DNA of 34,227 nt from a virus (IMGVR_UViG_3300043446_000313:1-34227); one strand, 5' to 3'. Shown: positions 1 to 34,227, counted from the stretch's first letter. Numbers and translations: made by a program. Notes: generated from the sequence alone by a model not told the origin.

Positions 1-127
1 CCCCAGATGCAGCAGCAGATGCAGCCTCCGGTGAGCAGCTTTCAATGAACAAAATTAAGCACATGGCAAAGTCACCCGCTTGGCAGCGCAAAGAGGGTAA
101 GAACCCCGAAGGCGGGTTGAATGCAAA
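1..127. repeat. Terminal repeat, left copy (circular join)
   Basis: These 127 bases are identical to 34101-34227. They hold the last 48 bases of the portal gene, including its stop, and the first part of the small basic gene that starts at 45. Because coding frames continue smoothly across the join, the simplest reading is a circular assembly whose ends overlap by one assembly word. A true short direct terminal repeat cannot be excluded from sequence alone, but 127 is a common assembler k-mer length. Confidence 0.95.
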
Positions 128-326
128 AGGCAGGGCGTCGGCCAAGCGCGAGGGCATGAACCTCAAGCCGCCAGCCCCGCATCCGAAGAACGACAAGGAT
201 GCCGCCCGTCGCAAGTCATTTTGCGCCCGAATGTCTGGGATGAAGTCCAAGTTGACCAGCGCAGAAACGGCGCGTGATCCGGACAGCCGAATTAACAAAT
301 CGCTCCGCAAGTGGAATTGCCGTTGA
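45..326 (+). CDS. Small basic phage protein of unknown function
   Basis: 93 residues, rich in Lys and Arg, with no membrane segment. The segment MAKSPAWQRKEGKNPEGGLN (residues 7-26) and the run KSFCARMSGMKSKLTS followed by DPDSRINKSLRKWNC are typical of a small conserved family that I recall from many tailed phages; its function is not known to me. The ATG overlaps the portal stop (ATGA), so it is probably translationally coupled to portal. Met7 is an alternative start. Its place between portal and scaffold suggests a head-assembly or DNA-associated role, but that is inference. Confidence 0.8.
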   Translation: MNKIKHMAKSPAWQRKEGKNPEGGLNAKGRASAKREGMNLKPPAPHPKNDKDAARRKSFCARMSGMKSKLTSAETARDPDSRINKSLRKWNCR

Positions 327-361
327 CACGGAAAACCCCTGCGGAGACAATCATTTACACC

Positions 362-382
362 TACCCGTGGGTTCACGGGGTA
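362..382 (+). other. Small hairpin upstream of scaffold gene
   Basis: TACCCGTG pairs with CACGGGGTA around a GGTT loop, with one bulged G. There is no T-run after it, so it is not a classical terminator. It lies 17 bases before the scaffold ATG and could affect mRNA stability or scaffold translation. Short, imperfect and possibly fortuitous. Confidence 0.35.
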
Positions 383-398
383 AATTCTTGGGAAACCA

Positions 399-1361
399 AT
401 GACCGATGAAGTGAAAGAGCGAGTTGCTGCAAATGTAGTAACAAGCGAAAATTTAGCGGAGTTCACCGCCCGACGGATGGGTCTAGCGGAAGTTAAAGCG
501 GAAGCTGTGGCTGATGAGCCTGTAAAGGCAGAGTCAGAGCCGGAAGCCGCCGAAGAGCCGAGTGGAGTCGAAGGGAAAGGGAACGAGGCAGCAGAGGAAG
601 GCGAGCAGAAGGAACGCAAGCCTAATCAGAAGATCGAGCGACGGTTTTCAGAGATTACCAAGCAGCGCGAAGCCGCACGGGAAGAAGCCCGTAAGGAGCG
701 CGAAGCGAGGGAAGCACTGGAATCTAGGCTAAAGGAACTGGAAAGCAAGGTTGCACCGAAGGCGGCGAAAGCCGAGCCGGATGACCTGGGGCCAGAACCG
801 AAGCCCGAAGCGTTCAACGATATGTTCGAATACGCGAAAGCGTTGGCCGAATATACCGCTGACAAAAAGCTGATGGAACGGGACAAGGCAGAGTCCGACC
901 GTAAGGCGCAGGAAGCGCGAGCCGAGTTTGAAAAGAACTGGGCAAAGCGTGTGGATAGCGTCAGGAAGGAGATGCCGGATTTCGACGAGATGATCCAGTC
1001 AAGTGAGGTGTCCGTTTCGGACCCTGTGCGTGATGCGATCATGGAAAGTGATGTAGGGCCAAAAATCCTGTATCACCTTGCCGAAAACCCCGAATTTGCC
1101 GCTGAACTGGGCAAAAAGTCAGTCATTTCGGCTCTACGAGAGATCGGACGATTAGAGGCGCGGTTTGAAAAGCAGGCTGAAAAGCCCGTTTCCGAACCCG
1201 AAAGCAAGCCAGCCGCTGTGAAATCGACAAGAGCACCAGCGCCTATAACGCCAATTCGAGGGGCTATCTCGACTGCGGAAAACAACGTGGATTCCGATGG
1301 GAATTTTCACGGAACGTTTGCTCAGTGGAAGGCCGCGAGAATGGCGAAAAAGATACGCTGA
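399..1361 (+). CDS. Capsid scaffolding protein
   Basis: 320 residues lying directly before the coat gene, the usual place for a scaffold. It is very highly charged. Residues about 28-75 are acidic and Ala/Glu-rich. Residues about 75-120 form a strong predicted coiled coil rich in E, R and K. A second helical part follows (about 150-270), and the C-terminus is short and basic (WKAARMAKKIR). This pattern is the P22 gp8 type: helical body plus basic C-terminal coat-binding tail. It should fill the procapsid and leave at packaging. There is no clear protease gene nearby, so release rather than cleavage is likely. The identification rests on architecture and position, not on a conserved motif. Confidence 0.85.
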   Translation: MTDEVKERVAANVVTSENLAEFTARRMGLAEVKAEAVADEPVKAESEPEAAEEPSGVEGKGNEAAEEGEQKERKPNQKIERRFSEITKQREAAREEARKEREAREALESRLKELESKVAPKAAKAEPDDLGPEPKPEAFNDMFEYAKALAEYTADKKLMERDKAESDRKAQEARAEFEKNWAKRVDSVRKEMPDFDEMIQSSEVSVSDPVRDAIMESDVGPKILYHLAENPEFAAELGKKSVISALREIGRLEARFEKQAEKPVSEPESKPAAVKSTRAPAPITPIRGAISTAENNVDSDGNFHGTFAQWKAARMAKKIR

Positions 1362-1391
1362 TAGTTTTTAACCTTTTTTCTAGGAACCAAA

Positions 1392-2633
1392 ATGGCTAAT
1401 AATCTGTTGACCATCTCGAAGATCACCAACGAAGCGTTGATGGTCCTCGAAAACGAACTTACCTTCACCAACGAAGTTACCCGCGAATATGACGATCAGT
1501 TCGCTGTCACCGGTGCAAAGATCGGTAACACGCTGAACGTCCGTCGCCCCGGTCGCTTCATCGGCACCACCGGTCCTGCGCTGAACGTTGAAGATTTCAA
1601 CGAAACCAGCGTCCCGGTGACGCTCTCAACCCAGTTCCATGTGGACACCCAGTTCACGACGCAGGACTTGGCTCTCTCGCTCGACGCCTTCAGTGATCGC
1701 ATTCTGAAGCCTGCCGTTGCTGCAATCGCCAACAAGATCGATTTCGACGGTCTGACCATGGCGAAGAACAACACGGCGAACATCGTCGGCACCGCTGGCG
1801 TCCCGCCGACTGGCCTGATCACCTACCTGACCGCTGGTGCATACCTGGACGCCGAAGGCGCTCCGCGTGATGGCCGTCGTTCATGCGTGATTGAGCCGTT
1901 CACCAGCGCGACGATCGTGGACAGCCTCAAGGGTCTGTTCGTTCCTGCCGAGGTCATTGGCGCACAGTACCGCAAGGGTCTGATGGGCCGTGACTCCGCT
2001 GGCATGAACTGGTACATGGACCAGAACGTTGTCAACCAGACCTTCGGTTCGTACAGCGGCAAGACCCTGACGGTCGACACGACCTCCGCGTCGTTCGGCA
2101 TTGCCACGGGTTGGGCGCAGACCTCGACTGTGACTCTGACGGCTTCTTCGAGCCTGACGGTCCAGCAGGGCGACGTTATCCAGATCGCAGGCGTTTATGC
2201 GGTTAACCCGCAGAACCGCAGCGCGTACGGTAGCGGCAAGCTGCGTAACTTCGTTGTTACGTCCACCACGACGGTTGGCACGGGCGGCACGAGCGTGACG
2301 GTTTCCCCGGCGATCATCACCGGCGGTCAGTTCCAGAACGTGACCGTGACCAGCACCAGCGCCACCGCTGCTGTGACTCCGTTCAACAACACTGGTACGG
2401 TTTCCCCGCAGAACATCATCATGCACCGCAATGCGTTCACGCTGGCGACTGCTGATCTTGAGATGCCGGACGGTGTGCACTTTGCTGGTCGCGCTTCTGA
2501 CAAGGACCTGGGTCTGTCGATCCGTGTCGTTCGTCAGTACACGATCAACAACGACAGCATCCCGACCCGTCTGGATGTTCTGTACGGTTGGGCGCCGCTG
2601 TATCCTGAACTGGCCTGCCGCGTTGCAGCCTAA
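1392..2633 (+). CDS. Major capsid (coat) protein, P22 gp5-like
   Basis: 413 residues, close to P22 coat (430). The N-terminus (MANNLLTISKITNEALMVLE) and the segment around TFTNEVTREYDDQFAVTGAK are characteristic of the P22 coat family in the HK97-fold superfamily. Residues about 215-325 are Thr/Val/Ser-rich beta sequence and correspond in place to the inserted I-domain. The C-terminal part (IRVVRQYTINNDSIPTRLDV) is also family-like. An AGGAA ribosome site lies a few bases upstream. Codon use is strongly biased to C- and G-ending codons, as expected for the most abundant protein. No pro-peptide is obvious. Confidence 0.93.
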   Translation: MANNLLTISKITNEALMVLENELTFTNEVTREYDDQFAVTGAKIGNTLNVRRPGRFIGTTGPALNVEDFNETSVPVTLSTQFHVDTQFTTQDLALSLDAFSDRILKPAVAAIANKIDFDGLTMAKNNTANIVGTAGVPPTGLITYLTAGAYLDAEGAPRDGRRSCVIEPFTSATIVDSLKGLFVPAEVIGAQYRKGLMGRDSAGMNWYMDQNVVNQTFGSYSGKTLTVDTTSASFGIATGWAQTSTVTLTASSSLTVQQGDVIQIAGVYAVNPQNRSAYGSGKLRNFVVTSTTTVGTGGTSVTVSPAIITGGQFQNVTVTSTSATAAVTPFNNTGTVSPQNIIMHRNAFTLATADLEMPDGVHFAGRASDKDLGLSIRVVRQYTINNDSIPTRLDVLYGWAPLYPELACRVAA

Positions 2634-2660
2634 TCACCACTAACTAGAGGAAATACAGCA

Positions 2661-3086
2661 ATGTCTAACCCAGGACCGGCTTCAACCACCACCAACCACC
2701 CGTCGAATCTGGCGACCAATCAGGCTTTGCGCCTGCTGGCGTCGGCACAGGCCGTCAACCTCAACCAGGTTGGCGACACTGCCGCCACTGTGGTCAGTGA
2801 TTCGGGCAACTACAGCGTTCAGTCCATCATCGTGGCGAACGCTTCGGTTAACCTGACCACTGCACAGCTGGCTGTGTACACGGGTCCGGGTGCTAGTGGC
2901 ACGGGCATCAAGACTGCTGCGGCTCTCACGGGCAACAGCACTTCGGCAAAGGTCAACATCCTGACCCCGACCAGCACGGATGCTGTCAGCGGAACCCCGC
3001 TGTACATCCGTTGCACGACGGCGCAGGGCGCAGCCGCAACCGCAGATGTTTTCATCTACGGTTACGACCTGACCTTCCTGTCGTAA
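2661..3086 (+). CDS. Small virion-associated protein, possible head decoration
   Basis: 141 residues, Thr/Ser/Ala-rich, mostly predicted beta, with no signal peptide or membrane segment. It has a good ribosome site (AGAGGAAA) 7 bases upstream. It shares the high-expression codon use of the coat gene and is the last gene before the terminator at 3107-3138. I do not recognise the family. Position right behind coat and composition suggest a head decoration or head-surface protein; this is inference. Confidence 0.7.
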   Translation: MSNPGPASTTTNHPSNLATNQALRLLASAQAVNLNQVGDTAATVVSDSGNYSVQSIIVANASVNLTTAQLAVYTGPGASGTGIKTAAALTGNSTSAKVNILTPTSTDAVSGTPLYIRCTTAQGAAATADVFIYGYDLTFLS

Positions 3087-3106
3087 GACTGATGGTGTAG
3101 CAAAGG

Positions 3107-3138
3107 AAGCCACCCTCATTCGTGGGGGTGGCTTTTTT
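3107..3138 (+). terminator. Rho-independent terminator after the head genes
   Basis: AAGCCACCC (3107-3115) pairs perfectly with GGGTGGCTT (3126-3134) around a 10-base loop, and the last bases run into six T residues (3133-3138). It ends the scaffold-coat transcript before the fibre block. Confidence 0.9.
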
Positions 3139-3145
3139 GCTTTGA

Positions 3146-3154
3146 TGCTATAAT
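3146..3154 (+). promoter_or_regulatory. Extended -10 promoter for the tail-fibre block
   Basis: TGCTATAAT is a perfect extended -10 element (TGn plus TATAAT), placed just after the terminator. No TTGACA-like -35 is found at 16-18 bases, which extended -10 promoters can do without. The predicted start, near 3161, leaves a leader of about 20 bases with the ribosome site AGGAAAGGA (3166-3174) before the ATG at 3181. Confidence 0.7.
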
Positions 3155-3180
3155 TTTTTTATCACAGGAAAGGAACCATC

Positions 3181-3522
3181 ATGGTCAATCTTTCAGCCAT
3201 TAGAATCAGCGGTCCGACGTATATGCTGACGCTTTCCACCAGTGCATCAAGCGCACTGCTGGTCACGCCGACCACTAACGATCAGACCAACTATGTCACC
3301 CTGCTAAACACCGGCACTGATCCGTGCGCGATCACGATGGCACCGGATTCGGCCAATCTGGTCACGCCGTCGATTGCCACGACTGGCAACAGCGGATCGT
3401 TTGTTCTGCCTGGCGCGATGAACTTCCCGCTGGTGATTGCGGCTCCCAAAGGTCCGTTCTACATCAAGGGAATCAGCGGCGGTTCTAGCACTCTGTACAT
3501 TACACCGACGCAAGCCGACTAA
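3181..3522 (+). CDS. Small beta-rich structural protein, unknown
   Basis: 113 residues, Thr/Ser/Pro-rich, alternating short hydrophobic strands and no helix-rich part. It is the first gene of the fibre transcript, behind the extended -10 promoter and a strong ribosome site. I do not recognise the family. Its place before the long fibre gene suggests a minor virion or fibre-attachment protein. Confidence 0.65.
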   Translation: MVNLSAIRISGPTYMLTLSTSASSALLVTPTTNDQTNYVTLLNTGTDPCAITMAPDSANLVTPSIATTGNSGSFVLPGAMNFPLVIAAPKGPFYIKGISGGSSTLYITPTQAD

Positions 3523-3534
3523 AACGAGGGAGCC

Positions 3535-6387
3535 ATGTCGAACAGCACGGCTGTAACCTCGACAGTCAACATTGTGCCGGTACAGGGCTTGTTTAAGCCC
3601 GAGCCGACCTTTGATCTGATTACGTTCATTGGCCCTGCTGGAACCCCGTTTCTCCCGCCGACCAGCCCGTTTTTGGACGGGGTGACGATCACTAATAGCA
3701 CGATTAATTCGACAACTATTGGCGCATCAAGCCCCTCGACGGGCAATTTCACCAATATCACGACCGTAACGGGCCAGATCACCACGACCCCGACCGGCGA
3801 CACCGACATTGCTAACAAGGCATACGTCGATTCCGTCGCGCAGGGGTTGGATATTAAAGCCAGTTGCGTCTATACCACGACCGGCAATGTCACGCTATCG
3901 GGCTTGGGAACGCAGGTCGGTGGTGATTGGGCTGTTTCGCTGACTGCTGGTGATCGAATTCTGGTCAAGAACCAGACCTCAAGCCAGTACAACGGCATCT
4001 ACGTCGCATCGGCCTCGACTTGGACACGATCTTCAGATATGTCGAGTTGGTCGCAGGTTCCGTCGGCATTCACGTTCATCGAAGATGGCACGACCCTTGC
4101 CGATACGGGTTGGGTCTGCACTGCGAATCAGGGCGGGACGATCAACGTCACCGCGATGCCTTGGACGCAGTTTTCTGGCGCTGGCAGCTATACGGCTGGC
4201 AATGGCTTACAGCTAATTGCCAACCAGTTTTCGGTGCTGGCGAACGGCACGACGATCAATGTGTCATCGTCGGGCATCAAGATTTCGGACACTTATCCGG
4301 GCCAAACATCGATTACGACGCTTGGAACGATCACATCCGGCACTTGGAACGGGGCCACGATTGGCGCGGCATACGGCGGAACGGGGCTGACCAGCTACAC
4401 GGTTGGCGACCTGATCTATGCCTCTGGCACGACCACGTTGAGCAAATTGGCCGACGTTGCGACCGGCAATGCGCTGATTTCGGGTGGTGTAGGCGCGGCT
4501 CCGTCATGGGGCAAGATCGCACTTACGACCCATGTATCGGGCGTTTTGCCGATTGCCAACGGCGGCACAAATGGCAGCGCGACACCGACGGCGGGTGCTG
4601 TGGCTGTCGGGAACGGCACGGCCTATGCGTTCACCGCAGTCGGCACGGCGGGTCAGTATCTCCAATCCACGGGATCGGGAACGCCTGCCTGGACAACGAT
4701 TGCTAACAGCGGCGTCGGATCGACGGGCTATTACGGCGCGTTTTACGATCTGGACGGCGATCAGACGGCAGCTAATACGACCACTGCATACGTCATTCGC
4801 GTCAATACGACGGGCGAAGCTAATGGCATTTCGCTTGTCACCAACGGCAGCTATTTGTCCCGCATTACCGTTGCGAATGCCGGAACTTATACGTTCATCC
4901 CGTCGATTCAGTTCGTCAATTCCGATACCCAGATTCATGACGTAGAGGTCTGGTTCAGAAAGAACGGCACGGACGTTTCAAACAGCAACAGTCAATTCAG
5001 CGTCCCGAACAAGCACGGCGGCATCAACGGAAACCTGATCGCCAACGTCCCGTTCACAATCACGCTGGCGGCTGGCGATTACATCGAATTGGTGTTTGCA
5101 GTCACCGATACGACTGTCTACATCCACACTTACCCAGGCGGAACGACCCCGACAACTCCGGGCATCCCTGGCGTTATCCTTTCCGTTACCAGTCAGCCGC
5201 AAATCGGCATTGGCTATTACGGTTTGACCTCGACCAGCACGGTCACGCCGGGAACGGGTACAAAGTCCTTCGTCACGAACCAGCCTTCGACTAGCGTTGC
5301 GTTCACGGTCGGGACCGAAGTCAGGATCGCGTATTCGACCACGCCGACCGAATTCATGCAGGGCGTGATTACGTCCTTTAGCGGTACAAACATGGACGTT
5401 TCGGTCGATGCCTTTAGCGGCTCGACCCCGCGTTCGTCATGGACGATCTCCGTAGCAGGCAGCAGCGGCGTTACGTCCTTCAGCGGCGGTAGCACGGGCC
5501 TGACCCCTAGTTCAGCCACCTACGGCGCTGTGACGCTGGCAGGCACCCTTGCGTCGGGATATGGCGGTACGGGCTTTGCCAGCTACACGACGGGCGACAC
5601 GCTCTATGCGAACGGCTCCGGCCTGCTGGCAAAGTTGGGTATCGGGGCCAGCACGACGATTATGACCTCCAGCGGATCAGCCCCGCAGTGGTCTACGGCG
5701 TCGAGCGTATCGGTCGGGACCGCGACCAATCTGGCAGGCGGCGCGGCTGCATCCATACCCTATCAATCGGGGACAGGCACGACGGCGTTCCTGTCCTCCA
5801 GCGCAGGGGATTCGGGCAAGGTTCTCCAGAGCAACGGGACCAGCGCCCCGTCCTGGGTGACGCCGACCGCCTATGCGACGGTCACGGATGACACCACGAC
5901 CGCCGCCGCCCGATACATCCTGTTTGCTAACCAGACCACGGGAAACCTCGCTACCGAGTACGTTTCCTCGACCAAACTTCAGTACAACCCATCGACCGGA
6001 ACGCTGTCATCGACCGTATTCAGCGGATCGGGCGCGAGTCTGACCAACCTGCCTGCCGGTCAGCTATCCGGCACGATCCCGTCAACGGTCTTGGGTAACT
6101 CCAGCCTGTACATCGGCACGACCTCAATCGCGCTGAACAGGGGATCGGGCAGTCAGACCCTTACGGGAACCAGCATCGACGGGAATGCGGGTACGGCGAC
6201 CACGGCTTCGAGCGCGACCAACGTGGCTATCACGGACGATACGACCACGAATGCGTCGATGTACATTTCATGGGTGACGAGCAACACGGGCAATTTGCCC
6301 AACTATGTATCGTCCACTAAACTCAAGTTCAACCCGTCCACCGGCGTTTTAACTGCTACCGGCGGCACGGGTGGGGGCAATTTCTGA
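3535..6387 (+). CDS. Large tail fibre protein with internal repeats
   Basis: 950 residues, rich in Gly, Thr and Ser, low in charge: a typical trimeric beta-fibre composition. Near residue 51 lies a TINSTTIGASSPSTG module shared with two other proteins in this genome. The unit starting GGTG plus SYT.GD occurs at about 281 and 677. A longer unit beginning TDDTTT and ending SSTKLxxNPSTG occurs near 784 and 900. Residues about 400-550 (from YYGAFYDLDGDQT) look like a folded C1q/TNF-like beta domain and may be a receptor-binding part. The C-terminus is GGTGGGNF. No catalytic motif or S74 domain is seen. The next gene overlaps its stop by one base. Confidence 0.85.
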   Translation: MSNSTAVTSTVNIVPVQGLFKPEPTFDLITFIGPAGTPFLPPTSPFLDGVTITNSTINSTTIGASSPSTGNFTNITTVTGQITTTPTGDTDIANKAYVDSVAQGLDIKASCVYTTTGNVTLSGLGTQVGGDWAVSLTAGDRILVKNQTSSQYNGIYVASASTWTRSSDMSSWSQVPSAFTFIEDGTTLADTGWVCTANQGGTINVTAMPWTQFSGAGSYTAGNGLQLIANQFSVLANGTTINVSSSGIKISDTYPGQTSITTLGTITSGTWNGATIGAAYGGTGLTSYTVGDLIYASGTTTLSKLADVATGNALISGGVGAAPSWGKIALTTHVSGVLPIANGGTNGSATPTAGAVAVGNGTAYAFTAVGTAGQYLQSTGSGTPAWTTIANSGVGSTGYYGAFYDLDGDQTAANTTTAYVIRVNTTGEANGISLVTNGSYLSRITVANAGTYTFIPSIQFVNSDTQIHDVEVWFRKNGTDVSNSNSQFSVPNKHGGINGNLIANVPFTITLAAGDYIELVFAVTDTTVYIHTYPGGTTPTTPGIPGVILSVTSQPQIGIGYYGLTSTSTVTPGTGTKSFVTNQPSTSVAFTVGTEVRIAYSTTPTEFMQGVITSFSGTNMDVSVDAFSGSTPRSSWTISVAGSSGVTSFSGGSTGLTPSSATYGAVTLAGTLASGYGGTGFASYTTGDTLYANGSGLLAKLGIGASTTIMTSSGSAPQWSTASSVSVGTATNLAGGAAASIPYQSGTGTTAFLSSSAGDSGKVLQSNGTSAPSWVTPTAYATVTDDTTTAAARYILFANQTTGNLATEYVSSTKLQYNPSTGTLSSTVFSGSGASLTNLPAGQLSGTIPSTVLGNSSLYIGTTSIALNRGSGSQTLTGTSIDGNAGTATTASSATNVAITDDTTTNASMYISWVTSNTGNLPNYVSSTKLKFNPSTGVLTATGGTGGGNF

Positions 6388-6704
6388 TGGAAGCGAACTG
6401 GAAAATCCTGTCAATCAAAGCCCCTGACGGGCAGCTAATCACCCAAGCGCGGTACTTTGTGCAGGCGACCGAAGGCGATCAAATTGTCGAGTCTGAAGGC
6501 AATTGGACGTTCCTAGAGCCGACTTTGACGGTCCCCTTTGCAGACGTAACCGAGCAGATGATCGTCGATTGGATCAAGGCACAGACAATGCGGGACGGGG
6601 CCAATATGGTCGAAAGCCGTTTGGCCGAGCAGATCGCAGCTTTGAAAGCGGATCGGGAAACCCCGCTGCCCTGGTTGCCCCAGGTATTCACGCCGGAAAT
6701 CTAA
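6387..6704 (+). CDS. Small protein next to the fibre, possible fibre assembly factor
   Basis: 105 residues, soluble, mixed alpha/beta. The start overlaps the fibre stop (TGATGG), so it is coupled to the fibre. It has the pattern W-K-I-L near the N-terminus, a central G-NWTFLEP, and a helical half (DVTEQMIVDWIKAQT, then AEQIAALKADRE). Proteins of this length and pattern often follow phage fibre genes. A fibre chaperone or tail-associated role is inference; I cannot name the reaction. Confidence 0.6.
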   Translation: MEANWKILSIKAPDGQLITQARYFVQATEGDQIVESEGNWTFLEPTLTVPFADVTEQMIVDWIKAQTMRDGANMVESRLAEQIAALKADRETPLPWLPQVFTPEI

Positions 6705-6707
6705 AAC

Positions 6708-7205
6708 ATGGCGCAAACTGGCTATACACCCATCCTGATTTACGGCAGCAGCACTGCCGGAAACACCCCGTCTGCGAGTAACCTGACCAACAGCACGTTG
6801 GGGTCAGAACTGGCGATCAACGTCGCTGACGGCAAGCTGTTCTACAAGGACAGCAGCGGAAGCGTACAAGTCATCGGGGTTAAGCAGGGTGCTCCCGTAA
6901 CGGTTACGGCTGATTACACGGTTGATGCTGGCGTTTCGTGGCTAATTAACAACAAGTCAGGGTCTACGATGACCGTGACGCTGCCCACGGCCAGCACGAA
7001 TACGGGTCGATATATCACAATTCAAAACTATCAGGCACAAAATGTTGTGTCAGCATCTTCAAACGTGGTTCCGCAGGGCGGCGGCTCTGCTGGAACAGCT
7101 ATTCTTACGAACATTTCTGGAAATTGGGCAACGCTGGTTTCGGACGGTACAAATTGGGTCATCATGTCTGCGGCTGCGTTCAATAATCTGTTGTTGGAGT
7201 CATAA
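6708..7205 (+). CDS. Tail fibre-like structural protein
   Basis: 165 residues, beta-rich, Thr/Ser/Asn-rich. The N-terminus (TGYTPILIYGSSTAGNTPSA, then ELAINVADGKLFYKDSSG) is a pattern I recognise from fibre-type proteins of environmental phages, where it tends to occur at the head of longer fibres. Here it is a separate short gene, so it may be an adaptor in a branched fibre complex. No catalytic residues are evident. Confidence 0.65.
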   Translation: MAQTGYTPILIYGSSTAGNTPSASNLTNSTLGSELAINVADGKLFYKDSSGSVQVIGVKQGAPVTVTADYTVDAGVSWLINNKSGSTMTVTLPTASTNTGRYITIQNYQAQNVVSASSNVVPQGGGSAGTAILTNISGNWATLVSDGTNWVIMSAAAFNNLLLES

Positions 7206-7206
7206 A

Positions 7207-7713
7207 ATGCCAGTGGTCACACTTTCAATCTTTGGCGGCGTTGGAGCGCAGTTTTTCAGCAATGACGGCGTACCGCTGGCTGGAGGTTTGATCTATAGCT
7301 ACCTTGCCGGAACCACGACTCCAGCCACGACTTACACAACGTCAAGTGGGACGATTGCCCACTCAAACCCGATTGTCCTGGATGCGGGAGGTCGAGTTCC
7401 GAGCAGCGGCGAAATTTGGCTGGACTACTCCAACAAATATAAGTTTGTTCTCAAAAACTCTAGCGGCGTTCTGATTGCGACCTATGACAACGTGGGCGGC
7501 AGCTTTAACGCCTCACCAATCCTCGCTAACTTTACAGGAACAGGCTCTCAAACAGTATTTAACCTGGCATCGTCACCGACTAGCGAAGATACGACCAATA
7601 TCTACATCAACGGCGTGTACCAGCAAAAGAACACATATTCGGTGGCTGCAAACGTCATTACGTTCTCTGAAGCCCCGCCATACACTGCCACCATTGAAGT
7701 CAACTACGTCTAA
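7207..7713 (+). CDS. Tailspike head-binding-like adaptor protein
   Basis: 168 residues. Residues about 10-75 (FFSNDGVPLAGGLIYSYLAG, then TTTPATTYT, PIVLDAGGRVP and EIWL) match the pattern of the particle-binding N-terminal domain of P22-type tailspikes. Residues about 105-168 form a second beta unit with FTGTGSQTVFNL and NIYINGVYQQKNTYSV, common in phage fibre proteins. No beta-helix or enzyme domain follows, so this seems to be the virion-docking half of a split receptor-binding system whose spike half is at 8839-10479. The start at 7207 is chosen because the frame upstream overlaps the previous gene by more than 150 bases. Confidence 0.7.
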   Translation: MPVVTLSIFGGVGAQFFSNDGVPLAGGLIYSYLAGTTTPATTYTTSSGTIAHSNPIVLDAGGRVPSSGEIWLDYSNKYKFVLKNSSGVLIATYDNVGGSFNASPILANFTGTGSQTVFNLASSPTSEDTTNIYINGVYQQKNTYSVAANVITFSEAPPYTATIEVNYV

Positions 7714-7724
7714 AGAAATTACAC

Positions 7725-8801
7725 ATGGCTAACGCAAAAATTTCAAGCTTACCGGATGCTACAACCCCGTTAGCGGGTACAGAAGTTTTGCCGATTGTAC
7801 AATCCAGTACCACTAAAAAAGTTTCTGTAGATAATTTGACTACTGGTAAAGATGTATCAGTAAAAACAACGAATGCTACTGGCTATTCAAATATTTCATA
7901 TGTCGGCGGTAATGGCGTGTCTGTTACTTCCGCTAACTCTGGCGTAGTAGAACAAAACACCAGTTCTTTTTCGTATCCGGGAACAGGTACTGTTAACACA
8001 TTGTATGGAAATTTGTCGGCTCCCCAAGGCGATCACACTGCATCTTCGGGAACTTCTGCACTTAACATTTATGGATATGGTTCATTTCCCTCTCTAATAT
8101 CATCGGCTTCAACATCTGCATTTTCTCTTATCGGTTTTAACAGTACTGTTCAAAGAACTTATGCAGCAGATTCATGTTCATCGACTAGCACCAACTTACG
8201 CGGAATTTCTCTCGCATACGGCCATGCCGCAACAATTCCAAGTACTGCAAATACCAATAATGTTTTAGGAATTGCACTCACTGGTGCTATTTCATCTGGA
8301 AATGTCGGCAATAGATTTTCGGGATTTGAAGCTACTCAATCGGCAAACCCCACTACTGGCACAGTGTCAATAGGTACATTGGCGGGTCTTTACTTAAATA
8401 CTAACTCTATTGGTACTGGCGCAGGATCAACAACGGTTACAAATTACTACGGCATTCGACATACCGGGTTTACAAACGGTGCAAATGGAACGGTAACAAA
8501 TGCTTATGAGTTGAATTTAGGCGGGATAACTAATTCCGGCTCAATTACAAATAAATATGCAATTTATCAAGCAGATAGTAGTTCAACAAATTATTTGGCA
8601 AGTAAACTGCTAATAGGAACAACTACTGCTGGCGCGTCTAAACTTGTAGTAAACGACGATAGTATTCAAGTTAATACAGCAAAAACTCCAGCAAGTGCAA
8701 GTGCAACAGGAACGGCAGGACAAATTGCTTGGGACTCAAGCTACATATATGTGTGCGTTGCAACAAACACTTGGAAGCGTGTTGCTATAGCAACGTGGTA
8801 A
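7725..8801 (+). CDS. Tail fibre protein, A+T-rich
   Basis: 358 residues of Thr/Ser/Asn/Gly-rich beta sequence. The N-terminus (AKISSLPDATTPLAGTEVLP, then VQSSTTKKVSVDNLT) is a widespread fibre attachment motif. The middle consists of repeated short strands with TNYYGI- and TNAYEL-like rows, seen in fibres that carry C-terminal spikes. The C-terminus (GTAGQIAWDSSYIYVCVATN, then TWKRVAIATW) is a known end motif of such fibres. Codons end in A or T far more often than in the fibre at 3535, so the gene probably came from a different source. Confidence 0.75.
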   Translation: MANAKISSLPDATTPLAGTEVLPIVQSSTTKKVSVDNLTTGKDVSVKTTNATGYSNISYVGGNGVSVTSANSGVVEQNTSSFSYPGTGTVNTLYGNLSAPQGDHTASSGTSALNIYGYGSFPSLISSASTSAFSLIGFNSTVQRTYAADSCSSTSTNLRGISLAYGHAATIPSTANTNNVLGIALTGAISSGNVGNRFSGFEATQSANPTTGTVSIGTLAGLYLNTNSIGTGAGSTTVTNYYGIRHTGFTNGANGTVTNAYELNLGGITNSGSITNKYAIYQADSSSTNYLASKLLIGTTTAGASKLVVNDDSIQVNTAKTPASASATGTAGQIAWDSSYIYVCVATNTWKRVAIATW

Positions 8802-8812
8802 ACATCGTTTAC
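8781..8812. other. Two adjacent inverted repeats at a fibre/tailspike junction
   Basis: GTTGCTATAGCAAC (8781-8794) is a perfect 14-bp palindrome, and GTAAAC-ATC-GTTTAC (8798-8812) follows 3 bases later across the stop of the fibre gene. No T-run follows. They could slow transcription or mark a recombination joint. Short and A+T-rich, so chance is possible. Confidence 0.35.
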
Positions 8813-8838
8813 TAAAATAACAATGTAGGGATTAAAAA

Positions 8839-10479
8839 ATGTCGCTGACTAAAGTCTCGTATTCCATGATTACCGGCGCGCCGGTGAATGTGCTAGATTT
8901 TGGAGCAATTCCAAATGTAGATAGCACAGAAGCAAGATCGGCAAATGATGCTGCATTTGCTGCTGCGATTGCTTCGTTTGCTTCGTCAGCAGATTCTATA
9001 AACGGCGCAAACTATTACGGCCTGGGAGGCCGAATTATTGTGCCGTTTGTGGGCAACGGCGGCGGTAACTTTTACATGGGTAACACGATCAACATTGATC
9101 GTGCCGTCACGTTGGATTTTGAGTCACCCGTTGCAGGCAATTCTGTCGGTGCAAGCCGTTTGGTGTTCCCGCAAAACACAACCGGCATAATTATTTGGGA
9201 TAAAGTCGGAAGCCCAAGTGGATTTTCCGCGGCAGGCGCTCAAATTATTAACGCATCGTTGCTTGGCCCCGGACACGCGACAGGATCAACAGGATACGGA
9301 ATTGAGGTGCGCGCGCGTTCTCGACTGATTTCTTGTTCGGTTGATGGTTTTAGGTCAGACGGGGTTCATATTAATGGTGAGGCCGGCGTAGTCGGAAACT
9401 GTAACCTGTTTTATATTGACGGCGGCCGTTTCATGTCAAACGGTGGCAACGGATTGTTTGTCGATGGGCCTGACGCAAATGCTGGCGTAATTATTGGTTT
9501 GGATTGCAGTAGCAATGATGGGTGGGGAATTTATGACTCATCATTTTTGGGAAACACTTATGTTCAAGCCCATACAGCAGCAAACGGAACTGGAAGTTAT
9601 AAAGCCGAAGGGCTTGTAAACGCTAGTTTGTTTCTTGGCTGTTATTCAGAAAGTGGGCAAAATCCGTTTGAGTTCCAGCAGGGAACCACCATTGTTGGTG
9701 GTTTGCTTGCCGCCGAACTTGCTCCTGATCCTGTTTACCCCGGCAGTGCTTTTGTTGGTGGATTTTTGCATTCAGCAAATGGACAGTCCGACAAGCCAGC
9801 CATTACTTGCGCTTCTGACTACACAACTGGTTTTTACCTACAGAACACGGGTCTGTTTAGATTTTCACAACTTGGAAACTTTAGGGCGCAATTTGGCGAT
9901 TACCTAAAATGGTCTAGCAGCGGAACATTTTATGGTTTGACTAGTCCTATGCACGAATTAGTGCAAAGCGCCGCTAGTCAACCAACTTCAATTGATTATG
10001 CTACCAGCACTTCCTATACTGGTTATGGCAAATGGTCAAAAACAGAAACGGCGGCAGGGACAGGGTTTAACCTGTTTACCGGTGGAAACGCTAGTGCAAC
10101 TTGTTTCCAAGTATTAGGTAATGGAAACGTTCAAAATACCAATAACAGTTATGGCGCAATTTCCGATATCAAATTTAAGCAAGACATTGTGGATGCGACA
10201 AGTCAATGGAATGACATTAAAGCGGTTCGACTTCGCAAATATCGTCTAAAAAATGACACTTCCGGCGCGGTGCAATTAGGTGTTATCGCTCAAGAAATTG
10301 AACAAGTGTCGCCCGGATTGATTGAGGAAACGCCGGATCGTTATGAAAATGGAGAGATCGGCGTAGAAAAATCCAAGTCAGTCAAGTATTCGATTTTGTT
10401 GCTGAAAGCATTGGGCGCTTTGCAGGAAGCGATGACAAGAATCGAAAAACTTGAAAAACAAATCGAAGGTTCAAAATGA
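8839..10479 (+). CDS. Beta-helix tailspike with C-terminal S74 chaperone domain
   Basis: 546 residues. The N-terminal segment [10 protein letters not shown] with [12 protein letters not shown] is the usual entry into a pectate-lyase-type right-handed beta-helix, and residues about 60-300 show the repeating short-strand pattern of that fold. The C-terminal third carries a peptidase S74 intramolecular chaperone: SDIKFKQDI with candidate catalytic Ser442 and Lys447 (five apart, as in endosialidase-type chaperones), then [23 protein letters not shown] and a terminal coiled coil. S74 domains help the trimer fold and then cut themselves off just before the Ser. The spike probably binds or degrades a surface polysaccharide; the substrate cannot be read from sequence. 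It lacks an evident head-binding domain. Confidence 0.85.
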
Positions 10480-11450
10480 CCACGCCACTAGATATCATCA
10501 CCCGCGCCATGAAGGACATTGGCGCGTTGGCGGCTGGCGAAGTCCCGACGGCAGACGAAGCCCAGGACGGCTTCGACATGATGAACGATATGCTCGACCA
10601 GTGGTCGAACGAAAACATGATGGTCTTTTACAAGACCGAGATCATTTTTCCTGTCGTTCAGAATCAGATTCAGTACACCATCGGGCCGGGAGGTCAGGTC
10701 GGGTCTACGTTCACCGGCTCCATTTCTGGAACCACGCTGACGGTTGTGGCTAACAGCGTGACCAAGGGGGCCATCACTATCGGCCAAACTCTGTCCGGCA
10801 CGGGTATCACGGCGGGAACCACGATTGTCGGGTTCAATACGGGCGCGGGTGGCAACGTCAACGAGGGCGGGACGTACACCGTCAGCAAGTCCCAGACGGT
10901 CGCCAGCACTACGATCAGCGGCTACTACCAGCGTCCTCTGACCATCGAATCGGCATTCGTTCGGGTTACTACGACCTCGAACGGCGTTCCGATCTACGGC
11001 GGCGGTCTGGACTATCCGGTTGCCGTTTTCGCGCTTGAGCAGTACGAAATGATCGGTCTGAAGTCGTTGAACGGACCCTGGCCGAAGGCGGTCTATTACC
11101 AGCCGTCAGAACAGCTAGGCACGATCTACGTCTGGCCGAATCCTGCACAGGGCGAAATGCACCTGTTTGCCTATACGCAGTTCCAGAACTTCAGCAACCT
11201 GACGGACACGCTTCAGTTTCCTCCGGGTTATGTGAACGCGATCCGTTTCAATCTGGCCGAACGGCTGATGCCCATGTACGGCAAGAGCAACCAGCTATTG
11301 ATGGCAAAAATCGAAGCACTGGCCGCGCAGGGCAAGTCCACGATCAAGCGCACCAATATGCGCCCACCGCAGGTTAGCCGGTATCCCGATCAGTTGCTTT
11401 GGGGCAAGAGTAAGGATGCGGCTTTTATAATGGATGGCGGATTCTGCTGA
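10476..11450 (+). CDS. Neck/tail accessory protein, P22 gp4-like, with inserted beta domain
   Basis: 324 residues, about twice P22 gp4 (166). The ends look like the gp4 family: residues 1-70 (helices from [19 protein letters not shown] to a [10 protein letters not shown] region) and 150-324. Between them, at about 78-149, lies a Thr/Gly-rich beta module ([13 protein letters not shown] ... [16 protein letters not shown]) that I recognise as a mobile module in many environmental phage structural proteins. In P22 gp4 binds the portal and is the first protein of the tail machine. Position before the gp10-like gene, broken only by the HNH gene, supports this. The ATG overlaps the tailspike stop (ATGA). 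Confidence 0.8.
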
Positions 11451-11460
11451 AGGATTTAGA

Positions 11461-11469
11461 TGATATAAT
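11461..11469 (+). promoter_or_regulatory. Extended -10 promoter for the HNH gene
   Basis: TGATATAAT is an extended -10 element lying 11 bases after the gp4-like stop and 31 bases before the HNH ATG. No good -35 is present. It suggests that the mobile endonuclease gene is transcribed independently of the late operon. Confidence 0.6.
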
Positions 11470-11494
11470 GGCAACCATGTTAACGGAGGTTGTC

Positions 11495-12121
11495 ATGTCA
11501 CAAGATGATGTTGAAAATTCACGCAAAATAATGACGGAGGAGCAGCGGCTCAAACGAAATTCTTATATGCGCGATTGGCTCCGCAAAAAACGGGGAACTA
11601 AAAATGGCGCAAATCCTGGTAGGCCTGCGAATACGCCGGATGTGCTATGGAGTAAAGTTGATGTTAAGGGACCGGATGAATGTTGGCCGTGGATTGGTTT
11701 TGTAAGCACAAGCGGTTACGGCAGAACATGGATCAATGACAAAGGGTACTATGCTCATCGAGTCATTTATTCGATTGTTTATCCGGGAACAATTGAATTG
11801 ACTGCTCCAAAATCCAGTGACATTTCTGGGTTTTTGTTGCACAAATGCGATAATCGTGTTTGCTGCAATCCGAATCATCTATTTGTCGGAAATCACACCG
11901 ACAATATGCGTGATAGATCAAAAAAAGGTCGCGCACCAGATTATTCGGGAGGCAAAGGACCAAGGTGTAAACTGACAATGGAACAAGCCAAGCAGATTAG
12001 ACAAAAAAGGGCTGAAGGAATACCTGCAAAAGTATTGTCCAAAGAATACAAAATTAGCCTTTCATCTATGAAATCATTACTCGCCAACAAATCGTATATG
12101 GAGCCATCTACAAATGCCTGA
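11495..12121 (+). CDS. Free-standing HNH homing endonuclease
   Basis: 208 residues. The HNH core lies at about residues 115-140: LLHKCDNRVCCNPNHLFVGN with His116, the Asn-Pro-Asn-His pair and the following NHTDNMRD, the HNH_3 pattern of phage homing enzymes. The C-terminus (about 150-195, RCKLTMEQAKQIRQKRAEGI) looks like a helix-turn-helix DNA-binding part. The start at 11495 is chosen because GGAGG lies 5 bases upstream; upstream in-frame starts lack a site. A+T-rich codons contrast sharply with both neighbours, which are G+C-rich neck genes, so it is a recent insert. Its stop overlaps the gp10-like ATG, so the neighbour's reading frame was kept intact. Confidence 0.88.
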   Translation: MSQDDVENSRKIMTEEQRLKRNSYMRDWLRKKRGTKNGANPGRPANTPDVLWSKVDVKGPDECWPWIGFVSTSGYGRTWINDKGYYAHRVIYSIVYPGTIELTAPKSSDISGFLLHKCDNRVCCNPNHLFVGNHTDNMRDRSKKGRAPDYSGGKGPRCKLTMEQAKQIRQKRAEGIPAKVLSKEYKISLSSMKSLLANKSYMEPSTNA

Positions 12122-13574
12122 CTTCGGCTTTGTCGGCGGGTCATACGAGGCACCGAGCATCTATCAGGATGCCCAGGAGTGCATCAACTTCTATCCCGAA
12201 ATTGATCCGACGAAGGCTCCGGGCGAAAGGGGCGTTATTGCGCTTTATCCGACGCCTGGGCTGGTTGAGAAGCTGTCCCTATACGAAGCCCCTGTCCGTG
12301 GGATGAGGGCGCTATCGGGCAGTCAGTGGCTTTTGGTGGTGGTCGGCAATCGTGTGTACAGTGTCACGACAGCGTTCGTAGCCACGCAGATCGGTACGAT
12401 CTCGACCAACACGGGGTCTGTCAACATCACGGATACCGTCACCACGAACAACGGTCTGACCGCCTATATTGTAGACGGTTCTAACCGATATGCTTGGGTG
12501 GCTTCGACCAATGTTTTTTCTATGGTGTCCGACGGACTGTGGCCTGGTGCTACGTCTTGCGACACTGTGGATAACTATGTCGTTTACAATGAGCCGAATA
12601 CCCAGAACTGGGCGGCTACCGATCTGGGGCTGGTGGTTACTACGACCGGCAACTACGGCACGAAGGACGGATCGCCGGACACCCTGATCGGCCTAATCGT
12701 CGATCACCGTCAGGTTTACCTTTTGGGCGAGGTTACGACCGAAGTCTGGGTGGACGTTGGGAACACCATCCAAGGCATCACGACCTTCCCGTTCCAACGG
12801 GTTTCTGGCACGACCATGCAGCACGGCTGCGCGGCGCTCTATTCGATTGCTCGTTTTGGCGAATCGTTCATGTTCGTGAGCCGGGACACTCGCGGTAAGT
12901 CCATTATCGGTCAGGTCAACGGCTACCAGTTTGAGCGTAAGTCCACCCATGCTGTTGAAAACAGCCTGATCGGGGTGGATGTTTCCAATGCGGTCGCCTA
13001 TACCTACCAGATCGAAGGCCACGAATTCTACGTTGTGACCTTCCCGAACGCCGACCTGACATGGGTCTATGACCTTGCGTCGGGCTATTGGCACAAGTGG
13101 CTGTCTTGGGACAGCGTGAACGGATTTTACCGGCATCGGTCTAACTGCGCCGCAGCATTCGCTGGCTATAACCTAGTTGGCGATTATGAAAACGGCAAAA
13201 TCTATGCCCTAGACAACACCGTTTACACCGACAACGGGAACACGATCCGCAGGCTCCGTCGGGCGGTTCACCTGACCTCCGACCTCCAGCGGCAGTTTTT
13301 CGAGGAGTTCCAGATACAGTTCCAGCCTGGCGTCGGCTTGCAAAACGGTCAGGGGGACGATCCCCAAGTCATGCTCCGCTGGTCCAATGACGGCGGGTCT
13401 ACCTGGTCAAACGAGCATTGGGTCAGCATCGGCAAGATTGGCCGGTATCAGAATCGCGCCATGTGGCGGCGGTTGGGCTGGTCGAGGGACCGTATCTTTG
13501 AAGTCGCCGTGAGCGATCCAATTAACGCCGTGATCGTATCGGCCAACCTCAAGGCGAGCGTCGGGGATAATTGA
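12114..13574 (+). CDS. Packaged DNA stabilisation protein, P22 gp10-like
   Basis: 486 residues, near P22 gp10 (472). The N-terminus (FVGGSYEAPSIYQDAQECIN then FYPEI) and the later HRQVYLLGEVTTEVWVDVG, HGCAALYSIA and FVSRDTRGKS motifs are those of the gp10/neck hub family. The remainder is beta-propeller-like beta sequence with aromatic repeats (WVYDLASGYWHKWLSW). It should join the gp4-like ring and help plug the portal after packaging. The start overlaps the HNH stop by 8 bases; without the HNH gene it would directly follow the gp4-like gene as in P22. Confidence 0.9.
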   Translation: MPDFGFVGGSYEAPSIYQDAQECINFYPEIDPTKAPGERGVIALYPTPGLVEKLSLYEAPVRGMRALSGSQWLLVVVGNRVYSVTTAFVATQIGTISTNTGSVNITDTVTTNNGLTAYIVDGSNRYAWVASTNVFSMVSDGLWPGATSCDTVDNYVVYNEPNTQNWAATDLGLVVTTTGNYGTKDGSPDTLIGLIVDHRQVYLLGEVTTEVWVDVGNTIQGITTFPFQRVSGTTMQHGCAALYSIARFGESFMFVSRDTRGKSIIGQVNGYQFERKSTHAVENSLIGVDVSNAVAYTYQIEGHEFYVVTFPNADLTWVYDLASGYWHKWLSWDSVNGFYRHRSNCAAAFAGYNLVGDYENGKIYALDNTVYTDNGNTIRRLRRAVHLTSDLQRQFFEEFQIQFQPGVGLQNGQGDDPQVMLRWSNDGGSTWSNEHWVSIGKIGRYQNRAMWRRLGWSRDRIFEVAVSDPINAVIVSANLKASVGDN

Positions 13575-13864
13575 TGGTCGCGCCGCTGCCCACCTCGAGC
13601 CAAGCGACAAATATCCGGTTTCCGCAGTCGCAGTTCCTCGATCCCAAGACGGGGCGACCGGCGCGTGAGTGGGTAATCTGGCTACAAAACCCGAATCTAG
13701 TGTCGCAAAACGTCAATTTCATTATTATCACGGATGGCACAATTGCCAATGTGACGATTGATGGGGCGACTATTAATTCATCGACAATCGGGCTGACCAC
13801 GCCAGCGGCAGGAAAGTTTACCGATTTGACGGCTCTAAACGGCATCGGTGGGGGTACGTTTTGA
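13574..13864 (+). CDS. Small tail-associated protein with fibre-like C-terminus
   Basis: 96 residues. The N-terminal part (about 1-45) contains RFPQSQFLDPKTGRPAREWV followed by an aromatic helix. The C-terminal part (about 50-96) is the ATINSSTIGLTTPAAGKF module also found in the large fibre and in the protein at 28341-28769, and it ends GIGGGTF, much like the large fibre (GGTGGGNF). The start shares one base with the gp10-like stop. In P22 the next gene is the tail needle gp26, but this protein is far too short and not helical. Role unknown; probably virion-associated. Confidence 0.65.
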   Translation: MVAPLPTSSQATNIRFPQSQFLDPKTGRPAREWVIWLQNPNLVSQNVNFIIITDGTIANVTIDGATINSSTIGLTTPAAGKFTDLTALNGIGGGTF

Positions 13865-14319
13865 ACATTGTCGAGTCCATACCGCACGTTCCCAGTAGGG
13901 AGCAGATCGACCGGCTACAGGGCGAAATGGTCAAAATGCCGCAGGTCGAATTGGGGACCGAGCATTTTTTCGTGCCTGGGATGTATTGCCGACGGGTATT
14001 CCGGCCAGCCGGAACCCTGATCGTGGGCAAGGTCCACAAGCACCCGCATTTCTTTTTATGCACCAAAGGCGAGATAATCGCTTGGACAGAAAAGGGAATG
14101 AAGAAACTACAGGCCGGTGACGTTGTGGAATGTCAGCCAGGGACCAAGCGCGTCACTTTGGCGCTACAGGACTCAATCGGCGTGACTATCCACAAGACGG
14201 AACAAACCGACCTTGACGATCTAGAGGACGAATTGGTCGAGCCGGATGACACCGCGATGTTTGATTCGGGCAATCGCTTGAAGCAAATTGTCGAGGAAAT
14301 GAAAGCATTGGAGAATTGA
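13861..14319 (+). CDS. Cupin-like phage protein
   Basis: 152 residues. The central part is a small beta-barrel: GKVHKHPHFFLCTKGEI (residues about 57-72) carries His59, His61 and His63, the HxH pattern of cupin motif 1. It is followed by LQAGDVVECQPGTKRVTLAL, like cupin motif 2 without a clear His. The C-terminus is acidic and helical. Metal binding is plausible; no substrate can be inferred. It begins with TTG in a TTGA overlap with the previous stop. Genes of this kind sit in tail/ejection clusters of other podoviruses, so a virion-assembly role is possible. Confidence 0.7.
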   Translation: MNIVESIPHVPSREQIDRLQGEMVKMPQVELGTEHFFVPGMYCRRVFRPAGTLIVGKVHKHPHFFLCTKGEIIAWTEKGMKKLQAGDVVECQPGTKRVTLALQDSIGVTIHKTEQTDLDDLEDELVEPDDTAMFDSGNRLKQIVEEMKALEN

Positions 14320-14320
14320 G

Positions 14321-15085
14321 ATGACATTTGTCGCAGCAGCAATTGGTGCCGGACTAGGTGCAACATTAGTGGGAGGCACGACAGCCGCCCTAGTCGGCGC
14401 TGGAATTGGAGCCGGTATAGGCGGCGCATATAATCAGGCACAAGCTGCCAAGTCTGCTGCCAGAGGACAAGTACAAGCAGCAGGTCAAGCCACTGATTTG
14501 CAGCGAGACATTTTCAACACGATCAATACCCAATATGGGCCATATCGTGGAGCCGGATATAGCGCCTTAAATACATTACAAGGAATGTTGCCTGGTCAAT
14601 ACACCCAATACGATGCTCAAGGCAATCCAATTGGAACGGCAACTGGAACAGGTGATCTGACTAGACCATTTACGGCTGCGGATTTAACAACCAATCTTGC
14701 GCCTAATTATGAATTTATGCTGAAACAAGGTTTGGGCGCTGCACGGCAGGGCGCTAACGTTGGCGGCGGCGGTTCTAATGTGCTGAAGTCCGGCATTACA
14801 TTTGCCGAGGACTATGCCAAAAACGCTTACCAGCAGGCATTTGAGAATTATCAAAACCAGCAGACCAACATTTACAACCGTTTGGCTGGAATTGCAGGCA
14901 TGGGACAGCAAGCCACGGGTGCAACAAGTGCAGCGGGTCAAAATTTTGCGACCACTGCCGGTCAATTACTAACAGGCGCAGCTACAGCGGCGGGTGCCGG
15001 TCAGGTTGGCGCTGCAAACGCATATGCAAATGCGGCAAACAACCTTACGCCGTGGGCAATGTACGCGGCAATCAAAGGCAAATAA
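14321..15085 (+). CDS. DNA ejection protein, P22 gp7-like position
   Basis: 254 residues. The N-terminus holds a long glycine-zipper hydrophobic segment (about residues 5-36, with repeated GAGxGA). It is followed by a helical Ala/Gln-rich body with QAFENYQNQQTNIYNRLAG near the middle. This is the pattern of the smallest of the three P22-type ejection proteins, which leave the virion with DNA and form part of the trans-envelope conduit. A GGAG ribosome site lies upstream. It is the first of three large A+T-leaning genes in a row. Confidence 0.75.
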   Translation: MTFVAAAIGAGLGATLVGGTTAALVGAGIGAGIGGAYNQAQAAKSAARGQVQAAGQATDLQRDIFNTINTQYGPYRGAGYSALNTLQGMLPGQYTQYDAQGNPIGTATGTGDLTRPFTAADLTTNLAPNYEFMLKQGLGAARQGANVGGGGSNVLKSGITFAEDYAKNAYQQAFENYQNQQTNIYNRLAGIAGMGQQATGATSAAGQNFATTAGQLLTGAATAAGAGQVGAANAYANAANNLTPWAMYAAIKGK

Positions 15086-15097
15086 GAGACAGAAATC

Positions 15098-16738
15098 ATG
15101 CCAGAATTTTTTAGTTCATTTCCGTCGCTTGATGTGAAACCTGCCCAACAAGGTATGACCATTTCCGAAATGGTTAATCTTGGACGACTTTCTGCCGAAG
15201 CAAAAAAGTCACAAATTTCAGCACAACAAACGGAAATTGCAAATAATGAACAAGCGCGAGTTGCCGCTGCATTGCAAGAAAATCCGGCATTGTTTCAAGA
15301 CGATAACGGATTGCTTGATATTGACAAAGTAAACAAAATTATTCCGCAATTAGCGCCCAGAACGGGCGCTCAAATGATTGATACTTATACACAGCTGCAT
15401 AAATCGCAATCTGATGCCATATCTGCAAAATTGGATATGACGCAAAAAGAACGAGCAATTGTTGGCAATACGTTGTCGATAATTGCAAACAGCGGTGAAC
15501 AAGACCCTGCCAAATACATTGAGGCTCTTGATAACCTTAAAGATCAATTTGGTCCTGGTGCTGCATCACGATACATTGAAGCAGCAAAAGTTCCGTGGTC
15601 AAAAATGACTGCTGGACCGCAAGTTCAAAAGGCCGCGATTGTTGGCGGTCAATCATTGTTGAGTTCAAGCGAACAAACGCAGTTGTTTGGGCCTAAAGCT
15701 GGCACTCTCAACCTTGGGCAAGATATTGTCCAAACAACCACGCGAACTCCGGCAGGCGGCGGTGCGCCAACGATGCAAATTGGACCAACAATTGCTAAAG
15801 CACAGATTCCACCGGGAAGCAAGATTCAATCAGCAGGCACAGACGCCAGCGGCAACCCAATGTATGCGGCATTTGATGCCTATGGAAACTACCTTGGCAA
15901 CTTTTCCGCAACAGACATGGGCGCTGCACCTTCTTCAGGAGGGGGTATGGGTGCCGCATCTGTTGCGCCTACTGCTCCTGTTGCGCCGTCAGCAACAGGA
16001 GGTGTTGGCGCTGGTATGCAACAGCCTACGGTTCGACAGCCAGGTGGCCGTCAAATCACTTTTATGCCACCCGGAGAAACTGCTGCAACATTGAAAGCTG
16101 CGCAAGATTTGCGCTTGAGTGCCAAAGATACAGCGGCACAAGTTCCTAATCAGTTATACAACAACAATAAAATTATTGAACTTGCAGACAAAACCATTAC
16201 CGGCAAAAACGCAGATTTTGCTAGTTCATTGACTGGTGGATATGCTGGTTTGCAGTGGACAAGTGACAATGCAAGCAATTATCAACAGTTGGGACACTAT
16301 ATGTCGCAACAACAGTCATTGTTGGCTAATTCAGCAGGGCTTGGCGGTACGGATGCTGCGCGACAAATCGCTGGCGACATTGCTGGAACGACAAAGTGGA
16401 CACCAGATGCAATTAAAGCCACCGCCAGAACAAACAGATCATTAGCCACGGCAGCAGATTTGCTAAATCGCGGAATTGACAATGCATTCAATCGTACAAA
16501 CGATCCATTTTCTGCGCCACGATTCCAACAGCAATGGACGCGAATGCTTGGCAGTGATGGCATGGATGCCATTAGATTGTATGATGCCATTCGTAACAGC
16601 AAAGACGATCCAGCCGGTGTGTCCGAAGTAATTAAATCTTTTGGCGGTCAAAAGACTGCCGATGGACAAGACACTCCTCGATATGCAAGAGCCAAGGCCA
16701 AAATTGAACTGATGAAGAAACTTATCGGTGGTCAATAA
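15098..16738 (+). CDS. DNA ejection/internal virion protein (second of three)
   Basis: 546 residues, mostly predicted helix rich in Gln and Ala, interrupted by a flexible Gly/Pro/Ala linker at about residues 275-325 (GGGMGAASVAPTAPVAPSAT and following). Position and size match P22 gp20 (471). There is no recognisable enzyme motif. The codon use resembles the genes on either side rather than the neck genes. The stop and the next start overlap (TAATG). Confidence 0.65.
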   Translation: MPEFFSSFPSLDVKPAQQGMTISEMVNLGRLSAEAKKSQISAQQTEIANNEQARVAAALQENPALFQDDNGLLDIDKVNKIIPQLAPRTGAQMIDTYTQLHKSQSDAISAKLDMTQKERAIVGNTLSIIANSGEQDPAKYIEALDNLKDQFGPGAASRYIEAAKVPWSKMTAGPQVQKAAIVGGQSLLSSSEQTQLFGPKAGTLNLGQDIVQTTTRTPAGGGAPTMQIGPTIAKAQIPPGSKIQSAGTDASGNPMYAAFDAYGNYLGNFSATDMGAAPSSGGGMGAASVAPTAPVAPSATGGVGAGMQQPTVRQPGGRQITFMPPGETAATLKAAQDLRLSAKDTAAQVPNQLYNNNKIIELADKTITGKNADFASSLTGGYAGLQWTSDNASNYQQLGHYMSQQQSLLANSAGLGGTDAARQIAGDIAGTTKWTPDAIKATARTNRSLATAADLLNRGIDNAFNRTNDPFSAPRFQQQWTRMLGSDGMDAIRLYDAIRNSKDDPAGVSEVIKSFGGQKTADGQDTPRYARAKAKIELMKKLIGGQ

Positions 16739-19074
16739 TGGATGACGTATTGGACATTGGTGACATTGATAGTGCCGTGGCAGATGCGCTTGGCACAAAA
16801 GCACCGCCATCGTCCACGAAAAACAGATTAGGTGTCATCACGATTACGGGAAGCAAAAACGAACCCGTTGAACCCGCATATAAAGAATTTGAAGATTTGA
16901 CTGCCGAGGATATTGATTCGGCTGTTAAAAACGCAATTGCTGCTACGCCGCCAAAAACAACCGTATCGGGTACGGTTGAAAAGTATTTACGCCAGTTTGG
17001 ACAGCAGGCTGCTGCGACCGCCGACGTTATGTATGGCGTTGTGCCTAGTGTTGTAGGTCTTGGGGCTTATACGTTGGCAAGGCCATTTACATCACCGGAA
17101 CAAGCGGCCAAAGTTCAAGAAACAGTGCAATCTGAATTGGACCGCCCATTTGGTAAAGCATTTGGCGTGACGGAAACCGCCGGGTATAAAGGCGAACCGA
17201 TCAGCAATGTAATGCAGTATGTCGGTCAAAATTTGGATAAAGGGGCCAATTGGATTTCCAAACAAACGGGAATGCCGGTATCCGATGTTCAAGCGTTGAT
17301 GAACGAAGTTTTGGCCGCTTCTCCAGGACTTAAAAACACAAAAACATATCAAGCTATTAAATCTGGAGTACAAGCTGCTGGTCAAAATGTTGGCGAAGCC
17401 GTAGGTCAGGCAACAGGCATTGTCAGGGGCCAGCCAACCCCTGCGCCTCGAATTGAACCTACCATTGGTGGCGTCCGTCCAGGCGCAGCACCGACCACAT
17501 TTGGCGCACAGACCGCAGGTGCGGCACAGCCAACCGTGCGCGATTTCAAGTCGGAAATCACCGGCATTGAAGGGGCGCGTGGGCAATATCCGCAGGTCAA
17601 ATTGTCCAAAACTCCTTCGGATGTTCCAGAACTTGAGCAGCAAACTAGGGCGCAAATTCTTAATGATGTAATGACAAATTCTGGTCGAAAGCCGGGAGGT
17701 CAGCTGCGAACTGGCGCGTTGACTGGAAACGAAAATACGCTGCGTAACGAACACGCAATGGCGCGTCTTGCTGGCGAAAAACAGACGCCAGAAAGCGAAG
17801 TGTTGCGTGAGCAGTTTGCTAACGAACAAACGGCTCTATCTGATTACGCCGAACAACGGGTAAAAAATACCGGCGCAAGCGATTTGCTGCTATCTGATGC
17901 AGAGCGTGGTGAGCGCATCAATTCAGCGTTTACCGGCAAAGAAGGGTTGACCGGCGTTCTTGATAAAGCAAAAAGCACGCTTTATGACAATGTGCGGAAC
18001 ACTGTTGGAAACAATCCGATTGGTTCAACCAATATTGATTCGTTGTTGCAAAACAAACAATTCCGCGCAGGGTTGGGCCTAAAAGGAAACGAAGGCGTTG
18101 CCCGTTCTGCCGAAGAACTTATCAAACTGGCAAAAACCGAAGGGTTTACAGATGAATTGGGCAACACTTATGCGCCGAATACTGTTAACGGATGGATTGC
18201 TGTTCAAAAATCGCTTAATCGCGAATGGTCGCCAAGCAATGCAGGCGTTATCAGGCAGTTGAATCAGGCGATTGAACGTGACATTGGCGCTGCTGGCGGA
18301 TTGCAGACGCTCAAACAGGCAGACAGCTTGCATCAAGCCGAACAGCAGTTGTTTGGATCAAAGGGCATCAAAGAACTGTTTGGCGAAATTGATCCTAATG
18401 GCGTCGAAAAAGGAACGCCGTTTGACAAGATTCTGCCAAAACTCAATACCATGCCAATCAACCAGTGGCGGCACGTTTACGGCACTGCTGAACGTATTGC
18501 TAGCGGTAAGCTGGTCGGACCGATTGACCCAAAAACTGGAATGCCGAAATGGACGGTTGATGTTCCAGAAGATTTGCGTGCTGCGGCGCAGTCTGCATTG
18601 CAGGAAATGCGCGGCGGGTTGGCGCGTGAGATTTATCAGGCTGGCGCTGGCAAAGCCGGTGAATGGAATGCCAATTCTGTCAATAAAGTATTGAACGCAA
18701 GGGGCGATAAAATTCGCGAGGCGTTTTCACCAGAAGAACAGCAGGCATTCCATAATTTGAACATTGCCGGTCACATGATGCCTGGAGTTCACGCTTATGA
18801 GGGCGCGGCTCAACAAGCGGCGCGTCTTGGTGGACTTAAAGCACGAATACCAGAAGCAGCGGCAGGATTGGGCGCAACTATTGGTGGCGGGTTGGCAGGA
18901 ATGCCGGGGGCTGGACTTGGCTCATTAGTTGGCGGTAAAGCCGGCACAAAGATTTCAGAAACGCTGACACGCAAAGCACTTGAAAACGCCGCAAACAAAC
19001 GCCGTCAAGAAATGCAATTAAATGCTCAAAAAGGCACGAATCCTATCAGCGGTATTGTGCCGCCCAACCCTTGA
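16738..19074 (+). CDS. DNA ejection/internal virion protein (third of three)
   Basis: 778 residues, close to P22 gp16 (609) in position but longer. The N-terminus is acidic with two copies of a DIDSAV element (about 9 and 60). Residues about 95-125 contain a moderately hydrophobic segment (VVPSVVGLGAYTLA). The long middle is helical, and a Gly-rich hydrophobic segment lies near 710-736. These ends could cross the host membrane. No lytic transglycosylase or protease motif is evident, so the cell-wall-opening step, if any, must come from elsewhere. Confidence 0.65.
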   Translation: MDDVLDIGDIDSAVADALGTKAPPSSTKNRLGVITITGSKNEPVEPAYKEFEDLTAEDIDSAVKNAIAATPPKTTVSGTVEKYLRQFGQQAAATADVMYGVVPSVVGLGAYTLARPFTSPEQAAKVQETVQSELDRPFGKAFGVTETAGYKGEPISNVMQYVGQNLDKGANWISKQTGMPVSDVQALMNEVLAASPGLKNTKTYQAIKSGVQAAGQNVGEAVGQATGIVRGQPTPAPRIEPTIGGVRPGAAPTTFGAQTAGAAQPTVRDFKSEITGIEGARGQYPQVKLSKTPSDVPELEQQTRAQILNDVMTNSGRKPGGQLRTGALTGNENTLRNEHAMARLAGEKQTPESEVLREQFANEQTALSDYAEQRVKNTGASDLLLSDAERGERINSAFTGKEGLTGVLDKAKSTLYDNVRNTVGNNPIGSTNIDSLLQNKQFRAGLGLKGNEGVARSAEELIKLAKTEGFTDELGNTYAPNTVNGWIAVQKSLNREWSPSNAGVIRQLNQAIERDIGAAGGLQTLKQADSLHQAEQQLFGSKGIKELFGEIDPNGVEKGTPFDKILPKLNTMPINQWRHVYGTAERIASGKLVGPIDPKTGMPKWTVDVPEDLRAAAQSALQEMRGGLAREIYQAGAGKAGEWNANSVNKVLNARGDKIREAFSPEEQQAFHNLNIAGHMMPGVHAYEGAAQQAARLGGLKARIPEAAAGLGATIGGGLAGMPGAGLGSLVGGKAGTKISETLTRKALENAANKRRQEMQLNAQKGTNPISGIVPPNP

Positions 19075-19084
19075 GATGGAAGAA

Positions 19085-19315
19085 ATGGCAGAAATTGATC
19101 CAGTTCGATACGGCGTCCTGTGGCAGAAGGTGCAGGACTACGAACGGCGTTTTGATGAAATGGGCCGCAAGATTGACCGTATGGAGGAACAGCTAGACAA
19201 GCTGGTGTCTATGGCTGACCGATCCAAAGGCGGGTTGTGGGTCGGTATGTCAATCGTTTCGGTATTCAGCACGATTGTCGGTTACATCATTCATGTTGTT
19301 TTAGGAGTGAAGTAA
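19085..19315 (+). CDS. Coiled-coil membrane protein, XhlA-like lysis accessory
   Basis: 76 residues. Residues about 10-45 form a heptad coiled coil (WQKVQDYERRFDEMGRKIDR). A single C-terminal membrane segment follows (GLWVGMSIVSVFSTIVGYII). This resembles haemolysin XhlA-type proteins that work with holins. ATG 19085 is preferred for its GGAAG just upstream; ATG 19076 in frame would add three residues. It lies in a tight three-gene lysis cluster with holin and endolysin. Confidence 0.7.
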   Translation: MAEIDPVRYGVLWQKVQDYERRFDEMGRKIDRMEEQLDKLVSMADRSKGGLWVGMSIVSVFSTIVGYIIHVVLGVK

Positions 19316-19479
19316 TGAAATTCGATATTATTTTCGGTCTGGTGCGTCACGTTCTGACGCTGGTAGGCGGTTATTACGTTTCCAAAGGTCAGATCGACCA
19401 GAGCAGCGTTGATACCGTGATCGGTGCGATTTCTGGGCTGGCTGGCGTTGCCTGGTCGGTCAAGCACAAGATTGGCTAA
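19315..19479 (+). CDS. Small holin
   Basis: 54 residues with two short membrane segments (about 5-22, LVRHVLTLVGGYYV, and about 35-48, VIGAISGLAGVAWS) joined by a polar loop and ended by a basic tail. The R-H-x-L-T-L-x-G-G and W-S-x-K pattern is that of small Pam3-gp28-type phage holins. GGAG lies 8 bases before the ATG, which overlaps the previous stop (TAATG). The endolysin starts in an overlap with its stop. Confidence 0.8.
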   Translation: MKFDIIFGLVRHVLTLVGGYYVSKGQIDQSSVDTVIGAISGLAGVAWSVKHKIG

Positions 19480-19907
19480 TGAACCTGTCGCCGCATTTCA
19501 CGCTTGATGAAATGACGGTGACGGATCACCGAGAGTTTGACAACACGCCGAACGATTCACAGATCGCCAATCTGCGACGTTTGGCGTTGTTTTTGGAACA
19601 GGTCAAAGTCGTTCTGTTGGGCCGTCCCATCATGGTCAACAGCGCATTCCGGTCTAAAGCCGTAAATGACGCCGTAGGCAGCAAGGACACCAGCCAACAT
19701 CGATTGGGGTGCGCTGCTGACATTCGGGTGCCTGGCATGACCCCTGACCAGGTAATCAGGGCGATCATGGGATCGGGCCTGCGATACGACCAGATCATTC
19801 GTGAATTCGACAGGTGGACGCATATTTCTGTCCCGAACATCGACGGCGACAAGCCCCGTTATCAGGCGCTCATCATCGACAAAACAGGGACAAGACCTTT
19901 CGTATAA
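19479..19907 (+). CDS. Endolysin, peptidase M15 family
   Basis: 142 residues. The zinc site SQHRLGCAAD (His74, Asp81) and a later WTHIS (His115) are the SxHxxGxAxD and WxHxS motifs of M15 peptidases that cut the peptide stem of peptidoglycan. The N-terminal NLSPHFTLDEM segment with S-A-F-R-S is also typical of the phage M15_3 group. There is no signal peptide or membrane anchor, so it should need the holin for release. It is the last gene of the rightward late block. Confidence 0.93.
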   Translation: MNLSPHFTLDEMTVTDHREFDNTPNDSQIANLRRLALFLEQVKVVLLGRPIMVNSAFRSKAVNDAVGSKDTSQHRLGCAADIRVPGMTPDQVIRAIMGSGLRYDQIIREFDRWTHISVPNIDGDKPRYQALIIDKTGTRPFV

Positions 19908-19910
19908 AAC

Positions 19911-19932
19911 CAGCCGCCCACGCAGGCGGCTG
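19911..19932. terminator. Hairpin between converging operons (first)
   Basis: CAGCCGCC pairs with GGCGGCTG around a 6-base loop, directly after the endolysin stop. There is no T-run on either strand, so it is a weak or factor-dependent terminator at best; it may also protect mRNA 3' ends. Confidence 0.5.
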
Positions 19933-19943
19933 ATTAGGGCAGA

Positions 19944-19965
19944 GGCGACCTTGATAACAGTCGCC
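19944..19965. terminator. Hairpin between converging operons (second)
   Basis: GGCGAC pairs with GTCGCC around a 10-base loop, 11 bases before the end of the minus-strand gene. With the hairpin at 19911-19932 it forms a structured gap between the late rightward and early leftward operons. No T-run. Confidence 0.4.
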
Positions 19966-19976
19966 CGTGCAGCATT

Positions 19977-20480
19977 TTATATTTTTACACGCGACCAATT
20001 GAAGTTCTCTCGCATCACTTCATCGTAGCTAAAGCGACGGCCAAAACAATCGCGTAGATAAACACGATCAGTGGACCACCCCTGTATCTCATCGTTGTAT
20101 AGGTACACTTTTGACGGGACGCTGATAGATTCACTTATAAACAATTGTCCCTTCGGTGTCACGCGCCATTTACCGCTACCCCGCAAGTTTGGGGCCGTAT
20201 TGATGGCCGATTCAATCAAACCCCAATGCTTCATCAGGCTATAGTTTTTTGCCCGGAGAATCCATTTTGGGGCTAGTTTTTGAACATTGACCCACCCGTC
20301 ATCCTTTGGGGCGCGGTTAATCCAAAGCAGGACCAAGGCACGGGCCTCCGTCATGCCTTGGGGGGCGATCTTGCCCCACCTTCCGCAGCACGGACAGTAC
20401 CCACCATCGTTCGCAATGGTCAAATCCCACTCGACCTTTATCTTTTCTAGATGCGCTTCAGCGCCACGGAAGAATCCCAT
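19977..20480 (-). CDS. Unknown protein with CPCC cluster
   Basis: 167 residues. A GGYCPCCGRWGK segment (Cys29, Cys31, Cys32) could bind one metal, though a second Cys pair is not evident. The middle (about 60-105) is helical and ends in GLIESAINTAPNLRGSGKWR, which resembles a winged-helix followed by a beta hairpin (WRVTPKGQLFI). I recall similar proteins annotated only as hypothetical in phages and bacteria. A perfect AGGAGG ribosome site lies upstream. Last gene of the leftward recombination operon. Confidence 0.65.
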   Translation of the reverse strand: MGFFRGAEAHLEKIKVEWDLTIANDGGYCPCCGRWGKIAPQGMTEARALVLLWINRAPKDDGWVNVQKLAPKWILRAKNYSLMKHWGLIESAINTAPNLRGSGKWRVTPKGQLFISESISVPSKVYLYNDEIQGWSTDRVYLRDCFGRRFSYDEVMRENFNWSRVKI

Positions 20481-20489
20481 AAATCCTCC

Positions 20490-20762
20490 TTAAAACGGCA
20501 GATCATCGTCAAGAACGTCGCTGATCGACTCACGGCGAGGCGCTACGTTGCCGTTAACCTGTTCGTCGCGTGGCTTGGGATCGTTGATGTAAGCCCACCC
20601 GTCCCAACCACCCTCGCGCAGCGGGATGTTGTCCAGCTTCAGCATGGGGCCGTTTTTGGTGTCGATGATCGACCCGACCTTTTGGTAACGCTTCTTTTCA
20701 ACACCCTGCGCGTTTTTGTAAAAACCCGTTACGGCGACCACTTCTTTCAGAATCTTGCTCAT
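20490..20762 (-). CDS. Small protein with SSB-like C-terminal tip
   Basis: 90 residues. The N-terminal 60 residues are beta-rich (KEVVAVTGFYKNAQGVEKKR, then YQKVGSIIDTKNGPMLKLD). After a flexible linker the protein ends DVLDDDLPF, which matches the acidic Asp-rich ...PF tip by which bacterial SSB recruits repair proteins. It lies directly after the exonuclease, whose start side it follows with a 4-base overlap, and in the same operon as the ERF annealase. A compact single-strand DNA-binding role is plausible, but no SSB family is recognisable with certainty. Confidence 0.65.
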   Translation of the reverse strand: MSKILKEVVAVTGFYKNAQGVEKKRYQKVGSIIDTKNGPMLKLDNIPLREGGWDGWAYINDPKPRDEQVNGNVAPRRESISDVLDDDLPF

Positions 20763-21382
20763 TCACTTACTCCAATTAGGTTCTTCAGCTTCTCAACTTT
20801 GTCGGCCAGTTCTGTCAGAAACTTGGCAACTTCCACTTCCATCTCACCGATCAACACGTTATCGCGTTCAATCCGTTTGACCCACAATTGCGCTCCGGCA
20901 GGCATCCGAGAGTCGAACGACACGAAGTCGCAGTATTCCCTGCCGGTACAAGCCATTTGCCACTGCATTTGCGCCAGGTACTTCGATGGGACTGATCCGT
21001 TAATCAGGGTTTCGATATGGGTGGCCGTATTCGGACATTTGATCTCGACCAACCCCGTAGCGCCCACTAGACCGTCCGGCGAGGCTCCAGCGTCGGGGAT
21101 GGATGGGTGGGCAATGAACCCCACCTCATCCACCATCACGCCGGTATGGGCCTCATATGCCGCCCGAGCGAACGGTTCCTGTTCCGTACCCCACTGCATG
21201 GCCGCATTGGTGAACGATTCGGCCTGTTTGCCGGTGATGCGCTCAACAATTAGCTGCGCCATGTAGTTGTCCCGGCTGGTGCTATAGCCCGATTTGGTAC
21301 GGGCCACAACATCCGACACGCGACTGGCCGTGACCTTACCTAGACGGGCGGCGAACCATTCGTCAGTGCGTTGCTCATCCAT
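20759..21382 (-). CDS. YqaJ-type exonuclease (lambda Exo-like)
   Basis: 207 residues with the PD-(D/E)XK nuclease core: GTEQEP (65-70), ASPDGL with Asp103 and VEIKCP with Glu113 and Lys115. The order and spacing fit the YqaJ viral recombinase/lambda exonuclease family, which digests the 5' strand of double-stranded ends for annealing by the partner. The partner is the ERF gene just upstream, overlapping by 8 bases. Met at 21382 is preferred (an upstream Met would extend far into the ERF gene). Confidence 0.9.
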   Translation of the reverse strand: MDEQRTDEWFAARLGKVTASRVSDVVARTKSGYSTSRDNYMAQLIVERITGKQAESFTNAAMQWGTEQEPFARAAYEAHTGVMVDEVGFIAHPSIPDAGASPDGLVGATGLVEIKCPNTATHIETLINGSVPSKYLAQMQWQMACTGREYCDFVSFDSRMPAGAQLWVKRIERDNVLIGEMEVEVAKFLTELADKVEKLKNLIGVSE

Positions 21383-21947
21383 TTGCCTTGTCCTTCTTGG
21401 CACGTTCAATGCGCGACTTCTTGGCGGCGATTACTCTGGCCTGGGCAGTCTGATCCTGACCGCAGGCAGCGATTGCTTTCTGGTAAATGCTCGCCAGTTC
21501 GTCGCTGGTCGCTGACGCTTCGATGGCCGACACCCAGTCCGTCACATCGACTGCCGGGGCTTTTCGGCTGGCAGCGTTGCCATCGTCATCTTCCGGCGCG
21601 ATCCCGCAAGCAGCCATGAGGCTGTAGCGTCGGGCATAGGTCAGGGCCGATCCGTAGCCCTGCGCGTCTTGCTTTGTGGCCGGAACGTGCAGCCGACCGC
21701 TGCTGATCGTCGCGCCCGATTCGTGCAGGAACACAGTCTCAACAATGACGCCGTTATCGCATTCGTGGCACTGCTGCGTCAGGGCGATGCCGTTGGCGTT
21801 GAGCGCATCGATGACCGCCTCAATGACCGCAGACAGGTCAGCGTATCGGCTGCGGAAATGCGGATTGGTCGAGGTCTTGAGGGCTGGTCCAAACGCTTTT
21901 TGGGCTTTGACCAGTGCCGTTGCGATTTTGCTGAAATCATTTTCCAT
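21375..21947 (-). CDS. erf: ERF-family single-strand annealing protein
   Basis: 190 residues. KTSTNPHFRSRYADLSAVIE (24-43) and the signature SALTYARRYSLMAACGIA with the acidic EDDDG tail mark the ERF superfamily annealases (P22 Erf). The C-terminal half is helical and variable. It anneals single strands made by the exonuclease of the following gene, for recombination and possibly circularisation of the genome after entry. GGAGAA lies 5 bases before the ATG. It overlaps micro-gene 21937-22044 at its start. Confidence 0.92.
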   Translation of the reverse strand: MENDFSKIATALVKAQKAFGPALKTSTNPHFRSRYADLSAVIEAVIDALNANGIALTQQCHECDNGVIVETVFLHESGATISSGRLHVPATKQDAQGYGSALTYARRYSLMAACGIAPEDDDGNAASRKAPAVDVTDWVSAIEASATSDELASIYQKAIAACGQDQTAQARVIAAKKSRIERAKKDKANG

Positions 21948-22044
21948 TGCGATTCTCCGAAGGAGGGGTCCAACCAGCTTTGCGCCATGTCACCGAAATG
22001 TCGGTGCGGCAGGCCGGGACGTATACAAAATCAGCACGGTTCAT
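21937..22044 (-). CDS. Micro-gene, 35 residues, conserved-looking phage peptide
   Basis: 35 residues: MNRADFVYVPACRTDISVTW followed by RKAGWTPPSENRNGK. The T-D-I/V-x-x-T-W-x-x-x-G-W-x-P-P-S-E pattern is one I recognise from short phage proteins. Its ATG overlaps the stop of the next micro-gene (ATGA). A longer reading of the same frame, to 22188 or 22233, is possible but its extra N-terminal part has unlikely composition and would run across two better small genes. Confidence 0.7.
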   Translation of the reverse strand: MNRADFVYVPACRTDISVTWRKAGWTPPSENRNGK

Positions 22045-22124
22045 AGGAGCATCCAAAGGCAAAGGATTCCGTAGAGGATCGGAAACGTGATGATCGTCGT
22101 TAATACTATTTGCCAGTTTTTCAT
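22041..22124 (-). CDS. Micro-gene, 27-residue single-pass membrane peptide
   Basis: 27 residues, almost all hydrophobic after a short polar start: MKNWQIVLTTIITFPILYGI then LCLWMLL. One membrane helix fills it. It is linked on both sides by 4-base ATGA overlaps with its neighbours, which is the strongest sign that it is translated. Function unknown; small membrane peptides in early phage operons can act on host membrane processes. Confidence 0.6.
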   Translation of the reverse strand: MKNWQIVLTTIITFPILYGILCLWMLL

Positions 22125-22204
22125 TCGTTTTCTTCCAGTTGTCTACGCCGTTCAAGATCAAGCTGCCATTCCCACTGATCGTTTTCATCGTTATCGTCCT
22201 CCAC
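22121..22204 (-). CDS. Micro-gene, 27-residue acidic peptide
   Basis: 27 residues from a GTG start: MEDDNDENDQWEWQLDLERR followed by RQLEENE. Strongly acidic first half and helical charged second half. GAGAGGG lies about 10 bases before the GTG, inside the end of the upstream gene, and its stop overlaps the next start (ATGA). Function unknown. Confidence 0.55.
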   Translation of the reverse strand: MEDDNDENDQWEWQLDLERRRQLEENE

Positions 22205-22379
22205 TGGTTCGATCCCTCTCTTGAATCAGACAATCACGAAACCCGTAGGCGTAGGCCAGAACCAAAATATCTTCCAGTTCGTGCGCAAGATTGTTATCGG
22301 CGTGATATTTGATTGTGTCTTTGATAAAGCGACGCATATCTTTTGCATCGGATTTGAATGTTTCATCGAATGCTGACAT
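22191..22379 (-). CDS. First gene of the leftward operon, unknown small protein
   Basis: 62 residues, helical and charged (DETFKSDAKDMRRFIKDTIK and an aromatic AYAYGFRDCL segment), with no motif I know. AGGAG lies 6 bases before the ATG. It follows the divergent control region directly, so it should be one of the earliest proteins made. It is not a CI- or N-like protein by sequence. Confidence 0.65.
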   Translation of the reverse strand: MSAFDETFKSDAKDMRRFIKDTIKYHADNNLAHELEDILVLAYAYGFRDCLIQERDRTSGGR

Positions 22380-22428
22380 TGCAGGCTCCTAAAAAGACCC
22401 CGTAGGGCATTTGCTGTTGACGGGTGCC

Positions 22429-22457
22429 AGATTAAGCCCCCTTTGCACCCATGTCAA
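22429..22457 (-). promoter_or_regulatory. Candidate leftward promoter (PL)
   Basis: On the minus strand a perfect TTGACA -35 (22457-22452) is followed, after 17 bases, by TAATCT (22434-22429), a partial -10 keeping the key T, A and final T. Transcription would start near 22422, about 45 bases before the first leftward gene. The direct repeats at 22434 and 22456 overlap it. Confidence 0.5.
22434..22447. promoter_or_regulatory. Candidate operator, direct repeat copy 1
   Basis: AAGCCCCCTTTGCA, matching the copy at 22456-22469 in 13 of 14 bases. The copies start 22 bp apart, close to two helical turns, so bound proteins would sit on the same face. It fills the spacer of the candidate leftward promoter. 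Likely target of the Cro-like protein. Confidence 0.5.
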
Positions 22458-22469
22458 GCCCTCTTTGCA
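22456..22469. promoter_or_regulatory. Candidate operator, direct repeat copy 2
   Basis: AAGCCCTCTTTGCA, 13 of 14 bases identical to the copy at 22434-22447. It overlaps the -35 of the candidate leftward promoter by two bases. Confidence 0.5.
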
Positions 22470-22485
22470 ACTTTTTTTACCACTA

Positions 22486-22497
22486 GACAAACTTGTC
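22486..22497. promoter_or_regulatory. Small palindrome before the Cro-like gene
   Basis: GACAA-AC-TTGTC, perfect 5-bp arms, centred 28 bp before the ATG of the Cro-like gene. A weak rightward promoter may overlap it (TAGACA at 22484-22489, but the -10 at 22507 is poor). It could be a second type of operator. Confidence 0.35.
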
Positions 22498-22519
22498 AAA
22501 TCTGGCTTACCTTTGGAGG

Positions 22520-22675
22520 ATGGACACCAAAACAGCGATTGAACGGGCCGGTTCCATTGCGGAACTGTCGAAAATGCTTGGGATCAGCCGTCAGGCTGTG
22601 TACCAATGGGGCGAGAAAGTCCCTGATAGTCGAGTGTGGCAGTTGAAGGTTCTCAAGCCCGACTGGTTCGTATAG
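22520..22675 (+). CDS. Cro-like repressor (P22 Cro/YdaS type)
   Basis: 51 residues: helix-turn-helix at about 13-31 (IAELSKMLGISRQAVYQWG) followed by VPDSRVWQLKVLKPDWF, the pattern of P22-Cro/YdaS-like regulators (usually 50-80 residues). It should bind the divergent region upstream and turn down early transcription. The ATG at 22520 is immediately preceded by GGAGG, too close for a normal ribosome site, so translation may be leaderless; TTG at 22493 would add nine residues but lacks a ribosome site. No CI partner gene is present on the other side of the switch. Confidence 0.8.
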   Translation: MDTKTAIERAGSIAELSKMLGISRQAVYQWGEKVPDSRVWQLKVLKPDWFV

Positions 22676-22681
22676 AATCAG

Positions 22682-22728
22682 TTGCCGGAACCAGGCTAGG
22701 TCGGACTAATTACCCGACCGAACGGCAA
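22682..22728 (+). other. Nested hairpin downstream of the Cro-like gene
   Basis: Outer arms TTGCCG/CGGCAA (22682-22687 and 22723-22728) enclose a perfect inner hairpin GGTCGG/CCGACC (22699-22704 and 22714-22719) with a 9-base loop. It starts 7 bases after the Cro-like stop. With the hairpin that follows, nearly all of the 108-base gap is foldable. No T-run follows. Confidence 0.5.
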
Positions 22729-22772
22729 ACCCCACTCAGCCCCGCCTGGATTCCACCTAATTTGAGTGGGGT
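22729..22772 (+). other. Second hairpin, overlapping the leader of the replication gene
   Basis: ACCCCACTCA (22729-22738) and TGAGTGGGGT (22763-22772) form a perfect 10-bp stem with a 24-base loop. The right arm ends one base before GAAGGGG, the ribosome site of the YdaU-like gene. Folding could limit translation of the replication protein, or the pair may be a DNA element such as an origin or a factor-dependent terminator. Confidence 0.55.
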
Positions 22773-22783
22773 AGAAGGGGCAT

Positions 22784-23506
22784 ATGCACTATTACCAGTT
22801 CCATGTTTCGGACTATCTGCACGACACGGCGCATCTGACGCCTGACGAAGATATCGTTTACCGCCGATTGCTCGATCTGTACTACACCAGCGAGCGACCT
22901 ATCCCAAACGAAACCCAAGCGGTTGCCAGACGGATTCGGATGCCTAAACAGGCCGAAATCGTGGCTGCAATCCTGCAAGAATTTTTTATGCTGCAAAGCA
23001 GCGATAATTCATGGCATCACAAGCGATGCGACGAACTGATTGCATCGTATCAGGCAAAAGCCCAAGCAAATCAAAGGAATGGCGCTAAAGGCGGCAGGCC
23101 CAAACGGAACCCACCGGAAACCCAGTCGGTTAGCGAGTCGGAACCCAGTCGTAACCTTAACCAAGAACCAATAACCAATAACCATAAACCAGTATTAAGA
23201 ACCAAGAAGGCGACTGTCGTCGCCGCGCCTGACGGCGTGTCGTTGTCGGTTTGGGAGGGATTTCTGGCAATCCGCAAGGCCAGACGGTCGCCACTGACCG
23301 AGGCCGCGCTCGAGGGCATCCGCAGGCAGGCAGACCTCGCAGGCTGGTCGCTCGAGAAAGCACTGGCCGAATGTAATGCCCGTGGCTGGCAATCCTTCAA
23401 GGCGGAATGGGTAGCACAAGGGTCAGGGCAGAAAGCCGCCCAGACAGCGGCTAATGCGGTTTTATCGGGCCTAACGAGGGGCTTCTTGGGGGTGGATCGT
23501 GAATGA
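22784..23506 (+). CDS. YdaU/DUF1376-type replication initiator-like protein
   Basis: 240 residues. Residues about 1-95 (YYQFHVSDYLHDTAHLTPDE, YRRLLDLYYTSERPIP) are the DUF1376/YdaU domain, a winged-helix-type domain found at the start of phage replication proteins. A flexible polar linker (about 100-145) and a helical C-terminal part with WSLEKALAECNARGWQSFK (about 185-205) follow; the latter pattern is common at the end of phage primosome proteins. Position after Cro equals lambda O. Origin binding is inferred. The stop overlaps the next gene by 8 bases. Confidence 0.85.
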   Translation: MHYYQFHVSDYLHDTAHLTPDEDIVYRRLLDLYYTSERPIPNETQAVARRIRMPKQAEIVAAILQEFFMLQSSDNSWHHKRCDELIASYQAKAQANQRNGAKGGRPKRNPPETQSVSESEPSRNLNQEPITNNHKPVLRTKKATVVAAPDGVSLSVWEGFLAIRKARRSPLTEAALEGIRRQADLAGWSLEKALAECNARGWQSFKAEWVAQGSGQKAAQTAANAVLSGLTRGFLGVDRE

Positions 23507-23885
23507 TTGGCGAGCCGAGGACTTTTGCACCGCCGAACAGGGGTTGGATTATGCGTTTGCCAACATGGGGGCGATCTACGGACAGACCTTTACCCGCAAC
23601 TTTACCGGGATCGACCCGAAGGTTGTTCGAGCAGCCTGGCTGAACCAGTGCGGCCATCTGCTGACCTACCGTCCGGCGCTTGACCACGCATTGCGGCACA
23701 TGAGCGCAGAATACCCGCCATCGGCTATCAAGTTCCGTTACCTGCTGGCCGCGACCGTGATTCCCGAGCGCCCGAAACCGCAGCTTGAGGTACTCAAGAC
23801 GCCAGAGCAACAAGCCGAGAGCCGAAGGCTGGCTGACGAGGCTAGGGCGGCGCTTCGGGCGTTGATCGGGCGGGTGCGTCAATGA
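23499..23885 (+). CDS. Possible helicase loader, lambda P-like position
   Basis: 128 residues, helical. The central WLNQCGHLLTYRPALDHALR and PPSAIKFRYLLA segments fit the W...L-T...G/A-L and PPS..eFr.lC layout of phage replication protein P relatives. Lambda P (233) is longer, so this would be a short version. Coming directly after the YdaU-like gene in an overlap, it would bring host DnaB to the origin. Moderate confidence; the match is by pattern and context only. Confidence 0.5.
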   Translation: MNDWRAEDFCTAEQGLDYAFANMGAIYGQTFTRNFTGIDPKVVRAAWLNQCGHLLTYRPALDHALRHMSAEYPPSAIKFRYLLAATVIPERPKPQLEVLKTPEQQAESRRLADEARAALRALIGRVRQ

Positions 23886-24154
23886 TGATGTTTGAGTGCA
23901 AAACCTGCTACCAGGTCAAAGACCGCAGCGGGTTTCACCGGGATCGAAAGGCAAAGCACGGCATCAAAATCTTTCGCTGCCGCGACTGCTACAAAATCGC
24001 GGGCGGCAAAGAGCGCGAAACCGAGCCGCTGACGGCAGATCAAACCAAGTTGCTGAACCGCTGGCTGTTTGCACCGGTGTCAAGCAGGGTTGACGGCACC
24101 CATAAATGGGGCTACGATTGTGTTGTGTCATTCAGCAAGCCCGAAAGGGTCTAG
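23882..24154 (+). CDS. Small zinc-finger-like protein
   Basis: 90 residues. Two Cys pairs, FECKTCYQVK near the N-terminus and FRCRDCYK at about 31-38, are spaced as a small treble-clef-type zinc finger. The C-terminus carries WGYDCVVSF. ATGATGATG gives three possible starts; the first overlaps the previous stop. A DNA- or RNA-binding role is plausible; no partner is identified. Confidence 0.6.
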   Translation: MMMFECKTCYQVKDRSGFHRDRKAKHGIKIFRCRDCYKIAGGKERETEPLTADQTKLLNRWLFAPVSSRVDGTHKWGYDCVVSFSKPERV

Positions 24155-24162
24155 GAGGTCAA

Positions 24163-24366
24163 ATGGATTGGCGTTCAATGTATTCGTGCGATTACCCGCC
24201 AGAATGGGATGAGGATGACGAGTGCTGTGAGGACGAGGACTGCGATGAACTCACGGACGAGGAAATCGACGATCAAAAGACGGATTTCCTGCTTGAACAG
24301 GAACGCGCCGAGCAGAGTCGGATCGAACAGGAATCGCATGAGCATCCTTGGAAGGGGGGCAGATGA
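24163..24366 (+). CDS. Strongly acidic small protein
   Basis: 67 residues. Residues about 10-36 are almost wholly Asp, Glu and Cys (DEDDECCEDEDCDELTDEEI), then a charged helix rich in Glu and Gln follows. Such charge could mimic DNA, but that is only a guess. The start at 24163 is fixed by AGGAGGTCAA just upstream. ATGA overlap with the next gene. The Cys-rich acidic part might bind metal. Confidence 0.65.
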   Translation: MDWRSMYSCDYPPEWDEDDECCEDEDCDELTDEEIDDQKTDFLLEQERAEQSRIEQESHEHPWKGGR

Positions 24367-24563
24367 GACTCAAAAGCAAATACTACAATAATCGAAGCCA
24401 TGAGGTTTTGACTACGAAAGATTTGGTAGATGTTTGCCGCCCGTCTGATTCTGACCCGTGGACCTGTGCGTTGATTGCGAGAATGATCGACACAATGAAC
24501 CTGACCGACCAGCAAAAACTCGACCTGATCGACCCGCATTCGGAATGGGAGATTGAAAAATGA
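24363..24563 (+). CDS. Duplicated cassette gene A, copy 1
   Basis: 66 residues: MRLKSKYYNN at the start, then a variable stretch, and a strongly conserved end, ARMIDTMNLTDQQKLDLIDP then SEWEIEK. Its paralogue at 24943-25140 shares most of the second half, down to long identical DNA runs (for instance CTGACCGACCAGCAAAAACT). ATGA overlap with both neighbours. Function unknown; no known domain recognised. Confidence 0.7.
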   Translation: MRLKSKYYNNRSHEVLTTKDLVDVCRPSDSDPWTCALIARMIDTMNLTDQQKLDLIDPHSEWEIEK

Positions 24564-24946
24564 ACCACGATGACATCATCCGCATGGCGATGGAGATTGG
24601 CGGCGTTGATAGGCCGCTACAGGGCAGTTCTGCGCTTAAGTTCATGGAAGAGTTCGCCGCCCTTGTCGCCGCAGCCGAGCGCGAGAAATTGCAGCGCGAT
24701 GGATGGCGACAGTGTGCCAAGGGCCAGAGAACAACCCAATATTGCGGGCTATTGCGGAAGGCAGTCGAAGCGGAGCGCGAGGCTTGTGCCAAGCTTGTAA
24801 AAAAGATAAACATGATCCATGTGGCGCAAGAGGCAGGTTTGGCTATGGGGTTCGTGCAAGGAATCGCAGTGATGAATCACGACAATTTGAAGAAAGTAGC
24901 CAATTTGATTGCCGACGCAATCCGTGCGAGGGGGGATGAGAAATGA
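24560..24946 (+). CDS. Duplicated cassette gene B, copy 1 (long form)
   Basis: 128 residues: MNHDDIIRMAMEIGG at the start and AIRARGDEK at the end, as in its paralogues at 25137 and 25400. The centre seems to contain a doubled element: LVAAAEREKLQ (about 35-45) is followed by VEAEREACAKLV (about 70-82), so it may be a fusion of two copies. Helical, soluble. These MNRDD...AEREAC...AIRARG proteins are common in phages of Gram-negative hosts, but I know no function. Confidence 0.7.
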   Translation: MNHDDIIRMAMEIGGVDRPLQGSSALKFMEEFAALVAAAEREKLQRDGWRQCAKGQRTTQYCGLLRKAVEAEREACAKLVKKINMIHVAQEAGLAMGFVQGIAVMNHDNLKKVANLIADAIRARGDEK

Positions 24947-25140
24947 GACTCAAGGACAAAATAGCAAATATCCGTGTTGAAATTGACAACACAGAACACT
25001 TGATCAATTTTTGCCGATCCTCTGATTCTGATTTGTGGACCTGTGAGTTGATTGCGCGAATGATTGACGCGATGGGCCTGACCGACCAGCAAAAACTCGA
25101 TCTGATCGACCCGCGTTCGGAATGGGAGATTGAAAAATGA
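24943..25140 (+). CDS. Duplicated cassette gene A, copy 2
   Basis: 65 residues. The start (MRLKDKIANI) and especially the end (ARMIDAMGLTDQQKLDLIDP, SEWEIEK) repeat gene 24363-24563, while the middle (about 10-30) has changed. Followed in an ATGA overlap by another gene-B paralogue, so a two-gene unit has been duplicated. Confidence 0.7.
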   Translation: MRLKDKIANIRVEIDNTEHLINFCRSSDSDLWTCELIARMIDAMGLTDQQKLDLIDPRSEWEIEK

Positions 25141-25403
25141 ACCGCGATGACATTGAGCGCATGGCACAGGCGGTGGGGTTAGCGTTCGTTTATAACGAGC
25201 GTGATGAAGACGGGTGGATAGAACTGGAACGCTTCGCCATTCTTGTCGCCGCAGCCGAGCGCGAGGCGTGTGAGCAGGCGTGTGACCGTGTTCGCCTGCG
25301 TTACCAAAAAGGGGCAGATAAAACGGGGAGGTTTGACCTACTCAATAAAGCTGACGGCGCTCAAGATTGCTTGATGGAAATCCGTGCGAGGGGGGAGAAA
25401 TGA
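25137..25403 (+). CDS. Duplicated cassette gene B, copy 2
   Basis: 88 residues: MNRDDIERMAQAVGL, LVAAAEREACEQACDRV, then MEIRARGEK. It aligns with the gene-B copy at 24560-24946 and with 25400-25618 at both ends and differs in the middle. Its last bases, TCCGTGCGAGGGGGGAGAAA, hold the ribosome site of the next gene and recur at the other gene-B ends. Confidence 0.7.
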   Translation: MNRDDIERMAQAVGLAFVYNERDEDGWIELERFAILVAAAEREACEQACDRVRLRYQKGADKTGRFDLLNKADGAQDCLMEIRARGEK

Positions 25404-25618
25404 ACCGCGATGACATTGAACGCATTGCAGCCGACGCCGGGATTGTGGTGATTGGCGAAGCTACACTCAAATTGTGCGAATTGGTTGCCGCAGCGGAGCG
25501 CGAGGCTTGTGAGAAAGTGTGTGATGATCGTTCCAAATCCACATTTTGGTTACGGCATCCTGCATATGAGGAAGCTGAAATGTGTGCCGCAGCAATCCGT
25601 GCGAGGGGGGAGAAATGA
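25400..25618 (+). CDS. Duplicated cassette gene B, copy 3
   Basis: 72 residues, shortest complete B copy: MNRDDIERIAADAGI, LVAAAEREACEKVC, then AAIRARGEK. It follows a B copy directly, so the A partner is missing here. Met at 25400 is preferred by paralogy and the GAGGGGGGAG site; an upstream in-frame start would overlap the previous gene. Confidence 0.7.
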   Translation: MNRDDIERIAADAGIVVIGEATLKLCELVAAAEREACEKVCDDRSKSTFWLRHPAYEEAEMCAAAIRARGEK

Positions 25619-25725
25619 CTTTCTTTGAACTCTGGGCCGCGTGTTTCATCGGGATCATGCTGCGCCCGTGGATTGATTCCTTGGTTCGAATTGTGGATGA
25701 CGCGATAACGAGGGGGCAGAAATGA
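25615..25725 (+). CDS. Micro-gene, 36 residues, N-terminal membrane segment
   Basis: 36 residues: MTFFELWAACFIGIMLRPWI followed by a charged tail (DSLVRIVDDAITRGQK). One short membrane helix near the N-terminus. It overlaps both neighbours by 4 bases (ATGA) and has GAGGGGGGAG at the right distance upstream. Function unknown. Confidence 0.6.
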   Translation: MTFFELWAACFIGIMLRPWIDSLVRIVDDAITRGQK

Positions 25726-25829
25726 CCGAATCCGCACTGTTTATGTCGGTTGCAATCTGGGCCGGATGCACTGGTCATCCAATCGGGTGCATTACAGCAT
25801 GTATCCTGGCGTGTGTTGCCCATAAGTGA
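25722..25829 (+). CDS. Micro-gene, 35-residue membrane peptide
   Basis: 35 residues: MTESALFMSVAIWAGCTGHP followed by IGCITACILACVAHK. Hydrophobic along its whole length, with four Cys, enough for one or two short membrane spans. A ribosome site GAGGGGGCAG lies upstream and the ATG overlaps the previous stop. Function unknown. Confidence 0.55.
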   Translation: MTESALFMSVAIWAGCTGHPIGCITACILACVAHK

Positions 25830-25840
25830 AAACAGCCATG

Positions 25841-26038
25841 ATGACACGCGACGAAATCATCCGAACCGCAAAAATTGCAGGGGCAAAGTTCGACAATGAA
25901 TGGAACCTGTCATTGACTGATACCGATACGGTCATGCGGTTTGCCAAACTTCTAATGTTGTTTGAAAACGAACATTGCGCTCAAGCCTGTATTTGCCACC
26001 ATTGCGCTGGAATGGTTCGCGCACGGACTGACAATTGA
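25841..26038 (+). CDS. Diverged cassette gene B relative
   Basis: 65 residues. MTRDEIIRTAKIAGAKF aligns with the MNRDDIERMA start of the gene-B copies, and the end (MVRARTDN) with AIRARGEK; the Glu/Cys part reads FENEHCAQACICHHC. The added Cys-His cluster could bind metal. Start chosen by alignment; GTG 25826 (overlapping the previous stop) and ATG 25838 are alternatives. Confidence 0.6.
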   Translation: MTRDEIIRTAKIAGAKFDNEWNLSLTDTDTVMRFAKLLMLFENEHCAQACICHHCAGMVRARTDN

Positions 26039-26331
26039 GGCGAGCCGCCAAAATTGACGCCAATCAGACAGAAATTGTCGCGGCGTTAAGGAAAGCGGGT
26101 TGCACCGTGCAGAGCCTAGCTGCTGTCGGTAAAGGCGTCCCTGATTTGCTGGTCGGCTATCAGGGCGCCACATACCTGATGGAGGTTAAGGACGGAAAAT
26201 GGAGCCTAACGCCAGACCAGATTACATGGCACGTCAACTGGCGCGGCGGTGCCTTGTGCGTTGTAAACAGTATTGAATCAGCAATTGAAGCATTGAAACG
26301 TGAACATTTTACAAAGACTTTGGAAACTTGA
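26035..26331 (+). CDS. PD-(D/E)XK nuclease-like protein (VRR-NUC type)
   Basis: 98 residues, the length of minimal VRR-NUC domains. Core motifs: Glu13 (NQTEIV), GKGVPDLLVG with Asp37, and MEVKDG with Glu50 and Lys52, then the LTPDQITWH helix. This set is typical of Holliday-junction-resolvase-like phage nucleases. It starts with TTG in a TTGA overlap with the previous stop. In this Nin-like part of the early operon it could resolve recombination or replication intermediates. Confidence 0.8.
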   Translation: MRRAAKIDANQTEIVAALRKAGCTVQSLAAVGKGVPDLLVGYQGATYLMEVKDGKWSLTPDQITWHVNWRGGALCVVNSIESAIEALKREHFTKTLET

Positions 26332-26470
26332 GCGTGAATATTTCTTTGGTCCTCAAGAGGTTACGACTATTCGCAAAGCATCACGATTGATCGACGCGAT
26401 TGCGGCAGCGTACAAATCTGGCGACCTTGAGCAGGTGGGTAAGCTGCTGGAGAAAGAGGGGGCGTTGTGA
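26300..26470 (+). CDS. Small helical protein from a GTG start
   Basis: 56 residues: MNILQRLWKLEREYFFGPQE, then a helical body and the end GKLLEKEGAL. It fills the gap between two nuclease-region genes. The GTG lies 32 bases inside the previous gene, and its stop overlaps the NinB start (GTGA). Composition is sensible for a protein; no motif known to me. Confidence 0.6.
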   Translation: MNILQRLWKLEREYFFGPQEVTTIRKASRLIDAIAAAYKSGDLEQVGKLLEKEGAL

Positions 26471-26868
26471 TCTATGAACTGACGGACTACGCACAGGCCA
26501 AGTCAGTGATGGCTTTTATCTGGCCGCAGATCAAAGAAATGCTGACGTCAGGGCAGCGGTTGCGGTTGGAAGTCAAAAAAGCCAAACGCAGCATTGACCA
26601 AAATGCCAAGTTCCACGCTATGATACGAAACATATCAAAGCAAATGCGTGAAGTTGGATCGTCGTGGTCTGACGATGACTGGAAACGGCTTTTGATAGAT
26701 CAGTGGGCGCATGAAACGGACAAAAACGTGGGGCGAGTCTGCCCCTCTTTGGATGGAGAAAGAGTGGTCCAGTTGGGCTATCAGAGCCACGCTTTCACGG
26801 TTGAAATGGCGTCCGAATTCATCGAATGGCTCTACGCATGGGCCGCGAATCGGTCTATCGAACTATGA
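26467..26868 (+). CDS. ninB: NinB recombination mediator (lambda Orf family)
   Basis: 133 residues, near lambda Orf/NinB (146). KKAKRSIDQNAKFHAMIRNI, the following W-S-D-D-D-W-K-R-L-L and the end FTVEMASEFIEWLYAWAANR are the NinB pattern. The family binds single-stranded DNA and SSB and can replace RecFOR functions, so it would work with the ERF and exonuclease pair made from the leftward operon. GTG start in a GTGA overlap. Confidence 0.9.
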   Translation: MIYELTDYAQAKSVMAFIWPQIKEMLTSGQRLRLEVKKAKRSIDQNAKFHAMIRNISKQMREVGSSWSDDDWKRLLIDQWAHETDKNVGRVCPSLDGERVVQLGYQSHAFTVEMASEFIEWLYAWAANRSIEL

Positions 26869-27191
26869 AGTTCCCCAAGCACACTTACATCCGAAGCGAG
26901 AAACTTCGTCGGCTGGTAGCGAGTCTGCATTGCCAGAGGTGCGGTAGCCCACACTACGTCCAAGCCAGCCACGCCAATTGGGGTGGCGGTAAAGGCATGG
27001 GCATCAAAGCTGATGACAATTTGATCGCGGCGCTTTGCCAAAGCTGCCATCAACAGATTGACCAGGGCAGCACCATGTCGCGGGAACGCAAAAAAGAAGT
27101 CTGGTACGAAGCGCATCGAAAAACCGTTTTTGCGTTAGTGGACTCTGGCCGTTGGCCGGTTGACATACCTATCCCGAAGGGCGAGAATTGA
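26865..27191 (+). CDS. DUF1364-type HNH-like nuclease
   Basis: 108 residues. HCQRCGS (Cys23, Cys26), ASHANWGGGKGMGIKADDN (His36) and LCQSCHQQIDQG (Cys58, Cys61, His62) form the DUF1364 signature, a zinc-bound HNH-like fold. Members lie in the nin region of lambdoid phages, as here right after ninB. The start is set by the ATGA overlap with the ninB stop; in-frame starts upstream lie inside ninB. Role in DNA processing is likely, exact substrate unknown. Confidence 0.88.
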   Translation: MKFPKHTYIRSEKLRRLVASLHCQRCGSPHYVQASHANWGGGKGMGIKADDNLIAALCQSCHQQIDQGSTMSRERKKEVWYEAHRKTVFALVDSGRWPVDIPIPKGEN

Positions 27192-27197
27192 GCGACG

Positions 27198-27563
27198 ATG
27201 GAAAATGAAGTCGCAGAGTTTGTGGGCCAGTTGCTTCACAGCGGAACAGTGGCGCACTTTTTCCATTTGTCCACGAACAGCTATGCAGAGCATAAGGCGC
27301 TGCAACGGTATTACGAGCAAATCATTGAATTAACTGATGATTTTGCCGAAAGTTACATGGGCCGTTACGGACAACTTAAGAAGTTTCCAGCCGAGTTCCA
27401 CGAAGGTAAGAAGCCGCTTGATTATTTTGAGCGCATGAAAGATTTTGTCGAGGAAGCGCGTAAAGATTTGCCGCAGGACACCGAATTGCAGAACGCAATT
27501 GATGCCATTGCGGATTTGATTAACACAACGATTTTCCGCATCAAATTTTTGACGAAGGACTGA
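27198..27563 (+). CDS. Ferritin-like (Dps-type) helical protein
   Basis: 121 residues, all helical. HFFHLSTNSYAEHKALQRYY (20-39) followed by IIELTDDFAESYMGRYG resembles the first two helices of Dps/ferritin-like bundles: His20, His23, Glu31, His32, Asp47 and Glu51 lie where metal ligands are expected. The second half has two more helices (DYFERMKDFVEEARKDL and following). Phages do carry such proteins. Metal binding or an oxidase activity is inferred and unproven; ligand spacing does not match one family exactly. Confidence 0.6.
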   Translation: MENEVAEFVGQLLHSGTVAHFFHLSTNSYAEHKALQRYYEQIIELTDDFAESYMGRYGQLKKFPAEFHEGKKPLDYFERMKDFVEEARKDLPQDTELQNAIDAIADLINTTIFRIKFLTKD

Positions 27564-27565
27564 AC

Positions 27566-27793
27566 ATGAAGAAGATGGACAACGTGACCTCCGAGCCGAA
27601 GGGCTATGGTTTCGGCAGCAATGCCAAGGCTCCGAAGGGCGTCGAAGCGTCGGACAGCACCGGCGAGCGCCGTGGCAAAATCGTCAACGGCATTGCGATG
27701 GGCAAGGCTGACGCCGTGAACGAGCATAAGTTCGATGGCGGTCGCAGCAAGGGCGTGTGCTACACGCACGTTCGTCACGGCGACGGTAAGTAA
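27566..27793 (+). CDS. Small Gly/Lys-rich unknown protein
   Basis: 75 residues, hydrophilic, probably disordered: no strong helix or strand run, with EPKGYGFGSNAKAPKGVEAS and CYTHVRHGDGK at the end. Biased to G- and C-ending codons like the highly expressed structural genes, unlike its early-gene neighbours. I do not know the family. High expression is suggested but not shown. Confidence 0.6.
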   Translation: MKKMDNVTSEPKGYGFGSNAKAPKGVEASDSTGERRGKIVNGIAMGKADAVNEHKFDGGRSKGVCYTHVRHGDGK

Positions 27794-27809
27794 TATCTTT
27801 TAACTTGGT

Positions 27810-27833
27810 GGGGCAGGGATGGGAACCTGCCCC
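27810..27833 (+). other. Perfect hairpin adjacent to a ribosome site
   Basis: GGGGCAGG (27810-27817) and CCTGCCCC (27826-27833) form a perfect 8-bp G+C-rich stem with an 8-base loop. The next base begins GGAGAGG, the ribosome site of the gene at 27849. No T-run, so a translation-control or mRNA-processing element fits better than a terminator. Confidence 0.5.
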
Positions 27834-27848
27834 GGAGAGGGACCAATC

Positions 27849-28061
27849 ATGTCTATTGAATGCAGAAATTGCCGCTTCTTTCGCGGCGATAATGCGGTTA
27901 TGGGCGCTTGCCGCCGATTCCCGCAATCAGTAAACAAGTTCCCCGCAGACTGGTGCGGCGAATTTCAGCAGTTGGAAGTAACCATGCTTCCAATCGGGCA
28001 GATTCAGCCTGCTCCCCGTGGCCGACCGAAAAAGGTGAACAATGATCCGACCGCTTCGTGA
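27849..28061 (+). CDS. Small Cys-rich zinc-binding-like protein
   Basis: 70 residues. CRNCRFF near the start, GACRRFP and WCGEFQ form a four-Cys set typical of short phage zinc-binding proteins. The C-terminus (APRGRPKKVNNDP) is basic, AT-hook-like. GGAGAGG sets the start at 27849. It overlaps the co-chaperonin gene by 20 bases. Confidence 0.7.
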   Translation: MSIECRNCRFFRGDNAVMGACRRFPQSVNKFPADWCGEFQQLEVTMLPIGQIQPAPRGRPKKVNNDPTAS

Positions 28062-28299
28062 TCGGGTTGTTGTCAAACCCCAGGTCCGGCAGTTATCTGC
28101 CGTCATTGCCGTCGAAAACAAAGAAAAGTTTAACGAGGGCGTCATTGCCGCAATCGGGCCAAAGGTCGGTGCGGTCAAAGTCGGTGAGTTTATCAAATAC
28201 GGGAACGGCACCTATTTGGACTGGCCGCTAGTCAGCATTGACGGCGAGGACTACCAGATCATCCAAGAGGCAGACATTGCCTGCGTTGTGGAACGGTAG
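28042..28299 (+). CDS. Phage-encoded GroES-like co-chaperonin
   Basis: 85 residues, slightly shorter than host GroES (about 97). RPLRDRVVVKP at the start, NKEKFNEGVIAAIGPKVG in the centre, VKVGEFIKYG and the end DYQIIQEADIACVV are the Cpn10 pattern. The mobile-loop region (about 15-26, VRQLSAVIAVEN) is shorter than usual and lacks the standard Ile-Val-Leu tripeptide, so its GroEL contact may be changed. Phage T4 gp31 is a functional parallel for coat folding. The gene sits before the packaging genes. Confidence 0.9.
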   Translation: MIRPLRDRVVVKPQVRQLSAVIAVENKEKFNEGVIAAIGPKVGAVKVGEFIKYGNGTYLDWPLVSIDGEDYQIIQEADIACVVER

Positions 28300-28340
28300 T
28301 CTAATGCGGATTGTTTCCCCACCATTTTTGGAGATTTGAA

Positions 28341-28769
28341 ATGAGTAATTCGATTGCAATTGGCGTGGCCTATCAGGACCAGGCCATTTCGGGCGGCACG
28401 ATTGACAACACGCCGATCGGCGCGACCACCCCTAGCACTGGCGTATTTAGCAGCCTGGGCGTTTCCACCGGCACGGTCGCCGCCACGGGCAGCAGCAACA
28501 CGGACGCCGCGTCACTGGGCTACGGCTTCAATCTGGTCACTGGCGCGGATGCCACGAAGGGCGTGATCCTGCCGAACGCCGCTTCCGGCACGATCATTTT
28601 CGTGAAGAATTCGTCGGCTTCTGCACTGAAGGTTTACCCGGACAGCGGCGCTGCGATCAATGCGCTGACTGCCACCACGGGCGCTTACAGCATGGCCGCA
28701 AACACGACCTCGACGCTGATCGCTTACGGCACTTCACAGTGGTATTCGCTGCCGCTGGTCGCTTCGTAA
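28341..28769 (+). CDS. Small beta-rich structural protein with fibre module
   Basis: 142 residues, Thr/Ala/Ser/Gly-rich beta sequence. Residues about 15-45 contain GGTIDNTPIGATTPSTGVF, the module also found in the large fibre and in the small tail protein at 13574. The C-terminal part (about 70-142, with GTIIFVKNSSASALKVYPDS and GTSQWYSLPLV) looks like a small beta-barrel of the kind seen in head fibres or decorations. GGAG lies upstream of the ATG. G+C-biased codons suggest high expression; probably virion-associated. Confidence 0.65.
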   Translation: MSNSIAIGVAYQDQAISGGTIDNTPIGATTPSTGVFSSLGVSTGTVAATGSSNTDAASLGYGFNLVTGADATKGVILPNAASGTIIFVKNSSASALKVYPDSGAAINALTATTGAYSMAANTTSTLIAYGTSQWYSLPLVAS

Positions 28770-28770
28770 T

Positions 28771-28926
28771 ATGAGCATCGAGCAGATCAAGGCTCGAATC
28801 GCTGAATTGCAGGGGATGGCTAAACAGCACGAAGCCATCCTGCTGCAAATCAGTGGGGCGATCCAAGAGTACCAGCGAGTGCTGGCCGAGTCGGAAAGCC
28901 AGGAGAAGGGCAATGCCGCTGATTAA
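28771..28926 (+). CDS. 51-residue coiled-coil protein
   Basis: 51 residues: MSIEQIKARIAELQGMAKQH, then a continuing heptad helix and a polar end (ESEQ-type, ending GNAAD). One uninterrupted amphipathic helix is predicted, so a coiled-coil oligomer or a binding partner for a virion protein is likely. It starts 1 base after the previous stop and overlaps the next gene by 14 bases. Confidence 0.65.
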   Translation: MSIEQIKARIAELQGMAKQHEAILLQISGAIQEYQRVLAESESQEKGNAAD

Positions 28927-29059
28927 GTCCATGACTGAAAAGGCGTTTAAGCACAACATCCGCGCCGAGGTGAAGGCCGGTAAGCCTGTCAAGCAGGCTG
29001 TCGCCATTGCTTACTCCGAGAAACGCGCCGCAAAGAAGGGCAAAGCAAAGAAACGATGA
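28913..29059 (+). CDS. 48-residue basic protein
   Basis: 48 residues: MPLIKSMTEKAFKHNIRAEV followed by KAGKPVKQAVAIAYSEKR and a Lys-rich end. The K-A-G-K-P-x-K-Q-A-V-A-I-A-Y-S core is found in many very small phage proteins (DUF6496-like); function unknown. AGGAGAAGGG gives the ribosome site and the choice of 28913. DNA binding is plausible from charge. Confidence 0.75.
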   Translation: MPLIKSMTEKAFKHNIRAEVKAGKPVKQAVAIAYSEKRAAKKGKAKKR

Positions 29060-30303
29060 AAAAGCCTGTAATCGTATCGAAAACGGTTTCAGAGCTAATT
29101 CCCTACGCTAACAACAGCCGGACGCACAGCGACGCACAGGTCGCCCAGATCGCGGCAAGCATCAAGGAATTTGGCTGGACGAATCCGATACTGATAGACG
29201 GCGCGAACGGCATCATTGCCGGTCACGGACGCCTATTGGCTGCTCGCAAGTTGGGTTATACGGAAGTCCCCACTATCGAGCTAAAGGATATGACCGAAGC
29301 CCAGAAGAAGGCGTACGTCATTGCCGATAACAAACTGGCCCTCAATGCAGATTGGGACACGACTATTCTTGGCCTAGAACTCAATGCCCTAAAAGACGTC
29401 GGGTTCGATCTGGACATTTTGGGCTTTGACGATAAAGAACTGGCAGTCCTGCTGGAGCCGGAACAGGTCGAGGGGCTGACGGATGAGGATGACGTCCCGC
29501 CGCCGCCCGAAGAACCCAAAACCAAGTTGGGCGACATTTATCAGCTAGGCAATCACAGGCTGATGTGCGGGGATTCAACCAGCATTGATGCTGTGGATAA
29601 ACTGATGAACGGCCAGAAGGCCGACATTTGCTTTACCTCTCCACCTTACGCATTAGGCAAATCTATTGCCTTGAGTGGAAATAAATCCATGAAATTGAAA
29701 TCCAGTGCTTATGAAAGCCATCTTGATGATTCAGATTCATGGGATGATTTGATGAACGGATGGTGGAACGCATCATTGGATGCAGTTTCCGAAGGATGGG
29801 TTGTTAATGTGCAACCATTGGCCGGAAATAAAAGGCAATTGATTCAATGGATTAACGATAGATCATCTCGACTTGCAGATATTGCAACGTGGGATAAAAG
29901 TCATGCCGCTCCTCAAATGGCACCGGGAGTCATGGCATCCAGATATGAATGGATGGTCATATTTGGTTCGGAAAACGCCAGCAGGTCAATTCCATGTAGC
30001 GATTGGCAAGGAACAATACAATCTGTGTATACCGCGCCACCGCAAAGAAACAATGAATTTGCTTCAATTCATGGTGCGACAATGCCTGTTCATGTTCCAT
30101 TGTGGGTAATGGAAAAATTGTGCAATACGGCTAAATCTTTTTACGAACCTTTTTGCGGTACGGGAACAACCATAATTGCGGCAGAGAAAAACAACCGTAA
30201 ATGCTATGCGATGGAAATAGACCCCAAGTACTGCGACGTTATCGTCAAGCGCTGGGAAGATTTTACCGGCAAAAAAGCGGAACTTGTGACCGAACGGTCG
30301 TGA
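29056..30303 (+). CDS. ParB-like domain fused to a DNA methyltransferase
   Basis: 415 residues. Residues about 10-100 are a ParB/Srx-like N-terminal domain (NGIIAGHGRLLAARKLG). A Pro-rich acidic linker (about 135-155) leads to a beta-class amino-methyltransferase: motif IV TSPPY (194-198), then a long target-recognition part, then SAM-binding motif I, EPFCGTGTT (364-372). The order IV then I is the class-beta (N6-adenine/N4-cytosine) layout. The SPPY form of motif IV leaves the modified base open. No cognate restriction enzyme lies nearby, so it probably protects phage DNA or marks it for packaging. Bases about 29,650-30,140 are visibly more A+T-rich than the ends of the gene. Confidence 0.88.
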   Translation: MKKPVIVSKTVSELIPYANNSRTHSDAQVAQIAASIKEFGWTNPILIDGANGIIAGHGRLLAARKLGYTEVPTIELKDMTEAQKKAYVIADNKLALNADWDTTILGLELNALKDVGFDLDILGFDDKELAVLLEPEQVEGLTDEDDVPPPPEEPKTKLGDIYQLGNHRLMCGDSTSIDAVDKLMNGQKADICFTSPPYALGKSIALSGNKSMKLKSSAYESHLDDSDSWDDLMNGWWNASLDAVSEGWVVNVQPLAGNKRQLIQWINDRSSRLADIATWDKSHAAPQMAPGVMASRYEWMVIFGSENASRSIPCSDWQGTIQSVYTAPPQRNNEFASIHGATMPVHVPLWVMEKLCNTAKSFYEPFCGTGTTIIAAEKNNRKCYAMEIDPKYCDVIVKRWEDFTGKKAELVTERS

Positions 30304-30324
30304 ATTTCCCCGATATAAAAGCAA

Positions 30325-30672
30325 ATGAGCAGAACGCCGCACAAACCAACTGACGAAACGCGCCGCCTGGTGGAAACATCCAGCGGAATCGGCCTGCCGC
30401 ATGAGCAGATCGCAACCCTGCTTGAAATTGACGATAAAACGCTGCGCAAGTGGTACAGGGATGAACTGGACAAGGGAAAGGCCAAGGCGCATCTAAAGAT
30501 CGCCCAGACGCTGTTCAATAAAGCGACAAAAGGGGATACGACTAGCCTCATCTGGTGGACAAAGACGCAAATGCGCTGGTCTGAAACCGTTAAACAGGAA
30601 TTGACGGGGCCGGATGGGACGCAGTTGATGCCATCGATCCAAGTGTCATTTGTAAAGCCAGATGAGCGTTGA
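30325..30672 (+). CDS. Terminase small subunit (putative)
   Basis: 115 residues. A helix-turn-helix at about 24-45 (PHEQIATLLEIDDKTLRKWY) is followed by a helical body and TSLIWWTKTQMRW, the layout of many phage small terminases. It lies just before, and overlaps by 11 bases, the large subunit, which supports the call. It would recognise the packaging site, probably in or near its own gene. No clear ribosome site is visible before the ATG. Confidence 0.8.
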   Translation: MSRTPHKPTDETRRLVETSSGIGLPHEQIATLLEIDDKTLRKWYRDELDKGKAKAHLKIAQTLFNKATKGDTTSLIWWTKTQMRWSETVKQELTGPDGTQLMPSIQVSFVKPDER

Positions 30673-31936
30673 GCAAGCAATCGCAAAGGCGCAGTTTCCT
30701 GTTAAGCTGCAACCCCTGTTCAAGCCGTCCAGATACAAGATTCTTTATGGAGGCCGCGGTGGGGCGAAGTCTTGGGGGATTGCCAGGGCGCTGCTCATAC
30801 TGGGAGCCAAGCGACCGATGCGGGTGCTATGCGCCCGTGAGTTCCAGACGTCGATCAAGGATTCGGTCCACAAACTGCTTTGGGATCAAATCGAGGCGCT
30901 TGGACTGACAGCCTTCTACGAGATCACCCAGAACAGCATTCGCGGCGCTAATGGCTCCGAATTCGCTTTTGTGGGCCTCAAAAACAACCCGACGAACATC
31001 AAGTCGTTTGAGGGCGTCGATATTGTCTGGGTCGAGGAAGGGCAGACGGTCAGCCGAGTGTCCTGGAACATCCTGATCCCGACCATCCGTAAGGAAGGGT
31101 CCGAAATCTGGGTCAGTTTCAACCCAGACCTCGAGACCGACGAAACCTATCAGCGATTTGTGGTCAAGCCTCCCCGCGATGCGGTCATCATCAAGATCAA
31201 TTGGTCGGACAACCCGTGGTTCCCAGAAACCCTACGGGCTGAAAAGGACGCATTGAAAGAGCGCGACCCGCAGGCGTACAACACCGTTTGGGAAGGGATG
31301 TGCAGGCGCACGGTCGATGGCGCGGTCTTTGCCGACCAGATGCAGGCGGCAGAATCGGATGGCCGGATCACCAAAGTTCCCTACGACCCGACAAAGCCCG
31401 TCCATGCGGTATTCGATCTGGGCTGGTCAGACGCTACGGCCTGCTGGTTGCTCCAATACATCGGCATGGAAACCCGCCTGATCCGTTACTTTGAGGGATC
31501 GCAGCGCACGATGACAAGCTATCTTGCGCAGTTGCAGCAGTTTGGCTATGTCTACGACACGATCTGGCTCCCGCACGACGCCGAAAACAAGACGCTGGCG
31601 GCGGCAGGCAAGAGCATCGAAGAAATCGTCAGAGGCGCGGGTTACAAAACGCAGGTTATGCCGCGAGTCCCGATCACCGATTCAATCAATGCCAGCCGGA
31701 CGATGTTCCCGAATATGTGGTTTGACCGCGAGAACTGCGCGGATGGTTTGAACTGCCTTCGGCACTACCGATACGAGGTTGATCCCGAAACAGGACAGTT
31801 CAGCCGGACGCCTCTGCACGATCAGTATTCCCATGGCGCAGACGCTTTTAGGTATATTGCGCTAATGGTCAAAGAACCAGCAAAACAGCGAAAGCCCAGA
31901 CCAGTAGCCTACGCAGGCGGCTGGATGGGCAATTGA
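30662..31936 (+). CDS. Terminase large subunit
   Basis: 424 residues, PBSX-type. ATPase: Walker A GGRGGAKS (30-37), Walker B with VDIVWVEE (119-126) and coupling motif VSFNPD (151-156). Nuclease: Asp252 (VFDLGWSD), Asp306 (PHDAEN) and Asp394 (HGADAFRY) form a likely acidic metal site. Both activities are therefore intact. It drives DNA into the procapsid through the portal encoded next and cuts the concatemer. Size is normal for the family. Confidence 0.95.
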   Translation: MSVEQAIAKAQFPVKLQPLFKPSRYKILYGGRGGAKSWGIARALLILGAKRPMRVLCAREFQTSIKDSVHKLLWDQIEALGLTAFYEITQNSIRGANGSEFAFVGLKNNPTNIKSFEGVDIVWVEEGQTVSRVSWNILIPTIRKEGSEIWVSFNPDLETDETYQRFVVKPPRDAVIIKINWSDNPWFPETLRAEKDALKERDPQAYNTVWEGMCRRTVDGAVFADQMQAAESDGRITKVPYDPTKPVHAVFDLGWSDATACWLLQYIGMETRLIRYFEGSQRTMTSYLAQLQQFGYVYDTIWLPHDAENKTLAAAGKSIEEIVRGAGYKTQVMPRVPITDSINASRTMFPNMWFDRENCADGLNCLRHYRYEVDPETGQFSRTPLHDQYSHGADAFRYIALMVKEPAKQRKPRPVAYAGGWMGN

Positions 31937-31943
31937 GGGTTAT

Positions 31944-34148
31944 ATGAGCGATTACCAGGACCAGTCGAGCGATCCGCGAATCCAAGACGCCATCAAGTTT
32001 CTGAAGCTAGTTGGCGAAGCTGATTCCAACAACCGCCAGGAAGGTCTGCAAGACCTCAAGTTCGCAGCAGGCGACCAGTGGCCGGTCGAGATTCAGAACT
32101 CGCGTAACATCGAATCGCGTCCCTGCCTGACGATCAACAAACTCGACCCATATATCCGTCAGGTCACAAACCAGCAGCGCCAGCAGCGGCCACGGATCAA
32201 GGTCCATCCGGTCAACAACGAAGCTGACGTAAAGATCGCGCAGGTCATCGAAGGGATCACCCGCCACATCGAGATTCAGTCTAATGCCGACACCGCCTAT
32301 GACACGGCGTTCGATTATGCCGTTCGCATGGGTTGGGGCTATTGGCGCGTTGTCACCGATTACGTTCGTGAGGATAGCTTCGAGCAGGAAATCTTCATCG
32401 AGCCGATTGATAACCCGTTTTCGGTCTATTTCGACCCCAATTCGGTCGCGCCGGATGGAGCAGACGCCGAAAAGGTGCTGGTCACGACGGTTGTCAGTAA
32501 AGAAAAGTTCCGCGAGATGTACCCAGATGCCGACGATGGCATCGGGTTCTTGCCCCGCGCAACGGGCGACGATACCGCCGAATGGGTGATGAAAGAGGAT
32601 ATTCGCATTGCCGAATACTTTTACATCGACCGCAAGAAAGAAGATTTGGTCATGCTGTCGGACGGCACCAAGGCATTCGAGAGCGAATTGCCGAGCAAGA
32701 AGGTGCTAGAAGCGGCAGGTGTGACCGAGGTTCGTCGCAAGCCCACATGGCGCAAGAAGGTCAAGTGGTGCAAGTTGACCGCCATGCAGATTCTTGAGGA
32801 AAAGGAATGGCCGGGGCGCTATATCCCGATTGTTCCCTGCTACGGCGCACAGGTCATCATCGAAGGTAAGCGCAAGAAGTACGGTCTGGTGCGGTTCGCT
32901 AAAGACCCGCAGCGGATGTACAACTTCTGGCGCACAAGCATGACCGAGAGCATTGCGCTCGCTCCCAAGGCCAAGTGGGTCATGGCTGAAGGCCAAGACG
33001 AGGGCCACGAAAACGAATGGGCGCTGGCGAACATCAAATCCATGCCGGTGTTGCGCTACAAACAGCGCGACATTAACGGCGAGCCTGCTGCACCGCCGCA
33101 GAGACTCCAGCCCGAGCCGCCGCCGGTTGGCATCATGCAAGCCGCCGTTGAGGTATCGAACGACCTCCAGACGGTTATGGGCATCTTTGATCCGTCGCAG
33201 CAGATTCCGGGCAATGTGTCAGGTAAGGCGCTGAACGGCCAGCAGCAACAGGTCGATCTGTCCAACTTCCATTTCTACGACAACATGACCCGTTCGATGA
33301 AGCATACGGGCAAGATCATCCTCGACCTGATTCCCAAGATTTACGACACGCAGCGGGTTCTGCGGATTATCGGCGCTGATGGCAAGCCGGATTTGACCAC
33401 GGTCAATGAGATGCAGGCCACGGGCGAAGTACTGAACAACGTCACCGTGGGCGAATATGACGTTGTGATGGAGACTGGTCCGGGTTACAACTCCAAGCGC
33501 CAGCAGGCTGTTGAGGCCATGATGCCGCTGATGGCGAAGGAAGAAATCTTCCAAGTCGCAGGCGACCTGATGTTCCGCAACATGGACTTCCCAGGCGCAG
33601 ACGTTATTGCCGACCGACTGGCGGCGCTCAATCCGCTGTCGCAGATTGACCAAAAGTCCGATATCCCGCCGCAATTGCAGATGCAGATGGTCCAGATGCA
33701 GCAGACCATCCAGCAGCAGCAGCAGCAGATGGCCGCGATGGGTCTGGATATCAAGTACCGCCAGAGCGTCCAGCAGACCCGCGAAGATGGGGAAACCCGC
33801 CGCGAACTTATGCGCCAGATCGCCAAAGCGCATAACACCGAAACGATGGCCGAAGTCAGGGTCAATGACCAGAATACCCGCGCCATTACCTCGCAGAACA
33901 AGACCGAGATTGAGGCTGTGGTTAAGCTGCTGCTGAACCAAATGTCGCCAAACGATCTTGCAGCGATGATTGCCCGAATGAACGCCGAGCAATATGCGTT
34001 TGCGGGAGCCGCCGCACAGGACGTTGACGATAGAGCAAGCCCGTTCACACAGGGCATTCAAGCCGTGGCCGCTGAAATGACGCCGCCACCGCCGCCGCCT
34101 CCCCAGATGCAGCAGCAGATGCAGCCTCCGGTGAGCAGCTTTCAATGA
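31944..34148 (+). CDS. Portal protein, P22 gp1-like
   Basis: 734 residues, near P22 portal (725). The N-terminal third (DLKFAAGDQWPVEIQNSRNI, RPCLTINKLDPYIRQVTNQQ) and the VSGKALNGQQQQVDLSNFHF segment are typical of P22-type portals. The C-terminal part is strongly helical and Gln-rich (about 565-600, QMQMVQMQQTIQQQQQQMAA), matching the long portal barrel. The last 30 residues have a seven-Pro run then MQQQMQPP, an unusual flexible tail. The gene runs to the circle join; its last 48 bases are repeated at 1-48. Confidence 0.93.
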   Translation: MSDYQDQSSDPRIQDAIKFLKLVGEADSNNRQEGLQDLKFAAGDQWPVEIQNSRNIESRPCLTINKLDPYIRQVTNQQRQQRPRIKVHPVNNEADVKIAQVIEGITRHIEIQSNADTAYDTAFDYAVRMGWGYWRVVTDYVREDSFEQEIFIEPIDNPFSVYFDPNSVAPDGADAEKVLVTTVVSKEKFREMYPDADDGIGFLPRATGDDTAEWVMKEDIRIAEYFYIDRKKEDLVMLSDGTKAFESELPSKKVLEAAGVTEVRRKPTWRKKVKWCKLTAMQILEEKEWPGRYIPIVPCYGAQVIIEGKRKKYGLVRFAKDPQRMYNFWRTSMTESIALAPKAKWVMAEGQDEGHENEWALANIKSMPVLRYKQRDINGEPAAPPQRLQPEPPPVGIMQAAVEVSNDLQTVMGIFDPSQQIPGNVSGKALNGQQQQVDLSNFHFYDNMTRSMKHTGKIILDLIPKIYDTQRVLRIIGADGKPDLTTVNEMQATGEVLNNVTVGEYDVVMETGPGYNSKRQQAVEAMMPLMAKEEIFQVAGDLMFRNMDFPGADVIADRLAALNPLSQIDQKSDIPPQLQMQMVQMQQTIQQQQQQMAAMGLDIKYRQSVQQTREDGETRRELMRQIAKAHNTETMAEVRVNDQNTRAITSQNKTEIEAVVKLLLNQMSPNDLAAMIARMNAEQYAFAGAAAQDVDDRASPFTQGIQAVAAEMTPPPPPPPQMQQQMQPPVSSFQ

Positions 34149-34227
34149 ACAAAATTAAGCACATGGCAAAGTCACCCGCTTGGCAGCGCAAAGAGGGTAA
34201 GAACCCCGAAGGCGGGTTGAATGCAAA
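34101..34227. repeat. Terminal repeat, right copy (circular join)
   Basis: Exact copy of 1-127. It contains the 3' end of the full-length portal gene and, from 34145, a truncated second copy of the small basic gene, which is complete only at 45-326. Count these genes once when the map is circularised. Confidence 0.95.

Follow-up and report, generated by a model that had tools for sequence, protein, structure and literature searches.

ATGA junctions chain the nin genes of phage lambda to one another. In lambdoid phages the nin genes form an accessory run; they are short and closely packed, and each is unique or common to few members (PMC4378225). Mosaic segments in temperate and defective phages have a median length of around 400–500 bp, about 30% of them with flanking homology, and homology that is short or diverged suffices for recombination by Rad52-like phage proteins, among them Erf of D3 (PMC3945230). 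In cluster K mycobacteriophages, a conserved stretch of Shine–Dalgarno-bearing DNA, SAS, precedes many small genes of different families, as described in the portion of the published account drawn on here (PMC3203893).

The window analysed here is an entire IMG/VR viral record of 34,227 bases from a freshwater-type phage. Its array of small genes sits in a nin-like place, between the replication region, with an O-like replication gene (22784–23506), and a VRR-NUC-like gene and NinB. On the minus strand of the same phage lies a gene for an Erf-like single-strand annealing protein, a candidate recombinase (21375–21947; phrog_2324, E 1.6e-45; PF04404, E 4e-24), and adjoining the slot is a NinB/Orf recombination mediator (26467–26868, plus strand; phrog_72, E 1.3e-29), a candidate helper of exchange. 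NinB comes after the gene at 26035–26331, which we take to encode the VRR-NUC-like nuclease. An HNH gene, a ParB–methyltransferase fusion, the large terminase and the portal are also encoded in the window. As in lambdoid nin chains, the slot lies between an O-like replication gene and NinB and holds short stop/start-overlapped genes, the content differing between relatives.

Three further genes of the region have matches of their own. A small Cys-rich protein (23882–24154) weakly matches endonuclease VII and Lar-like restriction alleviation families; the gene at 27198–27563 matches phrog_858, annotated as a starvation-inducible transcriptional regulator, and is kept beside NinB/HNH in relatives; and the gene that joins a ParB-like nuclease domain to a DNA methyltransferase (29056–30303) gives the region’s best DNA match to annotated phages.

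A preliminary description had placed in the array two A+B units, a lone B and a diverged B at 25841, and open reading frames and ATGA overlaps bear out this layout. All genes lie on the plus strand. A1 (24363–24563) is an open reading frame for a 66-aa protein, and the second copy, A2 (24943–25140, 65 aa), shares a 171-nt repeat with the A1 region. B1 (24560–24946, 128 aa) carries the middle block twice, the copies separated by an extra insert, and has profile matches over both halves; B2 (25137–25403, 88 aa; profile E 8e-25) is a predicted helical hairpin, and B3 (25400–25618, 72 aa) also matches the profile. From A1 through B1, A2 and B2 to B3, each gene overlaps the next by ATGA. Two tiny open reading frames then separate B3 from B4: a hydrophobic one of 36 aa without a family match, ATGA-chained to B3 (25615–25725), and one of 35 aa overlap-chained to it (25722–25829). 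B4 (25841–26038) is a diverged 65-aa member with a profile match over positions 1–51 (E 3e-10); both it and the 35-aa frame are 100% identical in L030, a near-identical contig that covers the locus only from just before B4 onwards.

The repeated DNA with its recurring junction, also noted in the preliminary description, lies far above chance in shuffled sequences. The junction ATCCGTGCGAGGGGG has three exact occurrences, where dinucleotide shuffles give an expectation of 0.03, and GTCGCCGCAGCCGAGCGCGAG occurs three times with up to three mismatches, the expectation being 0.00. The longest direct repeat, 171 nt at 85% identity, pairs 24418–24588 with 24995–25165; shorter ones measure 41 nt (85%) and 35 nt (83–91%). 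The core of the middle block in B1 (24665–24685), a proposed recombination joint to which joints in relatives map, is repeated exactly in B2 (25245–25265) and with two mismatches in B3 (25484–25504), all on the plus strand. Aligning A1B1 with A2B2 leaves high-identity islands at the 3′ two thirds of A and at the N-block, middle block and C-end of B, with poorly aligning cores between them. The proposed pattern of conserved ends around a variable centre thus describes B and fails for A, in which the 3′ part is conserved and the 5′ part diverged. Even for B it needs amending: both ends are conserved as claimed, but there are three conserved blocks, hence two cores.

B is a previously undescribed family of tiny proteins, absent from profile libraries. 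Starting from the window and its relatives and taking up to 80 loci from each scan, an iterated profile over 190 environmental-phage loci gathered at least 208 B open reading frames, 184 of them distinct. Removal of repeat contigs left 178 in 106 loci, 59 loci having one and 47 having two to five, and 32 neighbouring pairs overlap by exactly ATGA; the copy number is therefore variable, from one to five per locus, as had been anticipated. The exact 29-mer of the middle block is present in at least 120 viral stretches, and five bacterial metagenome-assembled contigs, Rhodoferax and Moraxellaceae among them, also carry B.

Neither the array proteins nor the relatives of B matched any family profile in Pfam, PHROGs, NCBIfam or PADLOC; there were stray single-member matches for A3 members (E 0.009–0.036) and two weak PHROG matches for B1 (E 0.035 and 0.097). 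Neither B2 nor a member from locus L020 matched annotated phages by tblastn. A consensus-like B matched Phage DSL-LC05, a Dishui Lake record, and a few Manatee Spring contigs, where the genes are ‘hypothetical’ if annotated at all, with the exception of one weak match under differently named genes. B is thus nearly absent from annotated phage records, and its signature peptides were not found in the literature searched. Because the family is absent from profile libraries, its genes are now annotated only as ‘hypothetical’.

The three blocks read roughly MTRDDIIRMAREAG, LERFAALVAAAEREACAKVC and CAAAIRARGE, around an N-core slot (median 17 aa) and a C-core slot (median 20 aa). Between random members, the DNA of the two cores is at chance similarity (0.46 and 0.48, against 0.44 and 0.45 when shuffled), whereas the blocks are at 0.65–0.71 against 0.51–0.54. 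For shared cores, dN/dS comes to 0.14 (N-cores) and 0.10 (C-cores), values biased downwards because the pairs were picked by protein identity (pooled dS 0.7–0.8). Given cores at chance between members and low dN/dS where shared, cores behave as discrete alleles that seem to be maintained by purifying selection and swapped whole. The expectation that cores would evolve faster than ends is correct in so far as cores are at chance similarity and blocks above it; the low dN/dS points to wholesale exchange rather than fast evolution. Around 120 types of each core were seen, with Chao1 estimates of 617 for N-cores and 442 for C-cores. Nearly every position of the blocks shows more uniform codon choice than expected from composition, and synonymous identity within a locus exceeds that between loci (C-end, 0.65 versus 0.45).

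Variations on this architecture recur. The double middle block of B1 is also found in L004, L149 and L192; unequal pairing at that block would give such an arrangement, with an insert separating the two copies. A third exchangeable insert, IH(S/T)CxxxCxxxxC, precedes the last EREAC/EREQC block in three open reading frames (L004, 7103–7597; L010, at 1420; L149, at 5377) and is possibly a metal-binding module. Another module, YATGHGDT(I/T)EDLL, forms the front or an inserted part of B-like chimeras in L017, L029, L039, L084 and L157.

AlphaFold2 models of B2 (mean pLDDT 90.5; helices 3–12, 24–63 and 66–87) and B3 (89.7; helices 3–12, 20–51 and 54–71) share one layout, a short helix, a loop, a long helix and a return helix. 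In these models the blocks would form the stem of a hairpin, the N-core the loop and the C-core the surroundings of the tip, and a core swap would change exposed surfaces on a constant scaffold. Foldseek gave no match for B in the PDB at E ≤ 0.001. The best VIA-align Z score, 7.7, is one that common helical arrangements also reach (helical hairpins such as bMERB and the RF2 N-terminal domain), and in BFVD the best matches, with E around 0.01–0.05, are to uncharacterised phage proteins and are suggestive only.

The two halves of B genes recur in new combinations. Among 155 parsed proteins (29 of the 184 were unparsed), with identical proteins from matching contigs dropped before counting, and with only cores of at least 70% identity counted, 56 pairs share an N-core and 51 a C-core, compared with none for shuffled cores; N-cores are short, and the pair counts are of non-independent events. 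These divide into 52 pairs sharing only the N-core, 47 sharing only the C-core and 4 sharing both, and in three of the last four the upstream flanks are at 0.95–1.00, marking the same or a near-same phage. With few exceptions, core types with several members are found with at least two partners (16 of 17 N-core types and 16 of 18 C-core types): the N-core IVVTGEAVW is paired with seven C-cores, IKQAIETPHLLMVHELE with four, and the C-core EDIDTEYEGEDVLATWC with five N-cores. IVVIGEATL, the N-core of B3 in our window, is of a type present in several other loci.

The same separation is visible in DNA. Proteins sharing an N-core average 0.86 identity over it, as against 0.49 over the C-core; those sharing a C-core average 0.48 over the N-core and 0.85 over the C-core; and the 200-nt flanks of both are at 0.53–0.56, equal to background. 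In the break map, similarity between N-sharers reaches background about 30 nt past the ERxxC codon, and C-sharers stay at background until about 40 nt before it, such that in both classes similarity starts or stops inside the middle block of around 60 nt. The gene in L159, to judge from its sequence a clear recombinant, consists of the N half of L135 and the C half of L110, and some 32 bases at the joint are identical in all three. Similar upstream flanks were found for 1 of 46 N-sharing pairs and similar downstream flanks for 2 of 42 C-sharing pairs; with flanks so rarely shared, the shared patch is bounded at both ends and spans about 100–140 bp.

The result was reproduced in a second sample, picked solely by an exact middle-block 29-mer, with 42 C-only, 9 N-only and 3 both-sharing pairs; in this sample a crude choice of start codon lowers the N count, and some of the contigs overlap the first sample. 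Here too, the three pairs sharing both cores have upstream flanks 98–100% identical, again the same or a near-same phage. The suggestion that recombination reshuffles the variable cores is therefore upheld, halves recurring in new combinations as patches bounded by blocks. Its placement of the exchange at conserved ends needs revision: blocks do flank the cores, but the main joint lies inside the gene, in the middle block, and it is halves that are shuffled.

We conclude that short-homology recombination at conserved blocks probably assembles B half-genes in a nin-like accessory slot. The array would be a run of B cassettes together with a local, duplicated partner, A, and each B gene the union of an N half (N-block and N-core) and a C half (C-core and C-end), joined in the middle block. 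Pairing of the conserved blocks would mediate the exchange, and unequal pairing would make tandem copies. Candidate agents are single-strand annealing by the phage’s own Erf/NinB-type system and the systems of the host or a co-infecting phage. Erf or RecT was detected with two Pfam models in 16 of 41 B-carrying records, many of which are fragments, and their distribution points to no universal recombinase among these records.

One standing model of phage mosaicism is illegitimate recombination at random points followed by selection (PMC3945230), here for an intact stem, with the conserved DNA incidental. We think it unlikely for this family, while giving it real weight: the joint block is also a structural element of the protein, and if selection kept intact proteins, joints could end up at the same position. 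Yet joints concentrate in a block with codons more uniform than expected, and for the shared segment to end in a block on either side, two joints must be precisely placed in every exchange. That the blocks form a helical stem in the AlphaFold2 models, conserved in protein, also agrees with plain tandem duplication and divergence, whereby A+B was duplicated, B3 budded off, the blocks were structurally constrained and the cores drifted. A1 and A2 are indeed a plain duplication; they are 71% identical and, with an omega of 0.27, look to be under purifying selection. Drift, however, cannot give a core 85–100% identical in DNA that is joined to unrelated partners in many phages, nor chance-level cores while synonymous sites in the blocks stay more alike than expected, which makes duplication alone improbable.

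Chimeras could also arise if assemblers crossed over at an identical middle block; most loci are indeed short-read metagenome contigs, and an exact 29-mer of that block is present in at least 120 viral stretches. But a misjoin would carry the whole flank, and flanks are as rarely shared as the 1 of 46 and 2 of 42 pairs above; moreover, several combinations recur with identical flanks in two or more contigs, in some cases from metagenomes with different numbers (for example, L006/L007). An assembly artefact is therefore very improbable. Two small overlapping genes duplicated together would suit a toxin–antitoxin or other two-component module under amplification, a reading to which we attach hardly any credence, A being without a relative both in IMG/VR and among the 190 loci, B being widespread without A, and no toxin–antitoxin or defence family being matched. 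A diversity-generating retroelement was considered and is disfavoured: PF00078 is absent from the window record and from 11 other B-carrying records, several of them fragments, and cores are replaced wholesale and are unalignable, with no pattern of adenine-targeted point variation.

The C-end block also bears on translation. In the array, on the plus strand, the C-end of B1 (24920–24946) doubles as the Shine–Dalgarno sequence and ATGA overlap of A2, that of B2 (25380–25403) serves B3, and that of B3 (25595–25618) serves the open reading frame at 25615–25725, as indicated by their repetition and by a family-wide codon bias. Among 131 members ending in IRxRG or nearly so, the second arginine is encoded by AGG in 101 and AGA in 19, compared with AGG in 3 of 131 at the first arginine and in 9.8% of arginine codons in long open reading frames of B loci; 116 of the 131 have the ATGA stop/start overlap. 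By this bias and the overlap, the conserved C-terminal peptide is at least partly the next gene’s Shine–Dalgarno sequence, and the earlier proposal that the junction holds the ribosome site thus extends to the whole family. Since the C-end carries this signal, cassettes would be insertable, deletable and swappable with the translation chain kept.

The C-end, alone or with the middle block, is also found on proteins without the N-block, and appears to be portable on its own. IRARG tails with ATGA occur on proteins not recognised as B, in L004 (7591–7785) and in open reading frames ending at L110:1555, L120:7077, L149:5416 and L173:6700. Another modular tail, EWQGLTDEE...IEAKLKEKN, recurs in the same slot of relatives (L031, 4912–5394; L034, 5046–5246; L036, 4656–5183), and its coding end, AAAGGAGAAGAACACATGA, also resembles the next gene’s Shine–Dalgarno sequence in two of the copies checked.

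Relatives with 60–68% NinB identity keep the order Erf, O, the following gene, the VRR-NUC-like gene, NinB and HNH as far as each contig reaches, and synteny around the slot is kept in L031–L039. The slot itself ranges from 14 bp (L038) to more than 1 kb of other ATGA-chained genes, and the window’s own measures 2.15 kb; in L039 the slot contains a chimeric B, and in L037 a B lies on the far side of NinB. Comparison of copy number and content, which the preliminary description had proposed, accordingly finds syntenic relatives without the same fixed array and with differing slot contents. A was also searched for separately, with no relative found in IMG/VR or the 190 loci. The two-gene cassette of the preliminary description is thus duplicated here and, because A is without a relative, local to this phage; the widespread unit is B.

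What B does can be guessed at mainly from its build. Members have no relevant defence or anti-defence match in PHROGs, Pfam, NCBIfam or PADLOC, and neither a recurring partner gene nor a recurring defence link was found among the mixed accessory neighbours, where any one family accounts for at most 3 of 123. These comparisons thus lend no support to a role of B against defence or against the host. Exchangeable surfaces on a constant scaffold, encoded in an early accessory slot, lead us to guess at the binding of varying host or rival factors, and the likely benefit would be that proteins interacting with the host turn over rapidly by recombination early in infection. Tentatively, environmental phages may keep a shared combinatorial library of hundreds of N- and C-core modules and assemble small binding proteins from it by half-gene exchange, with the middle-block DNA maintained as a recombination linker and the terminal peptide as a portable ribosome-binding site, a diversification system that would probably be aimed at host or defence proteins; we hold this picture as a possibility.

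Whether phage mosaicism originates in short-homology recombination or in illegitimate joining plus selection is a long-standing question, and the B family is a natural test bed for it because the same block is reused as the joint in around 100 sharing pairs and the patches are bounded. Within the gene, a single DNA stretch is both protein stem and likely recombination site; at its end, another is both protein end and ribosome-binding site. The family also supplies a rule for finding other modular small phage proteins, namely to look for conserved C-terminal peptides behind which there is in truth a Shine–Dalgarno sequence.

Compared with known systems, the B slot resembles the lambdoid nin region as an accessory run of short genes beside replication genes and NinB/Orf, and differs from it in holding one family in several copies, with half-gene exchange and a C-terminal peptide that is the next gene’s Shine–Dalgarno sequence. 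Diversity-generating retroelements likewise set variable segments in a constant scaffold, but B varies by replacement of whole core alleles and not by point mutagenesis. Unlike SAS, which lies just upstream of starts and, in the portion of that account drawn on here, is not described as a conserved protein end or a recombination joint (PMC3203893), the C-end of B is coding sequence inside the preceding gene. A further parallel is the relaxed-homology mosaicism attributed to Rad52-like recombinases (PMC3945230, PMC2327257), which shares with B its short patches and some edge homology, and this phage encodes Erf and NinB/Orf; in contrast to those mosaics (PMC3945230), the B patches span only about 100–140 bp and reuse the same conserved blocks in around 100 pairs.
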